Of a stretch of DNA of 64,000 bases, positions 1 through 64,000 are shown piece after piece. Both the position numbers and the translations under genes were made by a program. The notes below the pieces were generated by a model. It made no database searches, was not told the DNA's origin, and saw only the letters and a program-made list of their open reading frames with translations. The first letter of the stretch is position 1. The number at the start of each line of letters is the position of its first letter. Source of the DNA: Paraliobacillus sp. PM-2 (lineage in GTDB: Bacteria > Bacillota > Bacilli > Bacillales > Amphibacillaceae); assembly GCF_001368815.1 (NCBI RefSeq), contig NZ_CTEI01000001.1:1302001-1366000 (forward strand), given 5' to 3'.

Positions 1-132
1 AATAATAATGGAAGGCTGATTAATATAAAACAGTAAATATGTATCTTCTTCCCCAAAATTTTTAAGCACATATTCTTCAATGGCTAAATTAATTTGCGGA
101 TCTGTAATTCCTTGATTATCAATAAACTTCAT
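1..132 (-). CDS. lplJ: Lipoate-protein ligase, N-terminal part, cut by window edge
   Basis: This is the first 44 codons of a gene running off the left edge. The translation starts MKFIDNQGITDPQINLAIEE and continues through an FYINQPSIII segment, which matches the N-terminus of the Bacillus LplJ-type lipoate ligase as I remember it. Such enzymes activate free lipoate with ATP and attach it to the lipoyl domains of 2-oxoacid dehydrogenases or GcvH in the cytoplasm. The start ATG (132-130) has an AGGAGG box at 145-150. The neighbour yhfI supports the call because lplJ (yhfJ) and yhfI are adjacent in B. subtilis. The catalytic part lies outside the window. Confidence 0.85.
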   Translation of the reverse strand, partial: MKFIDNQGITDPQINLAIEEYVLKNFGEEDTYLLFYINQPSIII

Positions 133-228
133 TAATCCGATAAACCTCCTTTAGATTATATTAGTACAAGTGTAAAACAAACAATGGAGAAAGGCAATTT
201 CTAAACAATAAAGTTTGTTAATAATATG

Positions 229-969
229 TTAAGAGGAAGAAGGTTGCCATTGAAATCCAGACTCAGCTAAGTTTATTTTGCCTTGGTACACACTTGCTGC
301 TTCTTTTTTTAATTGTTTCCTGTCACCAAAATGAGGATGATGACTTAATAATAAATGGCTAACACATGCCTTTTTTGCTATTATCGCAGATTCTTCACTT
401 GTCATATGTCCTGCTCCTGTTGCATTCTGTCCTTTATAAAAACTACAATCTGTAATAAACAAATCAGCATTTTTGGCAAACGGAATAAAAGTATCTTGAT
501 AACTTGAATCTGCGGTATAAACAACTGTAGATTCTCCATCCGTAATACGCATTGCATAACATGGTACCGGGTGTTTTGTTCTTAAAAAGGTAATAGTTAA
601 TGGCCCAATATCCACTCTTTCATTAGGAAAATAAGCCATCCCTTTTGTTGCTTGATGGTTAAGTTTAGCAAATGCCTTTTCATCTTCACAATGCCCATAT
701 ATCGGTAGCACTTTTTTTGTATGATGAATCGCATTTTGAACAAGAAAATGGTATTGTAGCACACCAAGATCTGCAATATGGTCTTGATGATAGTGTGAAA
801 CAAATACAGCATCTAAGTCCATAACTGTTGTATACTTCGGCAATTGTGCCAATGCCCCACTACCACAGTCTAATAATAGCTGATATCCATCCTTTTCAAG
901 TAGATAACAAGAGGTTGCACTATCAACCTCAGGATATGCTCCCCAAAAACCAACAACAGTAAGCTTCAT
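229..969 (-). CDS. yhfI: MBL-fold metallohydrolase, YhfI type
   Basis: A cytoplasmic protein of 246 residues with the metallo-beta-lactamase fold of the RNase Z-like branch. The metal motif HYHQDH is at residues 59-64. Further likely metal ligands are the His in TKHPVP, the Asp in YTADSSY and the His pair in LLLSHHPHF near the C-terminus. It has no signal peptide. The family usually binds two zinc ions and hydrolyses phosphodiester or ester bonds, but the substrate of YhfI is not known to me. An AGGTGA box precedes the start. It lies in the same direction as lplJ and hemY, with only short gaps. Confidence 0.85.
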   Translation of the reverse strand: MKLTVVGFWGAYPEVDSATSCYLLEKDGYQLLLDCGSGALAQLPKYTTVMDLDAVFVSHYHQDHIADLGVLQYHFLVQNAIHHTKKVLPIYGHCEDEKAFAKLNHQATKGMAYFPNERVDIGPLTITFLRTKHPVPCYAMRITDGESTVVYTADSSYQDTFIPFAKNADLFITDCSFYKGQNATGAGHMTSEESAIIAKKACVSHLLLSHHPHFGDRKQLKKEAASVYQGKINLAESGFQWQPSSS

Positions 970-1012
970 CTATTCACCTCATTTTAGATGTCCCCTATAG
1001 ATCACGAGTTAT

Positions 1013-2422
1013 CTAACATTGTAAATAACGCAATATATCTTCCATTGCTTGCTCTCCTTGACTTATACAATCTGGAATACCAATTCCTTTGTAGGAGTTA
1101 CCTGCAACAAATACGCCAGGTAACTGCTCTGCCATTGCTCGAGATAATTGATCAAGACGTTGTAAGTGGCCCACTTCATATTGTGGCATCGCCTTTTCCC
1201 ATCGTGTCACAACATAAAACTCAGGTTGATCAGTGATACCCATGATTTTCTTTAAATCATTTATAGCAATAGAAGCAATTTCTTCATCACTTAACTGAAC
1301 TACCTCTTCGTCTCCTGGCCTTCCAACATAACATCGTAATAATGCTTTGTTTTCAGGCGTGGTCTCAGGCCATTTTTTATGTGTCCATGTACAAGCAGTA
1401 ATACGATAATCACTATTACGTGACACAACAAATCCTGTTCCATCTATATCTTGTGGAATAGCTCCTCGATCAAATGCCATCGCAATGTTAGCAACAGAGG
1501 TTGCTTTAATTTCTCCAAAATCATCCCAAAAATCAAATTGATTAAACATACACTTTGCTTGAGAAACAGATGTAGTCAATGCTAAGCTATGTGCAGCTTG
1601 AACCTCACCATTATCTAATAAAAGATGATAGTTGGTTTCTTCCTTTTCAATTTGCTTTACTTTAGTAGATGACATAACCTGTACAATAGATGGATCAAAA
1701 TGCTTTTCAATTTGTTCGACAAGTGATTGTAATCCATGCTTTAAAGAATAAAATTTACTAGTCTTTTTCGTAGTTTGCTTCCATCTATCTCCTATTGTCT
1801 GACGCGCACCTTTTATTAAACTTCGGTGTGATTGCTCCATATTATAAAATTGTGGGAAAGTAGCCATAAGGCTTAGCTTATCAATATTACCAGCATAAAT
1901 ACCAGACAATAGCGGTTCAATTAAATTTTCTAATAGTTCGTCACCTAAATGATAGCGAAAAAATTCACCTACCGATTGATCGGCCTTAGGTTCTTTCTTT
2001 GGCAAGAAAAAGTCCCCTAGCATGCGTAACTTTCCTGCAAACGAGAACATGTTAGATTTCAAAAACGGGGATAATTGAGTAGGTATCCCCATAAACGCAC
2101 CGTTGGGCATTTCATTCAATTGGTTACCAACTAAAACGAATGCTTTTCCAGTGTCATTTTTAACTAGTTGTTCTTCTAAGCCAACATGCTGCACGAGCCG
2201 TGCACCTGCTTCTTTTCGAATTAAAAAGGAATCTGGTCCTCGCTCAATGGTAAATCCTTTTTTCCTGTATGTTTCAATTTTTCCACCTAATTTGTCTGTA
2301 GCTTCTATTAAGGTCACTTTATATGGTAATTGTTTTTGCTTAATTGCTTCTTGTAAATAGTAGGTAGTGGTTAAACCCGTAATACCACCACCTACTATAA
2401 CAATATGTTTAGCACCTCTCAT
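1013..2422 (-). CDS. hemY: Coproporphyrinogen III oxidase (HemY/CgoX)
   Basis: A flavoprotein of 469 residues that oxidises coproporphyrinogen III to coproporphyrin III in the coproporphyrin-dependent haem pathway of Firmicutes (older name: protoporphyrinogen oxidase). The N-terminus holds the dinucleotide-binding signature [11 protein letters not shown] with a following acidic residue after the second strand ([11 protein letters not shown]). The C-terminus has the FAD-contact segment [17 protein letters not shown]. The start ATG overlaps the hemH stop by 4 bp (ATGA), which indicates translational coupling. It is the last gene of a hemE-hemH-hemY operon, the same order as in B. subtilis. Confidence 0.95.
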
Positions 2423-3363
2423 ACTTGATCCTCTTGTTTATGCTTTTTCCATACAACATCCGCCAAGGTTTTAATAAAACCTGATGCTACATTCGGCATT
2501 GGTGGACGATAGTATGCAGCACCTAATTCATCGCAAACTACTTTGCATTCATAATCATTATCGTAAAGCACTTCCAAGTGATCGGAAACAAAACCAACAG
2601 GAGCATAGACAAAGGTGCGGTAACCTTGTTCTTTATACAACTCTTTTGTTAAATCTTGTACATCAGGACCGAGCCATGGATCAGGTGTATTTCCTTCACT
2701 TTGCCATCCAATGGCGTAATTTGTAATACCAGTAGCTGCTGAAATTAATTTAGCTGTTTTCGCTAATTGCTCTGGATATGGATCACCTTTTTGAATAATT
2801 TTTTCTGGTAAACTGTGTGCAGAGACAACTAGCACCGCTTTATCTTTTTCAGATTCAGTCATTTTCTGGTATTCATTATCAATAACTTCTGCCCAATAAT
2901 TAATAAAACCAGGCGCATCATACCAACTTTCTACAGAATGAAGGACCGGTTTACCATGTTTCTCTGACTCTTTTTGAGCACGTCCATTATAGGATTTAAC
3001 ACTAAATGTCGAATAGTGTGGCGCAAGAACAATAGATACTGCTTCTTCTATCTCATCTTCTGCCATCTGTTTCACCGCATCTTCAATAAATGGCTCAATA
3101 TGTTTTAAACCTAAATAAGGAACAAATTCTACTTCATCTTGCATCGTGTTTAACGTTTGAGTTAATGCATGTTTTTGTTGATCAGTAATTTGGGCTAATG
3201 GAGATATACCACCTATTGCACGATACCTATCCGTTAAGTCTTGCAACATCTCTGGTGTTGGTTTTTTTCCGTGACGAATGTCTGTATAATAACGCTCAAT
3301 ATCTGCTTCCTCATACGGTGTACCATATGCCATTACAAGTAATCCTACTTTTTTCTTAGTCAT
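2419..3363 (-). CDS. hemH: Coproporphyrin III ferrochelatase (HemH/CpfC)
   Basis: A soluble ferrochelatase of about 314 residues that inserts Fe2+ into coproporphyrin III, the step after HemY in this pathway. It begins [17 protein letters not shown]. The metal-site histidine is in [11 protein letters not shown] and the second acidic site is in [14 protein letters not shown] longer reading from a GTG at 3372 is open, but that codon lies inside the ribosome site. The box GGAAGG about 8 bp before the ATG at 3363 favours the shorter start. It is the middle gene of hemEHY and ends in a 4-bp overlap with hemY. Confidence 0.95.
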
Positions 3364-3385
3364 GAAAAACACCTTCCTTAGCTAA

Positions 3386-4423
3386 TTATTGTTTCAATGA
3401 ATAGGTATGAACCAATTGTGTCAGTTTCTTTAATGTTTCTGGCTTGATTTCTGGTGTCACCCCATGTCCTAAATTAAACACATGATTTGGATGACGCTTT
3501 CCTTGATCTATTATTGCTTTTGTTCTTGCTTCAATGGTATCCCAATCGGATAGTAAGATAGCTGGATCAAGATTTCCTTGTAACGTTTTTGATACACCTG
3601 AACTTCTTGCTTCACTAATTGACATTCTCCAATCTAAACCGAGAACATCGATAGGTAGATCATTCCATTCTTGAATCAAGTGACTGGCACCTACACCAAA
3701 TAAAATAAGTGGTACCCCTTCAGCTTGCAATGCTGAAAAAATTCGTTGCATGACTGGTTTAATGAACGTACGATAATCACTATCAGATAATGCTCCTACC
3801 CATGAATCAAATATCTGAATCGCTTGTGCTCCTGCACGAATCTGGGCTTTTGCATAAGTGATTGTCATTGTTGCAAGCTTATCCATTAAAGCAAACCATG
3901 TAGCATGATCTTTATACATCATAGCTTTCGTTTGATGATAATTTCTAGAAGGTCCTCCTTCAATCATATAACTAGCGAGTGTAAACGGAGCACCACTAAA
4001 ACCTATTAATGGTACATCTAATTGCTCGGATGTTAACAAACGAATCGTTTCTAGCACATATGGTATATCACTTTCTGGATTAATCGTACCTAAGCGATCT
4101 ACATCATAAAAGCTACGAATTGGTTGATCAATAACGGGACCAATACCTGACTTAATTTCTACATCGACACCAATAGCAGGTAAGGGAGACATAATATCTT
4201 TATATAAAATAGCTGCATCTACTCCGTATTGTTCAACTGGTAATCGCGTGACATATGCACACAATTCAGGTTCATGAGTAATTTCGAACAAACTATATTT
4301 TTCTTTCAATTTACGGTATTCTGGTTGTGATCTACCCGCTTGTCTCATAAACCAAACCGGTGTATATGCAGTCTCTTCTCCTTTAAAAGCTCTTAAAATT
4401 GTATCATTTAACTGTTTACCCAC
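3386..4423 (-). CDS. hemE: Uroporphyrinogen decarboxylase
   Basis: A cytosolic enzyme that removes four acetate carboxyls from uroporphyrinogen III to give coproporphyrinogen III. The N-terminal signature [16 protein letters not shown] contains the substrate-binding arginines. The motifs [17 protein letters not shown] and [12 protein letters not shown] are also characteristic. The open frame reaches a GTG at 4432, but that triplet is part of the AAAGGGTG box. The GTG at 4423 has normal spacing, so I prefer it and predict 345 residues. Neither start is ATG. It is the first gene of hemEHY, 22 bp before hemH. Confidence 0.95.
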
Positions 4424-4564
4424 AAACGTCACCCTTTAATCATTTTTAATTATTCATCTGTTTTTTCTTATCGTAACGAACGAAGCACCATTCGTACAGA
4501 TATTTTTAATCAATGTCAATAAATTGAAATAATTACAAAGAAAGAACCTTTTTAATTATAGCGA

Positions 4565-6733
4565 TTAATCTTTAAGTGATAAAGTAATTTGATTTGATTC
4601 TTCTCCTTGTTGTTTTGATAATTGATTATAAGGTACAACATAATAACTAGATGATTCAAATAATGATACATCCTTTAAGGTATATTGCCCTTTTCCTTGT
4701 ACTTGGCCAATTTGCTTGCTTCCGTTTTCTGTGATTTTATAAATATGATAAATGACACGGTCATCATCACTTGCTGTCCACGTTAATTGTCCTTGAACAA
4801 GAGACCAACCACCTAGCTTATAAGAAACACTTAAATCATCAATGATTGGTAAAGAAATTGGTTCCTCTACATCATCCACTCCTGTTGGCTTGACAAAGGA
4901 ACTAGTTAACGATTGCTGTTGGTCAATTGCTTGAAGAATTTCTTTTGTCACAATAGTAGCCGCACTACTTCCTTTCGTTAAATAATGGGCTGCATCACTT
5001 TGATCATACCCCATCCACAAAGCAGTAGTATACTCTGGTGTAATGCCCGCAAACCAAGCATCTTTCGCTTTCCCTTCTATTTGTGGATGTTCGGTTGTAC
5101 CCGTTTTTCCTGCCAACGCTTTTTGATAATCGCCAGAGGATGCTGTTCCATTTTCTACTACATTTTCTAGCATACGCAACATATTCCATGCAGCTTGTTT
5201 TGTAAATACATCAGCTGTAGCAGGAGTTGCTTTACCAATGACTTTACCATTCCGATCACGTATTGTAGCAATAGCATGTGCTTCAATCCACTCACCATTA
5301 TGTCCAAAGGTACGATAAGCTTCTGCTATTTGGATTGGTGTTAGACCATTCTTTAGACCACCTAAGGCAATTGCTAAACCTTTATCTGGTAGAGAGAGAT
5401 GCATTTTTTCTAAATATGTTTTGCTATAATCAATACCAATCTGATCAAGTAACCAAACCGCAGCGGCATTTTTGGATTGTTCAACTGCTTCATACATGGT
5501 AATATCACCAGCATATGTACCATCAGCGTTCGTTACTTGATAATCATCATAAGACTGTGCACGATCTTTTAATAGCGAATAGACTCCATAATCGTTCATT
5601 AAAGCAGGACCATAAACAGCTAAAGGCTTCATAACTGAACCTGGTTGTCGTGGTATGAAAGCTCGATTATGATCACCAATATTAAAATCCCTACCTCCAA
5701 TTACCGCTTCGAATTGACCTGATGCTTGATCAAGCAAAACAAAAGAAGCTTCTACATTAGGTTCTGAACCATGGAAATAGTTATCTTTCTGTAATGCTTG
5801 ATAAGCGATTCGTTGTGCACTATCATTCATATAAACCGTAATATGATAGCCACCCCGTTTTAATTCTTCTGTCGTTAGTTGATAGGTTGATGCTGCTTCT
5901 TTAATAACTACATCCAAATAATCATCTAACCATGGTTTGTCTTCATCATTTTGCTTTACAATATTTATTGTTTTTCCTTGCAAAGAAAGCATTTCCTCTG
6001 TTTCTAGCATACCCGCTTTCTCCATTTGCGATAAAACAATATCTCTACGAGCCTTTGACCGTTCCTTATCTATATATGGTGAATAATTATTAGGTGCCTT
6101 AACTAACCCTGCCAGTAAAGCTCCTTCAGTTACTGTTAATTCTTCAACAGATTTATCAAAATAATAAGAGGCCGCTGTTCCAACCCCATAGATTCCATGT
6201 GCAAAATAGACTTCATTCATATACATTTCTAATAATTTATCTTTACTAAAGTGACGCTCAAGATAAAGCGACGCCATAACTTCTTTTGTTTTTCTCATCC
6301 AGGTTTTGTCATTGTCCAAAAACAAGTTCTTTGCCAGCTGTTGTGTAATCGTACTTGCGCCTTCCACCTTTTCCATTGCTAAAATATCTCTATAAACTGC
6401 TCGTACAACAGATTTAAAATCAACACCAGCATGTTCATCAAAACGCACATCTTCAACAGCTACAAAAGCTTGTTGCACATGATTAGGGATTTGATCAATC
6501 GAAACTAATTCTCGATTCTCTTTATATAACTTCCCTACTAATTCACCATCCTCTGTTTCAACTATGGTAGTAGCTGGTAATATAAGATCTTCTTCATTAA
6601 CTACTAACTCACCACCAAATATAATAAATACAAAACCAATAATCCCTAAAAGAAAAATCGCTCCTAATACGATACTTATCCATTTCACCCAAGGATATCG
6701 AACATATTCAAATAATTTCTTTATTAAATTCAT
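4565..6733 (-). CDS. pbpF: Class A penicillin-binding protein, PbpF type
   Basis: A bifunctional peptidoglycan synthase of 722 residues with one N-terminal membrane anchor (about 15-40). The GT51 transglycosylase domain has EDVRFDEHAGVD and the STITQQLAKN motif. The transpeptidase domain carries the active-site serine in PGSVMKP, SKN in EQSKNAAAV and KTGTT. The last 90 residues look like a fibronectin type III-like module. In B. subtilis pbpF also sits next to hemE and has a role in spore formation. The start ATG at 6733 has an AGAGGGG box. It is probably transcribed on its own, since 140 bp separate it from hemE. Confidence 0.9.
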   Translation of the reverse strand: MNLIKKLFEYVRYPWVKWISIVLGAIFLLGIIGFVFIIFGGELVVNEEDLILPATTIVETEDGELVGKLYKENRELVSIDQIPNHVQQAFVAVEDVRFDEHAGVDFKSVVRAVYRDILAMEKVEGASTITQQLAKNLFLDNDKTWMRKTKEVMASLYLERHFSKDKLLEMYMNEVYFAHGIYGVGTAASYYFDKSVEELTVTEGALLAGLVKAPNNYSPYIDKERSKARRDIVLSQMEKAGMLETEEMLSLQGKTINIVKQNDEDKPWLDDYLDVVIKEAASTYQLTTEELKRGGYHITVYMNDSAQRIAYQALQKDNYFHGSEPNVEASFVLLDQASGQFEAVIGGRDFNIGDHNRAFIPRQPGSVMKPLAVYGPALMNDYGVYSLLKDRAQSYDDYQVTNADGTYAGDITMYEAVEQSKNAAAVWLLDQIGIDYSKTYLEKMHLSLPDKGLAIALGGLKNGLTPIQIAEAYRTFGHNGEWIEAHAIATIRDRNGKVIGKATPATADVFTKQAAWNMLRMLENVVENGTASSGDYQKALAGKTGTTEHPQIEGKAKDAWFAGITPEYTTALWMGYDQSDAAHYLTKGSSAATIVTKEILQAIDQQQSLTSSFVKPTGVDDVEEPISLPIIDDLSVSYKLGGWSLVQGQLTWTASDDDRVIYHIYKITENGSKQIGQVQGKGQYTLKDVSLFESSSYYVVPYNQLSKQQGEESNQITLSLKD

Positions 6734-6946
6734 CTTATTCCCCTCTTGAAAAGCATATCATTACATGAAGACTATTCATTCTATTCTAATATTACAACAA
6801 TAATCGACATAGCCTACATTATCGAAATATTATACGACAGTTTCCTTCATTGATAAAGTAAAACTGTTACCTATTGTTACAAACATGTACAATTTAAATG
6901 ATTATTGATAAAATGTAAAGAAAAGGGAACCCGGAGGTAAATAGTT

Positions 6947-7444
6947 ATGAAGGCATACATGACAAATGGAACATTAGATTATCTTGAACATATTTACAAA
7001 CAACATCCTGATGTGAATTTATCTCTAATGCATAATGCAAACACAGCTCTTGTATATTATGAAGTAATACACAAAATTTCGTTGTTTCGAGAAGCACGTG
7101 TATATGATGTCCTTGTTTCCTGTGGCGATTTAAAAGAACATGGTTTTGTATCTATGCGTCACATTCCATTAACAGATGATGGAAAACCTATATTTGAAAA
7201 TGAATGGAAGAAAAAAAATGATTTGTTAACGAAACATACTGAACTCTATGCTTTTCGAGTGTTAAAGCCAACTTACGGAAATACGTATCTTGTATTTATG
7301 CAATGGGAGGACGAATATGCTTTTCAGGAATGGGAAATTACAAACTTAAGTAATGAGCATATCGCTACTGATTACCGTGCAGGAAAAGCATTTACAACAA
7401 CATACAGCATGGTGGATTTGGAAGAGTTAGAAAGTAAAGCATAA
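6947..7444 (+). CDS. hmoB: Haem-degrading monooxygenase HmoB type
   Basis: A protein of 165 residues resembling B. subtilis YhgC/HmoB, with an N-terminal segment and a C-terminal antibiotic-biosynthesis-monooxygenase (ABM) fold (AFRVLKPTYGNTYLVFMQWE and later). HmoB binds haem and opens the ring to release iron. A strong GGAGG box precedes the ATG. It is divergent from pbpF and faces liaR. Haem synthesis, the cell-wall enzyme and haem degradation are clustered in the same way in B. subtilis, which supports the call. The haem ligand cannot be assigned by eye. Confidence 0.8.
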   Translation: MKAYMTNGTLDYLEHIYKQHPDVNLSLMHNANTALVYYEVIHKISLFREARVYDVLVSCGDLKEHGFVSMRHIPLTDDGKPIFENEWKKKNDLLTKHTELYAFRVLKPTYGNTYLVFMQWEDEYAFQEWEITNLSNEHIATDYRAGKAFTTTYSMVDLEELESKA

Positions 7445-7638
7445 CCATTGAATGAAAGCAATGCTTTAAGACATTAAAAAAAACACCTTTAAATAAACTA
7501 ATTTCTTCGTTCTATTCTATCATACTTTTATATGATAAGATAAAGTCAATCGCATAAATGTAAGACAGTCCAAATCTAAATTCAAGATAGAAAAGATGCG
7601 AACTGTCTTACCATAATATGTATTGCATTTTCTTAAAT

Positions 7639-8265
7639 TTAAAATAATCCGTTACGATGAGCATAAACTGCTGCTTGTGTCCTATCCTTTACATCTAATT
7701 TGCTCAGAATGTTACTTACATGCGTTTTCACTGTTTTTATTCCTATAAATAGTCGCTCACCAATCTCCTGGTTTGTTAAACCTTCCCCAATGCACATTAA
7801 AACTTCTAGTTCTCGTTCAGTAAGCTGCTCATGAGGCTTAATCTGCTGTGAACGAAAGCTAGTCATCATCTTATTAGCAACTTTCGGCTCGATCACTGTA
7901 TCTCCTTGATATGCCTTTTGTATCGCATCACTTATCTCATCAGCTGAGGAGGTTTTCAAAATATAACTAAACGCACCAGCTTTTAATGCAGGGAACACTT
8001 GTTGATCATCATAATAGCTTGTTAGAATAATTATTTTACAGTTTGGTAGTTTTGTCATAATTTCTTTTGTTGCTTCAATGCCATTTCCGTTTTCCATCAT
8101 CAAATCCATTAATACCACATCTGGCTTTTCCTTTAATACAACTTCTATCCCCTTCTTACCACTTGAAGCTTCTCCTACAATTTCTAGATTGTCTTCTGTT
8201 TCTAAATAGGTAATAACACCTTTTCTAACAACATCATGGTCATCAACAACAACCACTCGAATCAT
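7639..8265 (-). CDS. liaR: Response regulator LiaR
   Basis: A NarL/FixJ-type response regulator of 208 residues. The receiver domain shows VVVDDHDVV with the acidic pocket and the phosphoacceptor Asp in VLMDLMMENG (about residue 54). The C-terminal LuxR-type helix-turn-helix runs from LTERELEVL to KTVKTHVSNILSKL. It is the last gene of liaF-liaS-liaR and starts 4 bp after liaS. In B. subtilis LiaR responds to antibiotics that disturb the lipid II cycle and activates liaIH; no liaIH is seen in this window. An inverted repeat (TAAGACAGT/ACTGTCTTA, about 7562-7610) downstream may end transcription. Confidence 0.9.
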   Translation of the reverse strand: MIRVVVVDDHDVVRKGVITYLETEDNLEIVGEASSGKKGIEVVLKEKPDVVLMDLMMENGNGIEATKEIMTKLPNCKIIILTSYYDDQQVFPALKAGAFSYILKTSSADEISDAIQKAYQGDTVIEPKVANKMMTSFRSQQIKPHEQLTERELEVLMCIGEGLTNQEIGERLFIGIKTVKTHVSNILSKLDVKDRTQAAVYAHRNGLF

Positions 8266-8269
8266 CGAA

Positions 8270-9319
8270 TCAACCCTTTCCTATTTGTAATGGAATTCGG
8301 ATATCAATATGCGTACCTTCCCCTACTTTTGATCGAATCGCAAAGGTACCTCCTATCTCTTCACTACGTTCTTTCATCGTTTTCAGTCCGTAGGATGCAA
8401 TTTTTTGTTGAGAAGATGGATCAAATCCTTTTCCATCATCAGCAATATGTATAAAAAGTTCATTTTTGTATTTTTTAATTTCAATTGTAACTTCTGTTGC
8501 TTCCGCGTGCCTTAATGTATTGGACAATGATTCTTGCACAATTCGAAACACATGCTCTTCTGTTATTTCAGATAAACGCTCAAAGCTATCTATCATAACT
8601 TGAAAATCAATCGAACATTTTTGCTCCAATTCATGTACAAGTTGTTTAATCCCAAGTGGGAGCGGATCGCCAGACAAATGTACAGGTCTTAAATGTAATA
8701 ATAGTGCACGCATCTCAGTTTGTGCTTGTAAAGCAGTTGCTGCTATCTCTTTCATTTGGTTTTTTGCTTTTTCTGGTTTTTTTTCTACTAATCGAACCGT
8801 TGCCTGAGACATCATTGTTAGAGCAAATAATTGTTGACTTACTGCATCATGAAGATCTCTTGCCAAACGCTGCCTTTCTTCTATTGTTGCTGCTTTATGA
8901 GCTGACTTAGCATACTCTGCTTTTTCATCAGCTAATCGTTGCAATGATTTTACTTGACCTTGCATTTTTTCACCTAGTTCGTTTAATTCATCCCCAATTC
9001 TACCAATTTCATCTTCTCCATTATCATGAATGCGCGTAGCATAGTTCCCTCTAGACAACTGAGCAATTAAAACAGATAGATAATCTATTCTAGTTTTCAT
9101 ATTCCCACTGGCTTTAAAGCCAATATATACAGAGAACACAAACGAAACAACAAGATAAGTGATAATAAAGACAAAAATACTCATACGAGTTAACCAAGGA
9201 GGCGAAAATAACACATAAATAGTTAGTAAAAAAGCAAGTAATGTAATTAATGTTAAAAACAATGCATATAGGTGTGAACGTATATACGTATAACGAATAG
9301 AACTTAGTCTTTGTAACAA
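8270..9319 (-). CDS. liaS: Sensor histidine kinase LiaS
   Basis: A membrane histidine kinase of 349 residues with two N-terminal membrane segments and almost no extracellular loop, as expected for an intramembrane-sensing kinase. A HAMP-like linker follows (TRIDYLSVLIAQLSRGNYAT). The HisKA_3 dimerisation box with the phosphorylated His is ERQRLARDLHDAVSQQLF. The ATPase part has HIADDGKGFDP and YGLKTMKERSEEIGG. The start appears to be TTG at 9319, with AGAGG upstream; no ATG is available before the membrane region. It lies 15 bp after liaF and 4 bp before liaR, which fits one operon. Confidence 0.88.
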   Translation of the reverse strand: MLQRLSSIRYTYIRSHLYALFLTLITLLAFLLTIYVLFSPPWLTRMSIFVFIITYLVVSFVFSVYIGFKASGNMKTRIDYLSVLIAQLSRGNYATRIHDNGEDEIGRIGDELNELGEKMQGQVKSLQRLADEKAEYAKSAHKAATIEERQRLARDLHDAVSQQLFALTMMSQATVRLVEKKPEKAKNQMKEIAATALQAQTEMRALLLHLRPVHLSGDPLPLGIKQLVHELEQKCSIDFQVMIDSFERLSEITEEHVFRIVQESLSNTLRHAEATEVTIEIKKYKNELFIHIADDGKGFDPSSQQKIASYGLKTMKERSEEIGGTFAIRSKVGEGTHIDIRIPLQIGKG

Positions 9320-9334
9320 CGAACCGCTTCCTCT

Positions 9335-10102
9335 CTATACTTTATCTATTCGAATAGATCCCGCTTTTAATTTCAAATCTAGTGTTAATTTTCTTGTTGC
9401 ATGATCATAATAATCAGTTTGATAAGTTAAACTCCGTTGAATACCCTCGGCTTCTTGACCAAATACATTAATTTCTCCAGCCTTTACTTCTGCCATCACA
9501 GCAAATTCTACATTTTCAGGCATTAGAATTTGAATATCACCAGCCCAACCATGAATACGAATTGGAATATGCTTATCAGGAATAAATGCTTTTGTAAAAT
9601 CAATATGATAATCCCCTACGGCATTCCGCAACTCCATCGGTTCAACTTTCCAGTTTGGTGCATTAAATTTATGATCACCTATCACAAATTTTTTGTTTTT
9701 TCCATACATTTTTTCACCGTTAGGATAATCGTCTGAATCAAATATTATTTTAAATTTATTTTTTTTCTTATCCGATGGGTTTAAAAAACTAAATCCAATA
9801 TAAACAATCAACAATGGCCATAGTTTATAGATATCCCAAATTCTAAAAGCGATATAATCAAAGCGATCTGCAATTAACAAACCACCAAAGACAATGAAAA
9901 AGGAACCTGAAATCCATCCACCTTTACCTCTTAAAGCATCAAAAAACCACTTTAAACCTAATAATAAGAAGAATATAGGATAAATAAAATACCATGCTTC
10001 CGAAAAACCCCAGTCGACCAGACCTATATTAGACAAGATTAAACTTATTCCTAGTAAAATGATAAGAAGGGCTACGATATTTCGAAACAAATTATTTTTC
10101 AT
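9335..10102 (-). CDS. liaF: LiaF-type inhibitor of LiaRS
   Basis: A protein of 255 residues with about four N-terminal hydrophobic segments (up to residue 110) followed by a cytoplasmic, charged C-terminal domain of the cell wall-active antibiotics response type (DFTKAFIPDKHIPIRIHGWAGDIQILMPENV contains its repeated beta pattern). In B. subtilis LiaF keeps the LiaS kinase quiet without envelope stress. It is the first gene of the liaFSR unit. A GAGGATG box lies 10 bp before the ATG. liaIH, which precede liaG-liaFSR in B. subtilis, are absent here, so the regulon target must lie elsewhere. Confidence 0.85.
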   Translation of the reverse strand: MKNNLFRNIVALLIILLGISLILSNIGLVDWGFSEAWYFIYPIFFLLLGLKWFFDALRGKGGWISGSFFIVFGGLLIADRFDYIAFRIWDIYKLWPLLIVYIGFSFLNPSDKKKNKFKIIFDSDDYPNGEKMYGKNKKFVIGDHKFNAPNWKVEPMELRNAVGDYHIDFTKAFIPDKHIPIRIHGWAGDIQILMPENVEFAVMAEVKAGEINVFGQEAEGIQRSLTYQTDYYDHATRKLTLDLKLKAGSIRIDKV

Positions 10103-10212
10103 TTATTTTTTCATCCTCATTTATTTATTAAAAAGACAATAAAGACTTTCCTCGTCCTTTATATTGTAGCAAAAGTCTTCGTTCTTCACTACTTTGATTT
10201 AAGTGTATAAGA

Positions 10213-10243
10213 AAATCTGTTGATCGAATACAATCAACAGATT
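10213..10243 (-). terminator. Rho-independent terminator of the PAP2 gene
   Basis: Arms AATCTGTTGAT / ATCAACAGATT (11 bp) are followed on the minus strand by TTCTT. The site lies in the 250-bp gap between the PAP2 gene and liaF, which otherwise shows no gene. Confidence 0.6.
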
Positions 10244-10354
10244 GGTTTTATCTCAGACCTAAGACTGAGGCTTTTGCTTCTACTAGTTAACAATAAGTTT
10301 AAACAGGAAACAAGCCGAGTATCAACTATCAACTTTTTTACATGTTAAGACCAG

Positions 10355-10996
10355 TTAGCTGTGCTTTTTATTATATCTTTTGGATAGGTAATTAAAAAGT
10401 TGAATCCACAGTATTAAAAATAGATAGCCATATCCAAAACCTGCAAGTACATCAGATAAATAATGCACATTAATAACATAACGACTTAATCCAATTAACA
10501 AGATAAGTGAAACAAATATTATTTGAATACCTAAACGTATACTTCCATTTTTTATTTCTTTATTTAGATAATATAAAATAAGACCATATGTAATCATTGC
10601 CCCCATTGCATGACCAGATGGAAAGCTATAACCCACACCTTCCGCTGCTTCAAAGATACTAGGTCGTTCACGTTGTATTAATAATTTAATCCAATAGTTA
10701 ATACGGTATCCTAGAAACGCACCACCTATAATCCATAGTGCAGGAGTAATTTTTCTAAAAAACCAATAATAAACCAAACCAAATAGTAGAATAAAGGGAG
10801 TAATAAATGAACCAGATCCTAACTCTGTAATCCAACGAAATACCTGAAAAACAATTGTCCCGTTCCATTGGCTTACATATGAATCAGACCATTGATCAAT
10901 TATTGGTTCGACACCAACGATTATCTTTAACGTTACAATTCCTAAAAACAACACTACCACACAAACGGACATTTCTACCTTTTTATTCCCAGACAT
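10355..10996 (-). CDS. PAP2-family membrane phosphatase
   Basis: An integral membrane protein of about 213 residues with six predicted membrane segments and the three phosphatase motifs of the PAP2 superfamily: KLLIQRERPS (KxxxxxxRP), PSGHA and SRYVINVHYLSD (SRxxxxxHxxxD). Such enzymes remove phosphate from undecaprenyl pyrophosphate or other lipid phosphates at the outer face of the membrane; the exact substrate cannot be read from sequence. The open frame reaches a GTG at 11005, but this falls inside the AGGTG ribosome site, so the ATG at 10996 is preferred. Confidence 0.85.
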   Translation of the reverse strand: MSGNKKVEMSVCVVVLFLGIVTLKIIVGVEPIIDQWSDSYVSQWNGTIVFQVFRWITELGSGSFITPFILLFGLVYYWFFRKITPALWIIGGAFLGYRINYWIKLLIQRERPSIFEAAEGVGYSFPSGHAMGAMITYGLILYYLNKEIKNGSIRLGIQIIFVSLILLIGLSRYVINVHYLSDVLAGFGYGYLFLILWIQLFNYLSKRYNKKHS

Positions 10997-11084
10997 AGTA
11001 ATCACCTGTTAATCCTTTCTATTACTATTGTAAAATAAAACGATTATACTTCAAATTTATTCAACATATAAATATTAATTACAT

Positions 11085-11109
11085 GTTTAGATGAACTAGA
11101 ATCGGGAAT
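11085..11109 (+). promoter_or_regulatory. Sigma-B-type promoter for the ferritin-like gene
   Basis: GTTTAG (11085-11090), a spacer of 13 bp and GGGAAT (11104-11109) fit the general-stress sigma-B consensus (GTTTaa, 12-15 bp, GGGwAw). It lies about 40 bp before the ATG at 11150. No good sigma-A pair overlaps it. Confidence 0.6.
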
Positions 11110-11149
11110 TGTATAACTAAGTACAATATAAAGAAAGGATGTTTTTTAA

Positions 11150-11614
11150 ATGACAGACAATGTAAGACAAATGAAAAATAATAGTGAACTAGAAAAATTA
11201 ATTGATGGGTTGAATGAAGACCTAGCTAACGAATATGCAGCATCCATTATGTACACTTATAATGCATCTGTTTTAGAAGGATTATACCGTCCATTATTAA
11301 AACCATTTTTTGAAGATGAAATCTCTGATGAGATGGGACATGCATTGTACTTATCGAACAAAATTAAAATCCTAGGTGGTACACCAACCACAACCCCTGT
11401 AGAAGTAAATCAATATACAGAGCCAAAAGACATGCTAGAAGATACATTAAAAGCAGAAGAAGCTACAATTAAACGCTATCAAGAACGTAAAGAACAAGCA
11501 GAAAAATTGGGCTTAACAGAATTAGCAAACCAACTAGATGATATGATTGATGATGAAACTGGTCATAGAGAAGAAGCAATGCGTTTATTAAAGGATGCTT
11601 CTTTCTCTAAATAA
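11150..11614 (+). CDS. Ferritin-like diiron protein
   Basis: A soluble helical protein of 154 residues. It carries the four-helix ferritin iron-ligand pattern: a Glu in LANEYAAS, ExxH in SDEMGHALYL, a Glu in KAEEATIKRY and a second ExxH in DDETGHREEAM. The size and spacing resemble bacterioferritin/Dps-like and ferritin-like domain proteins. A role in iron storage or protection against peroxide is inferred from the ligands. It has a sigma-B-type promoter upstream and its own terminator, so it appears to be a single-gene stress unit. I cannot assign a gene symbol. Confidence 0.8.
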   Translation: MTDNVRQMKNNSELEKLIDGLNEDLANEYAASIMYTYNASVLEGLYRPLLKPFFEDEISDEMGHALYLSNKIKILGGTPTTTPVEVNQYTEPKDMLEDTLKAEEATIKRYQERKEQAEKLGLTELANQLDDMIDDETGHREEAMRLLKDASFSK

Positions 11615-11620
11615 TAAAAC

Positions 11621-11667
11621 GAAAAAACGTGACCTTCTCTATTAATAGGAGTTGGTCACGTTTTTTT
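11621..11667 (+). terminator. Rho-independent terminator of the ferritin-like gene
   Basis: Arms AACGTGACC / GGTCACGTT with a 19-nt loop, followed by seven T. Confidence 0.8.
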
Positions 11668-11715
11668 ATGATATGTTATACTGTTAAAAATGATTCATAG
11701 AAGGAGAAAGTGTGC

Positions 11716-12879
11716 ATGTGGAAGGAAATAAATGTAATGTTAGATCAATCATTCGATGAAATGATTGCAACACGTAGATATTTACATCAATATCCGGAGT
11801 TATCTTTTCAAGAAACAAAAACCGCTCAATTTATTGCGGATACATATGAAAAACTAGGTATACCTTACCAAAAAGGTGTTGGTGGAAATGGCGTTGTTGC
11901 TACACTTAAAGGTAAAAAACCTGGTAAAACAATTGCCTTAAGAGCAGATTTTGATGCTTTACCAATACAAGATGAAAAAAATGTATCCTATAAATCAATG
12001 GTTGATGGCGTCATGCATGCTTGTGGACATGATGGACATACAGCCACGCTATTAACAACGGCTAGCGTACTAAAAAAATTCCAAACCGAATTAGCTGGAA
12101 CAATTGTTTTTATTCACCAGCATGCAGAGGAAATAACACCTGGTGGTGCAAAACCAATGATAGACAGTGGTGTTTTGGATAATGTAGATCTAGTCTTTGG
12201 CATGCATTTATGGACGAACACCCCTTATGGTGTTGTGCAAACGGCAGAAAAGGAATTTATGGCAGGTGCAGATAAATTTTCTATAAACATTCAAGGAAAA
12301 GGTGGTCATGGTGCAATTCCTCACCAAACAAAAGATGCCATTGTGATTGGATCTCAACTAATCACTAATTTACAGCAAATTGTAAGCAGAAGAGTGAATC
12401 CATTAAGTACTTCTGTGTTATCCATTGGGACATTTCATGCAGGTAATACATTTAATATTATTGCAGATACAGCAAATATAACAGGTACTGTTCGTACATT
12501 CGATTCAACCATTCAAACACAAATAATGAACGAAATGGAGGATATTATTCAAGGTACTTGTCTTGGATATAATGCTACATATACCTTTGAGTATGATAAA
12601 GGCTATCCTCCTGTCATTAATCATCTTAAGGAAGCTAAGCATGTTATTGATGTAGCAAAAAATGTAGATGGCGTGAAAAAAGCTGAATTTGTAGAACCAT
12701 CCATGACTGGCGAGGACTTTTCTTATTATTTATTAGAAAAACCAGGTGCATTCTTCTTCGTTGGTGCACAACAGCAAGGAAATTTCCAACCTCACCATCA
12801 TCCAGCATTTGATATCGACGAGCGCGCCATGCTAATAGCAGCAAAAACCTTTATAGAAATTATCAAAAGTTATCATTGA
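11716..12879 (+). CDS. yhaA: M20 amidohydrolase, YhaA type
   Basis: A metallo-amidohydrolase of about 387 residues of the M20D family (N-acyl-amino-acid or hippurate hydrolase type). Metal-ligand motifs are visible: MHACGHDGHTA, HQHAEEITPGGA, GMHLW and the C-terminal HHHPAFDID. The dimerisation domain lies between (KGGHGAIPH). The frame is open to a GTG at 11710, but the AAGGAG box at 11701 is too close to it; the ATG at 11716 has 9 bp spacing. In B. subtilis yhaA lies next to the ecs genes, as here. The true substrate is not known to me. Confidence 0.88.
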   Translation: MWKEINVMLDQSFDEMIATRRYLHQYPELSFQETKTAQFIADTYEKLGIPYQKGVGGNGVVATLKGKKPGKTIALRADFDALPIQDEKNVSYKSMVDGVMHACGHDGHTATLLTTASVLKKFQTELAGTIVFIHQHAEEITPGGAKPMIDSGVLDNVDLVFGMHLWTNTPYGVVQTAEKEFMAGADKFSINIQGKGGHGAIPHQTKDAIVIGSQLITNLQQIVSRRVNPLSTSVLSIGTFHAGNTFNIIADTANITGTVRTFDSTIQTQIMNEMEDIIQGTCLGYNATYTFEYDKGYPPVINHLKEAKHVIDVAKNVDGVKKAEFVEPSMTGEDFSYYLLEKPGAFFFVGAQQQGNFQPHHHPAFDIDERAMLIAAKTFIEIIKSYH

Positions 12880-12909
12880 CCGGAGTTTATGTAAACTCCG
12901 GTTTTATTA
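12880..12909 (+). terminator. Terminator between yhaA and ecsB
   Basis: A perfect stem CCGGAGTTTA / TAAACTCCGG with a 2-nt loop, followed by TTTTATT. The two flanking genes converge on it. Confidence 0.8.
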
Positions 12910-12924
12910 TTAATAATTAAAGCC

Positions 12925-14133
12925 TTACTGCAACTTCTTCTTTACATAGCCATGTAAAAATAACATTGTGAATAAAAGACCACCAGCTAGCATTACAAAT
13001 GCACCAACTATGTTCTGATGAATGACAAATACCCCAGCAAATAATAGTGTTTGCAATATCAATAACTGCTGAAGTAGTTTTACAACAGCCTGCTGGCGAA
13101 GCACATGAGAAATTGGATAAATTTCAATCCATAAAATGGTGCGATGATGATGCCATATCGTCATTGTTTGAATACCAACTAAATAAATGAACAAGATACC
13201 AACGACAAATGCTATCCATTGTTGTGGGATATAATATATTGCAAGAAGTCCAATTAAAACCAAACGTACATACATTCCTAGATAATCCACACTACGCACT
13301 AGTGTAATACGGTATAAATAATCATAGGCCCTTCTTTTATCAATAGCGATTGACTTGGTTAATATACGAACAAGCCAATGTCTTTTCTTAACGACTGTCT
13401 TTAAATGGGGTACATCTGTGAACATATTAGCCAAACGATAAAAACTTCTCATTCGTGTACGATCTTTTTCTACTAGAATATCCCAAGCTATCGCTTTGTG
13501 ACGGGAAGATAAATAGTAAGCATATAAAAAAACAAAAAATAACAAAACAGTTGTAACTCCTGCATACAAGAACGAACCATCTATGAAAAAGAAAAATAAA
13601 GCAAACTGTAAAACAAATCGACAAATTTTATCAAACCAGCGACTATTTATATCACGTATTTTTAACATCCACCAGTTAGCCATCAAGTTCCAAGCCTTTA
13701 ATAATAACAACACCAATCCATATAGAAAATAGCCGTTGTATGTTCCGAAACTAGCTTGATACAATGGTGCAAAAACTGCTAAGGTCAGTACAACTAAATA
13801 CAGTTGCATAACGTAGCTAAAAATTAATGCATTTGAAAAATAACGCGACATTTGCTGCTCAGCGGGTAATAAAAACATTAAATCAGCTTCTTTTAATAGT
13901 GTATGAACCGGGCTATATGTAACCACTAAACTAAAAAAGAAGGCAATGATCCATATGCTTGGAAAATTAGGTGGTAGTTCACTTAACAAATTTTGATAAT
14001 AATAAGCTCCTGCAGAGATTAAAAACAGTATTGCAATAGCAGTATGTCCATTAAAAATATATTGTAAATAACGACTCGTTTCTTTAACAAAATCTCGAAA
14101 ACGCTCCATAAAAAATTTATGTGCATTAAACAT
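12925..14133 (-). CDS. ecsB: ABC transporter permease EcsB
   Basis: An integral membrane protein of 402 residues with many hydrophobic segments, matching EcsB in length, position and context. With EcsA it forms an ABC transporter whose loss in Bacillus affects exoprotein secretion, competence and regulated membrane proteolysis. The start ATG overlaps the ecsA reading frame by 8 bp, so translation is probably coupled. The cytoplasmic basic loop near residue 220 (KDRTRMRSFYRLANMF) is typical. No ecsC follows; in B. subtilis ecsC is the third gene, and here yhaA takes that place in the opposite direction. Confidence 0.88.
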   Translation of the reverse strand: MFNAHKFFMERFRDFVKETSRYLQYIFNGHTAIAILFLISAGAYYYQNLLSELPPNFPSIWIIAFFFSLVVTYSPVHTLLKEADLMFLLPAEQQMSRYFSNALIFSYVMQLYLVVLTLAVFAPLYQASFGTYNGYFLYGLVLLLLKAWNLMANWWMLKIRDINSRWFDKICRFVLQFALFFFFIDGSFLYAGVTTVLLFFVFLYAYYLSSRHKAIAWDILVEKDRTRMRSFYRLANMFTDVPHLKTVVKKRHWLVRILTKSIAIDKRRAYDYLYRITLVRSVDYLGMYVRLVLIGLLAIYYIPQQWIAFVVGILFIYLVGIQTMTIWHHHRTILWIEIYPISHVLRQQAVVKLLQQLLILQTLLFAGVFVIHQNIVGAFVMLAGGLLFTMLFLHGYVKKKLQ

Positions 14134-14875
14134 GATGATCGGCTTCCTTTGTTAATTGCACATATATATCATCTAAAGTTGCATTAGGCATTGAAAATTC
14201 TTGCTGTAAATTCTTTAATGTTCCACATGCTTTAATTTTGCCATCATGTAGTATAACAAACCGATCACAATACCGTTCAGCAGTAGAAAGTATATGTGTA
14301 GACATAAGGATACCTGCTCCACGTTTTTTCTGCTCTTCCATCCACTCTAAATATGATTGGATACCAAGCGGGTCAAGACCTACAAACGGTTCATCAACAA
14401 TATATAATGGAGGCTCTACTAAGAAAGCACACATAATCATTACTTTTTGTTTCATTCCTTTTGAGAAATGGACGGGAAACCATTTAAGTTGTTTTTCAAG
14501 ACGAAATGCTTTTAATAATGGTTGTAACCTTGCTTCAAACGTAGCTTCATCAATTTCATATGCCATAGCAGTTAAACGTAGATGCTCATACAGTGTTAAT
14601 TCATCGTACAATAATGGCATTTCAGGAATATAAGCAAACTGTTTGCGATAAGTATCTGGTGATTCTTGGAACGTTTTCTGATTAATTTTCACATGACCTT
14701 CTTTAGGGTGCATTAATCCGATGATATGTTTAATTGTAGTACTTTTTCCTGCTCCATTTAATCCAATCAAACCAACAATTTCATTTGGAAATACATCGAA
14801 TGAAATACCATGTAATACATTTTTATGTGTATATCCTCCATGTAACTTGTCAATATGTAATAATGCGTTCAACAT
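14126..14875 (-). CDS. ecsA: ABC transporter ATP-binding protein EcsA
   Basis: A nucleotide-binding subunit of 249 residues. Walker A is GLNGAGKST, the Q-loop region is AYIPEMPLLYDELT, the signature-like segment is HFSKGMKQKVMIMCAF, Walker B is LYIVDEPFVGLDP and the switch His is in MSTHILSTAE. The signature reads SKGMKQ in place of LSGGQ, as is usual for Ecs-type exporters. It is the first gene of the ecsAB pair. Upstream lies a 464-bp region without a protein gene that separates it from hit. Confidence 0.92.
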   Translation of the reverse strand: MLNALLHIDKLHGGYTHKNVLHGISFDVFPNEIVGLIGLNGAGKSTTIKHIIGLMHPKEGHVKINQKTFQESPDTYRKQFAYIPEMPLLYDELTLYEHLRLTAMAYEIDEATFEARLQPLLKAFRLEKQLKWFPVHFSKGMKQKVMIMCAFLVEPPLYIVDEPFVGLDPLGIQSYLEWMEEQKKRGAGILMSTHILSTAERYCDRFVILHDGKIKACGTLKNLQQEFSMPNATLDDIYVQLTKEADHHV

Positions 14876-15118
14876 TTATTCCTCCGCTCTTCATTGTACT
14901 TCTATTCAGATTTTACCATTTTCCTTTTTAGAAATCCAAAAAAATAATGAATATTTTTTCAAAACCTGTTCATACTATTACTGAAGGAGTTAGGATATAG
15001 CTTTTACCACACATTCATTGTGGGTTACCACACGAAATGAGGTGTTTGTGAAAGACAGTTTATGCTTGTACTAACCTTTTTATGAAAAGGAAAAAAAACC
15101 GACTGAAGACATGAGGTG

Positions 15119-15284
15119 TTGACAAACGGTTATATAATAGTCTAGTCATAAAACGTTAACGAATCATTCCCCTGGTTCTAAAACGAATTAAAAAAACTAT
15201 CCTTCTCCTTTAGCAAGTGGGTGGTCTGGTGATAACTTGTCTTACAAGACATTGTTTCCATAGACACACCCACTTGTTTTTTAC
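15119..15284 (+). ncRNA. Candidate small RNA in the ecsA-hit intergenic region
   Basis: The 464-bp gap 14876-15339 has no protein gene. It ends in a strong structured element: arms CAAGTGGGTG (15215-15224) and CACCCACTTG (15267-15276), extended by GTCT/AGAC, enclosing an inner hairpin CTTGT/ACAAG, and followed by a run of T. This looks like a terminator. TTGACA at 15119 and TATAAT at 15133 occur upstream but are too close together to form one normal promoter. Direct repeats ATGAGGTGTT (15037, 15111) and TTACCACAC (15004, 15025) lie before it. It could be a free small RNA or the end of an ecs-independent leader; no known RNA family was recognised. Confidence 0.4.
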
Positions 15285-15308
15285 TTATTTTTTTTAAAAT
15301 GCTAAAAT
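15280..15308 (+). promoter_or_regulatory. Sigma-A promoter of hit
   Basis: TTTACT (15280-15285), a 17-bp spacer and TAAAAT (15303-15308) directly after the terminator-like stem-loop and about 30 bp before the hit start. Confidence 0.5.
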
Positions 15309-15339
15309 ATAAGTAAAAAGGAATTGGAGTGATATAGCA

Positions 15340-15771
15340 ATGATACATGAAGATTGCATATTCTGTAAGATTATAAATGGTGATATTCCATCAGCTAAAG
15401 TATACGAAGATAATGACGTGTATGCATTTTTGGATATTAGTCAAGTAACGAAAGGGCATACATTGGTGATTCCTAAGACACATGTGAAAGACATTTATCA
15501 AACACCTGAAGAAGTAGCTAGCAATTTATTTGCACAAATTCCAAAAATATCCAAAGGAATTAAGGAAGCATTTCAACCTGAAGGAATTAATATATTAAGT
15601 AACACTGGTGAAGTTGCTGGTCAATCTGTTTTTCATTTACATATTCACCTTATTCCACGTTATGGAAAAGAAGATGGTTTTAAACCTACATGGGAAACTC
15701 ACAGCGAGGATTATACACAAGAAGTTTTACAATCTATTGCAAAAAATATTCATGAAAAAATACACAATTAA
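15340..15771 (+). CDS. hit: HIT-family nucleotide-binding protein
   Basis: A small cytosolic protein of 143 residues from the histidine-triad superfamily. The N-terminal CIFCKIINGDIPSAKVYED segment has the CxxC pair seen in many bacterial HIT proteins. The catalytic triad is in SVFHLHIHLIPRY. Such proteins hydrolyse purine nucleoside phosphoramidates; the physiological role in Bacillus is unclear. In B. subtilis hit is also divergent from ecsAB. serC, which I remember beside hit in B. subtilis, is not present here. Confidence 0.92.
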   Translation: MIHEDCIFCKIINGDIPSAKVYEDNDVYAFLDISQVTKGHTLVIPKTHVKDIYQTPEEVASNLFAQIPKISKGIKEAFQPEGINILSNTGEVAGQSVFHLHIHLIPRYGKEDGFKPTWETHSEDYTQEVLQSIAKNIHEKIHN

Positions 15772-15840
15772 AAGTTATCATTAAATCAAAGGTAAAGCGT
15801 TGCAAGCCTTGTTTTTTGACTATTCTTTTTATTTATTATC

Positions 15841-15921
15841 TGTTATAATAAAAGCACTTCGCATTCGGCAATCAGTGCACGAATGGAAGAAAAACAGTTA
15901 GTTAGTAGAGGAGAGACAGAG
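15841..15921 (+). promoter_or_regulatory. trpP promoter and (T/G)AG-rich leader
   Basis: An extended -10 element (TG, 1 nt, TATAAT at 15841-15849) should start a leader of about 65 nt. Just before the start codon are TAG at 15899, 15903 and 15906 and GAG at 15911, 15913 and 15919. In B. subtilis TRAP represses trpP translation by binding such triplets. The spacing here is irregular (0-3 nt), so TRAP binding is only a possibility. Confidence 0.4.
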
Positions 15922-16440
15922 ATGAAGACAAAAGTATTAGTTTTATTAGCGTTATTTATTGGTATTGGGGCAGTGCTCCATATTATTGCACCGCCTATTT
16001 TGTTCGGGATGAAGCCAGACATTATGTTGCCAATGATGTTTGTAGGCATACTGCTATTCCCTAAGTTTGAATATGTTATTCTATTAGCTTTTGCTACGGG
16101 AATTATTTCAGCTTTAACAACGACAGCACCTGGTGGTCAAATTTCAAACTTAGTAGATAAACCAATTACAGCACTTATCTTTTTTGGTTTACTGTTTGTC
16201 ATACCTAAAGCACTAAATCATAAGATAACTGCATCTATTTTAGTTGCAATAGGTACAGCAGTAAGTGGTTCAATATTTTTGATAATGGCACTATACGTTG
16301 TAGGTCTACTTCCTGGGTCATTTACTGCCATGTTTGTCGGCGTAGTGTTGCCAGCAATGCTTTTCAACGTGGTATTTACTGTTATCCTATACCCAATTCT
16401 ACAAACAATTATGAAACGATCACAGGTTTCAGCAGCATAA
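15922..16440 (+). CDS. trpP: Tryptophan transporter TrpP
   Basis: A membrane protein of 172 residues with five or six hydrophobic segments, matching B. subtilis TrpP (YhaG) in length, position between hit and yhaH, and sequence style (ATGIISALTTTAPGGQISN loop). It is a presumed tryptophan importer of the ECF S-component-like Trp family. The frame is open 13 codons further upstream, but a GAGGAG box lies directly before the ATG at 15922. The leader carries (T/G)AG triplets that may bind TRAP. A strong terminator follows immediately. Confidence 0.85.
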   Translation: MKTKVLVLLALFIGIGAVLHIIAPPILFGMKPDIMLPMMFVGILLFPKFEYVILLAFATGIISALTTTAPGGQISNLVDKPITALIFFGLLFVIPKALNHKITASILVAIGTAVSGSIFLIMALYVVGLLPGSFTAMFVGVVLPAMLFNVVFTVILYPILQTIMKRSQVSAA

Positions 16441-16441
16441 A

Positions 16442-16483
16442 GCTACTAAAAAGAGGCTGCAAATACAGCCTCTTTTTAGTAGC
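16442..16483 (+). terminator. Terminator of trpP
   Basis: A perfect 18-bp inverted repeat (GCTACTAAAAAGAGGCTG and its complement) with a 6-nt loop. Confidence 0.8.
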
Positions 16484-16631
16484 ATTTGTTTCAAGATGAT
16501 TCCGGTTTTTAGGTACTTAATGCTATCCTGTGCTGCTAATAAATAAAAAAAATGTACGAGAAATTTATTAATTATAGGTTTGATGCTGATAAAAGTCGAG
16601 AAAATAGTATAATATAAGGGAAAGGAGTGAA

Positions 16632-16997
16632 ATGATGGCGAACGGAAAATCTTTATTACTTGGTCTTTTAGCTGGTGGAGTAGTGAGTGCAGCTGCTACC
16701 TTACTTAGCACACCACAATCTGGAAGAGAATTGCGTCATAATGTTAAATCACGTGGAGAAGAAATTGTTCAATCCTTAGACAAAATTAAAGACGAAGGTC
16801 GACTTCTTACCGAACAAATTGCAAACACCTCAAAAGAAGGCGTAACATTAATAAAAGAATTATCAGTTGATGTAAAAAGTTCCATTGAGAGTTGGAAAAA
16901 CACAATAGAACCACACCAAAAAAACATTCAAAACTATTTAGTACAAATTGAAGAACGACTCAAAGAGTTAGAAGAACAAACAAGCACACGAACATAA
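16632..16997 (+). CDS. yhaH: YtxH-domain protein YhaH
   Basis: A protein of 121 residues with a YtxH-like start: a short hydrophobic glycine-rich segment (LLLGLLAGGVVSAAATLLSTPQSG) and then a long charged helix likely to form a coiled coil. The N-terminal segment probably anchors it to the membrane. B. subtilis yhaH occupies the same place after trpP. YtxH-domain proteins are often stress-induced, but no clear sigma-B site is visible here. An AAGGAG box precedes two adjacent ATG codons (16632, 16635); either may be used. The function is unknown. Confidence 0.8.
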   Translation: MMANGKSLLLGLLAGGVVSAAATLLSTPQSGRELRHNVKSRGEEIVQSLDKIKDEGRLLTEQIANTSKEGVTLIKELSVDVKSSIESWKNTIEPHQKNIQNYLVQIEERLKELEEQTSTRT

Positions 16998-17000
16998 AAA

Positions 17001-17025
17001 AATGCCTTTTAAAAGGCATTTTTTT
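17001..17025 (+). terminator. Terminator of yhaH
   Basis: A continuous 10-bp palindromic stem, AATGCCTTTT / AAAAGGCATT, followed by a T run. It marks the right end of the conserved block before the osmoprotection island. Confidence 0.7.
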
Positions 17026-17181
17026 AATCTTAAACTGTTCTCTAGCCTTCCCACTTTAACGTGTTAAACATAAACTGCGAAGAAAAAGCCATCTTTTGCA
17101 ACCACACTCTATTAAATCTTTAGCATACATTCCTCAACTTAACTACTCTTTTTACGTTTTACATTCAATTTCAACAGACAT

Positions 17182-17215
17182 AAAAAGCCTTAGATAGTTA
17201 ATATCTAAGGCTTTT
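17182..17215 (-). terminator. Terminator of the FMN-binding-type lipoprotein gene
   Basis: Arms AAAAGCCTTAGATA / TATCTAAGGCTTTT with a 5-nt loop, just after the stop codon on the minus strand. Confidence 0.8.
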
Positions 17216-17235
17216 AAGGAACAAATATTTAATTA

Positions 17236-18132
17236 TTATTCTGCTTCTGCTAAAGCTTTCTCAGCTAAAGTAAAGAACGAACCTACTTTAATCGTTACTC
17301 CTGAGATTACATCTGTTGCACCTTCATCATTGGTGTATTCAATTGCAGTAGGATCTTGTGTTTCTAATAAATATGCTTCCGCTTTTTCGGCTTGTTCGTG
17401 CCATGGCGCTATAGCACCACCGTTTTCTACCATACCATATTCACCATTAGCAGATACAGTATCTTTGTCATCTCCACCGTCTTTATGAACACCATTCCAA
17501 TCAGCAGCAACTATATTACCATTAACTACTGTTAGATCTACAGTGTATTTCCAACCAGACTTTTCACTAAATTGATCTTCCTCAGCGTGGTATGCACCGT
17601 CTGTATATGGACCTTTTTCTACTGGACCTTTTTCTAGAGCAGTTTCAGCTAAATCAAAGAATTCGATTACATGAATAGATACACCAGAGATTGCATCAGT
17701 ATGACCTTCATCATCTGTGTATTCAATTGCTGTAGGATCTTGATTTTCTATTAAGTATGCTTCCGCTTTTTCTGCTTGTTCATGCCATGGCGCTTGTGCA
17801 CCAGCCTTTTCTACCATACCATATTCCCCGTTAGCAGATACAGTATCTTTGTCATCTCCACCACTTTTATGTGCACCATTCCAGTCGGCAGAAACAATTG
17901 CTCCATCTTCTACTTCAAGAGTAACCATGTATTTCCATCCGCTTTCTTCGGAAAAATTATCTTCTTGAGCAAAATAGATACCGTCTTCATAACTTCCTGT
18001 TTCTTCTGATGCATTATTTTCATCATTATCTGCTGGCGCATCAGCTTCCTCTGTTTCAGTATTACATCCCGCTAATAACAGCACTGAGAAAAGTGCCGTT
18101 AAAGCTACTAATAACCAATTTTTTCTTTTCAT
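17236..18132 (-). CDS. Lipoprotein with two tandem FMN-binding-like domains
   Basis: A secreted lipoprotein of 298 residues (signal peptide and lipobox LLAGC), then an acidic linker and two copies of a domain of about 115 residues. Each copy has GxYxAxEDxFSExSGWKY at the start, the identical core KDTVSANGEYGMVE, APWHEQAEKAEAYL and a final SGVS/SGVT motif. The arrangement resembles PplA-like extracellular electron-transfer lipoproteins, which carry FMN on a threonine in SGAT-type motifs. Here the motifs read ISGVSIHV and ISGVTIKV, so covalent flavin binding is uncertain. The copies are also very alike as DNA, which suggests recent duplication. The start at 18132 follows a GGGGAGG box. An apbE-like flavin transferase gene is not in the window. 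Confidence 0.7.
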   Translation of the reverse strand: MKRKNWLLVALTALFSVLLLAGCNTETEEADAPADNDENNASEETGSYEDGIYFAQEDNFSEESGWKYMVTLEVEDGAIVSADWNGAHKSGGDDKDTVSANGEYGMVEKAGAQAPWHEQAEKAEAYLIENQDPTAIEYTDDEGHTDAISGVSIHVIEFFDLAETALEKGPVEKGPYTDGAYHAEEDQFSEKSGWKYTVDLTVVNGNIVAADWNGVHKDGGDDKDTVSANGEYGMVENGGAIAPWHEQAEKAEAYLLETQDPTAIEYTNDEGATDVISGVTIKVGSFFTLAEKALAEAE

Positions 18133-18151
18133 AAATATCCTCCCCATCTTC

Positions 18152-18193
18152 CTATAATACTAATTGTTCACTACTGAACAATTAGTATTATAG
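18152..18193 (-). promoter_or_regulatory. Perfect 42-nt palindrome before the FMN lipoprotein gene
   Basis: Arms CTATAATACTAATTGTTCA (18152-18170) and TGAACAATTAGTATTATAG (18175-18193), 19 bp each with a 4-nt centre. The distal arm supplies a TATAAT that pairs with TAGACT 18 bp upstream on the minus strand, so the palindrome would cover the -10 and start region and end about 5 nt before the ribosome site. It looks like a repressor operator or a leader hairpin. Confidence 0.65.
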
Positions 18194-18307
18194 TCCTTTT
18201 CATACAAAAAAGTCTATATAAAAGTTCAATATTTCACATATTCGTCAAAAATAAGATGTTTTTAAAAAAATTGCAGCTAAAATATGCATCAACTCATGCT
18301 AATAAAT

Positions 18308-18340
18308 AAAAAAATTGCCCAAACAAGGGGCAATTTTTTT
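18308..18340 (-). terminator. Terminator of the downstream betaine-binding protein gene
   Basis: Stem AAATTGCCC / GGGCAATTT with a T run on the minus strand; it overlaps the stop codon of the gene. It isolates the gene from the FMN lipoprotein. Confidence 0.8.
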
Positions 18341-19244
18341 ATTTATTAGGTTTTAAATCTTCAATTGAATCAATTTCCATATAGGCAGGAACAACTAGTC
18401 CTAATTTAGCACCTTCTAAGTTAGGTCCTAAATCGGTTACTTTACCTTTATACTCTTCATAAAATGAACCATGAGTCTCTGGTAACCATGGTGCAACAGA
18501 TGCATCAGCATCGTTTGTCGCTACTGCCTGAAACATTACGGCTGGATCTACAGGCGTATCTGTCACTTCATACCCAAGGCTTGTCAATACATTCGCAACT
18601 ACAGATGTAGAAGCACGCTCCGTGTCCCAAGGTGTGGATACAAGTTCAATTTCTTGACCATCTACTTTATCGATCCCTTCAGTCCATTCGGCTACTTTAT
18701 CTTCATTTTCTTCAATCCATTGGTCAGCAGCTTCTTTAAAACTCATATCTTTTTCTTGAGTCATTAACATAACAGATTCCATATCTTCTACTTCCCAGTA
18801 AAAACGATCAAGAACTGTATAAGCTTCTGGCATGTCCTCTTCTAATCCTAATCGAGTAATCGTATTAATATTTTCTGCCTTACCAAATGAACCTTCTGGA
18901 TCTTCTAGAAATTTTAAATCATATTTTGCAAACTTCCAATGTGGTGTCCAACCAGTAACAACGATCGGTTCTTCTTTATCAATTGCTTCATCTAATGAAG
19001 TTAACATTGCCGCTGTAGAACTTTCTTCTAATGAATATCCTTCTAAGTTAGAATAATCTTCTAATGCTTTTTCAGTTAATGTAGTTATTCCTGCACCTGG
19101 TTCAATACCGGTAATGGTATAATCTATTGCCTTACCTACTTCTTCTGTTTGTCCTTCGTCATTTTTAGATCCACATGCTGCGATTATGCTAATAACTAAT
19201 ACTACTAATCCAAATAAAATAAAAGGTTTACATTTTTTTAACAC
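18339..19244 (-). CDS. opuAC: Glycine betaine-binding lipoprotein, B. subtilis OpuAC lobe order
   Basis: A lipoprotein of 301 residues (lipobox IAAC, Cys24). The TITGIEPGAG-containing lobe comes first (about 40-190) and the WDTExAST-containing lobe second (about 197-301), the same order as B. subtilis OpuAC as I remember it. Aromatic-cage tryptophans are W99 (TGWTPHW), W206 (PWDTE) and W253 (APWLP). It delivers glycine betaine or related solutes to an OpuAB-type permease. It starts with GTG at 19244 behind AAGGAGG. A terminator lies between it and the upstream copy, so it probably has a separate promoter, but none was clear. Confidence 0.88.
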   Translation of the reverse strand: MLKKCKPFILFGLVVLVISIIAACGSKNDEGQTEEVGKAIDYTITGIEPGAGITTLTEKALEDYSNLEGYSLEESSTAAMLTSLDEAIDKEEPIVVTGWTPHWKFAKYDLKFLEDPEGSFGKAENINTITRLGLEEDMPEAYTVLDRFYWEVEDMESVMLMTQEKDMSFKEAADQWIEENEDKVAEWTEGIDKVDGQEIELVSTPWDTERASTSVVANVLTSLGYEVTDTPVDPAVMFQAVATNDADASVAPWLPETHGSFYEEYKGKVTDLGPNLEGAKLGLVVPAYMEIDSIEDLKPNK

Positions 19245-19328
19245 TGTACATTCCTCCTTATGTTTTATGAATGCGTTTTTATTTTTTATTTTGCATATAA
19301 TGGAAACTTAGATAAAAGAGTTTTTTAT

Positions 19329-19366
19329 AAAAAAGCTACCTTTAGTACTTCTAAAGGTAGCTTTTT
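19329..19366 (-). terminator. Terminator between the two betaine-binding protein genes
   Basis: Arms AAAAAGCTACCTTTAG / CTAAAGGTAGCTTTTT with a 5-nt loop, ending the opuAA-opuAB-opuAC-type transcript. Confidence 0.85.
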
Positions 19367-19391
19367 AGTTAATGGAATAAACATGTTAAAG

Positions 19392-20303
19392 TTATTCTAA
19401 ACCAGCAGTCCATTCATCAACTTTATCTTGGTTGTTTTCGATCCAGTTAGCAGCTGCTTCTTCAGGATCAGTTCCGTTTTGAATTTCAAGCATAACGGAT
19501 TCGATATCCGCTGGTGACCAAGCAAAATTATCTAACACTTGATAAGCTACAGGGCTATCCTCTTCTAAACCTTCACGTACCATTGTTCCAATAATTTCTT
19601 CTTCTCCAAATGAGCCTTCTGGATCTTCTAGATATTTAAGATCATACTTACTGAATTTCCAGTGTGGTGACCAACCAGTAACAACAATTGGTTCTTCATT
19701 TTCAATTGCTTCACCTAATGCAGTTGCCATTGCACCACTAGAAGAAGTTTCAACAGAGAAACTATCTAAACCGTAATCCTCTACAGACTGTTCAGCAGCT
19801 TGAACGACACCTGCACCTGGCTCGATACCAGTAATTGTGCTATCCAATTCACCTGCTACATCTTTAAGATCACCAATCGTTGTAACATCCATATATTGAG
19901 GTACTACTAAGCCGATTTTTGCTCCTTCAAGGTTTGCACCTAAATCCACTAATTGATCCTTATATTCCTCATATAATTTACCGTGTGTTCCTGGTAACCA
20001 AGCAGCTACCATACCATCTGCATCGCCAGTAGCAACAGATTGCCACATAACAGCATTATCTAATGGTGTAACAGATACATCGTATCCTTGTTCTTCAAGA
20101 ACTTGAGCAATAACATTGGTAGAAGCAACCTCAGTATCCCACTCAACATATACAAGCTCAATCTCTTCATTCCCTAAATTTGATGTATCTTCTCCATTAT
20201 TATCATCAGATGATGTATCATCTTCTCCACCACATGCAGCCAATACAAGTGATAGCATAAGTACAAACACTAAACCTAAGTGTTTCCATGTAAATTTAAA
20301 CAT
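19392..20303 (-). CDS. Glycine betaine-binding lipoprotein with swapped lobe order
   Basis: A lipoprotein of 303 residues (lipobox LAAC, Cys24) with an acidic linker. Its lobes come in the opposite order to the neighbouring gene: the WDTExAST lobe first (about 47-150) and the TITGIEPGAG lobe second (about 151-303). The cage tryptophans are W55 (EWDTE), W102 (AAWLP) and W211 (TGWSPHW). It is thus a circular permutant that keeps the ligand site. It is the third gene after opuAA and opuAB, with a stem-loop in the 80-bp gap, and is followed by a strong terminator, so it is the likely operon-encoded partner of this permease. Confidence 0.88.
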   Translation of the reverse strand: MFKFTWKHLGLVFVLMLSLVLAACGGEDDTSSDDNNGEDTSNLGNEEIELVYVEWDTEVASTNVIAQVLEEQGYDVSVTPLDNAVMWQSVATGDADGMVAAWLPGTHGKLYEEYKDQLVDLGANLEGAKIGLVVPQYMDVTTIGDLKDVAGELDSTITGIEPGAGVVQAAEQSVEDYGLDSFSVETSSSGAMATALGEAIENEEPIVVTGWSPHWKFSKYDLKYLEDPEGSFGEEEIIGTMVREGLEEDSPVAYQVLDNFAWSPADIESVMLEIQNGTDPEEAAANWIENNQDKVDEWTAGLE

Positions 20304-20350
20304 ACTAATTAAGTCTCCCCTTTTCTAAATATTTTTGTTTTATTTATGGT

Positions 20351-20371
20351 AAACTTTCCACTTTGGAAAGT
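20351..20371 (-). other. Stem-loop between opuAB and the binding-protein gene
   Basis: Arms AACTTTCC / GGAAAGTT with a 5-nt loop and no T run after it. It could protect the 3' part of the mRNA or cause a higher level of the binding protein than of the transporter subunits; this is inference. Confidence 0.4.
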
Positions 20372-20383
20372 TGCCAACTAATC

Positions 20384-21229
20384 TTAATCTGCTTTACCTT
20401 TATTTAAGTTTTGTGTAAAGCGATCAACAATAATAGCTAAAATAACAATACCAATACCAGCAACAAACCCTGAACCTACTTGAGCACGTTGTAGTGCAGA
20501 TAATACATCTCTTCCAAGTCCAGGTGCACCGATCATTGATGCAATAACAACCATGGACAACGATAACATAACTGTTTGGTTAATTCCAGCCATGATCGTA
20601 CTCTTTGCCATTGGTAATTCTACTTTAAATAGCTTTTGCGTTCCTGTACTACCAAATGCTTCAGAAGCCTCTACTAACTCTTCAGAAACTTGTCTAATAC
20701 CTAAGTTCGTAAATCGAACAGTTGGTGGCGTAGCAAAAATTAATGATGCAAAGATACCTGGTACCATACCGATACTGAAAAATGCTACGGCAGGGATTAA
20801 ATAAACAAATGCGGGCATGGTCTGCATAAAGTCTAAAATTGGTGTAATTATTGTCTCTGCAATTTTACTTTTTGACATTAAAATACCTACTGGCACACCA
20901 ATAATAACAGACAACAAACTAGCAATAAGGACTAATGCAAAAGTACTCATTAATTGTTCCCATAATCCTTGGTTATAAATTAACCATAAACCAACAACTG
21001 AAAACGCTGCTAAGCCAAACTTTTTTCCTGTGATAAAAAATGCAAGAATAGCAACTATAAGAATGACAATAATTGGCGGAATTGCAGCTAATTGTTCAGC
21101 GAAGAACTCCATGAAGTCTCCGAATTGGTTCTTAATTGGATCAAAAATAAATGAAAATGTATCTGTTAACCAATCTGTAAAATCACTAATCCACTTAGAT
21201 AATGGTATTTCTGGTAAAAAATCAAGCAT
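20384..21229 (-). CDS. opuAB: Glycine betaine ABC transporter permease OpuAB
   Basis: A permease of 281 residues with an N-terminal amphipathic part ([19 protein letters not shown]) and about six membrane segments, almost the same length as B. subtilis OpuAB. The EAA-type loop, which contacts the ATPase, is [30 protein letters not shown]. The frame extends 12 codons upstream into opuAA, but the ATG at 21229 has a GAGG box and overlaps the opuAA stop by 8 bp, so translation is coupled. It transports glycine betaine into the cell under osmotic stress. Confidence 0.92.
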
Positions 21230-22418
21230 CTGCTTCAACCTCACTTTCTCCGGCCAATGCTGCAATTACTGCACCACGAACGATAATTCCTTGTAGCTTA
21301 CTATTTTCTACAACAGCTACTGGTACAGGCGTATCATGAATAATCTCAAATATTTCTTGCATTGGTTTATCTCTGTCAACAGTAGGTACATCTGTTTTTA
21401 AGATTTGATTTAAATCACGAATTTCATTTTTACGTGCCTCAGATGCATCATCCGCTGTTACATACCCTTTTAAGTTACGTTTACCATCAATAACGTAAAT
21501 ACTAGATAAACCTTCTTCGCGCATGCGTTCTAAAGCAACACGTGGACCGTGTTTTTCTATATTTACTGTTTCCGGACGTTTCATAATATGTTCTGCTGTT
21601 AATACCTTTGAACGATCTACGTCTTCTACGAATTTTTCCACATAATCGTTAGCCGGATTAACCAAGATTTCTTCCGGTGTTCCAATCTGCACAATTGAAC
21701 CATCTTTCATTAGTGCAATACGGTCACCAATGCGAAGTGCCTCATCCAAATCGTGTGTTATAAACACAATTGTTTTTTGCATTTTTTCTTGTAAATCCAA
21801 TAGTTCATCTTGCATATCCTTACGTATTAATGGGTCCAACGCAGAAAATGCTTCATCCATTAATAGTACTTCTGGATCGTTAGCTAAAGCACGAGCTAGT
21901 CCAACACGTTGTTGCATCCCACCAGATAGTTGTCCAGGAAATTGATTTATATAGCTTCCTAATCCAACTAGTTCTAATGCTTCTTTCGCTTTTTTACCAC
22001 GATCTTCTTTTTCAACACCTTGTATTTCCAAGCCAAACTCCGCATTTTCCAAAATGGTACGGAATGGGAACAATGCAAAACGTTGGAATACCATACTTAA
22101 TTTTTCTCTGCGCACACGACGAAGGTCATCTTTGTTCATTGTTGCTAAATTTTCTCCACCAACAAATACACTGCCTTCTGTCGGTTCAATCAAACGATTG
22201 ATTAAGCGTACTAAAGTAGATTTACCACTACCGGATAGTCCCATAATAACAAAGACTTCTCCTTCTTCTACTTCAAAAGATGCACGGTTCACACCGACTG
22301 TGTCACCTGTTTGTTTCAATATCTCTTCTTTTTTCATACCTTCATCTAAGAGCCTTAATGATTCTTTTGTATTTTTACCAAATACTTTTGACAGGCCCTC
22401 TACTTTTATTATAGGCAT
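21222..22418 (-). CDS. opuAA: Glycine betaine ABC transporter ATP-binding protein OpuAA
   Basis: An ATPase subunit of 398 residues. Walker A is GLSGSGKST, the signature is LSGGMQQR, Walker B is [13 protein letters not shown] and the switch His is in FITHDLDEA. Two C-terminal CBS domains (from about residue 275) are typical for osmoregulated betaine transporters, where they sense ionic strength or nucleotides. The longer frame from 22457 lacks a ribosome site; the ATG at 22418 has GAGAGGTG. It is the first gene of the opuA operon and divergent from a GbsR-type regulator. Confidence 0.93.
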
Positions 22419-22549
22419 GCTTTTCACCTCTCTAACTTTCTTTATCGACATAAACATTTAACAGTACCCATAATTATCACTTTTCAAACAAATTTTATAT
22501 TCAAGTGGAATCTGATTACTGTTTTTCGCTCATAAATAGCTACTGTAAT

Positions 22550-22579
22550 ACTATACCCTTTTTACTAGTTATAATTCAA
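22550..22579 (-). promoter_or_regulatory. Candidate sigma-A promoter of opuA
   Basis: On the minus strand TTGAAT (22574-22579), an 18-bp spacer and TATAGT (22550-22555). The leader to opuAA would be about 125 nt. A second candidate pair for the divergent regulator is TTCATG (22689-22694) and TATAGT (22713-22718), also with 18 bp, on the plus strand. Confidence 0.5.
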
Positions 22580-22611
22580 ACGATAAATACCATTGATTTT
22601 GCGTATTTTTT

Positions 22612-22633
22612 CCGTACAGTTTAAACTGTACGG
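22612..22633. promoter_or_regulatory. Perfect 22-bp palindrome, candidate GbsR-type operator
   Basis: Arms CCGTACAGTTT / AAACTGTACGG without spacer, in the divergent region between opuAA and the GbsR-type gene. The remaining part of this 340-bp gap holds only the two candidate promoters. Confidence 0.55.
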
Positions 22634-22758
22634 ACTTTATATACTTTTTTCTTCTTTTTCCTCTAATTTGCTTTGTTTTTTATACAGATTCATGATTTTC
22701 TTTCTTCACAATTATAGTGTAACCTTTATTCAGTATCTTATTTATATAGGAGGATAAA

Positions 22759-23241
22759 ATGGCAATAAACACGAAAGAAGCTATTTATCAAACCATTATT
22801 AATGAATTCTCAAAAACCATTGAATTTTTTGATATATCTCCTTCGGAAGCGCGCTTATTTTCCATGTTATATCTTGAAGGCTCACCCATGACATTGGATG
22901 AAATGAGTGAAACACTTGGTAAAAGTAAAACTTCGGTTAGCACTGGAATACGAACATTATTAGATTCAAATCTTGTAAGACGTGTATGGAAAAAGGGTGT
23001 ACGAAAAGATCTATATGCAACAAACAACGATTTATATCGAAAATTCATGCAAGCATATATTAATAAGTGGATGGAACACACAATAAATCAAAATAATACA
23101 CTTATTGATATTGAAAAAAACATTAGACATACAAATATTTCAGTAGAAGAAAAAGAATTATTAAATAAATTATCTACTATTATTGCTTTTCATACCTCCA
23201 TTGAAGAGGCTTTTTCAAAGATAAATCCTAAACAAAATTAA
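22759..23241 (+). CDS. GbsR/MarR-type transcriptional regulator
   Basis: A protein of 160 residues with a winged helix (FDISPSEARLFSMLYLEGSPMTLDEMSETLG, then SKTSVSTGIRTLL as recognition helix and a basic VWKKGVRKDLY wing). This pattern is typical of the GbsR family, which represses betaine uptake or choline-to-betaine synthesis genes in Bacillus (GbsR, OpcR). Its divergent position next to opuA indicates that it controls that operon, perhaps through the palindrome at 22612. It shares the DNA-binding part with the second GbsR-type gene at 26918. A GGAGG box precedes the ATG. Confidence 0.85.
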   Translation: MAINTKEAIYQTIINEFSKTIEFFDISPSEARLFSMLYLEGSPMTLDEMSETLGKSKTSVSTGIRTLLDSNLVRRVWKKGVRKDLYATNNDLYRKFMQAYINKWMEHTINQNNTLIDIEKNIRHTNISVEEKELLNKLSTIIAFHTSIEEAFSKINPKQN

Positions 23242-23255
23242 TTGTAAAGCACCTT

Positions 23256-23292
23256 ACAAACATAGCGGTTTTTGTCCTATGTTTGTTTTTTT
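23256..23292 (+). terminator. Terminator of the GbsR-type gene
   Basis: Arms ACAAACATAG / CTATGTTTGT with an 11-nt loop and a T run. Confidence 0.8.
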
Positions 23293-23389
23293 ATATATTT
23301 TTAAAAAAGCTATTGATTTTTCCTATAAATCATACTATAGTCATTGAAGGATATTTCCCAACATTAGTATGAGTATTAGGGAGGGATCG

Positions 23390-23932
23390 ATGATGAATTG
23401 CTGGAAATCAGTTAATGTGCAGCGTGAAGTTGGCATCAATCGAATCTACATTTTATCATTCTTAATTGGATTTTTATCATTTATTTTCTTGTTTATACCT
23501 TTTTCTATTATTCATCAAACCAGTAATATGAAAGATCATGGTATCTTCCCTCTTATTCTGAGTTTGATCTTATTACCTTTTGTTCATAAATTAGCACATT
23601 TTATACCATTATTATTAACGAATCGGACATTCAAATTAAAATGCCGTATTAATAAACGAAAATTTCCTATTATATCATTGTTATCAACAGTAAAAATGTC
23701 GAAAAGAACGTCCATCATTACACTATTAGCACCAACAATAATTATTACAATGCCATGTTTAATTGCAAGTTACTTGTTCCCAAATTATTTTGCTTATTTT
23801 GTTATTTTCGCATCTGTGAACATTGGATTATCTTCGACTGATTTCTTGTATATGAATCGTTTTTTACGAGCTCCAAGAAAATGTATTGTTGAAAATGATG
23901 GTTCAGGATATGATATCCTTATTGTTAAGTAG
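23390..23932 (+). CDS. DUF3267-like membrane protein
   Basis: A membrane protein of about 180 residues with four or five hydrophobic segments. It has an HKLAHFIPLL segment where zinc metalloprotease-like DUF3267 proteins have HExxH; here the Glu is replaced, so catalysis is unlikely. The C-terminal SSTDFLYMNRFLRAPRKCIVEND part fits the same family as I remember it. A GGGAGGG box precedes two adjacent ATG codons (23390, 23393). B. subtilis has small membrane proteins at the corresponding place between the yhaH region and prsA. The function is unknown. Confidence 0.6.
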   Translation: MMNCWKSVNVQREVGINRIYILSFLIGFLSFIFLFIPFSIIHQTSNMKDHGIFPLILSLILLPFVHKLAHFIPLLLTNRTFKLKCRINKRKFPIISLLSTVKMSKRTSIITLLAPTIIITMPCLIASYLFPNYFAYFVIFASVNIGLSSTDFLYMNRFLRAPRKCIVENDGSGYDILIVK

Positions 23933-24032
23933 AAAGGTATCTTTATCAGATACCTTTCTTTTCTATTATATACACTGTTCAAAAAAAGATTTTTTTGATA
24001 AGGTAGTTAAAGAGGTTAAAGGAGGCATAGGT

Positions 24033-24212
24033 ATGATATTATTTTTTGTTCCCTTTGCATTATTTACATTGTTCATATTTAACTCATTGACATACCGTTT
24101 GTGCGTACAAACTGAGATGTCTCAAGAAAAACAACCAAATGTATTTAGAACAATAAATGTATTAATCACTATTTTGTTACTTTCTTCTTACATTGAGATT
24201 ATTTACACATAA
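24033..24212 (+). CDS. Small membrane protein, 59 residues
   Basis: The open frame begins earlier, but a strong GGAGG box (24021-24025) fixes the start at the ATG at 24033. The product has two hydrophobic helices (ILFFVPFALFTLFIF and INVLITILLLSSYIEII) joined by a short hydrophilic loop. It lies 100 bp after the DUF3267-like gene and is followed by a bidirectional terminator. No family was recognised; its position suggests the same transcription unit as the preceding gene. Confidence 0.6.
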   Translation: MILFFVPFALFTLFIFNSLTYRLCVQTEMSQEKQPNVFRTINVLITILLLSSYIEIIYT

Positions 24213-24235
24213 TAAATATCAAATGTTTGGAATAT

Positions 24236-24272
24236 AAAATGGCCTACTACAAATAGTGTAGTAGGCCATTTT
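24236..24272. terminator. Bidirectional terminator
   Basis: Arms AAAATGGCCTACTAC / GTAGTAGGCCATTTT with a 7-nt loop between two convergent small genes. Confidence 0.85.
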
Positions 24273-24284
24273 ATATTTAACTAT

Positions 24285-24368
24285 TTATACCCATGCAGCA
24301 CCAACAATAATTAATAAAATAAACAACACAACAATTAACGCAAACCCTCCACCATAACTATGGCTCAC
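24285..24368 (-). CDS. YjcZ-type sporulation micropeptide, 27 residues
   Basis: A short gene with GTG start and a GGGGGAGG box. The product begins MSHSYGGGFALIVVLF and continues as a single hydrophobic helix ending in GAAWV. The YGGGFALIVVLFILLII pattern is that of the YjcZ family of small spore-associated membrane peptides. A second member is at 46262. Transcription ends at the shared terminator at 24236. This assignment rests on the family motif only. Confidence 0.75.
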   Translation of the reverse strand: MSHSYGGGFALIVVLFILLIIVGAAWV

Positions 24369-24570
24369 GTATAACACCTCCCCCTTTGATTCCTATTTGC
24401 ATTCTATGCAAGCACAAGTAAATAGGTATAGTACTTCTGCCTAAAAAATATGTAAAAAGTGAGTAATTTATTTAATCGCTATTTTTTTATAACTAAAATG
24501 TGTTATATTATGTCAAGGGCACATTATTTTGCCGTTAAAACAATAGTTTACAGAGTGGGAGTGTAATAGA

Positions 24571-25455
24571 ATGAAAAAATTAGCAATGGCAGCAACTATC
24601 GCAGCAGGAGTAATTACGTTATCGGCTTGTTCATCAAACGATCCAGAAGCAGTGGTTGAAACAAATTCTGGCAACGTAACAAAAGAAGACTTTTATAATG
24701 AATTGAAAGCTGCTAATGGAGAAGCCGTTTTACAACAATTAGTTACACAAACGATCCTAAATGATAAGTATGAAGTAACTGATGAAGAAGTAGACGAGCA
24801 AGTAGAAACGTATAAAAGTCAGTATGGTGATCAATGGGAAACGGTCCTTCAACAAAGTGGCTATGCAGATGAAGATGATTTCCGCGATGACTTAAAAACA
24901 CAACTTTTACAACAAAAAGCTATTGTTGAAGATGTTGAAGTAACTGATGAAGAAATTGAAACACGTTATGAACGTATGCAAACCGAAGTGCGAGCTAGTC
25001 ATATTCTTGTAGGTGATGAAGAAACTGCAAAAGATATTAAATCACAACTAGAAGACGGAGCAGATTTCGCAGAGTTAGCTGAAGAACATTCTACAGATTC
25101 TCAGTCCGCAAAAAATGGTGGTGACTTAGACTACTTTAGTGCTGGGGATATGGTTCCTGAATTTGAAGCAGCAGCTTATGATTTAGAAATTGGTAAAGTT
25201 AGTGAACCAGTTAAAACACAGCATGGTTGGCATATTATTAAAGTAGTAGACAAGCGTGAGACTGAAGAAGAAATGGAACCTTTAGAAGATATTAGAGGTA
25301 AAATCAAAGAAGAAATTGCACTTACAAAAGTAGATAACACAGTAGCCCAAGAAAAAATCTCACAACTTTATGAAGAAGCTAATATTGATGTGAAAATTGA
25401 TGAATTTAAAGATCTTTTTGAATCAAAAGAAAACGAACAGACAACACAACAATAG
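24571..25455 (+). CDS. prsA: Foldase lipoprotein PrsA
   Basis: An extracytoplasmic lipoprotein of 294 residues (lipobox LSACS) with a central parvulin-type peptidyl-prolyl isomerase domain from about residue 137 to 227 (VRASHILVGDEETAK, GGDLDYFSAGDMVPEFE, VKTQHGWHIIKV). The flanking acidic helices form the chaperone part. It assists folding of secreted proteins at the membrane-wall interface. Position and length (B. subtilis PrsA has about 292 residues) agree. A terminator directly follows, so it is a monocistronic gene. Confidence 0.95.
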   Translation: MKKLAMAATIAAGVITLSACSSNDPEAVVETNSGNVTKEDFYNELKAANGEAVLQQLVTQTILNDKYEVTDEEVDEQVETYKSQYGDQWETVLQQSGYADEDDFRDDLKTQLLQQKAIVEDVEVTDEEIETRYERMQTEVRASHILVGDEETAKDIKSQLEDGADFAELAEEHSTDSQSAKNGGDLDYFSAGDMVPEFEAAAYDLEIGKVSEPVKTQHGWHIIKVVDKRETEEEMEPLEDIRGKIKEEIALTKVDNTVAQEKISQLYEEANIDVKIDEFKDLFESKENEQTTQQ

Positions 25456-25465
25456 TTACGTTCAA

Positions 25466-25495
25466 CTACAATGGCATCAGCCATTGTAGTTTTTT
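25466..25495 (+). terminator. Terminator of prsA
   Basis: Arms CTACAATGGC / GCCATTGTAG with a 4-nt loop and six T. Confidence 0.85.
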
Positions 25496-25563
25496 CTATT
25501 CACGTATAACAGATTACGTTACAATAGAAGAAAAGCAATTGAACTTTGAATGGAGTGCATTAT

Positions 25564-26790
25564 ATGGTCAAGCAGGATCATTATTTTTATCAATTTATAC
25601 CGATTACTTATCAACTAAAAGAAGAAGAGAGACAACAAATACTTAAGCAATTCCCTACTCCCTCTTTTCCTGAAGGGAATCACTTCTTCTCCATTCAGGA
25701 TAAGGCGAAAGGTGACCCGGTCAACGAACTATTATTATTAAATGAAAGTGACATTAAATTAACTAAAACAAACAAACAATTTTTAAAAATGACATTTAGT
25801 AATAATACAGGTATGATACATGCGAAGATGTGGGATAACAACGGTAATATTGACGAGGTTCAAAATATGTTGAACAATCACAACGTATTCCATGTTCAAG
25901 GCGTTGTAGATGATTTCAAAGGTAATAAGTCTATAACTGTTAATCAAATAGAGCCAGAAACTAAACAAATAAATCCTTTTTCTCTCTTACCTTATACGAA
26001 TCAACACTTGGAAGAACTTACACTAGAATTGTTTGCCTATATTTATGAACTAGAAGAACCTTACCAATCGATTTGTTTAAAAGCAATGGAAGAGCTTTGG
26101 CAAGACTTTTCTTTAGCACCAGCTGCTAAAGGTTTCCATCATAATTACTTAGGTGGATTGTTAAAACATACGATTGGTTTGATGCGTTTCACCCGTTATA
26201 TCATAAAATTTGAAACTAACCCTATTCAAGCAATCATTAAACTTATTAGCGTTGTAGAAAAAGCCTATAAAAACGAATTATACCAATCTTTTCAAGTTGC
26301 CAGTCCTATAAATTTGGTTTGGAAAGACTCAGTTGATCATTTATATTCCATGCTTCAAGGTATTAAAGAGTTTCAAGAGGATCAGCTTAATTTTGATTTA
26401 TTAATAACAAGTATTCTATTCCATGATTTAGGAAAAATATGTGAATATGATTACATTAGTCGATCAGCTAAAGCTTTTGAACTATTGTACCCAACTGCTG
26501 AACTAACTGATTATAATAAAAGAAATCAAGCAGGGATTGCAATGGATCCGCTTGGAGTAATGATTGGTCACATTCCTTATGGTGTACTGCTACTAAATAA
26601 GATAATTGAAATAAAGCATATTCGTATACCACTTCGTTTGATTCATGAAATGAGTCACTGTATCCTTTGTCATCATGGCTTACCAGAATGGGGAGCTGCC
26701 GTCAGAAAACCACAATCTTTCGAAGGCTATCTTATACATATCGTTGACTATTTAGATAGTAGATATGAAAATACTGAAATTGTAAAATAA
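25564..26790 (+). CDS. yhaM: YhaM-type 3'-5' exoribonuclease, enlarged form
   Basis: A protein of 408 residues with an OB-fold nucleic-acid-binding region (about 60-140) and an HD phosphohydrolase domain: FHHNYLGGLLKHT, LFHDLGKICEYD, GVMIGHI and HCILCHHGLPEWGA. These motifs and the position between prsA and yhaN match YhaM, a 3'-5' exonuclease. B. subtilis YhaM is about 310 residues; this form has about 50 extra N-terminal residues and an insert of about 60 residues between the first two HD motifs. An in-frame TTG at 25546 is open, but GGAG spacing favours the ATG at 25564. Confidence 0.8.
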   Translation: MVKQDHYFYQFIPITYQLKEEERQQILKQFPTPSFPEGNHFFSIQDKAKGDPVNELLLLNESDIKLTKTNKQFLKMTFSNNTGMIHAKMWDNNGNIDEVQNMLNNHNVFHVQGVVDDFKGNKSITVNQIEPETKQINPFSLLPYTNQHLEELTLELFAYIYELEEPYQSICLKAMEELWQDFSLAPAAKGFHHNYLGGLLKHTIGLMRFTRYIIKFETNPIQAIIKLISVVEKAYKNELYQSFQVASPINLVWKDSVDHLYSMLQGIKEFQEDQLNFDLLITSILFHDLGKICEYDYISRSAKAFELLYPTAELTDYNKRNQAGIAMDPLGVMIGHIPYGVLLLNKIIEIKHIRIPLRLIHEMSHCILCHHGLPEWGAAVRKPQSFEGYLIHIVDYLDSRYENTEIVK

Positions 26791-26855
26791 TTAGGTGTAT
26801 TCAGGAGTTATCATTAACCACATTTTTACTCCTGACGTACGACTTTACCTATCAA

Positions 26856-26896
26856 AAAATCCCTCAACGTGCCCAGGCACCGATTTGAGGGATTTA
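26856..26896 (-). terminator. Terminator of the second GbsR-type gene
   Basis: Outer stem AAATCCCTCAA / TTGAGGGATTT with an inner GTGCC/GGCAC hairpin and TTTTTT on the minus strand. A second inverted repeat TCAGGAGT / ACTCCTGA (about 26802-26835) after yhaM lacks a T run. Confidence 0.8.
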
Positions 26897-26917
26897 ATAA
26901 TGCACATTAGATTATAT

Positions 26918-27478
26918 TTACTTGTCATGCTTTGGAATATAGTCAAAAATTTCACCTGATTCAACCACTTGAATAAACCGCATTAACCAACGGTAATAAT
27001 TTTGGGCATAGCGTAACCGGTCAATATCATTGGTAATCTTATTAGCTAGTCGTTCATCTGCTGTTTCTTCGCAGATTAATATCAACTCTTGTATAGCTTC
27101 TTCGGCTTCTTCAATATTCGTTTCCGTATGATGTCTCCAACGATTTCCAAATAAAGAAGTGAATGATTTATACCAGTCTTCTTCTGATTTATATAAATCC
27201 TTTCGTATCCCCTTTTTAAAAGCAGGCTCTACCATTTTCATCTCTGATAACGCACGAACCCCAGTAGACATACTAGTTTTGCTCATTTCTAACGCATCAC
27301 GCATATTATCTAAAGTCATTGGCCCCTCACTAAAATATAACGTTCCATATAGTCGACCTACTGATGGGGTAATGCCATAAAGATTCATATTTTTTGCAAT
27401 AACTTGAATAAATTTATCTACAATTTCCTCATAAGATGACCATTCTTCGGTGCTTTTGTCTTTGTCTACTGTCATCAC
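26918..27478 (-). CDS. Second GbsR/MarR-type transcriptional regulator
   Basis: A protein of 186 residues with the GbsR-type winged helix: NLYGITPSVGRLYGTLYFSEGPMTLDNMRDAL, MSKTSMSTGVRALSEM and FKKGIRKDLYKSE. It is longer than the copy at 22759 because of a C-terminal helical part (RLRYAQNYYRWLMRF), closer to B. subtilis GbsR in length. No choline dehydrogenase or transporter genes are adjacent, so its target lies elsewhere or includes opuA. The upstream gap of 205 bp has a TTTACGTAAA palindrome near 27538 but no obvious further gene. Confidence 0.82.
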   Translation of the reverse strand: MMTVDKDKSTEEWSSYEEIVDKFIQVIAKNMNLYGITPSVGRLYGTLYFSEGPMTLDNMRDALEMSKTSMSTGVRALSEMKMVEPAFKKGIRKDLYKSEEDWYKSFTSLFGNRWRHHTETNIEEAEEAIQELILICEETADERLANKITNDIDRLRYAQNYYRWLMRFIQVVESGEIFDYIPKHDK

Positions 27479-27683
27479 TCAACCCTCCAGTTACAATCTA
27501 TTCTTGTAAAAAGGTATGTTTGTTATCCATTTATTAGTTTACGTAAATAAATTCCCTATATTATTTACCCTCATCTAATAAGATGCAAACGTTCACTACC
27601 TTCTGGTAACAATACATAGATACATATCAAATTATCTTAAAACATTTTACCATTATTAAATAAAGATTGCGAATAGATTTTAC

Positions 27684-30641
27684 TTAAATTTTGTGTATTG
27701 TTGTATTCTCATTTTCTAAGCAGAATAACGGTACATGATCTGTAGTGAACCAAATAATTTGACGTGTTTCTGACAAATTGATAAACATATGAATCATCTT
27801 GCATAACCGGGTAGAGTCAAAGTGTACAAATGCGTCATCAACAAAGAATGGCATATTATGATTTCGTTTGATAACCATACTCATTCCAATTCTTAAAGAA
27901 ATATATAATTGGTCCTGCGTACCTTGAGACAATTCTTGTACTGTGTAACGAAAGCCTTGCTTATCTTCTACTAATAACTCACCATTTTCTTCATTAATAA
28001 GAACAGTATGGTAGTGATCAGTCAACTGCTTAAAATAAGTCGATGTGTAAGATAAAACAGTTGGCAAATAATGTTGATAATAAATTTGTTTTGTATCGTT
28101 AATCTTTGTTTTTGCTAATTGGTAAATAGCCCACTGTCTAGCTTTCTGTTCCAATTCATTTTGCAATTGATAATAACGATGCTTTTCATCTAATAATACC
28201 TGTGATGTTTCTGACTGATAGATATGTGCATTTAGATCTGCAATTTGTTGCTGCAGACGTTCGATTTTTTCTCTATTCTCTTCAATATCGCCTTTTACTT
28301 GCTCATATCTTGTTTCTAGATCTGATTTAACGATTTTTTCACCGTTAGCAATTTTTATCCAATCTTGTTTTGATAATAATAAATCAAGCTGATCTTGATA
28401 CGTTTTATATTCATTATATAGCGTGTTATATGTTTGTTTTTGCTTTCCCTTTTCCAAATAAGCTTCTTCATCATGTACGTTTGCATGTTCCCACAGCGTA
28501 TTAATTTCACTTTGTATGGGGGTTATTTTTGCTTTTAGTTCATCCAGTTGTTTTAATAATTGTTGCTTATTTTCTTCCACTTCACCTTTTTTATGTAACA
28601 AAACATTATCTTTATCTAACATTCCACGGAGAACATTATCAATAGAAGCAACCGTGTTCGCTGATTTAGGTTCAGCTACATATGTTTGGTAGGTTTTTTT
28701 AATATCTTCCTCTAAATCAATCATTTGTTGTGCGATTGCTTTTACTTTATTTGTTCGATCCTTGTATTTCTTTGCTTGATTAATTATAGCTTCTAAGTGA
28801 TGATATAACTTTGGCCAATGTTTGACAGCAATGCCTTTTAAAAAAGGAAAGTTTTCTATTTGTTCAGCCACTTTTTGATTTACTAATTGTTGACGTTGAA
28901 GATAAAATTGTTTTGTTTCATTTAATTTTAGGGAGGTTAAATCTATCTCTCTCATCTGATTTATTAAGGATTGCTTTTGCTTCTGTAACTTTTCTTGTTC
29001 TTCAATAAAATGCTTGCGTTTGACCAATTCTTGATCTGTTAACTTACGATTTTCTATTTGGTTTGCTAATGATTCAAAAAAGGGCTCGATTGACTTTGTT
29101 GATTGATACATATTCCATTTCACAAAGATAACTACTACTAATAGAACACCAGAAAAGATAAACCAAGTTGCATCTTCTAAGATAAAGCCAAGCAAACCTA
29201 CTATTAATGTTACACTTATCCCTGCTATACTAATTCGATTAACTTGTTTTTTCTTTTGTTGTTTTATCTTATTCCATTTTTTCTGTTGTTTTTTATTTGA
29301 ATCGGATCGTTCCTGCATACGTATGATTTGTTCTTCTCTTTCTAGATCTTGTTTTAATTGGTTTAGTTCCGATTGATTTATTAATTGATTATCGATGTTC
29401 ATTTGTTGATTTAGTAAATAGTTATACTGTTCATCACTCAATTGATATTCGTGATCTAGCTTTGTTATTGTCTGATTAATTTCCTGCTGTTCTTCTTTTA
29501 ATTGCAACCAACTTTCTTCTGTTGCGAATGGTAACGATAAAGCTTGAACTTCTTCTAAACTTAATTTTAATTGTACTTGGTTTATATCATTTATTAATTG
29601 TTGTTCTAGCTCATGCTTTTCTTGTCTTTTATCAGATAACTGTTGATTCAATTGATTCCATCTTACTATCTCTTTTAAAGCGCCTTCCAATGCTTCTCTT
29701 TCAGATTCCGTTAACATAGTTTGATTTATCTGACTTAATCGTTCTATCTCTTTTTCTAATTTCATTTGAAGCATATTTTGTTCACTTTGCAAAGGAAATA
29801 ATAAACGTTTTAACTGATCAAAGCGTTCTAAACCTTGTTCAGGGAAACGTATCGAATCAGGATATAACGAAAGCTCTTGCTTTATCCGTTGATAAGCAGC
29901 AATGACATCATAATGTTGAATGTTTTGCTTTATACGTTGTAGTTGTTGATTTAATAATTGTTGTTTTTCTTGATACGTAGCAAGACCTTTTTCTAGTTTG
30001 TCTTTTTCTTGTTGCTTTTCTTGATATTGATCAGCATCTGCTTGAAGTTTTATTAGTGATTCTTCTTGAGCAGTTAATGCTTCCACTAATTGATTTATTT
30101 TTGGTTTTTTCCCTTGGGGTTTAAAATAATCACTTAATTGTTGCTCTAACCATTTCTCAGTCCAGTAGATTTGGTCTGTTCCAGCCATACCTACGCCTAA
30201 TAATACCTCACCTATATCTTGCTGCTTCATTTGATGTAGACGAGTAAGAATGGTTGTATCAAATGAGAATATCGATAAAAAAGTTTGCTTGTCTATACCA
30301 GATAACTGTTTGTTCAACCAATTTTCATCTTTTGTCAGCCCATCACTTGTATAACAAACTGCTTCTCCTTTATTACGATCATGCATACGTTCAATGGTAA
30401 ATATTATCCCATCATCTGTTTCTAAAGTAAGCCTCCCTCCTAACTTCCCTCCTCTTTTAGGAAGATACAATCGACGCTCCTTTGGAGGCATTCCAAACAA
30501 CATAAACAAGATAAATTGTCTTAATGTAGACTTTCCTGTTTCATTGTCACCCGATAAAATAATGAACGACTGATTCGAAAAATCAAATTGTTTGTCTTCC
30601 CATTTCCCAAATCCATATATCTCTATATTATTAATTTTCAT
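27684..30641 (-). CDS. yhaN: SbcC/Rad50-like ATPase YhaN
   Basis: A large coiled-coil ATPase of 985 residues. Walker A is in SGDNETGKSTLRQF (about residues 30-43), the C-terminal signature is ELSQGTQDQLY and Walker B is MPFFVDDAFVHFD. Long coiled coils fill about 170-850. A pair of hydrophobic segments (about 470-510) interrupts the coil, which suggests a membrane attachment at the coil apex. It overlaps yhaO by 4 bp, as in a nuclease complex comparable to SbcC-SbcD or Rad50-Mre11. The role is DNA end processing by inference; YhaN/YhaO are little studied. Confidence 0.88.
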   Translation of the reverse strand: MKINNIEIYGFGKWEDKQFDFSNQSFIILSGDNETGKSTLRQFILFMLFGMPPKERRLYLPKRGGKLGGRLTLETDDGIIFTIERMHDRNKGEAVCYTSDGLTKDENWLNKQLSGIDKQTFLSIFSFDTTILTRLHQMKQQDIGEVLLGVGMAGTDQIYWTEKWLEQQLSDYFKPQGKKPKINQLVEALTAQEESLIKLQADADQYQEKQQEKDKLEKGLATYQEKQQLLNQQLQRIKQNIQHYDVIAAYQRIKQELSLYPDSIRFPEQGLERFDQLKRLLFPLQSEQNMLQMKLEKEIERLSQINQTMLTESEREALEGALKEIVRWNQLNQQLSDKRQEKHELEQQLINDINQVQLKLSLEEVQALSLPFATEESWLQLKEEQQEINQTITKLDHEYQLSDEQYNYLLNQQMNIDNQLINQSELNQLKQDLEREEQIIRMQERSDSNKKQQKKWNKIKQQKKKQVNRISIAGISVTLIVGLLGFILEDATWFIFSGVLLVVVIFVKWNMYQSTKSIEPFFESLANQIENRKLTDQELVKRKHFIEEQEKLQKQKQSLINQMREIDLTSLKLNETKQFYLQRQQLVNQKVAEQIENFPFLKGIAVKHWPKLYHHLEAIINQAKKYKDRTNKVKAIAQQMIDLEEDIKKTYQTYVAEPKSANTVASIDNVLRGMLDKDNVLLHKKGEVEENKQQLLKQLDELKAKITPIQSEINTLWEHANVHDEEAYLEKGKQKQTYNTLYNEYKTYQDQLDLLLSKQDWIKIANGEKIVKSDLETRYEQVKGDIEENREKIERLQQQIADLNAHIYQSETSQVLLDEKHRYYQLQNELEQKARQWAIYQLAKTKINDTKQIYYQHYLPTVLSYTSTYFKQLTDHYHTVLINEENGELLVEDKQGFRYTVQELSQGTQDQLYISLRIGMSMVIKRNHNMPFFVDDAFVHFDSTRLCKMIHMFINLSETRQIIWFTTDHVPLFCLENENTTIHKI

Positions 30642-31870
30642 TGGTTATGCTTCCTTGTTAATTGGTATAGTAATATATTTTCCGCTTCTTCAAGCATGTT
30701 ATCTTTTTCTTCGTTTGTTAAACTAGTCAAAAATTTCCGAGCCTGGGGATGCTTCCATAATGGTTTAAGTACCGTATCAACTCCGTCAGTTTCTGGCGAT
30801 AAACGCAAGATTTCTGCTAAAAAATGATCGCCATTTCGGTAGATTTCCTTGTCAATAAGACCATGACCCTTTAAATCAATCGATTGAATCCAAAACCAAT
30901 GATTAACTCCCATCATTTTCTCATTAATAAAATCAATCATATCTGTTAGCATACCTTCATAATAGAAATGTTCTATTTCTTGGTTAAAGTGCTCAAGGTA
31001 AATCCATATAAAACACTTTCCTTGTGTAGTGAATTCCTGTATTTGTTGGTCAATTGCACCTTCAATAGCTTGAATAGTTGTCAAAGTACTGACGTCTATC
31101 GTAAGCTGCTCGAATCGAACCGTTTGAATAGGAATAAATGTTAACTCCGTGTGGTGTTTGCTTAATTCTACATAATAGCACCCTTTTTCTCCTGTTTCTT
31201 TTTTGGACCGTCCTTGAATATTACCAGGATAAACAATCGGTGGAAATTCTTTTACATGTTGACGTTTGTGGATGTGTCCAAGCGCCCAATAATCAAAATC
31301 TTTATTAACTAATTCTTGTATTTTAAACGGTGCGTAGGTATCATGCCCAGTATTTTGTTCAACACTTCCATGCAACATACCTATATGATAAGGTGTAGTT
31401 GTTTTTTTATTAAATAATGGTGTTTTATTTTCATAAACTGCCGGATTCATATAGCTAAATCCATAAATAGTTGCTATGTCTTTATTGTTCTTCTTATGTA
31501 CAAAATGAGTTACATGTTCATCCGGAAATAGGTGGACATTAGGAGGAAAATCCATTTTAATTAAATCACGTTGTAAATAATCATGATTACCAAAAGAAAC
31601 ATAAACGGAGATATTATGATCACTTAATTGGTTACACGCATGTAAAAACTGCATTTGTGCATACACACTTTGCGTACTTTGATCAAACACATCTCCCACC
31701 ATTAAAACAAAATCAACATGTTTGTTTATGGCTGTTTGCACAAGTCGTTCCAATGCTTTAAACGTGCTTTGTTTTACCTCTTTAAATAAGGACGATGGTA
31801 AATTTTCCAACCCCTTAAAAGGGATATCTATATGTAAATCAGCGCAATGGATAAAACGAAGCTTTTTCAT
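30638..31870 (-). CDS. yhaO: SbcD/Mre11-like nuclease YhaO
   Basis: A metallophosphoesterase of 410 residues. The dinuclear metal motifs are HCADLHID, MVGDVFDQS, SFGNHDYLQ, GMLHGSV and LGHIHKRQ, all in the first 200 residues. The C-terminal part contains the capping and ATPase-binding regions. It is translated before yhaN, whose start overlaps its stop by 4 bp, so the two subunits are probably made together. It is separated from natB by a terminator. Confidence 0.9.
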   Translation of the reverse strand: MKKLRFIHCADLHIDIPFKGLENLPSSLFKEVKQSTFKALERLVQTAINKHVDFVLMVGDVFDQSTQSVYAQMQFLHACNQLSDHNISVYVSFGNHDYLQRDLIKMDFPPNVHLFPDEHVTHFVHKKNNKDIATIYGFSYMNPAVYENKTPLFNKKTTTPYHIGMLHGSVEQNTGHDTYAPFKIQELVNKDFDYWALGHIHKRQHVKEFPPIVYPGNIQGRSKKETGEKGCYYVELSKHHTELTFIPIQTVRFEQLTIDVSTLTTIQAIEGAIDQQIQEFTTQGKCFIWIYLEHFNQEIEHFYYEGMLTDMIDFINEKMMGVNHWFWIQSIDLKGHGLIDKEIYRNGDHFLAEILRLSPETDGVDTVLKPLWKHPQARKFLTSLTNEEKDNMLEEAENILLYQLTRKHNQ

Positions 31871-31978
31871 TATCGTAAGCTCCCTCCAAATATATCTATG
31901 ATAGTTTTATTTTATCAAAGAATAAAAACGAATGCACGTTCGATTTGTTTTTATTTATTGTAACCTATTCCATAATAA

Positions 31979-32013
31979 AAGAGCCTGAACTACAATTAAA
32001 GTTACAGACTCTT
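31979..32013 (-). terminator. Terminator of natAB
   Basis: Imperfect stem AAGAGCCTGAACT / AGTTACAGACTCTT (with G-U pairs in the minus-strand RNA), followed by TTTATT. Confidence 0.55.
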
Positions 32014-32024
32014 AAATTATTTGA

Positions 32025-33290
32025 TTATTCTTTTTTAGACAGTTGCATTGCTTGTTTGAAATCTTTTAGTGAAGAGGATCTCCCATACATGAGCACACCA
32101 CCACGATATATACGTGCACCAATTATTGCAAAAATAGTTATGGTGACAATCATTATACCAATTCCTAAACCAACTTCCCAAAATGGTATGTCTAACATTC
32201 CCACACGTAAGAACATAACCATTGGGGTAAAGAAAGGAATATAAGACGTAATGGTAATAAAGCTATTATCTGGCGCATTTAGTCCGAATATAGACACCAT
32301 AAATGCGATAACAACTAGAAGAATGACTGGCATCATAATTTGCTGTACATCTTCCATACGACTAACTAATGAGCCTAGCATAGCGGAAAGAGTTGCATAT
32401 AATAAATAACCTAAAAGGAAAAAGACAACCGCATAGACAAATGTAGATATTTGAATATCTGATAATCCAAAAAACGCAAACATACCACCAACTAATTCAT
32501 CTTGTTTTTGTTTAATTAATACATAACCAGCAATGATAAATGTAGCAATCTGTGTTAAACCAAGCAAAGCAATGCCGCTAATCTTAGCAAACATTTGACT
32601 AACTGGTGAGGAGCTAGAAATTAAAATTTCCATCACACGAGAAGATTTTTCATTTGCCACATCCATCGCAATCATATTTCCATAAGTTAAAACTGTCATA
32701 TACAACAAAAATAACATGGCATAAACAAGGCCTCTAGCTCCACTTAATTCTTCCTCTGTTTTTGCTGTTGTACCATCACTGCTTTCAATAGGTACCGTAT
32801 CAAAATTCACTGGTGCATAAATGGATTCAATAACTGCTTGGTCTACACCGGCTTGATTCGTGGCCATTGCTACTTTTATTTGTTGTAATTGATTTTTAAG
32901 TATGGTAGAGATCGATGTATTCGTTAATTGATTCGTATGATAAGAACCGACTGGTAAGTCATTTTCATTGTAGGTAATTTTCAATACCCCTACATATGTT
33001 TCTGATTGCACTTTCTTCTCTGCTTCTTGTAACGATCCCTCATAAGATTCTAAAATAAAATTGTTATCCATTTGTTCTATACTATCAGATAAAACAGAAT
33101 ATATAGAATCTGTTTCATCTATTACTGCTACAACATCTGGCTCGTTATCACGATCAAATAGTTCAATAATAGATTGAATGTTGGCAATACCAATAATAAA
33201 TAATAAAAAGATGGCTGTAGTAATGATAAATGATTTTGATTTAAAACGCGTCCAATACGTATGTGCTAATACAATCCAAAATTTATTCAT
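32025..33290 (-). CDS. yhaP: Sodium-efflux-type ABC permease (NatB/YhaP)
   Basis: An ABC-2 type permease of about 421 residues with one N-terminal membrane helix, an extracytoplasmic domain (about 45-165) and six C-terminal helices. This is the NatB architecture. A GTG at 33299 lies in the ribosome site; the ATG at 33290 overlaps the end of the ATPase gene by 8 bp, with AGGTG at proper spacing. B. subtilis has yhaQP at the same position beside yhaO. Sodium export is inferred from the family and would suit a halotolerant host. Confidence 0.8.
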   Translation of the reverse strand: MNKFWIVLAHTYWTRFKSKSFIITTAIFLLFIIGIANIQSIIELFDRDNEPDVVAVIDETDSIYSVLSDSIEQMDNNFILESYEGSLQEAEKKVQSETYVGVLKITYNENDLPVGSYHTNQLTNTSISTILKNQLQQIKVAMATNQAGVDQAVIESIYAPVNFDTVPIESSDGTTAKTEEELSGARGLVYAMLFLLYMTVLTYGNMIAMDVANEKSSRVMEILISSSSPVSQMFAKISGIALLGLTQIATFIIAGYVLIKQKQDELVGGMFAFFGLSDIQISTFVYAVVFFLLGYLLYATLSAMLGSLVSRMEDVQQIMMPVILLVVIAFMVSIFGLNAPDNSFITITSYIPFFTPMVMFLRVGMLDIPFWEVGLGIGIMIVTITIFAIIGARIYRGGVLMYGRSSSLKDFKQAMQLSKKE

Positions 33291-34182
33291 AGGATTCACC
33301 TGCTTTCTCTATAAAGATGTCATTCAATGAAGGTTCTTCTAACTCAAATCTTCTTACAAAACCTTTATGTTGAATTGCTTGCAAAACCTTTTGGGAAATT
33401 TCTTCACTTTCAATTTGAAGCTTACATCCTTCTGGGAATTTCTTTTGGGAAACAACCCCTGGTAGATCTTTTAAAAAATCTAGTTCAAAATCTGCATGAA
33501 TAAATAAATTTTTCTTTCCAAAAGAGCGTTTAATCTCTGTAAGTGCACCATGAACAATTGGTTTTCCATGCTGCATAATGCATAAATGTTCGCACAACTC
33601 TTCTACATGATCCATTTGGTGAGAGGAAAACACGATAGATGTTCCTGATTCTTTTAAATCTTTTACAGCATCTTTTAGCATTTCTACATTTACCGGGTCT
33701 AATCCAGAAAACGGTTCATCAAGAATTAGTAATTTGGGTTTATGAATAACGGCAGAAATAAATTGAATCTTTTGTTGATTACCTTTAGATAATTCTTCAA
33801 TTTTCTTATCTAAATACTCTGGTACTTTAAAGCGCTCTAGCCATCCCTTAAGCTCTGTTAAGATGTCACTTTTTTTCATCCCTCGTAATCGTCCCAGATA
33901 TATAATTTGTTCACTTACTTTTAATTTAGGATACAATCCTCTCTCTTCCGGCAAATAACCAATGTGATCACTTTTACTGTAATCAATCGTTTCCCTATTC
34001 CAACTAATCTTTCCGTCGGTAGCATCGATTAAGCCTAAAATCATACGGAACGTGGTTGTCTTTCCAGCACCATTCGCACCTAAAAAACCAAATATTTGTT
34101 TGTCTGGTATTTCTAGCGAAAGATTATCTACAGCAGTAAATGAACCAAACTGTTTTGTGACTTGTTCCAATCTTAATGTCAT
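33283..34182 (-). CDS. yhaQ: Sodium-efflux-type ABC ATPase (NatA/YhaQ)
   Basis: A nucleotide-binding subunit of 299 residues. Walker A is GANGAGKTT, the signature is LSKGNQQKIQ, Walker B is LLILDEPFSGLDP and the switch His is in FSSHQMDHVEELC. The C-terminal domain of about 80 residues (from AD FELDFLKDLPGV on) is typical for NatA-type ATPases. It precedes and overlaps the permease gene. The upstream 180 bp up to yheA contain the yheA terminator and presumably the promoter. Confidence 0.85.
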   Translation of the reverse strand: MTLRLEQVTKQFGSFTAVDNLSLEIPDKQIFGFLGANGAGKTTTFRMILGLIDATDGKISWNRETIDYSKSDHIGYLPEERGLYPKLKVSEQIIYLGRLRGMKKSDILTELKGWLERFKVPEYLDKKIEELSKGNQQKIQFISAVIHKPKLLILDEPFSGLDPVNVEMLKDAVKDLKESGTSIVFSSHQMDHVEELCEHLCIMQHGKPIVHGALTEIKRSFGKKNLFIHADFELDFLKDLPGVVSQKKFPEGCKLQIESEEISQKVLQAIQHKGFVRRFELEEPSLNDIFIEKAGESYE

Positions 34183-34326
34183 CTGTGTTTCTCCCTTCTT
34201 TTCCTACTCCGTTAATACATACGTAACTAATTTAAAAATTGTTTCAAATTTTCTTTCATTTTTAAGCATACCAATAATAGTTGTTAATTGTAATATAAAA
34301 GTGATAGTCATTAAAGCGTACTAAAT

Positions 34327-34352
34327 GAAAAAATCCCGCTTCACAGCGAGAT
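34327..34352 (-). terminator. Terminator of yheA
   Basis: Stem AATCCCGCT / AGCGAGATT (one G-U pair) followed by T6 on the minus strand. Confidence 0.7.
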
Positions 34353-34363
34353 TCTTCATCTTA

Positions 34364-34717
34364 TTATTCTTGCTCTTCTACACCATACAACTCTTCAAGT
34401 GGTTTTGTAATGATTCTACTTACATCGTTGATTAACACATTTAAACGTTGCTCTTCTTCCATGAGTTTAGAAATTTGCTCGTGTTGTTGTACTGTTTCAA
34501 CAACTTTTCTTGCTTGTTCTACTTCTTCTTCCGTAATTTCTTGTCCTTGCATTTGTTTTTGTTGCAATTCAATTTGTGTATTACGGAAATCATCGAACAT
34601 TTTTTTTGCAATATCGTCAGCCATTACGGTATCATAAGCACTCTTTAACGCTTGAAACTCATCACTGTTTCGAATTGCTTTTTCTAAATCATATGCACTA
34701 TCATAAATATTTGCCAT
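34364..34717 (-). CDS. yheA: YlbF/YmcA-family protein YheA
   Basis: A small, strongly helical protein of 117 residues of the YlbF family (NIYDSAYDLEKAIRNSDEFQALKSAY at the start, then a coiled coil rich in Glu and Gln). YlbF and YmcA form a complex that influences RNase Y and phosphorelay events; the role of YheA is less defined. A GGAGG box precedes the ATG. It follows yheB in the same direction, as in B. subtilis. Confidence 0.85.
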   Translation of the reverse strand: MANIYDSAYDLEKAIRNSDEFQALKSAYDTVMADDIAKKMFDDFRNTQIELQQKQMQGQEITEEEVEQARKVVETVQQHEQISKLMEEEQRLNVLINDVSRIITKPLEELYGVEEQE

Positions 34718-34777
34718 TAAAAAATCCTCCTAAAATTATAGCTTACCTACTCATACACTATATCAAACCTTTTTTAT

Positions 34778-35911
34778 TTATCCAACCAAAACGATAATAA
34801 TTCCTTGAATAAATCCAATTATCCCACCTAAAAAAGCACCCAAATATGTGATCATACGAAATTCTTTTTTTGAAATAGCTAGCACAAGCTCTTCTACACG
34901 TTTTAATGGAAAGGATTGTACCTCTTCAGCTATTAATTTTTCTAAGTTTAACCCTTTCATAATTCCGCCTAATCTAGATTGAAACCATTCGATAAGTGGA
35001 ACGACTGCATTGGTTACAGTATTCAATAACATCATTTGTATAGGGGCAAATAGCTTTTTTACAGGCTGATCTAATAGATTGTTCAAGTCTAAATTATGTT
35101 GTATTAAACGGTTCCATTTCATTTCCATTTTTTCTTGACCAATCTGTTCCACTACCTCTTGTACTGTTTGGTTGCTGTACGTTTCCCATTCATTATGAAT
35201 AATAGTTCTCAACCATAGATGTGCTTTTTCTGACTGCGTATAACGAATAATTGTTTGTTGAACTTTTTCAATGAACCCTTCTCCACTGAAAAAGGAAGAC
35301 AACATACTACCAAACATTCCTTTTGCATTTAGATTTTCTCTCAACATATATTGTATATGTGCTTTCGACTCCTCACTTTTTAAATATTTAACAAGACTAG
35401 TTTGCAAATAATGAACAATATTGAGTTCATATGTTTCTACGTCAATTTGCAATTTTTCATTTACTAAAAAGCCAATTTGTTTATCTTTATTGACTACTAA
35501 CCATTTTTGGAAAGCCGTTGTTCCTTGTTCTTGTATAAAGCGACGAATGGCATCTTCTTTTATACTCGAATTAATCATTAATAAGACTTCTCTTAGTGTG
35601 TTTTCGGTTTCTAACCGCTTTTCTGTTTCTTTCTTTACCAACTCAGTCAGTTTCACTTTTACCGTTTTATCTGCTAATTTTCTTCTTATACTTTCTTCTG
35701 TTAATAAATGTTGTACCACCATATCCCCTAACTGTTGTGCCAATTGATCTTTACGTTTTGGAATTAATCCAGGTGTAAACGGAAGCTTCCAATTTCCTAT
35801 GTACAATGGGTAATATGGTCGAAATAACATTTTTATAGCTAAAGAATTTGTTATTCCTCCAATTAATGCACCGATGGTTATCATCATGATAAACATTATC
35901 AATATATTCAA
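34778..35911 (-). CDS. yheB: DUF445 membrane protein YheB
   Basis: A protein of 377 residues with hydrophobic helices only at the two ends (about 1-20 and 355-377) and a long amphipathic helical middle part. The N-terminal GGITNSLAIKMLFRPYYP and GLIPKRKDQLAQQLGDMV segments are the DUF445 signature. The start is TTG at 35911 with a rather distant AAAGGA box; an internal ATG five codons later is also possible. It pairs with yheA. The function is unknown; related proteins are associated with the spore or membrane. Confidence 0.82.
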   Translation of the reverse strand: MNILIMFIMMITIGALIGGITNSLAIKMLFRPYYPLYIGNWKLPFTPGLIPKRKDQLAQQLGDMVVQHLLTEESIRRKLADKTVKVKLTELVKKETEKRLETENTLREVLLMINSSIKEDAIRRFIQEQGTTAFQKWLVVNKDKQIGFLVNEKLQIDVETYELNIVHYLQTSLVKYLKSEESKAHIQYMLRENLNAKGMFGSMLSSFFSGEGFIEKVQQTIIRYTQSEKAHLWLRTIIHNEWETYSNQTVQEVVEQIGQEKMEMKWNRLIQHNLDLNNLLDQPVKKLFAPIQMMLLNTVTNAVVPLIEWFQSRLGGIMKGLNLEKLIAEEVQSFPLKRVEELVLAISKKEFRMITYLGAFLGGIIGFIQGIIIVLVG

Positions 35912-36048
35912 AGCTAATCGTACATCCTTTCCTAAGCGTTTAAAATTTCTCTTTACATTATATATACCAAACCATACAAAGAAAAGATATCTAGTTTATT
36001 TGGCAAATGGTTTGTTATAATAGTAAGAAAAAATAGAGGAGCCCTCTC

Positions 36049-36945
36049 ATGCTACAAAATTTGAAGAATATCTTTCCATCCCTTATCCATGGAAATACCA
36101 TTGATCCATTAAGAAAAAAAGATTACCAATGGTTCATTACACCAAATAATGAAATTATCGGAATTAAAAAAGAGGAAATTACTTCAAAAGATAAAGCAAT
36201 TTTAATGGCTTTTCTAAAATCCTATCATGGATTGCAATTACCAAGCTCAGACACAGAAAAAAAATGGATGACGCTTCTATTTGACAATGAAAAGCCTAAC
36301 TGGGGAGATATGCCTGAAACATATCGTTTTATCTTTTTTTCTTTATCAGAAGAACCAAGCAATTTAGCAGCTTTCCAAGAGGCCATTCATGGTTTATTCC
36401 CATATCAAGTACCTATTTTATGGGAAACGCCATTAGACGGAATCATCATTCAAGAAATAAGACCCATGGTAGATGATGATATTTCTTTCTCAGAAATAAT
36501 TGATGTGTTTAGTAGTGATTTTTATCTTGACTTACAACTATTTATTAGCCCATTTTTTACAATGACTGATCGTGCATCCTATTACTACAAGTGGTTAAAA
36601 AAAGCATATAAGCTCATTCGCAAAAGTAATCAAAAAGCAGTTATCACCTATACAAGTGCCATCCCTTATTTATTAACGGAGTCTCTTTCAGAACAAGACT
36701 ATCTAATATTGATTGAATCTATTTTACAGGAAACAACTACTGATGAAGCATTACTAAAGACTATCCAAATTTTTCTAGAATGCAATTCAAATGTTAGTCT
36801 AGCAGCAAAAAAAATGTATATGCATCGAAATAGTCTCCAATATCGAATTGACAAATTCATTGAAAAAACAAGTATTGATGTAAAACAGTTTGAGGAAGCA
36901 TTATCTGTATACTTAATTCTCTTATTAAAAAAGAAAAACGAGTAA
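36049..36945 (+). CDS. PucR-type helix-turn-helix regulator
   Basis: A protein of 298 residues. The C-terminal 60 residues hold the PucR/CdaR-type helix-turn-helix (FLECNSNVSLAAKKMYMHRNS, then LQYRIDKFIEKT). The first 230 residues have no recognised sensing domain. It lies upstream of msmX in the same direction, separated by an inverted repeat. Regulation of msmX or of carbohydrate uptake by this protein is an inference from position only. A GAGG-type box lies before the ATG. Confidence 0.7.
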   Translation: MLQNLKNIFPSLIHGNTIDPLRKKDYQWFITPNNEIIGIKKEEITSKDKAILMAFLKSYHGLQLPSSDTEKKWMTLLFDNEKPNWGDMPETYRFIFFSLSEEPSNLAAFQEAIHGLFPYQVPILWETPLDGIIIQEIRPMVDDDISFSEIIDVFSSDFYLDLQLFISPFFTMTDRASYYYKWLKKAYKLIRKSNQKAVITYTSAIPYLLTESLSEQDYLILIESILQETTTDEALLKTIQIFLECNSNVSLAAKKMYMHRNSLQYRIDKFIEKTSIDVKQFEEALSVYLILLLKKKNE

Positions 36946-36952
36946 GCAATGG

Positions 36953-36991
36953 AAGCGTGCACAAATTATATTATTTTTTTTGTGCACGCTT
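36953..36991 (+). terminator. Inverted repeat between the PucR-type gene and msmX
   Basis: Arms AAGCGTGCACAAA / TTTGTGCACGCTT, 13 bp each, around an A/T-rich loop. The T run lies inside the loop and not after the stem, so termination is likely but not certain. Confidence 0.5.
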
Positions 36992-37034
36992 ACTATTTAC
37001 CAACTTCTAAGCTTAGATTAAACTATACTTATAC

Positions 37035-37048
37035 TTAAAACGTTTTCA
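37035..37048 (+). promoter_or_regulatory. Candidate CcpA site (cre) before msmX
   Basis: TTAAAACGTTTTCA differs at one position from the consensus TGWAANCGNTNWCA. It lies 21 bp before the msmX start, directly after two TATACT elements, where CcpA would block transcription. Confidence 0.5.
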
Positions 37049-37069
37049 TAAATGCAGGAGGGTTTAAAA

Positions 37070-38173
37070 ATGGCAGAATTAACATTGAAACATATTGATA
37101 AAGTATATGAAAAAGGTGCGCTAAAAGCAGTTGATGATTTCAACCTTGATATTGCCGACAAAGAATTTATTGTATTCGTTGGACCATCTGGTTGTGGTAA
37201 GTCGACCACATTACGTATGATTGCTGGTCTAGAAGAAATAACTTCAGGTGAATTCTATATTGATGATACATTAATGAATGATGTTGCTCCTAAAGACCGT
37301 GACATAGCAATGGTATTCCAGAACTATGCATTATATCCACATATGAATGTATACGATAACATGGCATTTGGATTAAAATTACGTAAATTTAAAAAAGATG
37401 AAATTGATCGTCGCGTTCAAAATGCTGCAAAAATTCTTGGATTAGAAGCATATTTAGATCGTAAACCAAAAGCATTATCTGGTGGTCAACGTCAACGTGT
37501 GGCATTAGGTCGTGCAATTGTACGTGATGCAAAAGTATTCTTAATGGATGAACCTTTATCTAACTTAGATGCTAAATTACGTGTACAAATGCGTGCTGAA
37601 ATTCAAAAATTACACCAACGCTTACAAACAACAACAATCTATGTAACACACGACCAAACGGAAGCAATGACCATGGCAACTCGTCTTGTTGTTATGAAAG
37701 ACGGTATCATTCAACAAGTTGGTGCACCAAAAGAAGTATATGATAAGCCAAATAATATTTTTGTTGGTGGATTTATCGGTTCACCTGCAATGAACTTCTT
37801 CTCTGGTGTTTTGGAAGAAGGTAAACTTTCCATAACAAATGATATGAAGATTGATGTACCTGAAGGTAAAATGAAAGTTCTTCGTGATCAAGGCTATATT
37901 GGTAAAGAAGTAATTCTAGGTGTTCGTCCAGAAGATATACATGATGAACCAGTATTTATTGATGCAAATCCAGGTTCTACTATTACTGCAACGATCGATG
38001 TAGCTGAACTAATGGGTTCTGAGTCATATTTATATTCTAAGCTTTCTGATCAAGACTTCGTTGCACGTGTTGATTCTCGTACTGATATCCATGGCGGAGA
38101 AAGTATTGAATTGGCACTAGATATGCATAAATCTCATTTCTTTGATAAAGAAACAGAAGACCGAATTAAATAA
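37070..38173 (+). CDS. msmX: Multi-sugar ABC transporter ATPase MsmX/UgpC
   Basis: An ATPase of 367 residues. Walker A is GPSGCGKST, the signature is LSGGQRQRVALGRA, Walker B is VFLMDEPLSNLDA and the switch His is in YVTHDQTEAM. The C-terminal regulatory OB-type domain (from about 240; GVRPEDIHDEP) is that of the MalK/MsmX group. MsmX-type subunits are shared by several sugar importers, and no sugar permease genes are adjacent here, which fits that role. The ATG at 37070 has an AGGAGGG box; an earlier ATG-less frame is not used. Codon usage is strongly biased, suggesting high expression. Confidence 0.9.
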   Translation: MAELTLKHIDKVYEKGALKAVDDFNLDIADKEFIVFVGPSGCGKSTTLRMIAGLEEITSGEFYIDDTLMNDVAPKDRDIAMVFQNYALYPHMNVYDNMAFGLKLRKFKKDEIDRRVQNAAKILGLEAYLDRKPKALSGGQRQRVALGRAIVRDAKVFLMDEPLSNLDAKLRVQMRAEIQKLHQRLQTTTIYVTHDQTEAMTMATRLVVMKDGIIQQVGAPKEVYDKPNNIFVGGFIGSPAMNFFSGVLEEGKLSITNDMKIDVPEGKMKVLRDQGYIGKEVILGVRPEDIHDEPVFIDANPGSTITATIDVAELMGSESYLYSKLSDQDFVARVDSRTDIHGGESIELALDMHKSHFFDKETEDRIK

Positions 38174-38187
38174 TTTAACTATTTCTT

Positions 38188-38217
38188 AAAGAAGCGGTTT
38201 CCTTTCCGCTTCTTTTT
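38188..38217. terminator. Bidirectional terminator after msmX
   Basis: Arms AAAGAAGCGG / CCGCTTCTTT with an 8-nt loop and T run; it reaches the stop codon of the convergent gene. Confidence 0.85.
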
Positions 38218-38473
38218 AATTCATATATATTTCTTTTAGTGACACGTGCATGCTGTGATTACATGTTGGACAATGCACCAGATGTAAACAATGATGATTT
38301 TGTTTTGAGTAAATATCTCCATCTAACAACTTCATTTCCTCATCTTCCATATAAGGAGCATAATCATCAAATTGATTGATCACTCTCCCCACGTCCTCCA
38401 TCTTCGTACCACACTTTACACAATCTTCTTCTATTGCAACCATTCCATTACAAGCCAAACATACAAACATCAT
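38216..38473 (-). CDS. Small zinc-ribbon-like protein
   Basis: A protein of 85 residues with three Cys pairs: CLAC near the start, CVKC about ten residues later and CPTC near residue 68, each of the CxxC type, followed by a His. This suggests one or two zinc sites. It is otherwise acidic (YMEDEEMKLLDGD). GGAGG precedes two adjacent ATG codons. No family was recognised; position between msmX and a SASP gene gives no clue on function. Confidence 0.6.
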   Translation of the reverse strand: MMFVCLACNGMVAIEEDCVKCGTKMEDVGRVINQFDDYAPYMEDEEMKLLDGDIYSKQNHHCLHLVHCPTCNHSMHVSLKEIYMN

Positions 38474-38506
38474 ATTTACCTCCGTTCATATAAATAATAA
38501 GCTATC

Positions 38507-38537
38507 AAAAAAAGAGGCACGCAATGTTGGTGCCTCT
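38507..38537 (-). terminator. Terminator of the SASP gene
   Basis: Arms AGAGGCAC / GTGCCTCT with a 9-nt loop and T7 on the minus strand. Confidence 0.8.
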
Positions 38538-38553
38538 AAAGCCAAGTTATATG

Positions 38554-38757
38554 TTATTGTTGTTGTGAACCGAATTGTTGTTCAGCTTGTTTTACTAAGC
38601 GTTTTGTGATTTCTCCACCTACAGAACCATTAGCTCGTGCTGTTTCTCCTGCACCAAGGGTAACTCCGAATTCTTGTGCAATTTCATATTTCATTTGATC
38701 TAAAGCCTGTTCAATTCCAGGAACTAGTAATTGATTTGATCTATTTTGATCTGCCAT
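38554..38757 (-). CDS. Alpha/beta-type small acid-soluble spore protein
   Basis: A protein of 67 residues with both SASP signatures: the germination-protease site region [20 protein letters not shown] (cleavage after Glu) and the C-terminal DNA-binding [17 protein letters not shown]. These proteins coat and protect spore DNA and are degraded by Gpr on germination. A GGAGGTGA box precedes the ATG. Expression in the forespore by sigma-G is expected from the family. Monocistronic with its own terminator. Confidence 0.95.
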
Positions 38758-38833
38758 CTTTTACTCACCTCCTACAAGCTTTAGTGTGAGCAAAAATCTA
38801 AAAGCTATTATAAAAATGAATGGGAAAAAAACC

Positions 38834-40225
38834 TTATTTATCCTTTGGACCAATCATTTCTTCAGGTTGTACTAAACGATCATACTCTGTATCACTTAGT
38901 ACATTTAAAGATACTGCAGATTCTTTTAATGTAATATTTTTCTCATAAGCATTTTTCGCAATTGTCGCAGCTTTTTCATAACCTATATGAGGATTGAGTG
39001 CTGTGACCAGCATAAGCGAATTTTCTACATATTTACTCATTTGCGATTGGTTTGGTTGTAAACCCTTCATACATCTTTTATCAAAGGAATCTATACTATC
39101 TGCTAAAAGCTGAATAGATTGAAGAAAGTTATAAATAATAACAGGTTTATATACATTTAGTTGAAAGTTCCCTTGACTTGCTGCTATACCAATCGTTGTA
39201 TCATTACCCATCACTTGTGTAGCTACCATTGTAATCGCTTCCGTCTGTGTAGGGTTAACTTTACCAGGCATAATAGATGAACCAGGTTCGTTAGCTGGAA
39301 TAGTAATTTCACCTATCCCTGCACGCGGCCCGCTTGCTAACCAACGAATATCATTTGCAATTTTCATCATATTTGCAGCAAGTCCTTTTAAAGCTCCATG
39401 CGTATGCACAATTGCGTCATGACTGGTTAAAGCATAAAATTTATTAGGATCAGATGTGAATGAACGATTGGTATACTGACTAATTTCTTCACATACCTTT
39501 TCAGCAAAGTCATGATGAGCATTTAAACCTGTCCCAACTGCAGTCCCTCCTATGGCAAGTTTATCTAAATAAACATAGCTATCTTGAATCATCTTCTCTG
39601 ATTGAGTAATCATTTCTAGCCACCCACTAATTTCTTGGGAAAAAGTTAGTGGTGTTGCATCTTGTAAATGCGTCCTTCCAATTTTTACAATATGACTGTA
39701 AGCCTGTATCTTTTTATGTAATGTTTCCTTTATTTTCTCTAGCACGGGGAATAAACGGTTCTCGATACACAATACCGAAGCAATGTGCATAGCTGTTGGG
39801 AAAGTGTCATTGGAACTTTGGGATTTATTCACATCGTCATTTGGATGTAACTTGATTTTACTTCCTTGTTCCGCTAGCCATTTGTTTCCTACGTGAGCAA
39901 TTACTTCGTTTACATTCATATTTGTTTGTGTACCGCTGCCGGTTTGCCACACTACTAATGGAAAATGATCTACTAATACTCCGTTAACCATTTGATTAAC
40001 CGCAAACTGGATAGCCAACAATTTTTCTTCTTCTAATTGACCAAGTTCATGATTTACTATGGCAGCGCTTTGCTTTAATATTCCAAAAGCCGAAATCAAT
40101 TCTGTTGGCATTGTTTCTGTACCAATTGGAAAATTATTTATACTGCGTTGTGTCTGTGCACCCCAATACTTCCGTTTATCTACTTTTATTTCACCAAGTG
40201 TGTCCTTTTCTATTCGATAAGACAT
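38834..40225 (-). CDS. fumC: Class II fumarate hydratase
   Basis: A soluble, iron-independent fumarase of 463 residues. The family signature [13 protein letters not shown] contains the mobile catalytic loop. The substrate-binding segments [11 protein letters not shown] and [13 protein letters not shown] are also present. It interconverts fumarate and malate in the TCA cycle. An AAAGGGG box precedes the ATG. Single gene with no obvious partner; in B. subtilis fumC (citG) lies elsewhere, so the local gene order is specific to this lineage. Confidence 0.95.
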
Positions 40226-40292
40226 CTATTCTACCCCTTTAAATAAAGTTTTATTCCTGTCTATTGTATCGTTTTTTCTATAAGAAAACTAT

Positions 40293-40333
40293 AAAAAACC
40301 CCTTTCTCAAAGTAATTGAGGAAAGGGGGTTTA
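40293..40333 (-). terminator. Terminator of the VanY-type gene
   Basis: Arms AAACCCCTTTCTCAA / TTGAGGAAAGGGGGTTT with T run on the minus strand. Confidence 0.8.
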
Positions 40334-40339
40334 ATCAGA

Positions 40340-41212
40340 TCAATAATCATAACCAAAATATTCTTCTAATGTGATTTTCTTTTGATAAATTGTCATTGCA
40401 ACATCCTTACCAACATAACGGACATGCCATGGTTCATAATTATATCCAGTAATATTACTTTTACCTTCTGGATAGCGGATAATAAAGCCAAAATCATGCG
40501 CATGTTCCGCTAACCATGATCCTGCATCTGTTCGACTAAATGATTGCTCAAGCAATGTTGCAGTTGTTTCTGTAGCAGATGCAACATCCATTGCTAAACC
40601 TGTTTGATGTTCACTTGTTCCTGGCTTAGCTGAATATTTATCCGCATGCTCTTTTCCGTTAGTTGCCACATTATTTTGATATATTTGCTCTTGCCGTTCA
40701 TAGGAACGGTAACCAGAAACGGCAACCAATCCAATGCCCTGATTTTTTGCTTCAGCAAACAATTTTTCTAAGGCGTCTGCTGCTACTTTTTGTAATTGTC
40801 GTTTTGGATGACCTTCTGCAGAATAATGTGGTACATCTGGAACAGTTAAATGAGGTGGAGTATAACCAACTGGTAATTTTCTTTGTTTATTAACATATAC
40901 TTTTATACTTTCAGGATTATCAACAACATGCAAACCTGTGTTTTTTTCTACTTTAGCAATATGTTTATTAATCTCTTCTGTTTGATCGTTTTCATTATTA
41001 TCTTCATTTTGGTTTGTTTCATCTTTTTTCCCATTTTTTGATTCATCTGATGTTTGCTCACTATTTTCATTCTCGTTTGATTGATCTGTATTTTCATTCT
41101 GTTCTTGTTGATCATTTTCATTCGTATTTTGAGTTTCTTGTGTATTTTCCTGTTGACAAGCTGTTAAAAACATCCCAACGAAAAATATAATTATAATGAC
41201 ATATTTTCGCAT
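40340..41212 (-). CDS. VanY-family D-alanyl-D-alanine carboxypeptidase lipoprotein
   Basis: A lipoprotein of 290 residues (lipobox LTAC, Cys19). A spacer of about 65 residues made almost only of Glu, Gln, Asn, Asp, Ser and Thr follows, probably to span the wall. The VanY/LdcB domain has SAKPGTSEHQTGLAMDV (zinc His and Asp) and YEPWHVRYVG (third zinc His). Such enzymes remove the terminal D-Ala from peptidoglycan peptides. It resembles B. subtilis YodJ in layout. GAAAGGAT precedes the ATG. Confidence 0.88.
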   Translation of the reverse strand: MRKYVIIIIFFVGMFLTACQQENTQETQNTNENDQQEQNENTDQSNENENSEQTSDESKNGKKDETNQNEDNNENDQTEEINKHIAKVEKNTGLHVVDNPESIKVYVNKQRKLPVGYTPPHLTVPDVPHYSAEGHPKRQLQKVAADALEKLFAEAKNQGIGLVAVSGYRSYERQEQIYQNNVATNGKEHADKYSAKPGTSEHQTGLAMDVASATETTATLLEQSFSRTDAGSWLAEHAHDFGFIIRYPEGKSNITGYNYEPWHVRYVGKDVAMTIYQKKITLEEYFGYDY

Positions 41213-41309
41213 ATAAAAATCCTTTCACTTTGATTCTTTCTGTATCAATTTCACTATAACATAATTTTAACAGCTTAAGTATTGTATATTATAATATTAT
41301 ATTTACCAC

Positions 41310-41342
41310 AAAAAAATTCCTTGCCCTAAATGACAAGGAATA
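41310..41342 (-). terminator. Terminator of the IDEAL-domain gene
   Basis: Arms ATTCCTTG / CAAGGAAT around a 10-nt loop with T7 on the minus strand. Confidence 0.75.
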
Positions 41343-41350
41343 TTATCGTT

Positions 41351-41596
41351 TTAAAATTCGTATGTGTAGGCTTGATATTCTTTACTTAATTGCAGAAAGG
41401 CTATTTTATCTTGATGATCAATGGCTTCATTAATACGTTGTTCCAACTGTGATTTATTCCATCTTGAAACTAAATCATCTAAAAGTAATTGTGAAGCAAG
41501 TTTGATTTCAAAGGAAATCTCTTTTTTTGCTTTAATGGGTGAATCCTTAACAGCAGCAAAACTGCTTAACAAGTAATTGGCCTTTTGCTTTTTCAT
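41351..41596 (-). CDS. IDEAL-domain protein, 81 residues
   Basis: A small protein whose C-terminus (LEQRINEAIDHQDKIAFLQL and SKEY) fits the IDEAL domain, a short motif of Firmicute proteins; the namesake sequence appears here as INEAI. The N-terminal half contains a FEIKLASQLLLDDLVSRW helix. IDEAL proteins are thought to mediate small protein-protein contacts; the partner is unknown. An AGGGGG box precedes the ATG. Confidence 0.75.
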   Translation of the reverse strand: MKKQKANYLLSSFAAVKDSPIKAKKEISFEIKLASQLLLDDLVSRWNKSQLEQRINEAIDHQDKIAFLQLSKEYQAYTYEF

Positions 41597-41734
41597 GGAA
41601 CACGCCCCCTTGTTCCTTTTTTCTATTATCTAAGATTTTTTGTTTGATTGCAATAGTTATCTATATAATTTTCAGAATTAATTATATATTTTCTTCATGC
41701 ATGAACATTAGCAAAAAATCTATACAAAAAAGAA

Positions 41735-42958
41735 TTAGTTTGCTGTACGATGTATTTTATAAAAAGCAAAAAAAACGGCAATTGCAATAGATATACTAAA
41801 GACCACAACCATCCACCAAATGTTATACTTCATCAATACTGCTGTAACCGGAGGACCTAGTGCAACACCAATATATCGTGCAGAACTATATAGACACGTT
41901 GTTGTTCCGCGTACTTCCTTTTCGATTGTTTGCGTTATAATAGCATCTAAACAAGGCAGACCAACTCCAATTCCTATCCCGCCAATTACAAAAACAAATA
42001 AAATATAAATAAAATAATCTGAAAATCCAATGGCAAGAATGGAACTACATAAAATAAGTAAGCCAATAATAATAATTGCTCTCATTAATTTTATATCTGA
42101 ACCAATTTTCTTCCCTGCAATATAAGAAGATAGACATAATGCTGCAAGTGGAACTGCTAAATAAAAACCCTTCTTTATCCCTTCAATTTGATATTTATCT
42201 TCTAATACTGTTGAAAGATAAAAAAGAACACCAAATAAGACAAACATTAAAATTATCCCAATAATAAAAACAGCAAGCAACCATGTTCCGTGCTCTTTAA
42301 AGGTTGCTTTTGTATTTTGCCAATAACGTTTAAATGAAAAGGGTGCTTCTTTTTTATTTGGTTTCTTCACTAAAAAAAGCACAAAAGTTGCTGACACGAT
42401 ACAGAATATAGGGATTGTCCAAAATGGCAAGAACCAGATTACACTTGCTAAGGCAGCACCTAAAATAGGACTAAGTACTTTTCCTAACGTATTAGCTGTT
42501 TCAATTAAACCTAATGTCGTACTAACATCACGCTCTCGTTCAAACATATCACCTACTAAGGGTAATACAATTGGAGCAGTACCTGATACGCCAATACCCT
42601 GCAAAACACGACCAACTAATATCATTAAATAAGGCGACTCCATTTTCCAGGCAGCATAACCAGATAAAAACCCTCCTGCTCCAGCAATTAAAAGAGAAGG
42701 AATAATGACAATTTTTCTTCCGTATCGATCGGATAAGAAACCTGCTATTGGAATGAGGAAAATTGCAACAATAGAATAGAAAGTAATAATATAACTAGAT
42801 TGTATAGAAGAAATATTTATTTTTTCCTCCATTAAAGGCAATACAGGAATTAACATGGAATTACCCAATGTCATAATTAAAGGTATCGAAGCTAAAGAAA
42901 CGATTGCCCATCTTTTTTCATGTAAATCATTTGCTTTATGATCAAGCTGACTATCCAA
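41735..42958 (-). CDS. MFS efflux transporter
   Basis: A major facilitator of 407 residues with 12 predicted helices. The loop 2-3 motif GFLSDRYGRKIVI and the motif C-like GVSGTAPIVLPLVGDMFE in helix 5 region mark it as a DHA1-type drug:H+ antiporter. The start is TTG at 42958, with an AAGGTGAT box at good spacing. It diverges from the CDF gene, with a perfect 20-bp palindrome between them. The substrate cannot be predicted. Confidence 0.82.
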   Translation of the reverse strand: MDSQLDHKANDLHEKRWAIVSLASIPLIMTLGNSMLIPVLPLMEEKINISSIQSSYIITFYSIVAIFLIPIAGFLSDRYGRKIVIIPSLLIAGAGGFLSGYAAWKMESPYLMILVGRVLQGIGVSGTAPIVLPLVGDMFERERDVSTTLGLIETANTLGKVLSPILGAALASVIWFLPFWTIPIFCIVSATFVLFLVKKPNKKEAPFSFKRYWQNTKATFKEHGTWLLAVFIIGIILMFVLFGVLFYLSTVLEDKYQIEGIKKGFYLAVPLAALCLSSYIAGKKIGSDIKLMRAIIIIGLLILCSSILAIGFSDYFIYILFVFVIGGIGIGVGLPCLDAIITQTIEKEVRGTTTCLYSSARYIGVALGPPVTAVLMKYNIWWMVVVFSISIAIAVFFAFYKIHRTAN

Positions 42959-43050
42959 TTTTTATCACCTTCTTTCATAGATGCTATATCCTATTATGGA
43001 TTTATATTTTAAAAAAATGTATTACAAAATAATAAATAGACAGGCTAGGA

Positions 43051-43070
43051 ATGTTTACCAAAGTAAACAT
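43051..43070. promoter_or_regulatory. Palindrome between MFS and CDF genes
   Basis: ATGTTTAC, 4 nt (CAAA), GTAAACAT: perfect 8-bp arms, extended imperfectly by GGA/CCT on the sides. Operator-like, 92 bp before the MFS start and 107 bp before the CDF start. Confidence 0.5.
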
Positions 43071-43176
43071 CCTTTCTATACCACAATTGATGTTGCTAGG
43101 CGAACTATTTTTTCTCTAGACTCAACCACAATCGGTTTGGTAAGCTTGGTATGCTATTAGAACAGGAGGAAAATCC

Positions 43177-44055
43177 ATGAATGAATATAACAATTTAAAA
43201 AAAGGAGAAAAAGGAGCATGGATTAGTATTATAGCTTACCTATGTTTAGCTTTGATAAAATTAATCATTGCCTCCATTGGCGGTTCGTCAGCTTTACGTG
43301 CAGATGGATTAAATAATACAACAGATGTTATTGCTTCTATTGCTGTTTTAATCGGTTTACGAATATCAAGAAAACCCCCTGATGCAGATCATCATTATGG
43401 TCATTATCGTGCAGAAATGATTGCTTCACTCATCGCTGCTTTTATTATGATATCCGTTGGGTTACAAGTTATTATTGGAACCGTCCAATCCATTGTATAT
43501 TCAAATTATAATCAACCAAGTATGTTAACAGGCTGGACTGCTTTAATTGCTGCTTTCGTAATGTATGGGGTTTATCGATATAACTTACAATTGGCTGAAA
43601 AAGTAAATAGTAGTTCCTTATATGCAGCGGCACAAGACAATAAATCAGATGCTTTAGTAAGTATCGGTGCTTTTATCGGCATAGTCGGTTCTCAATTTGG
43701 TTTCTTTTGGATAGATCCGATTGCAGGAGTAATTGTGGGAATTATTATATGTAAAACAGCTTGGGGAATCTTTAGAGATGCTAGCCACACATTAACTGAT
43801 GGATTTGATGAAGAAACGTTAGCAGCGATCAAACAAAGTGTTGGCAAAGATGAAGAAGTATTAGAGGTGAAAGATATAAAAGGTCGATTACATGGCAATC
43901 AAGCATTAGTCGAAATCACATTATATGTTAATCCTCAGTTAACAGTGGCACAAAGCCATCACATTACCGATCGTATTGAAGAATTATTAGCACATAAACA
44001 TAATGTTCCACACGCACATATCCATATTGAACCCTTCCCAAAGAAAAAAAATTAA
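43177..44055 (+). CDS. Cation diffusion facilitator, manganese type
   Basis: A CDF exporter of 292 residues with six helices and a C-terminal cytoplasmic ferredoxin-like domain ending in HAHIHIEPFP. The metal site of helix 2 reads NNTTD and that of helix 5 DNKSD, so it has the N/D-D-D-D set of manganese exporters (MneP, MneS, MntE types) and not the HxxxD pairs of zinc exporters. The zinc-type CzcD at 54690 shows the contrast. Proton-coupled Mn2+ export from the cytoplasm is therefore the likely role. A yybP-ykoY riboswitch was looked for upstream and not seen. Confidence 0.8.
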   Translation: MNEYNNLKKGEKGAWISIIAYLCLALIKLIIASIGGSSALRADGLNNTTDVIASIAVLIGLRISRKPPDADHHYGHYRAEMIASLIAAFIMISVGLQVIIGTVQSIVYSNYNQPSMLTGWTALIAAFVMYGVYRYNLQLAEKVNSSSLYAAAQDNKSDALVSIGAFIGIVGSQFGFFWIDPIAGVIVGIIICKTAWGIFRDASHTLTDGFDEETLAAIKQSVGKDEEVLEVKDIKGRLHGNQALVEITLYVNPQLTVAQSHHITDRIEELLAHKHNVPHAHIHIEPFPKKKN

Positions 44056-44059
44056 AAAA

Positions 44060-44112
44060 CCCGTTTAGCAATGTAACATGTTTAAGTATTGTATACATTA
44101 CTAAACGTGGCT
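44060..44112. terminator. Bidirectional terminator between CDF gene and azlD
   Basis: Arms CGTTTAGCAATGTA / TACATTACTAAACG with one mismatch and T-rich flanks on both sides. Confidence 0.65.
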
Positions 44113-44123
44113 TTTCTTTACAC

Positions 44124-44420
44124 TTAATATAACGTCAATAAGAATACGGCTATACTAGCTCCTAAAACAATAAAAATGATATTTGCACGAAAAACAGCGA
44201 ATAAAACAGCGAATAACGAACCGATGAAACCAATCCAAGGTTTTTCTGGAATAACTGTCAGCACACCAGGAAAAATCAACGCTCCTAGTGCTGCATATGG
44301 AATAACATCCAACCATCCGTTCAACCAATTAGGAAATTGAATTTTATCAACAATAAATACCGGAATTAAACGAGGTACCATTGTAACAAAAGCCATACCA
44401 ATCACTATAACCATAATCAA
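44124..44420 (-). CDS. azlD: Branched-chain amino acid exporter subunit AzlD
   Basis: A small membrane protein of 98 residues with three or four helices and the AzlD pattern RLIPVF near residue 15 and PYAALGALIFPGVL in the middle. It acts together with AzlC as an exporter of branched-chain amino acids or analogues. The start overlaps the azlC stop by 4 bp, so the two are coupled. Confidence 0.9.
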   Translation of the reverse strand: MIMVIVIGMAFVTMVPRLIPVFIVDKIQFPNWLNGWLDVIPYAALGALIFPGVLTVIPEKPWIGFIGSLFAVLFAVFRANIIFIVLGASIAVFLLTLY

Positions 44421-45151
44421 AATGATCTCCCCTTTATCATGAATGTACCAATAAAACTTGCAAGCAATGTACTACAAACGATGCTCCATCCTTGTGCTAA
44501 AGCCCATTGATAGGAAAATACATAATTTAAAACCATTGCTACAATCGCTATGTATCCGAAGCGTATCTCTTTTTTTACCGAGGGAATTAATAATGCAATG
44601 AACATCGCATATAACGCAATACCCATACTTCGGCTTAACGTCTCAGGAATTACGTCTCCTAATACGCCACCGAGAAAAGAACCTACTATCCATGAAGCGT
44701 AAGCAGTAACCATTAAGGTACCATAAAAATAACCGCCTGCTTCTTGATTTCCTTCTTTTGTGTTTAACGATGCTACAGAAAAAGATTCATCTGTTAATCC
44801 TAATGATAGTGGGATTTTCCATTTCTTCTCTAATGGTCTTGTTCGATTCGCAAAAGATAAACTCATGACAAAATGCCTAAAATTAAGTACAAATGTCGCA
44901 ACTATAATTTCAATTGAACCCGCCCCTACTGTTATCATGTTTACACCCATAAATTGTGCTGCTCCTGCATAAACAAGTATGCTCATCGCTGTTAATTCAA
45001 ACAGTGATATGCCAGATTGAGACGCTAAAACACCATATGTAATCGCAATAGGGAGGTAGCCTAAAATGATCGGTAAGGCAGCAATAAACCCCTTTTTCAC
45101 CATTTTTATCTTTACAGATTGTTGATTATTTAAAATTATTCTTGTCTCCAT
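44417..45151 (-). CDS. azlC: Branched-chain amino acid exporter subunit AzlC
   Basis: A membrane protein of 244 residues with the AzlC signature regions LPIILGYLPIAITYGVLAS, YAGAAQFMGVNMI and FVLNFRHFVMSLSFA. The first 17 residues are hydrophilic. It is the main subunit of the AzlCD exporter. A G-rich ribosome site precedes the ATG at 45151. No Lrp-like azlB regulator gene is adjacent, unlike in B. subtilis. Confidence 0.92.
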   Translation of the reverse strand: METRIILNNQQSVKIKMVKKGFIAALPIILGYLPIAITYGVLASQSGISLFELTAMSILVYAGAAQFMGVNMITVGAGSIEIIVATFVLNFRHFVMSLSFANRTRPLEKKWKIPLSLGLTDESFSVASLNTKEGNQEAGGYFYGTLMVTAYASWIVGSFLGGVLGDVIPETLSRSMGIALYAMFIALLIPSVKKEIRFGYIAIVAMVLNYVFSYQWALAQGWSIVCSTLLASFIGTFMIKGRSF

Positions 45152-45277
45152 CTACTCCCCCCCATGAAAGCTTTTTAGATACTTTAACATATTTCTTTGT
45201 ATGTTTGTGAAAAATAATAATTCTTTTATAAAACAAAAGACAGCACACGGTTTGTTGCTGTGTGCTGCCATACGCAT

Positions 45278-46033
45278 CTATGATTTATCTTGTTCTGTTA
45301 AAATCATTGGTCCTTCTTTTGAAATAACGACGGTATGTTCAAATTGTGCAGAACGTTTCCCATCAACCGTTCTCGCAGTCCAATTATTACTGTCCATTTT
45401 ACTATGCCAAGACCCTTCGTTTAACATTGGCTCAATTGTAATAACCATGCCCTCTTTCAATCGTGCTCCTTTATTAGGTAAACCATAGTGAGGGATATGT
45501 GGCGATTCGTGAATAGTTGGTCCAATACCATGCCCTGTAAAATCACGTACTACTGAAAAACCTTCTGCTTCTGCGTATTGCTGGATAGCGTGGCCTATAT
45601 CGCCAATTCGATTACCAACTTTTGCTTGCTCTATTCCTTTATATAATGCTTCTTTTGTTACATTTAATAGATGTGTTGTTTTTTCATCGGGTTCTCCTAC
45701 GACATAGGTCCAAGCAGAATCAGCCAAACCACCATTTAAATTAACGACCATGTCAATGGTAACAATATCGCCTTGGTTTAGTGGTTCATTTCGAGGAAAA
45801 CCATGGCAAATTTCATCGTTTATCGAAGCACAAGTAGCATATTCATAACCATTATATCCTTTTTGTTCTGGTGTCGCTCCATTTTCAGCTAGAAATTTTT
45901 CCACAAACTGATCAATTTCTTGTGTCGTCACACCTGGTTTCATTCTTTTTGCTATTTCTTTATGACAAGCTACTAGTAACTCTCCTGCTTTTCTCATCAT
46001 TTCAATTTCACGCGTACTTTTTCGTGTAATCAT
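45278..46033 (-). CDS. map: Methionine aminopeptidase type I
   Basis: A cytosolic metallopeptidase of 251 residues that removes the initiator methionine. The five metal ligands can be placed: Asp in VTIDMVVNLNGGLADSAW (two), His in FTGHGIGP, Glu in ITIEPML and Glu in QFEHTVV. It is an extra copy outside the ribosomal protein cluster, as in B. subtilis YflG; which copy is the main one cannot be told here. An AAGGAAGG box precedes the ATG. Confidence 0.92.
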   Translation of the reverse strand: MITRKSTREIEMMRKAGELLVACHKEIAKRMKPGVTTQEIDQFVEKFLAENGATPEQKGYNGYEYATCASINDEICHGFPRNEPLNQGDIVTIDMVVNLNGGLADSAWTYVVGEPDEKTTHLLNVTKEALYKGIEQAKVGNRIGDIGHAIQQYAEAEGFSVVRDFTGHGIGPTIHESPHIPHYGLPNKGARLKEGMVITIEPMLNEGSWHSKMDSNNWTARTVDGKRSAQFEHTVVISKEGPMILTEQDKS

Positions 46034-46204
46034 TCCACAATCCTTCCTTTCTTATTTAACTATATCTCATTTTAAGCAATCTAGCCATTAGTCTCCCTCG
46101 TCAAACGAAGGAATAAGTCATTCCTACACTTATGTATAAACCTTTTATTTTATCCATTATTACATTTTCTTCTACTATAGAGATAATGTCAATAAAATTC
46201 ACTT

Positions 46205-46241
46205 AAAAATAGAGAACGCAGCAGCTGCGTTCTCTATTTTT
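46205..46241 (-). terminator. Terminator of the second YjcZ-type gene
   Basis: Perfect stem AAAATAGAGAACGCAGC / GCTGCGTTCTCTATTTT with T5 and further T on the minus strand. Confidence 0.85.
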
Positions 46242-46261
46242 ATAAATCTAATACGTGATGC

Positions 46262-46360
46262 TTAGTAACCATATCCCCAAGAAGCACCAATGATAATCAA
46301 TAAGATGAATAACACAACAATCAACGCAAAACCAGCACCATAATTATAACCTGCACTCAT
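46262..46360 (-). CDS. YjcZ-type sporulation micropeptide, 32 residues
   Basis: The product begins MSAGYNYGAGFALIVVLF, has one hydrophobic helix (to about residue 26) and ends in SWGYGY. It shares the GFALIVVLFILLII core with the gene at 24285 and belongs to the YjcZ family. An AGGAGGG box (about 46371) precedes the ATG, and a strong terminator follows. Expression during sporulation is expected from the family, not seen in sequence. Confidence 0.8.
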   Translation of the reverse strand: MSAGYNYGAGFALIVVLFILLIIIGASWGYGY

Positions 46361-46468
46361 CTTGTAATTCCCTCCTTTACTTATTTCACTATAGAATATG
46401 TAACTATTATAGAAATGGGAAGGGATATTACAAAAATGGGTTAGTGCCTTGTTTTTTATATTCTTTTT

Positions 46469-47227
46469 TTACAATATATCTTTGACACTGTAGTATTTAC
46501 CATTTTCAATAACTGCAGGTTCTATCAGTATATCAATTAATACTTCCGCTACTGTATTCGTATTCCTAAGTTGGTCTTCCCTTTTATATTGTTGGAATTG
46601 TTCTACATCCTGAAAAGCTTCTTTTGATGTAGAGCGAATTTCATTTTGCATCCCGGTATCCATAATACTTGGATCAAAAATAATTGCTTTACTATTTGTA
46701 TTTAATTCCTCTTGCTCTAATGCAAGAGTTCTTGCATATCGATTTAGCCCTGCTTTTGTTGCACTATAAGCACTCCAACCATAGACAGAACGATTTGCTG
46801 CACCTGATGTAACATATACATTGATTAATGGGATATTACATTTCTTTACTGCTTTTAAAAAGATACTAGAAGCGATCATTGGTGCAATTAAATTCACATG
46901 GACATGCGAATCAATTGCCTCTGCAGTATAATTTTCTGCTGTATTAATTGGATTTACCGTACCAGCATTATGAATGAAATAAATACAAGATGTTTGTTTT
47001 CTAACTAATTGATCAGAGATAATGGAAAAAACTTTATCAACCTTCTCTACATTGGCAAGATGACAAGTATAATGTTGATACGTCACATTATTTTCATCAG
47101 CCAAGTTCGCTAGTTCATTATTTTCATTACGTGAAATACCGATAACATTGACACCTTGTTTTAAAAATAATGCTGCAATCGATGCACCTAATCCTCTAGA
47201 TGTGCCCGTTATTACTGCATACTTCAT
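46469..47227 (-). CDS. Short-chain dehydrogenase, YueD type
   Basis: An NAD(P)-dependent oxidoreductase of 252 residues. The cofactor loop is TGTSRGLGASIA, the structural NAG motif is HNAGTV and the catalytic Ser-Tyr-Lys are in VTSGAANRSVYGWSAYSATKA. It resembles the sepiapterin reductase-like branch that includes B. subtilis YueD, a benzil reductase. The natural substrate is unknown. The frame opens further upstream, but GGAGG spacing favours the ATG at 47227. Confidence 0.78.
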   Translation of the reverse strand: MKYAVITGTSRGLGASIAALFLKQGVNVIGISRNENNELANLADENNVTYQHYTCHLANVEKVDKVFSIISDQLVRKQTSCIYFIHNAGTVNPINTAENYTAEAIDSHVHVNLIAPMIASSIFLKAVKKCNIPLINVYVTSGAANRSVYGWSAYSATKAGLNRYARTLALEQEELNTNSKAIIFDPSIMDTGMQNEIRSTSKEAFQDVEQFQQYKREDQLRNTNTVAEVLIDILIEPAVIENGKYYSVKDIL

Positions 47228-47329
47228 TATTTTTTCCTCCTTACACACACGTATATTATCTATTATACAGATTCGTTACGATAATTTGAAATATCGTTTT
47301 TGTAATATGCAAGGAACAAAAAAATTTAT

Positions 47330-48478
47330 CTATTGTTTTAATATCGACGCTTCGATTGCAGATTCAAAAGCTTCAATAATATCTGATACATCTTCTAAAC
47401 CAACAGAGATGCGCACTAATCCTTCTGTTATTTGTAATTCCTCTTGTATTTGTTTCGGTAAGGCTCGATGAGAAGTAGCTAATGGGTAGGATACCGATGT
47501 TTCCACCCCAGCCAATGTTGGAACAATTTTCACCCAATCCAACGCTTGGAAAAAGCCTTTTATATTACAATTATTTGTTAGATCAATTGATACAATAGCA
47601 CCATTTCCTTTTGGTGAAGCATGTTTTGGATAATAAACTTTAGAAACGGCTTGATGTTTAGATAATGTATCAGCTAATATTTGTGCATTTTTGTTCTGGC
47701 GTTCCATACGGACACTTAATGTTTTCATTCCTCTAACAGCTAACCATGCATCAAATGGGCTTAGATTCGTTCCCATATTTACTACTTTCATTTTTGCTCT
47801 TTCAATTAGTTCTTCGTCACCAACTAAAATACCTGCTGTCACATCGCTATGTCCAGCTAAATACTTCGTCGCACTATGTACAACTAGATTTACACCATCA
47901 CTGTAGGGTTGACACAAGTAGGGTGTAGCAAAAGTGTTATCAACCATCGTATATAGATTGTGTTTTCTTGCCATGTTTACTAGCTGATTAATGTTCTCTA
48001 CTCTTAATAGTGGATTAGTAATTGATTCAGAATATACTAGTTTTGTATTTTCACGAATGTGATTTTCCAATTCATCTGCTTTATCAAAATCAATAAATGA
48101 CACATCAATGCCAAATTCGGCTAGTTCATTTGCAAGTAATTGATAAGTTCCACCATAAATATCTGTGGTCGCTAGAACATGGTCACCTGTTTTCGCTACA
48201 GCTAAAATTCCTACTAATATGGCTGATAAACCAGAAGAAGTGGCTATGCCAGCAGGAGCTGCTTCCAAATGAGCTACAGAAGCACCTAGTTCATCAGTAT
48301 TGGGATTCCCGACTCTAGAATAAAGATATTGTTTTCCCCCCTGATAAAAACTTTCTAGATCATCTAAGTCAGAAAATTTAAATGCTGTTGTTTGATAAAT
48401 TGGTGTTACTTTACTATTGATTTCATTTGTATTTTTTAATGATAATTGAACAGACTTTGTATCGAAACTCCATGCCAT
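47330..48478 (-). CDS. PLP-dependent trans-sulfuration enzyme (cystathionine lyase/synthase family)
   Basis: An enzyme of 382 residues of the Cys/Met-metabolism PLP family. The PLP lysine is in SATKYLAGHSD and the phosphate-binding Tyr/Arg in YSRVGNPNTDEL. The usual residues following VYYP (PGLxSHPQHELAxxQM in relatives) are missing about a dozen positions here (VYYPKHASPKGNGAIVSIDL), shortening the surface loop. It could act as cystathionine gamma-synthase, beta-lyase or gamma-lyase; sequence alone does not decide. No second met gene and no S-box riboswitch is visible nearby; the alkyltransferase-like gene is 44 bp upstream. Confidence 0.8.
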   Translation of the reverse strand: MAWSFDTKSVQLSLKNTNEINSKVTPIYQTTAFKFSDLDDLESFYQGGKQYLYSRVGNPNTDELGASVAHLEAAPAGIATSSGLSAILVGILAVAKTGDHVLATTDIYGGTYQLLANELAEFGIDVSFIDFDKADELENHIRENTKLVYSESITNPLLRVENINQLVNMARKHNLYTMVDNTFATPYLCQPYSDGVNLVVHSATKYLAGHSDVTAGILVGDEELIERAKMKVVNMGTNLSPFDAWLAVRGMKTLSVRMERQNKNAQILADTLSKHQAVSKVYYPKHASPKGNGAIVSIDLTNNCNIKGFFQALDWVKIVPTLAGVETSVSYPLATSHRALPKQIQEELQITEGLVRISVGLEDVSDIIEAFESAIEASILKQ

Positions 48479-48522
48479 AATATTTCACCCTTTAATAAAA
48501 GTATCATCTAATGTTAAAAATT

Positions 48523-48840
48523 TTATATAAATTCCCTGTTTGGAACATAACCATAAGTATGTAAATTTACTTTATTAGATTGATTGAATTCAACTTTTTC
48601 ATCTTCTAATAGTCTTTTTTGAAAAAGAGCCTTTTCTCCTGGAAAACTAATTTCACCCTTACTATTAATTACTCGATGCCAAGGTAAAGAATATTTTTTA
48701 CTCATACGATGTAAAATCCATGATACTTGCCTAGCACCCTTTGTATTTCCTGCTATTTTAGCAATTTGACCATATGTCATTACTCTTCCTGAAGGAATGC
48801 CTTCTATAATTTTAATAACATTCTCTGTGAATTGCTCCAT
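48523..48840 (-). CDS. Alkyltransferase-like protein (ATL)
   Basis: A protein of 105 residues corresponding to the C-terminal DNA-binding domain of O6-methylguanine-DNA methyltransferase: GRVMTYGQIAKIAG, GARQVSWILHRM. The active-site box PCHRV reads PWHRV, so the acceptor cysteine is replaced by tryptophan. This is the hallmark of ATL proteins, which bind O6-alkylguanine and pass the lesion to nucleotide excision repair without chemical transfer. It may be cotranscribed with the PLP enzyme gene downstream. Confidence 0.85.
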   Translation of the reverse strand: MEQFTENVIKIIEGIPSGRVMTYGQIAKIAGNTKGARQVSWILHRMSKKYSLPWHRVINSKGEISFPGEKALFQKRLLEDEKVEFNQSNKVNLHTYGYVPNREFI

Positions 48841-48897
48841 TATCTCTTAACCTTCTTTGCATGATAATAAGAAACAGTATATCATGAATTTTCTGAT

Positions 48898-48952
48898 AAA
48901 TAAATAAAAGCTATTTCCCAATTCATTATTAGAAAATAGCTTTTATTTATTT
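48898..48952 (-). terminator. Terminator after two tiny ORFs
   Basis: Arms AAATAAATAAAAGCTATTT (48898-48916) and AAATAGCTTTTATTTATTT (48934-48952), 19 bp perfect. It includes the last codons of the second tiny ORF. Confidence 0.7.
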
Positions 48953-48972
48953 TTATCCATGACGACCTTCAT
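48943..48972 (-). CDS. Candidate 9-residue micropeptide ORF
   Basis: ATG to TAA, product MKVVMDKNK. AGGAGG (48982-48987) sits 9 bp before the ATG, the best possible ribosome site. The ribosome site and start lie between GGTCGTC-type arms (48961-48968 and 49001-49008) that could form a hairpin. It is followed by a terminator. It may be a tiny protein or the remains of a regulatory leader. Confidence 0.35.
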   Translation of the reverse strand: MKVVMDKNK

Positions 48973-48994
48973 TTTATTGAACCTCCTTTCCAAG

Positions 48995-49045
48995 TTATTT
49001 AGGTCGTCTATCAATCATTACTTGTTCCATTTCATATAGATTCAT
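48995..49045 (-). CDS. Candidate 16-residue leader or micropeptide ORF
   Basis: ATG to TAA, product MNLYEMEQVMIDRRPK, with GGATGGAG about 8 bp upstream. Its Arg-Arg-Pro codons contain the GACGACCT arm of the inverted repeat that spans the next ribosome site, so translation of this ORF could control the second one. The remaining 300 bp of this gap hold the qoxD terminator and an open stretch of 32 codons without start (49177-49275). Confidence 0.35.
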   Translation of the reverse strand: MNLYEMEQVMIDRRPK

Positions 49046-49287
49046 ATGATCATCTCCATCCTATAGTTGTATAAGCGAATGTTATACTTATTCTCACCAT
49101 CTTAAATTTGAATTTAAAAAACTATTCATTCACTTTTTCACAACGTTATTTTGGAACTACATTAAGTATAAGAAAATCAGAAATAATTGGTAACCGCAAC
49201 AGGTTGGAAGATTATTCGGTCCTCAGTCGGAATCTCATCTAAGTCCACACCAGAATGAATGACATGCTTACATTTTCAAATAAAAAT

Positions 49288-49333
49288 AGCTCTCTTGCTA
49301 TTTACTTGAAAGAAGTAAATTCACAAGAGAGCT
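49288..49333 (-). terminator. Terminator of the qox operon
   Basis: Arms AGCTCTCTTG / CAAGAGAGCT extended by an inner TTTACTT/AAGTAAA stem, with ATTTTTATT on the minus strand. Confidence 0.8.
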
Positions 49334-49354
49334 TAACGAATTTATTATTCTATT

Positions 49355-49648
49355 TTAATGCGCCGCATGACCAGTAGTTAGAATCCAAATAGATCCTGCC
49401 ACAATAACCACTGCTAAGAAAATACTATATGAAATATTAATGATATTAGCTACTTTTGCTTTACCTTCTGTCATGTGCATAAACATAATTAGTTGCACGA
49501 ATGCTTGAAAAATCGCAAATGCGCCGATTATCCATAATTTTATGGTTGTTGTAAAATCTGTTTCCAATGCAATAAAAACTGCAAAAATAGTTAAAACGAC
49601 TGATAAAATAAAACCTACGACATGATTTAACGGAAATTGTTTTTTCAT
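49355..49648 (-). CDS. qoxD: Quinol oxidase subunit IV (QoxD)
   Basis: A membrane protein of 97 residues with three helices and the sequence HVVGFILSVVLTIFAVFIALE, typical for subunit IV of haem-copper quinol oxidases. It supports assembly of the complex. It lies 1 bp after qoxC and ends the operon at a strong terminator. Confidence 0.92.
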   Translation of the reverse strand: MKKQFPLNHVVGFILSVVLTIFAVFIALETDFTTTIKLWIIGAFAIFQAFVQLIMFMHMTEGKAKVANIINISYSIFLAVVIVAGSIWILTTGHAAH

Positions 49649-49649
49649 C

Positions 49650-50246
49650 TTACATCATTCCTTTCAAATACACAAAGGTAAAGATAAAGATCCACACAAC
49701 ATCTAGGAAATGCCAATATAAACTGACAATGAAAAACTTACGTGCTGTAACAGCAGTGATTCCACGTCGTAGAACTTGAATAATTAACAATACAACCCAA
49801 CCAATACCTAGTGATACGTGTAGTCCATGCGTACCTAATAATGTGAAGAATGCAGAACCGAATGCACTTGTTTGCATAGTAAGCCCTTCATGCACATAAT
49901 GTATAAATTCATTTATCTCAAAATATAAGAAACCAAGTCCAAGTAGTAATGTTAGAATGGTCCAAACTAACATTGCAGATTTATTGTTATCACGCATTTG
50001 ATGGATAGCCAATCCCATGGTAAAACTACTTGTTAACAGTAAAAATGTTTCAATTAATACATCTTTCAGAATAAATAAATCGCCTTGTGTTGGTCCTCCA
50101 GCATGACTTTGTTCTAAAACAAAGTATGTTGCAAATAAAGTGGAGAATAACACAATTTCAGCACCTAAGAAAATCCAAAAGCCTAGTATATTCATTTCAT
50201 TTTGCTTTGTACTATACTCTAATGGTGTTGATGTTTGTGATGCCAT
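49650..50246 (-). CDS. qoxC: Quinol oxidase subunit III (QoxC)
   Basis: A membrane protein of 198 residues with five helices, as usual for quinol oxidase subunit III (GFWIFLGAEIVLFSTLFATY, GTHGLHVSLGIGWVVLL, WHFLDVVWIFIFTFVYL). The start shares its first base with the end of qoxB, so translation is coupled. It may help proton entry and stability of subunit I. Confidence 0.93.
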   Translation of the reverse strand: MASQTSTPLEYSTKQNEMNILGFWIFLGAEIVLFSTLFATYFVLEQSHAGGPTQGDLFILKDVLIETFLLLTSSFTMGLAIHQMRDNNKSAMLVWTILTLLLGLGFLYFEINEFIHYVHEGLTMQTSAFGSAFFTLLGTHGLHVSLGIGWVVLLIIQVLRRGITAVTARKFFIVSLYWHFLDVVWIFIFTFVYLKGMM

Positions 50247-52189
50247 TATAGATCACCTCTCCACTTTCGTTCTGTTTCCCATACTTTTTTAGCAGGAATA
50301 TGGTAGCCATCATCATAGTCAAAAGAATTAGCAATTAAGCCAGCAATAATACCTACAGAGAAAATTGCTGCTAAAGTGTTCCATTCAAATACTAAGAAGA
50401 AACCAACGATCCCAATTGCTACACTAAATATAATCGGTATGCCAGAATTACTTGGCATGTGAATATCTTTGACGTCTTCTTTTTTAAGTGTGTTTCGTCC
50501 TTCTTTTTTCATTTTCCAGAACTCATCATGATCTGTTACTTCCGGTATAACAGCAAAGTTATATTCTTGAACAGGTGAAGCAGTTGCCCATTCTAATGTA
50601 CGAGCATCCCATGGATCTCCACCAATATCGCGTGATGCATAGCGGAAGCTCCAATAAATATTATACACTAATGCTGCAAAACCAGCGGCTAGAATAAGCC
50701 CGCCAACAGCTGACACACCTAACCAAGCTCCCCAACCAGTACTTTCAGAGTACGTATACATACGACGAGACATTCCGTCTAAACCAACGAAGAACATTGG
50801 CATAAATGTTAAATTAAAACCAATTACAAATAACCAGAAATGCCATTTACCGATTTTTTCGTTCAATTTAAAACCAAACATTTTTGGCCACCAGTAATAA
50901 AGACCTGCAAAAACGGCAAACACTACACCTGGAATTAATACGTAGTGGAAGTGCGCAACTAAGAACATTGTATTATGATATTGATAGTCCGCTGCTGCCA
51001 TAGCCAACATAACCCCGGTTACTCCACCAATGGTGAAACATGGGATAAATGCCAATGCCCAAAGCATGGCATTAGAAAACTGAATTCGCCCTTTCCGCAT
51101 GGTAAAGAGCCAGTTAAATATCTTCACACCAGTAGGTATCGCAATCATCATGGTTGTAATTGAGAATACAGAGTTAACTGCTGCACTGTTACCCATTGTA
51201 TAGAAGTGGTGAACCCACACTAGCATACTTAAAAATGCAATAGCTACAATGGAAACAACCATTGTTACATAGCCAAATAGATTCTTTCGAGAGAATGTAG
51301 CAATTACTTCAGAGAACATACCGAATGCTGGTAGTACAACAATGTATACCTCTGGATGACCCCAAAGCCAAAATAAGTTTAACCAAAGCATTGGATCACC
51401 GCCTGCAGCTACGGTAAAGAAGTGTGCTCCAAAAATACGATCTAATGTCATCAATGCTAAGGCTACAGTTAAGATTGGAAATGCTGCTACAATCAACACT
51501 GAAGTTACTAATGTAGTCCAAGTGAACATTGGCATTTTCAATAGTTTCATCCCTGGAGCACGCATTTTCAAAATCGTAACAATAAAGTTTATACCTGATG
51601 CTAACGTTCCAATACCTGCAATTTGTAATGCTATTGCGTAATAGTTATTCCCTACATCAGGTGAAAATTCTTTACCCGCTAAAGGAAAATAAGATGTCCA
51701 GCCGGCATCTGGTGATCCACCGATTACAAAAGAGATATTGAAGAGCATTGCACCAACAAAAAATGTCCAAAAGCTTAATGCATTAAGTTTTGGGAATGCA
51801 ACGTCACGTGCACCGATTTGAAGTGGCATGACCACATTAATAATACCAATTAACATCGGCATTGCCATAAAAAGAATCATCACTACACCATGTGTAGTAA
51901 ATACTTCATCATAATGCTGTGCATCTAGAAATTCCATGTTGGGACGAGAAGTTTGAGCTTTCATCATTAACCCATCTACTCCACCACGGAAGAACATTAA
52001 TACACCTGCGATAATATACATAATACCTATTTTTTTATGATCAACAGTGGTAAACCATTCATTCCATAACCATTTCCATTTTTTTAAATAAGTAATTAAT
52101 ACAACTAATCCGACCATTGTTAAACCAATCGCAATTTGTGATCCTAAAATTAAAGGATCACCTGTAACGAAAAATTCATCTAATTTCAT
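50246..52189 (-). CDS. qoxB: Quinol oxidase subunit I (QoxB)
   Basis: The catalytic subunit of the cytochrome aa3-type menaquinol oxidase, 647 residues and about 15 helices. The low-spin haem and CuB ligands are visible: His in TTHGVVMI, the WGHPEVYIVVLPAFG box with the cross-linked His-Tyr pair, VWVHHFYTMG with two CuB histidines and AHFHYVLIPG with the two haem histidines. It reduces oxygen to water and pumps protons. AGGTGA precedes the ATG. Confidence 0.96.
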   Translation of the reverse strand: MKLDEFFVTGDPLILGSQIAIGLTMVGLVVLITYLKKWKWLWNEWFTTVDHKKIGIMYIIAGVLMFFRGGVDGLMMKAQTSRPNMEFLDAQHYDEVFTTHGVVMILFMAMPMLIGIINVVMPLQIGARDVAFPKLNALSFWTFFVGAMLFNISFVIGGSPDAGWTSYFPLAGKEFSPDVGNNYYAIALQIAGIGTLASGINFIVTILKMRAPGMKLLKMPMFTWTTLVTSVLIVAAFPILTVALALMTLDRIFGAHFFTVAAGGDPMLWLNLFWLWGHPEVYIVVLPAFGMFSEVIATFSRKNLFGYVTMVVSIVAIAFLSMLVWVHHFYTMGNSAAVNSVFSITTMMIAIPTGVKIFNWLFTMRKGRIQFSNAMLWALAFIPCFTIGGVTGVMLAMAAADYQYHNTMFLVAHFHYVLIPGVVFAVFAGLYYWWPKMFGFKLNEKIGKWHFWLFVIGFNLTFMPMFFVGLDGMSRRMYTYSESTGWGAWLGVSAVGGLILAAGFAALVYNIYWSFRYASRDIGGDPWDARTLEWATASPVQEYNFAVIPEVTDHDEFWKMKKEGRNTLKKEDVKDIHMPSNSGIPIIFSVAIGIVGFFLVFEWNTLAAIFSVGIIAGLIANSFDYDDGYHIPAKKVWETERKWRGDL

Positions 52190-52215
52190 TATTCTTCACC
52201 TCCGAATAAAAATTT

Positions 52216-53148
52216 CTATTCTTTATCCTCTGATTCGTTATCTGTTACTGAATCATTATCTGGTTGTTTGTTCTCTAGATGACCATCATAAGCCTCTGGA
52301 TTAAGGTACTTTTCAGAACCTCCATGGGCATGATCGATCCATTGTAAATGTGTACCATTGTAAGTTTCTCGACCAATAACAGTAGGAGCAAGAATCTCTT
52401 CATACTGTTCTTCAGTTAATTCGTCAGCCGTATTCTTAACTTCCTCTACCCATTCATTAAAATCTTTTGTGGATTGTGCTACTACTTCAAAATCCATGTG
52501 CGCATAACCTTCTCCATTAAAGTTTGTATTACGCCCGATATATTCACCTTCACGATCAGCAACTAAATAAAGTTGTGTCTGCATGTTTGCCATCGTATAT
52601 TTTTGACCACCAAGTGACGGAATCCAAAATGACTGCATGGTACCAGCCGATGTCATCTTAAAATGAATCGGACGATTTGCAGGAATGTTCATGTAGTTCA
52701 CTGTTTCGATATCTTGTTCTGGATAGCTGAATATCCACTTCCAGTCTGCAGAAGTTACATGAACAACTAATGGTTCTTGGTCTTCATAGCCTTCAGGTAC
52801 ATTTTCTACATCTGATATTGTTATGACCGTAGGAATTGTCAATGCAATTACAATAACAACCGGTATTAAAAACCAAGTGATTTCTAATGCTTTACTACCT
52901 TCTTCATACGGTGGTTCATAATCTTTATTGTCTTTTCTTTCACGATATTTCCAAACAATAACTCCAAATAAAATAAATACCGTTATCACAATAATCGCCA
53001 TAAAAATAATCGAAAAAATAATAAGATCTGTTAAATTACGTGCGACTGGACCCTGCGGATCAAATACTGTCAAGGGCTCACAGGCAGTCAAAGCTAATGT
53101 TGCTACGAATAAAATAAAAAGCTTCATCATAGAACGAACACGCTTCAT
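52216..53148 (-). CDS. qoxA: Quinol oxidase subunit II (QoxA)
   Basis: A lipoprotein of 310 residues (lipobox LTAC), two membrane helices and an outer cupredoxin domain. The ligands of the CuA centre are absent, as expected for quinol oxidases (the SLGGQKYTMANMQTQLYL region has no Cys-His set). The acidic tail (PDNDSVTDNESEDKE) is unusual in length. The frame opens eight codons further up, but AAGGAG fits the ATG at 53148. First gene of qoxABCD. Confidence 0.93.
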   Translation of the reverse strand: MKRVRSMMKLFILFVATLALTACEPLTVFDPQGPVARNLTDLIIFSIIFMAIIVITVFILFGVIVWKYRERKDNKDYEPPYEEGSKALEITWFLIPVVIVIALTIPTVITISDVENVPEGYEDQEPLVVHVTSADWKWIFSYPEQDIETVNYMNIPANRPIHFKMTSAGTMQSFWIPSLGGQKYTMANMQTQLYLVADREGEYIGRNTNFNGEGYAHMDFEVVAQSTKDFNEWVEEVKNTADELTEEQYEEILAPTVIGRETYNGTHLQWIDHAHGGSEKYLNPEAYDGHLENKQPDNDSVTDNESEDKE

Positions 53149-53352
53149 TTTATTATCTCCTTTCTCTTCCAACCTATTACTATCATACTATCACTCTACA
53201 AATGACAAAAGTTATTATACTTAAATGTATGTAAAGTGTAAATACTATTTCATAACAAATACATTTTAACAATTATTATGAGATAAGTATTAAAAAAATA
53301 ATAAATGTCACAAAAAGTTCATAATTAAGTCAAAAAGTATTTGTTTAACTAA

Positions 53353-53403
53353 AAATACCCACAAAAAGTAATTTTAAGCTAACTTACTTTTTGTGGGTAT
53401 TTA
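53353..53403 (-). terminator. Terminator of the zinc-binding protein gene
   Basis: Arms AAATACCCACAAAAAGTAA / TTACTTTTTGTGGGTATTT, 19 bp perfect, with T run on the minus strand. The region between it and qoxA (53149-53352) holds the presumed qox promoter only. Confidence 0.85.
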
Positions 53404-53427
53404 TTTTGTGATTTGTTTCAAGTTATT

Positions 53428-54450
53428 TTATTCTAACGCCTTTTTTAAAGACTTTAGATTCTTATTCATTATGGTAAAGTATGTTTCATTATTATCTATA
53501 TCTTTTTGTGTCAATACTTCAAGATTATGCAAATGAAGTGCTTTTATACCTGCCTCATTTTGAATTACTGAAGCTAAACGCGATGAAACATTCTGTTCGA
53601 AAAATAAATGGTTAATTCCGTATTCCTTTACTTGCTCAAGTATCTTCTCAACTTCTTTCTGTGATGGTTCATCTGATGAGGAGAGACCAGTAATAGCTAT
53701 TTGCTCTATTCCATAAGCCTTTTCCCAATATCCATACGCTGCATGCGCCACAAGAATTTCTTTCTTTTCACCATTTTTTAATGTGTCATGAAACGTTCTA
53801 TCCAGTTCCGTCAGTTTATTTGCTAATTTTTGATAGTTGGCTTCTAAAGTTTTTTCTTGTTTAGGTATTTGCGTAATTAGCTCATCTTTTATCGTTTCTG
53901 CTAGTTTTATAGCTAACATAGGATCTAACCAAACATGCGGATCTATATCTCCATGATCATGTGAATCTTGTTCATGATTATTATCTGATTCAGTATCTCC
54001 ATGCCCCTTCTCTTCTTCATGACTATTAGCATTTTCTGAATCGTCACTATGATGATGGCTATAGGCTAATAAATCCAACTCTGTTGCCGCTTCTATCATC
54101 CTAACATCTTCTTCTGCTAGCGCATCTTTTATTGAATCAGCGTAACTTTCTAAATTTGCCCCATTGTAAATAAAAGCATCTGCTTCAGCAATGTCCACCA
54201 TCATCTTTGAAGTAGGTTCAAATGTATGGGGATCGGCACCTGCGGGTAAGATTGACGTTACGTCTACGTAAGAACCACCTATTTCCGAAGTAAAAAAAGC
54301 TAAAGGATAAATCGTAGTATAAATTTCTAATTTTTCTTCGTTCAATGTATTACTATCATTTTGTGTTGCTTCTTGTTCATTACAAGCAGTAACAAATAGC
54401 AAACTTAGCAAGCTGCTAATAAGCAATAAAAATGCTTTGGTTTTTTTCAT
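53428..54450 (-). CDS. znuA: Zinc ABC transporter binding lipoprotein, ZnuA/AdcA type
   Basis: A cluster A-I metal-binding lipoprotein of 340 residues (lipobox VTAC). Metal histidines are in GADPHTFEP, DPHVWLDP and LVAHAAYGYW, with the Glu/Asp in FEQNVSS and later. Between the first two lies a His- and acid-rich loop (about residues 125-165, HHHSDDSEN, SHDHGD) characteristic of zinc importers. No znuB or znuC is adjacent, so the partner genes lie elsewhere. Two Zur-like boxes precede the gene, which supports zinc repression. Confidence 0.9.
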   Translation of the reverse strand: MKKTKAFLLLISSLLSLLFVTACNEQEATQNDSNTLNEEKLEIYTTIYPLAFFTSEIGGSYVDVTSILPAGADPHTFEPTSKMMVDIAEADAFIYNGANLESYADSIKDALAEEDVRMIEAATELDLLAYSHHHSDDSENANSHEEEKGHGDTESDNNHEQDSHDHGDIDPHVWLDPMLAIKLAETIKDELITQIPKQEKTLEANYQKLANKLTELDRTFHDTLKNGEKKEILVAHAAYGYWEKAYGIEQIAITGLSSSDEPSQKEVEKILEQVKEYGINHLFFEQNVSSRLASVIQNEAGIKALHLHNLEVLTQKDIDNNETYFTIMNKNLKSLKKALE

Positions 54451-54488
54451 CTCATTCTCTCCCTACATAATCAACTAAAAGTATTATA

Positions 54489-54526
54489 TAGGAATGATTA
54501 CGTTTTGTAAATAGTAATAATTACGT
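54489..54526 (-). promoter_or_regulatory. Two candidate Zur boxes before znuA
   Basis: TAGTAATAATTACGT (54512-54526) fits the 7-1-7 consensus TCGTAATNATTACGA at 12 of 14 fixed positions; TAGGAATGATTACGT (54489-54503) fits at 11. The centres are 23 bp apart, and the pair lies 40-75 bp upstream of the start codon. Confidence 0.65.
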
Positions 54527-54689
54527 TTTACCTTTGTTTTTATTATTTTTTTGTATCATTAAATAAAGAATAATGATTCGATTAGAGCCTATAATAACAA
54601 TAACCAATATAAATATATCTTACGCATTGAAAAATATTTTTATATATTATAATATGAATACGTGAACATATGAATTGGAGTGATTTGTT

Positions 54690-55604
54690 ATGGGACACAA
54701 TCATGGGCATTCACATGACCACCATCATACACATCAGGCAAATAAAAAAGCTTTATTATTAAGTTTTCTATTGATTGCTGGATTTATGGTGGTTGAAGTC
54801 ATTGGTGGATTAATGACAAATAGTCTTGCTTTATTGTCTGATGCAGGACATATGCTTAGTGACGCAGCAGCACTAGGACTAAGTTTGCTTGCCTTTAAAT
54901 TTGGAGAGAAAGCTGCTTCATCTACTAAAACATATGGCTATAAACGCTTTGAAATATTAGCCGCTTTCTTAAATGGAATAACACTTCTTGTCATCTCTCT
55001 CTACATTTTTTGGGAAGCTTATAACCGATTTTTAGAACCACCTAAAGTTAATGGCATGATGATGATTATTGCAATTATCGGTTTCTTGGTAAATGTTTTA
55101 GTTGCCTGGATTCTTATGCGTGGTGATACGAAAGAAAATTTAAATCTTCGTAGTGCTCTATTACACGTACTTGGTGATTTATTAGGTTCTGTTGGAGCAA
55201 TTGTTGCTGGCATATTCATTCTTTTATTTAACTGGAATATCGCTGATCCTATTGCTAGTGTGATTGTTGCAATTTTAATCTTAATAAGTGGTTGGCGTAT
55301 TACTCGTGACTCTATTCATGTATTAATGGAAGGTATACCAAGTAATATTGATATGGAAAAAGTAGAGCAACAGTTGATCAATTTAGAAGGGGTAAAACAA
55401 ATACATGATTTACATGTGTGGTCAATCACATCAGATTTCCCCGCTTTAAGTTGCCATTTAATTGTAGAACAGGGAATCAACCGAGATAAATTACTACAAG
55501 AAGCTTCAACAGTGCTACACAAACAGTTCGATTTAAAACATACCACTATTCAAATCGAAGGAGAAGGAACGAAAATTATAGATCATGAAAATTGTTGTAA
55601 TTAG
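54690..55604 (+). CDS. czcD: Zinc-type cation diffusion facilitator CzcD
   Basis: A CDF exporter of 304 residues. The N-terminus is His-rich ([12 protein letters not shown]). Helix 2 has HMLSD and helix 5 HVLGD, the HxxxD pairs of Zn2+/Co2+/Cd2+ exporters. Six helices and a cytoplasmic C-terminal domain follow. The next gene, 17 bp downstream, is a CzrA-type zinc sensor. The short upstream stretch has TATAAT (about 54657) and two ATATGAAT repeats (about 54653 and 54669) where a repressor might bind. Confidence 0.92.
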
Positions 55605-55621
55605 AAAAAGAGGTATCAAAA

Positions 55622-55930
55622 ATGGATAAAAAAAATTACCAGCCGATTGATGAAGAAACACTATTTGTTGTATCTCAAACATTTAAAGCACTTTCTGATC
55701 CTACAAGAATCCGAATTTTACACTTATTATTTAAAAAAGAATGTTCCGTTACAGAAATCTCTAATAGTTTAGAACTTAAACAATCAAATGTTTCCCACCA
55801 ATTGAGGTTTTTAAAACAATTACGATTAGTGAAATATAGACGTGAAGGAAAAACACTATTCTATTCTCATGATGATGAACATGTTATTAATATGCTTCAG
55901 CAAACCATTCATCACGCTAGACATCATTAG
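55622..55930 (+). CDS. czrA: ArsR/SmtB-type zinc sensor CzrA
   Basis: A winged-helix repressor of 102 residues. The recognition helix is in [16 protein letters not shown]. The last helix holds the alpha-5 zinc site with the exact CzrA spacing (Asp-x-His, 10 residues, His, 2 residues, His): DEH, then HARH. It lacks the alpha-3N cysteines. It should release the czcD promoter when zinc is high. It is cotranscribed with czcD. Confidence 0.92.
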
Positions 55931-55955
55931 ATCAGACAAAATAAACTGCTCATAT

Positions 55956-56048
55956 AAATATCCGAACGATTATGAACTACCCTTCAAGTTAAAACCTTTG
56001 TTCTAACCTTGTAAGGCCACTTATTGATTCAAATTCGTTCGGATATTT
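55956..56048. repeat. Large-loop inverted repeat between czrA and spoVR
   Basis: Arms AAATATCCGAACGA (55956-55969) and TCGTTCGGATATTT (56035-56048), 14 bp perfect, enclosing 65 nt that contain a small CCTTGTAAGG hairpin. The two flanking genes converge, so it may be a two-way terminator with an unusually long loop. Confidence 0.5.
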
Positions 56049-56050
56049 TC

Positions 56051-57463
56051 TTATATTTCTTTTTTTATTACTCTATTTCCATTATACATAAACATTATAG
56101 GGACATTTTCAATAACCGTTTCTAAATAAACATTTCTTCCCCATAGTTGGTATATATATGGTAAAGTCTTTTCTAAATAGCGTAAATCTAATTCAACACC
56201 TTCATAATGGTGCAATAAATATAATTCTCCATTATTTTGATAATCGCCATTTTGAACAGTTAAGTAAGGAAAACCACCGTTGACACGCATATTAATTAGT
56301 TGATCACGAACATGCTCCCAATTTTTATCAACAATTTTGTAGTCTGCTCCTTGCTTTTGAAATAAATATAAATCTTCTCGCTCAACAAATTCCTTGGTTA
56401 AATAATTTCTTAAAAAAGATATATCTGATTCAGTTTCTCTAACTTCAAAAATTTTTTCGCGCCCTGAGTGAGGGGGAACACCCATTTTTTTCATTTCTTC
56501 TGTAGGATGATTAAACCTTTCTTCAATATCTTCAAACAATTTTACTCCTAAATAGTATGGATTAATTTTTGTCTTTGATGGTTGCACAACACTTGCATTT
56601 AATGAAGCGAATTCTATTGCTTCGTCACTTTCTAAATTCATTTCTCGTAAAATACGTTGATGCCAATATGATGCCCAACCTTCGTTCATTATTTTTGTTT
56701 CTAATTGTGGCCAAAAATACAGCATTTCTGCACGCATCATGGTCAATATATCTCTTTGCCAATCTTCTAACTCTCTACTATTTGCTTCGATAAATAATAA
56801 CAGGTCTTTTTCAGGTTGGGTTGGAAATACTTTTGATTTTTTTGACGGTGCTTTTTTTCGGTCTGGATTTTGCTCATCTAAGGACCAAAGATCATCATAT
56901 TTGGTCGGTTGCTGATCAGAAGTCTGCTCTAATTCAACGTGCTGATTGTTGGAGGAATGTTTTACAAGTGAATAGTCAATATGCTCTTGAATGGCTAAGA
57001 CCGCATCTAAAAAATTTTCAACTTTTTGTTTTCCATGTTTTTTTTCATAGGATGAAATACGTTCCGCTGTAGCAGACATACTTTCCACCATATCTCTTTG
57101 TGTCTTACTAAAACGTGCATTATTCTTGAAAAAATCACAATGTGCTAATACATGAGCAACAATTAATTTGTTTTGAATTAAACTATTTGATTGCAGAAGA
57201 AATGCATAACATGGATTAGAATTAATGACAAGTTCATAAATTTTACTTAGTCCCAAATCATATTGCAGTTTCATCAAATGAAATTGTTTTCCAAAACTCC
57301 AGTGGGAAAATCGCGAGGGCATGCCATAGGCACCAAATGTATAAATGATTTCTGGTGGGCAAATTTCATAGCGCATAGGAAAAAAATCAAGTCCAAATCC
57401 CTTAGCAATTTCAGTGATCTCTTCAATCGCATATCGTAAATGCTTAAGATCTTCTTGCTTCAT
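56051..57463 (-). CDS. spoVR: SpoVR-family protein
   Basis: A soluble protein of about 470 residues, equal in length to B. subtilis SpoVR. Typical segments are [24 protein letters not shown] (family N-terminus), [16 protein letters not shown] and [13 protein letters not shown]. SpoVR is needed for normal spore cortex in Bacillus, but its molecular activity is unknown to me. An AGGTGA box marks the ATG at 57463; a longer frame to 57511 is open without a ribosome site. Confidence 0.92.
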
Positions 57464-57560
57464 TCGATTCACCTCATTTTCTGAATTAATTTCAGTATAT
57501 GACAAGCTCATTCGAATGATGAAAAGGATTAGACTTGATTATTTTAGGATACTATTACAT

Positions 57561-57821
57561 TTATCTACTTTTTACCAAGAGATTTACTGCCTCATTAACA
57601 TATTCTGCAGTATCTTCTCCTTCATCTTCTGCACGTTTCACACATGCAACTAAATTTGAGCTAACAACAACTCCCATTGTGCGATCCATAGCAGTTCGTA
57701 CAGCAGACATTTGGGTAATCACATCTTTACAATCATCCCCGTCTTCCATCATCTTTAAAATCCCACGAAGTTGCCCTTCCATACGTTTCACTCTATTTTT
57801 CATTTGTTGTGTGTATTCCAT
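57561..57821 (-). CDS. cstR: CsoR-family regulator of the CstR (persulfide-sensing) type
   Basis: A four-helix DNA-binding protein of 86 residues: MKNRVKRMEGQLRGILKMM, then DDCKDVITQMSAVRTAMDRT. Two cysteines are present (C31 and the one in LVACVKR), but the position of the copper-binding His of CsoR is Asn (SSNLVACV). This pattern is that of CstR, which senses reactive sulfur species by a di- or trisulfide link. It follows a membrane rhodanese-like gene by 24 bp, which supports a sulfur role. AGGAGG lies upstream. Confidence 0.8.
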   Translation of the reverse strand: MEYTQQMKNRVKRMEGQLRGILKMMEDGDDCKDVITQMSAVRTAMDRTMGVVVSSNLVACVKRAEDEGEDTAEYVNEAVNLLVKSR

Positions 57822-57845
57822 TAATTAAACCTCCTTTATGCTAAA

Positions 57846-58211
57846 TTATGCTACTCTTTTAGATCTTTTTTCACAGTCACAACTCGTAATTGTATAGCCC
57901 ATGATTTGAAATCCTTTTTGCTTAAGCATTCGTGCAGCTAAATTTCTCTCTATTTTATCTGACGCGATTAAATAAATTTGTTTCGAAGGAATTTCATTAT
58001 GATGTCTTCTCAAATAAGCAATAGGCAATAAGACAGAATCAGTTACTGTATTCTTTGCAGATGTATTGTAATCTCTAATATCTAATTTAACTTTTTTTGT
58101 TACTTTACTTAATTGATTCATATCCATACAAGGTATACCTTTGATTGGGTAATAACGCACATAAATCATATAAATAATTGTAGCTAGTAACACAAATATA
58201 ACAAAGGACAT
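57846..58211 (-). CDS. Membrane-anchored rhodanese-like protein lacking the active cysteine
   Basis: A protein of 121 residues with one N-terminal helix (FVIFVLLATIIYMIYV) and a rhodanese-like domain (KLDIRDYN for the usual DVRE, then QIYLIASDKIERNLAARML). The place of the catalytic Cys loop (CxxGxRS) reads IASDKIERN, without cysteine. A CxC pair occurs only near the end (SCDCE). It is probably cotranscribed with the CstR-type gene. A role in sulfur handling is inferred from context; without the cysteine it may bind, carry or sense but not transfer sulfur. Confidence 0.7.
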   Translation of the reverse strand: MSFVIFVLLATIIYMIYVRYYPIKGIPCMDMNQLSKVTKKVKLDIRDYNTSAKNTVTDSVLLPIAYLRRHHNEIPSKQIYLIASDKIERNLAARMLKQKGFQIMGYTITSCDCEKRSKRVA

Positions 58212-58337
58212 AGGATACCTCCAAACTAAATCTATACATGTATATTTTATACCCGTTGTGGTATATAGTCAACTGAAAAGTATAGGCTAACTATCCTATG
58301 CTCGTTATTTATTTATCGCTACTATAAAAACCAACTA

Positions 58338-59708
58338 TCAATTATTCTTTAAAGCATCCCAATAATAAACAAGTGTTTGCATTCCTTTTTGATAATTTTC
58401 TAAAGGAAAACTCTCATTAGGTGAATGCAGTCGATCATTTGGCGTTCCAAACCCTAGTAAAACGATTGGCATATTATAAATTGCATCAATCCATTCAACT
58501 ACTGGAATAGATCCACCCATACGAACATAAACGGTTTCTTTTCCAAATGCTTTGGTATAACTATCTGCAGCTTTTTTTATCAAAGGATGCGTAGGATCAA
58601 CTTTGTATGCCTTTGCCGATAATGGTTCTTTCTTTATGTCTACCGTTACACCTTTTGGGGTATGTTCTTCTATGTGCTTAATTAACAGATCTTGAATATG
58701 TGCGGGTTCTTGTCCTGGTACGAGTCGACAAGTCAATTTGGCTGTTGCAGATGATGGTATAATTGTTTTTGTTCCTTCCCCTTGATACCCACTATACATA
58801 CCGTTAACTTCTAATGTAGGACGAGCCATCGTATGTTCCTTTGCTGTATACCCATTTTCTGAGGCGGTTTCTTTGATACCAGTAGTTGCTTTATAGTCTT
58901 CCCCCGGTACATTCTTTATCAAATTACGTTCGGTTTGGCTCAAAGGTTCTACTTGATCATAAAATCCGTTAATTTGAACCACTTCGTCTTGATCTTTCAA
59001 TGAGGCTAACACATGTGCCATTGCAATTGCAGGGTTCCGCACTGCTCCGCCATACATACCAGAATGCAAATCAATGGATGGCCCATGCAATGTGAACTCT
59101 AAGCCCGTAAAACCTTTAAGCCCATAAAGAATAGTTGGTTGTTCTTCCGCAACCATTCCTGAATCAGATATAACAGCAAAGTCTGCATTAAACTGCTCTT
59201 TTTTATCTTTAAGTATTTTGTATAAATGTTCACTACCTATTTCTTCTTCTCCTTCTATACAAACCTTTACATTAATCGGTAATTTCCCTTCTGTTTGCAT
59301 AAAAGCTTCAAATACCGCAAGATGCATAAATACTTGTCCTTTATCGTCACTAGCTCCTCTTGCATATAATCGTCCATTTCGTTGCTCTGGTTTAAATGGC
59401 TCACTATCCCATAATTCTAACGGATCCGCTGGTTGAACATCATAATGTCCGTAAAATAAAACAGTAGGAGCATCACTTCCAGCACCAAGCCACTCACCAT
59501 ATACAAGTGGATGACCCCCTGTTGATTGAATTTCCACATGTTCAAATCCTATATTATCTAAATATTTTTTTACAAAATTAGCCGCTTTTTTTACATCTTC
59601 TTTATTTGCTGGATTGGTACTCACACTTGGAATGGATAAGAAATCATATAATGCTCGTAATTGTTGTTCGTTATGTTCCTCTAAATACGTTATCACTTTC
59701 TCCGTCAA
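58338..59708 (-). CDS. M20-family dipeptidase
   Basis: A metallopeptidase of 456 residues of the M20 CNDP/PepV-like group. Zinc-ligand motifs: VLFYGHYDVQP (His, Asp), ARGASDDKGQ (bridging Asp), CIEGEEEIGSE (catalytic Glu and ligand Glu), VISDSGM (Asp) and RLHSPNE (His). The dimerisation domain is inserted in the middle. It should cleave dipeptides in the cytoplasm. The start is TTG at 59708 with AGGTGA at 7 bp. Single gene. Confidence 0.87.
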   Translation of the reverse strand: MTEKVITYLEEHNEQQLRALYDFLSIPSVSTNPANKEDVKKAANFVKKYLDNIGFEHVEIQSTGGHPLVYGEWLGAGSDAPTVLFYGHYDVQPADPLELWDSEPFKPEQRNGRLYARGASDDKGQVFMHLAVFEAFMQTEGKLPINVKVCIEGEEEIGSEHLYKILKDKKEQFNADFAVISDSGMVAEEQPTILYGLKGFTGLEFTLHGPSIDLHSGMYGGAVRNPAIAMAHVLASLKDQDEVVQINGFYDQVEPLSQTERNLIKNVPGEDYKATTGIKETASENGYTAKEHTMARPTLEVNGMYSGYQGEGTKTIIPSSATAKLTCRLVPGQEPAHIQDLLIKHIEEHTPKGVTVDIKKEPLSAKAYKVDPTHPLIKKAADSYTKAFGKETVYVRMGGSIPVVEWIDAIYNMPIVLLGFGTPNDRLHSPNESFPLENYQKGMQTLVYYWDALKNN

Positions 59709-59751
59709 AACCTTTCACCTGTCCTTCTCACAATATAATCTTTATTTTAAG

Positions 59752-59783
59752 AAAAAAAGAGCAGAATAATACTGCTCTTTTTT
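59752..59783 (-). terminator. Terminator of luxS
   Basis: Stem AAAAAAGAGCAG / CTGCTCTTTTTT with a 7-nt loop. Confidence 0.85.
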
Positions 59784-59789
59784 AAAAAC

Positions 59790-60257
59790 TTATTCAGCAA
59801 AAACAATATGCCATTTGTCTTTATTGTTGAGCATGTTGGTTGCGATTTGCTTTGCTCCATCAAGACTATGATTAGCAGCCCAACCACATTGTACTTCATT
59901 GCATGCTGGTACTTCTTCCGCCTCTAACACATCGTTAAGTGTACTGTTTAACGCATTTATAATCGCATCATAACTATCATTGTTTAATATTTGCAAATAA
60001 AAACCAGTCTGACATCCCATTGGCCCTACATCTAAGATATTATCAATATGATTACGAATATTCTCTGCCATTAAATGTTCGATGGAATGAAGCCCAGGCA
60101 TATCCATATGCTCTTTATTCGGTTGACAAAAACGCACATCATATTTATATACTTTATCACCATGCTGTCCTGTTGTAACACCCACTAAGCGCACATAAGG
60201 AGCTTGCACTTTTGTATGATCTAAATTAAAGCTCTCTACATTCATTTGTTCTGCCAT
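59790..60257 (-). CDS. luxS: S-ribosylhomocysteine lyase LuxS
   Basis: A metalloenzyme of 155 residues that splits S-ribosylhomocysteine into homocysteine and the AI-2 precursor DPD in the activated methyl cycle. The metal site is HSIEHL plus the Cys in the C-terminal [15 protein letters not shown] region, and the catalytic Cys is in [10 protein letters not shown]. An open frame of 21 extra codons exists upstream, but GGGGAAGAG precedes the ATG at 60257 and the product length then fits the family. It is monocistronic here, not in a mtn-mccAB cluster. Confidence 0.95.
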
Positions 60258-60363
60258 AAATCTCTTCCCCTTTACCTTAAAATCTGTAACCGTACGATCA
60301 TGTACATCATTCACATGCATATACTATTAAGATAACACACTTTCCCATTTGCTAAAAGCATAA

Positions 60364-60399
60364 GAAAAAACGAAAGCGACTGTTTGGAGACAGCCGCTT
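60364..60399 (-). terminator. Terminator of the YhcN-type gene
   Basis: Arms AAGCGACTGT / ACAGCCGCTT (one G-U pair) with a 6-nt loop and T6 on the minus strand. Confidence 0.75.
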
Positions 60400-60405
60400 C
60401 CTTAA

Positions 60406-61047
60406 TTATTGTTGTGCTCGTGGAAAAATGCGTTGAATCATTTCTCCCATTTGATCAAAAAAGCCTTCTACTGGTTCGCCATTTGCCATGTCATCTGCAT
60501 AATTTGTCGTTAAATTTACAAAATCAGGGTTTGTAGAAACGTATACATAATCAACATCATACTCTTCTTGCTTGACTACTTCAGCTATTTGTTTTTTTAC
60601 CGATTTGGTAACTTTTGAGTTACCATTGTTATTTCCTTGATCTAATTCAGCAGCAACATATGCATTATTACCCATTTTCAATACATATGCTTGATCAATT
60701 TGATCAATTTTTTCTGTAATTTGTTGTGCCGCCTTCTCTGACACATCATAATTCTGATTGTTTTGATTACGATTTTGTTCGCCACTTTGCCTGTTATCGT
60801 AATTAATCTCGTCAGCAGTTAAGTCTTGACCTCTTTGATAGGTCCCATCATAAGTGTTATTTCTATTCCTATTTATCTGGCCATAACCGCCTTCTCCACC
60901 TCGCATGGGAGCTTGCAATGAGCCTTCATTTCTAATTGGTTCAATATTATTTGCATTACGTTGCCCTTCTGCGTTCTCATCTGTATTACCACAAGCAGTT
61001 ATTGTAAGCAAAGCAAAAGCTGTAACAGTGATTTTCTTCCAATTCAT
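60406..61047 (-). CDS. YhcN/YlaJ-family sporulation lipoprotein
   Basis: A lipoprotein of 213 residues (lipobox ITAC). After the signal comes an Asn-, Arg- and Gly-rich low-complexity stretch (about 25-100), then the YhcN/YlaJ domain: VSEKAAQQITEKIDQIDQAYVL, VTKSVKKQIAEVVK, VYVSTNPDF. Members are found in the inner spore membrane. AGGAGGAG lies before the ATG at 61047; the longer frame is not used. The Asn-rich linker is longer than I expect for the family. Confidence 0.8.
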   Translation of the reverse strand: MNWKKITVTAFALLTITACGNTDENAEGQRNANNIEPIRNEGSLQAPMRGGEGGYGQINRNRNNTYDGTYQRGQDLTADEINYDNRQSGEQNRNQNNQNYDVSEKAAQQITEKIDQIDQAYVLKMGNNAYVAAELDQGNNNGNSKVTKSVKKQIAEVVKQEEYDVDYVYVSTNPDFVNLTTNYADDMANGEPVEGFFDQMGEMIQRIFPRAQQ

Positions 61048-61280
61048 TTTGTACTCCTCCTTTTCTAGAGTCAAACTTATTATGATAAAAAATAAGCTGT
61101 TTTATACAAGTAAAAAAATGAAAAAAACACGTATTACAGCTTACACGCATAGGATTTAACAAATGGAAAACATACCAATAATGTATTTGCTTAATTCCTT
61201 TTTATATTAGCCATAATAAATTTGAATCCTTTTATGATTGTTCTAACTTTTGGAGTTAACTTTGAAAGAAGGGATTTAAA

Positions 61281-61520
61281 ATGGATATTCCTGATTATGA
61301 CAAAGCATTGTATTTCACACTCTGGGGCCAATGGGACGACTTATTAATACTGATGGTTCGAACAAACGATGATTTACTTTCAAAAAAAATAGAAACATTT
61401 CTCCATGCTTTTCATTACAGTCGTAGCGAAAAGCAAATAATGTCGAGCCATGATTCCCTACTTCACTATATAGATCATGCAATGGGACAGACACCAATCG
61501 ACACAATAAATCTTTTTTAG
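61281..61520 (+). CDS. yhdB: YhdB-like small protein
   Basis: A soluble protein of 79 residues (YDKALYFTLWGQWDDLLILM, then a helical HxxHAFHYSRSE region and LLHYIDHAMG). Length and pattern agree with B. subtilis YhdB as I remember it; no function is known. An AGAAGGG box precedes the ATG. It has its own terminator and converges with sigI. Confidence 0.65.
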   Translation: MDIPDYDKALYFTLWGQWDDLLILMVRTNDDLLSKKIETFLHAFHYSRSEKQIMSSHDSLLHYIDHAMGQTPIDTINLF

Positions 61521-61529
61521 GAGATAAAA

Positions 61530-61571
61530 CCCGAACGGTTATTCATCACTTCAATTGAATAACCGTTCGGG
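61530..61571 (+). terminator. Terminator of yhdB
   Basis: Arms CCCGAACGGTTATTCA / TGAATAACCGTTCGGG, 16 bp perfect, with T6 about ten bases later. Confidence 0.75.
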
Positions 61572-61618
61572 CTGTTAATTTTTTAATGTCGTTTTACGAA
61601 TAATACACACATACATGT

Positions 61619-62365
61619 TTAGGTTGAAAAGTTCAAATCAACTTGCTCCTTAATAAATTCTTGTAAATAAAAAAATTCACCATCTAACATAATAAAAATG
61701 GCTAAAATATATTTTCTATTGCGTTCTAATGTTTTTTTACTAACTTCCACTTTTTTAGCTAATTCTTTCATTGGAAGTTTTTTTTTCTTCTGAACGAAGG
61801 CGCGCATTTCTACGTCTTTATACAATAGATAAGCAATACCAATAGCATTTTTTCTAGCGTCTTTGTGTTTAGGTGAGACGTTAACTAATTCTTTCATTGA
61901 CAATTGATAAGATTGCAGCTGTTTTGACAACAATAAGATTTCTTGCCTTCTATTCCAATTGTCTTGTTGTACTTGATACGCTTTATTTGCCGCAGCAATT
62001 TCCAGTGGGTTTATTGACTTTTCTTGTTCATACACTTTATCTAAGGAAATAACAACAGAGTTTGTCTTCTCTTTTCTTATATAATCAATTGTCTTACGCT
62101 TAATTACTAAACGAGCAAAGGATAGAAAAGAACTTCCTTTATCCTTTGAATAACAATTTATCGCCTCGTAAAATGCAAATAATCCAATACTAAATTCATC
62201 ATCCTTTGTAGGGTCAATATACCTTTTACAAACTTCTGAAACACACTTTGCTATATACGGTTTATATGCTTGTAATAATTCATTTTGCAATGCACGATTT
62301 CCTAATTGTACTTCGTAAACTATATTTTCTAGAGAATCCATTTCGATAGCTAATTGGTTTCCCAT
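61619..62365 (-). CDS. sigI: RNA polymerase sigma factor SigI
   Basis: A sigma-70-family factor of 248 residues of the SigI group. Region 2 is ELLQAYKPYIAKCVSEVCK and DDEFSIGLFAFYEAINCYSKDKG, with FLSFARLVIKRKTIDYIRKE. The C-terminal part ends in a helix-turn-helix MKELAKKVEVSKKTLERNRKYI. In B. subtilis SigI answers heat and wall stress and is followed by its membrane anti-sigma factor gene rsgI; here the next gene is convergent yhdB, so rsgI is not adjacent. A sigma-A-like pair (TTGTAA, 16 bp, TAAAAT, about 62440-62470) lies upstream. Confidence 0.85.
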   Translation of the reverse strand: MGNQLAIEMDSLENIVYEVQLGNRALQNELLQAYKPYIAKCVSEVCKRYIDPTKDDEFSIGLFAFYEAINCYSKDKGSSFLSFARLVIKRKTIDYIRKEKTNSVVISLDKVYEQEKSINPLEIAAANKAYQVQQDNWNRRQEILLLSKQLQSYQLSMKELVNVSPKHKDARKNAIGIAYLLYKDVEMRAFVQKKKKLPMKELAKKVEVSKKTLERNRKYILAIFIMLDGEFFYLQEFIKEQVDLNFST

Positions 62366-62582
62366 TTATTTCACCACCAATTCGAGCCATTATATTCTAT
62401 TCATTTCATGTAGCTATTTGTCTGATACGATCAACTATTATCATTTTATCGTGTATAATACATATTACAAGACATTGAGCATTGAATCTATCACAAACAC
62501 TTAACAATTTCTTAAAAAGAAATATCAAAATTTAGTTCTTTTTACCTGTTTTTTGACATGTTTGAAAAAATAGATACAAAAA

Positions 62583-62608
62583 AACACACATTAGTTCATG
62601 TGTGTTTA
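62583..62608 (-). terminator. Terminator of the protease gene
   Basis: Arms AAACACACAT / ATGTGTGTTT with a 6-nt loop and T run on the minus strand. Confidence 0.8.
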
Positions 62609-62610
62609 CC

Positions 62611-63423
62611 TTACGTATTACTATCAATAAATTGGTAGTAATAATCAATTGGTACTGCTAACCCCACTTTACCATACGAATGATGATTAATAGTTGCAAA
62701 AATAACTCCGATCACTTTTCCATCTTGAATCACTGGACTTCCACTATTTCCTCTATAAACAGGTGCACGCAACATTAATACCTCTTTATCCCAACCATCT
62801 AAAGTTGTATAACCAATTATTTCACCTTGATTTGCAATTCCATTAAATCTAAGTGGATTACCAATAAAATAAATAGGTTCATTTTTTTCAAATACTGTAC
62901 TTTGTGCTAAAGATAAATATGGCAAATCAACGTCATTCACTTGTAATACCGCTAAATCAACCGAAGCATCTTCTGCAATGATTTCTGCTTCAAATAAACC
63001 TAATTCAGGAAAAGCGACAGAAATATGTTTGCTGTCCTCAACCACATGATGATTTGTAATAATGATGCCATTTGGTGATATAGAGAAACCTGTACCTTTG
63101 CTATCACCTGTTTCAATAACGACTACCGCTTCTTTATACTCGCTAATTGTAGAATCAGTAGATAACTTTGCTGAAGTAATTAAAAAATCAACAGCTGGAA
63201 TTGAAAATGTTCTTGGCAAAATAGCAATCACATTTAATGATAAAGTAATAATAATGGACCAAAGAATCCATCTTGGATAACGCCGATTCATCTTTTCTCG
63301 ATCTTCTTTTGTATTTGTTCTGTTCACACGTTCTTTTTCAAAAATATCAAGTAATTCCTCTTCATCCAATTCTTCGTATAAATCATCATCAATCATATCA
63401 TTATCTTTTCTTTTGTCGCTCAC
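62611..63423 (-). CDS. Membrane-anchored trypsin-like serine protease without PDZ
   Basis: A protein of about 270 residues. The first 55 residues are cytoplasmic and very acidic (DDDLYEELDEEELLDIFEKE), then one membrane helix (WILWSIIITLSLNVIAIL), then a trypsin-like domain outside. The triad is His in TNHHVVED, Asp in ASVDLAVLQV and Ser in RGNSGSPV. It ends directly after the protease domain, so the PDZ domain of HtrA proteins is missing. The frame is open to 63468, but AGAGGTG fits the GTG at 63423. It may be an envelope quality-control protease; targets are unknown. Confidence 0.82.
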   Translation of the reverse strand: MSDKRKDNDMIDDDLYEELDEEELLDIFEKERVNRTNTKEDREKMNRRYPRWILWSIIITLSLNVIAILPRTFSIPAVDFLITSAKLSTDSTISEYKEAVVVIETGDSKGTGFSISPNGIIITNHHVVEDSKHISVAFPELGLFEAEIIAEDASVDLAVLQVNDVDLPYLSLAQSTVFEKNEPIYFIGNPLRFNGIANQGEIIGYTTLDGWDKEVLMLRAPVYRGNSGSPVIQDGKVIGVIFATINHHSYGKVGLAVPIDYYYQFIDSNT

Positions 63424-63512
63424 TATCACACCTCTGATAAAAATTTCGTCATAAATGTATTTTAACATACTACAAAATCCTGGTAGTAAAAATGAATTTT
63501 ACAAGATTCGAC

Positions 63513-63530
63513 TTATTTCCCGGGAAATAA
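63513..63530. promoter_or_regulatory. Perfect 18-bp palindrome upstream of the protease gene
   Basis: TTATTTCCCGGGAAATAA, no spacer, about 90 bp before the protease start and directly after a tiny ORF. Operator-like; no known consensus was recognised. Confidence 0.45.
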
Positions 63531-63534
63531 TAAG

Positions 63535-63594
63535 CTACCCACTATCTTTCCATTTTTTGTTTAATAATGCAAATAACCAATTAGTAAATTCCAT
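63535..63594 (-). CDS. Candidate 19-residue micropeptide ORF
   Basis: Product MEFTNWLFALLNKKWKDSG: an amphipathic, partly hydrophobic helix with a basic end. AGGAGG (63603-63608) lies 8 bp before the ATG. It is the last of three consecutive tiny ORFs upstream of the protease gene. Confidence 0.4.
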   Translation of the reverse strand: MEFTNWLFALLNKKWKDSG

Positions 63595-63613
63595 ATTTAT
63601 TTCCTCCTATTAT

Positions 63614-63748
63614 TTATTTTCGACAAATGATGAATATAATTTGATCAATATGAAAACTATTTTCTTTTTTTTCTATTAGACAGATAAAGGTGTACCGTCT
63701 AAATAAGCGCTCACAAATAAAATCAACTTTATTTTGAACAAATCGCAC
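63614..63748 (-). CDS. Candidate 44-residue ORF
   Basis: GTG start with AGGTG 5 bp upstream. The product starts MRFVQNKVDFICERLFRR, is basic, then has a hydrophobic end (IDQIIFIICRK). It stops just before the ribosome site of the next tiny ORF. No family was recognised; coding status is uncertain. Confidence 0.25.
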   Translation of the reverse strand: MRFVQNKVDFICERLFRRYTFICLIEKKENSFHIDQIIFIICRK

Positions 63749-63778
63749 AAAATCACCTACTCTATTTGTTTTTCATCT

Positions 63779-63835
63779 TCAACCACCATCACCTTTTACT
63801 ATTTCTCCGTGCTGTACTAAAATAAAACGCAACAT
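63779..63835 (-). CDS. Candidate 18-residue micropeptide ORF
   Basis: Product MLRFILVQHGEIVKGDGG, with AAAGGAG upstream of the ATG. An inverted repeat TCTAGC / GCTAGA (about 63879-63896) lies before it. The rest of the region 63424-64000 contains no recognised gene. Confidence 0.3.
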   Translation of the reverse strand: MLRFILVQHGEIVKGDGG

Positions 63836-63950
63836 ATTCACACAACTCCTTTCATATTTTTCAAAAAATATATTATTATCTAGCCCATAAGCTAGATGAT
63901 AATTAACAACTTAAGCTTTCGGTCTTTCCTATTTTGGAATTAACAGAAAT

Positions 63951-63983
63951 AAAAAAACGCATACATCCGAAGACGTATACGTT
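63951..63983 (-). terminator. Terminator of a gene beyond the right edge
   Basis: On the minus strand a 12-bp stem (with G-U pairs) closed by a C(TTCG)G tetraloop, then T5-T7. It belongs to a minus-strand gene that begins outside the window. Confidence 0.8.
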
Positions 63984-64000
63984 AATGAACATAAAATGGG

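Follow-up and report, generated by a model that had tools for sequence, protein, structure and literature searches.

Organization of the opuA locus

The window, by which the whole analysed stretch of 64,000 nucleotides from Paraliobacillus sp. PM-2 is meant, contains on its minus strand the genes of an ATPase (opuAA), a permease (opuAB) and two binding proteins (SBPs), which follow one another in the order opuAA, opuAB, P0002 gene, P0001 gene (Table 1). The host of these paired SBP genes is a salt-tolerant bacterium. Both SBPs are composed of two lobes, here termed lobe A (with the motif WDTExAST) and lobe B (with the motif TITGIEPGAG), and are described by their lobe order as A-B or B-A. The open reading frame (ORF) of P0001 has a GTG start and is preceded by AAGGAGGA. 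The SBP genes adjoin the genes of a ProV-type ATPase with CBS domains and of one permease, which is the layout of an OpuA-type importer, and they most likely encode two binding-protein subunits of one predicted OpuA-type importer for glycine betaine and proline betaine.

The best NCBIfam match of the divergently encoded regulator was CudC, below the cut-off; the name OpuAR is based on its position and on the description in PMC6207618. A perfect palindrome, TCCGTACAGTTTAAACTGTACGGA, lies in the regulator/opuAA intergenic region. With up to four mismatches allowed, the core of the palindrome, GTACAGTTTAAACTGTAC, was present in 34 of 35 such regions (L039 and L071 among the 35 are from the same species) and in 1 of 700 single-base shuffles used as control, and the palindrome is a candidate operator of GbsR/OpuAR regulators. 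Another perfect inverted repeat of 19 bp with a 4-base loop holds a TATAAT motif, is positioned directly upstream of the adjacent lipoprotein gene and is possibly an operator as well. The product of this gene consists of two very similar halves without a Pfam match and resembles the flavoprotein PplA only weakly (55.5 bits, cut-off 325).

Table 1. Features of the opuA locus and its surroundings (positions in the window)
Position	Strand	Feature	Size or evidence
17236-18147		lipoprotein gene with two very similar halves	
18152-18193		perfect inverted repeat, possible operator	
18339-19244	-	second SBP gene, P0001, lipoprotein, order B-A as in B. subtilis OpuAC; probable old paralogue	301 aa
19330-19366	-	terminator-like hairpin between the two SBP genes, 16 bp stem and T-run	-20.7 kcal/mol, z -5.7
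19392-20303	-	first SBP gene, P0002, lipoprotein, order A-B as in the L. lactis OpuA domain; putative re-permuted form	303 aa
20384-21265	-	opuAB, permease	profile matches
21222-22457	-	opuAA, ATPase with two CBS domains	profile matches
22611-22634	.	perfect 24-bp palindrome, candidate operator of the regulator	sequence
22614-22631		core of the palindrome	
22759-23241	+	GbsR/OpuAR-type regulator, divergent	MarR_2 match just over cut-off; CudC-like below cut-off

Circular permutation of the two binding proteins

Both ORFs reported by the initial annotation were recovered, and its observation that the two neighbours are circular permutants of each other is confirmed. Aligned lobe by lobe, P0001 and P0002 proved homologous after the proposed lobe swap, with 64.4% identity over 101 aa in lobe A and 61.7% over 149 aa in lobe B; alignment of lobe A with lobe B of the two proteins gave no match. 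Whole-protein BLASTP returned two swapped pieces, pairing residues 31-192 of P0001 with 144-303 of P0002 and residues 197-298 with 46-147. Local alignment of the mature proteins scored 488 in linear form and 799 against a doubled P0002, and chance resemblance is ruled out by these scores, given a maximum of 87 among 200 shuffled controls. Full homology is reached only once one end of the protein is moved to the other, which characterizes a natural circular permutant. P0001 was matched in two swapped pieces by the Pfam profile OpuAC (PF04069), which matched P0002 in one piece (2-257), with scores of 208 bits and 230 bits, respectively, and a curated cut-off of 21.2; among the eight PF04069 genes of the genome only P0001 was matched in this swapped manner.

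The tryptophans of the ligand cage are located where the initial annotation had placed them, W55, W102 and W211 in P0002 and W206, W253 and W99 in P0001, and they align to the tryptophans of solved OpuAC chains. In the two SBP groups defined below, all 108 proteins of the first type and all 45 of the second have tryptophan at the cage columns (153/153).

Comparison with solved structures leads to the same picture. P0001 is colinear with B. subtilis OpuAC (PDB 2b4l, E 1.4e-78), whose B-A order the initial annotation had stated correctly, and P0002 with the L. lactis OpuA domain (PDB 3l6g, E 3e-92). AlphaFold2 models were obtained for both proteins, with a mean pLDDT of 86.4 for P0001 and 83.3 for P0002. 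The best match of the P0001 model was 2b4m (Z 33.8, rmsd 2.1, 260 aligned residues), and the P0002 model matched 3l6h (Z 35.5, rmsd 1.4, 253 aligned residues), with 3tmg tying at Z 35.8; through these separate matches the models suggest that both proteins have the same fold. Neither these matches nor the lobe alignments gave a result of the kind that the initial annotation had named as a refutation. Most of the solved betaine-binding proteins matched have A-B order, and Foldseek matches of P0001 to such proteins were half-length or poorly fitting, as expected for a permutant. The structures of B. subtilis and L. lactis OpuAC have been described to superpose at 0.98 Å, with near-identical binding sites (Wolters et al., PMC2861598).

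Lobe orders in related operons

Two samples of related loci were compiled. For the first, an alignment of six B-A proteins served as query and the best 80 of 309 loci were kept, a selection biased towards B-A. Both orders stood side by side in 26 of these best 80 loci, as opuAA-opuAB-AB-BA in 22 and as opuAA-opuAB-BA-AB in four (L072, L080, L097 and L125, from Ureibacillus, Lysinibacillus and a Bacillus MAG); BA-BA and a single BA were found in five loci each. The other 44 of the 80 loci had no opuAB within the stretch examined, which in L094 and L140 begins less than 2 kb upstream, and because of these loci second-type proteins may serve elsewhere too. Arrays of two or three B-A genes, with no opuAB in the stretch examined, were observed at L119:2778-5834, L124:3838-5834 and L131:2288-5891.

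The second sample was chosen by OpuAB, for which 397 genomes of the order were searched and 255 gave a match. At an OpuAB identity of at least 65%, 62 regions cover 63 of the 67 matches listed, the remaining four (G000, G009, G017 and G021) being already included; 18 hand-picked matches of lower identity bring the total to 80 regions with 81 operons. Among these OpuAB matches listed, 9 of the 81 operons carry both orders side by side (AB-BA), 44 have BA only, 20 AB only, three BA-BA and one a BA protein fused to the permease, and in four no SBP was detected. The fused form (L260:2744-4486) comprises a B-A binding protein and permease in one ORF of 580 aa; together with L. lactis OpuA, which is a fused A-B form, it means that both lobe orders occur fused as well as free.

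Pooling of all loci gave 134 distinct operons, namely 62 BA, 31 AB-BA, 29 AB, eight BA-BA and four BA-AB. The pair that had been put forward as new is thus not special to this operon, as it recurs in both samples and in both gene orders.

Origin of the pair

For phylogenetic analysis, the 177 SBPs of the 134 operons were split into lobes, aligned in one order and subjected to FastTree; a truncated copy, L008_2554, was omitted from the trees. The resulting tree separates two groups. The first type contains 108 proteins, 62 A-B and 46 B-A intermixed, which usually adjoin opuAB, and the second type is a clade of its own with 45 proteins, all B-A and including P0001, six of which stand first in their operon. 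The second protein of P. salinarum shares 83% identity with P0001 and its counterpart in Ureibacillus acetophenoni 72%; the values are 65% for the best-matching B-A protein of the first type and 62.9% for the neighbour P0002, to which P0001 is no closer than to the A-B proteins of other species.

The scenario of the initial annotation, in which the neighbours arose from each other by one local tandem duplication with permutation of one copy, would be in keeping with the adjacency of the genes and with lobes that are 62-64% identical. It is contradicted by the higher identity of P0001 to second proteins elsewhere, by its lack of any particular closeness to its own neighbour and by the separate clade of second-type proteins, and we regard it as very improbable. 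A local origin of the pair was rejected on these grounds, and recent gene conversion between the neighbours was rejected as well, since P0002 stands no nearer to P0001 than other A-B proteins do. Because P0001 is nearer to foreign second proteins and because operons with two B-A proteins exist, the duplication is likely to predate the permutation. This relative age is likely rather than proven because the placement of the second-type clade is unstable: it was sister to the first-type group in the FastTree analysis, but within the first type next to L148 and L011 in IQ-TREE (node 93; 69 in the 65-sequence tree).

Relative to other opuA operons, the permuted gene is probably the first one. Of the lower-identity matches picked by hand (18 loci, OpuAB identity 54-61%, one of them fused), 16 were B-A, none was A-B, and in two no SBP was detected, so that B-A is the most likely order of the opuA ancestor and the A-B order of the first gene is most likely the product of re-permutation. 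Two operons at about 50% OpuAB identity, L002 of this genome and L037, carry A-B; because of them the deepest state is A-B, in line with A-B as the general superfamily order, and the inferred polarity depends on the 54-61% band.

Polarity was also addressed by a tree of 65 sequences with ten distant A-B proteins as outgroup, which took 22 of 38 first-type A-B proteins and eight second-type proteins drawn from the 13 of another tree set. In this tree the first-type A-B proteins are nested among the B-A proteins (nodes 98 and 100). Within the first-type group, support along most of the backbone is weak (20-69), and the IQ-TREE analyses all relied on short searches. Direct descent of the first-type A-B proteins from the superfamily order, never via B-A and with several origins of B-A, would agree with the A-B order of most solved betaine-binding proteins matched and of the distant L002 and L037. 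The same 65 sequences reject the hypothesis that A-B never changed, if marginally (AU p=0.039), and the first-type A-B proteins, nested as they are among the B-A proteins, share up to 82% identity with them; this line of descent therefore appears improbable to us.

Number of switches and probable exchange between operons

The closest first-type pair of opposite order, from Virgibacillus oceani (L111) and G023 (L047), is 82.5% identical over 251 columns, with 71% identity in OpuAB and 82% in OpuAA. For the trees of 75 sequences, only first-type proteins and outgroups from operons with full opuAA and opuAB were used, and the initial 105 sequences were reduced by removing any that exceeded 86% identity to a retained sequence with the same order. 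A single switch of lobe order was not rejected by the SBP data (AU p 0.20-0.22) or by the individual lobes (0.42, 0.45), for which the unconstrained trees were built in fast mode. On the transporter tree (OpuAA and OpuAB of 75 operons), the A-B operons as one clade, and with it a single change of lobe order, were rejected with p 4e-67. The transporter topology is in turn rejected when tested against the SBP data (p 3e-11), and the conflict persists in sets restricted to A-B (39 sequences, p 1.7e-4) or to B-A (36 sequences, p 2e-9). Since the two trees conflict so strongly, binding-protein genes have apparently been exchanged between operons regardless of lobe order, which would imply that one permease type may accept both orders. 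The earlier suggestion that one permease is used by two binding proteins is plausible.

How often the order itself changed is a related question. The most parsimonious number of changes is three on the SBP tree and nine on the transporter tree, in which well supported nodes unite three A-B with three B-A operons (100), L051 (B-A) with L084 and L181 (A-B) (99) and L043 (B-A) with L099 (A-B) (98). These counts and mixed nodes would favour several independent switches in the first-type protein, either three or more from B-A to A-B or back and forth, as would the occurrence of both orders within Virgibacillus and Aquibacillus (for L051 by putative assignment) and the linkers of the A-B proteins, which among the 21 readable of 62 measure 13 residues in eight, 16 in 11 and 14 and 18 in one each. 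This reading is unlikely in our judgement, as a single switch is not rejected by the SBP data or by the single lobes, and as the SBPs of transporter sisters with opposite order are only 64-66% (L084 and L181 with L051) or 70% (L099 with L043) identical, which argues for replacement rather than permutation in place. The transporters of L084 (Aquibacillus sediminis, A-B) and L051 (putative A. kalidii, B-A), for example, are 82-88% identical, their SBPs 64.5%.

With regard to the mutational route, the alignment of A-B with B-A orthologues extends to the signal region in 10 of the 11 pairs examined, with 36-79% identity over 24-61 residues, and the swap therefore probably happened behind a retained 5′ end. 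In the described 'permutation by duplication', a tandem duplication is followed by trimming (PMC3320104), a route that fits the case, tandem B-A arrays existing at L119 and L131. ORFs with three or more lobes (A-B-A or B-A-B) were not found among the ORFs of the sampled loci. At L148:3893-4900, a B-A protein was observed that shares 86% identity in lobe A with the A-B protein L213 but, in lobe B, at most 71% with any of the 177 SBPs; it is possibly a lobe chimera.

Taken together, the explanation that we favour, and hold to be reasonably probable, is that the second protein is an old B-A paralogue and the first a B-A protein that was permuted back to A-B and then exchanged among operons. P0001 would have kept the ancestral opuA order of B. 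subtilis OpuAC. The ancestor of P0002 would have been a B-A protein that was circularly permuted behind its retained signal peptide, presumably by tandem duplication and trimming, and would thereby have regained the order of most solved betaine-binding proteins, after which first-type SBPs of either order would have replaced one another in the opuA operons of the group. Both lipoproteins are predicted to close on betaine via the same cage of three tryptophans and to dock on the same OpuAB homodimer with one lobe per subunit. P0001 may have been retained since its pocket surroundings and its expression differ, probably with another affinity or ligand range and a putative division of labour between the two proteins.

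Ligand, expression and docking of the second protein

Several sites near the cage distinguish the two types. Position 238 of the second type is phenylalanine in 44 of 45 proteins, compared with W87 in 108 of 108 first-type proteins; positions 203-205, directly before the cage residue W206, are mostly S, T and P; P or V is present at position 234 for N83, and I53 replaces V166. As these conserved differences adjoin the cage, they suggest an altered affinity or ligand range of the second-type protein.

A redundant or decaying second copy without a role of its own could explain why many operons have one SBP only (44 B-A and 20 A-B of 81 among the OpuAB matches listed) and why the second SBP of L043 is split. 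In the latter (L043:2762-3732) the B and A lobes lie in separate frames, probably as a result of a frameshift. Such redundancy is nevertheless quite improbable in view of the 31 A-B/B-A and four B-A/A-B pairs in 134 distinct operons, the invariant cage tryptophans of the second type and its clade-specific conserved sites.

Terminator-like hairpins were found in 29 of 43 SBP pairs and, by layout, in 21 of 31 AB-BA, eight of eight BA-BA and none of four BA-AB pairs, all of these being raw counts without shuffled control; in four other pairs the SBP genes overlap. Because a hairpin separates the two SBP genes of this genome, expression of the P0001 gene is probably either separate or dependent on read-through.

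In L. lactis OpuA, the Val149 residues of the two subunits are described to contact different lobes of a single docked domain, and SBPs that use the same transporter to compete for one docking site (PMC11065425). With one lobe contacted by each Val149, docking on a homodimer should be little affected by lobe order. We infer that competition and a split of ligands may take place at this operon.

Relation to known systems and significance

Natural circular permutants are usually compared over large distances. Two binding proteins with different ligands and one permease are exemplified by HisJ and ArgT. Of the solved relatives, B. subtilis OpuAC (2b4l/2b4m) shares with P0001 the B-A order, the cage tryptophans, the lipoprotein nature and colinearity; P0001 differs from it by its place in the separate second-type clade and by the changed sites near the cage, and the B. 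subtilis OpuA system is described as a three-part system with one SBP (PMC6207618), compared with two SBP genes here. The L. lactis OpuA domain (3l6g/3l6h, 7ahc) has the A-B order and the cage of P0002, is colinear with it and groups among the first-type A-B proteins, but is fused to the permease, whereas P0002 is a separate lipoprotein.

Neither the two lobe orders nor circular permutation in betaine-binding proteins is new: 2b4l, 1r9l and 1sw1 were assigned to one circular-permutation family by CPSARST (PMC2395249). The pairs of that family are given there with less than 24% identity, whereas the orthologues described here reach 82% and both orders are found in one operon. TpMglB-2 of Treponema is likewise a naturally permuted binding protein that still binds its ligand; it belongs to another family, its cut is inside a lobe, and the excerpted report mentions no unpermuted partner gene (PMC4990184). 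Two binding units per permease are known as well, for instance from GlnPQ, where two units with different ligands serve one transporter and, in the excerpts of the reports, are not described as permutants (PMC8025302, PMC11331510). In the open-licence literature, outside of which most subscription papers fall, no account was found of both lobe orders side by side behind a single permease or of permuted orthologues this close.

For natural permutation, a distance as small as that between opposite-order orthologues of up to 82% identity is unusual, and these orthologues occupy the same place in the operon, have much of the signal region in common and occur together with a paralogue in which the other order is retained. 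One practical consequence is that surveys by colinear profiles can miscount such proteins, because a profile of this kind splits or halves one of the orders, as was the case with Pfam here. With sequences of opposite order this close and one transporter for both, it becomes possible to test by which route a natural permutation arises, what it costs and how it affects function, above all with respect to the lobe that is lipid-anchored. A bolder proposal, tentative and on the doubtful side, is that lobe order flipped repeatedly, also recently among close relatives, and that both orders are freely interchangeable on one permease; if this were true, the opuA locus would represent a natural series of permutation experiments, with paired permutants sharing one transporter.
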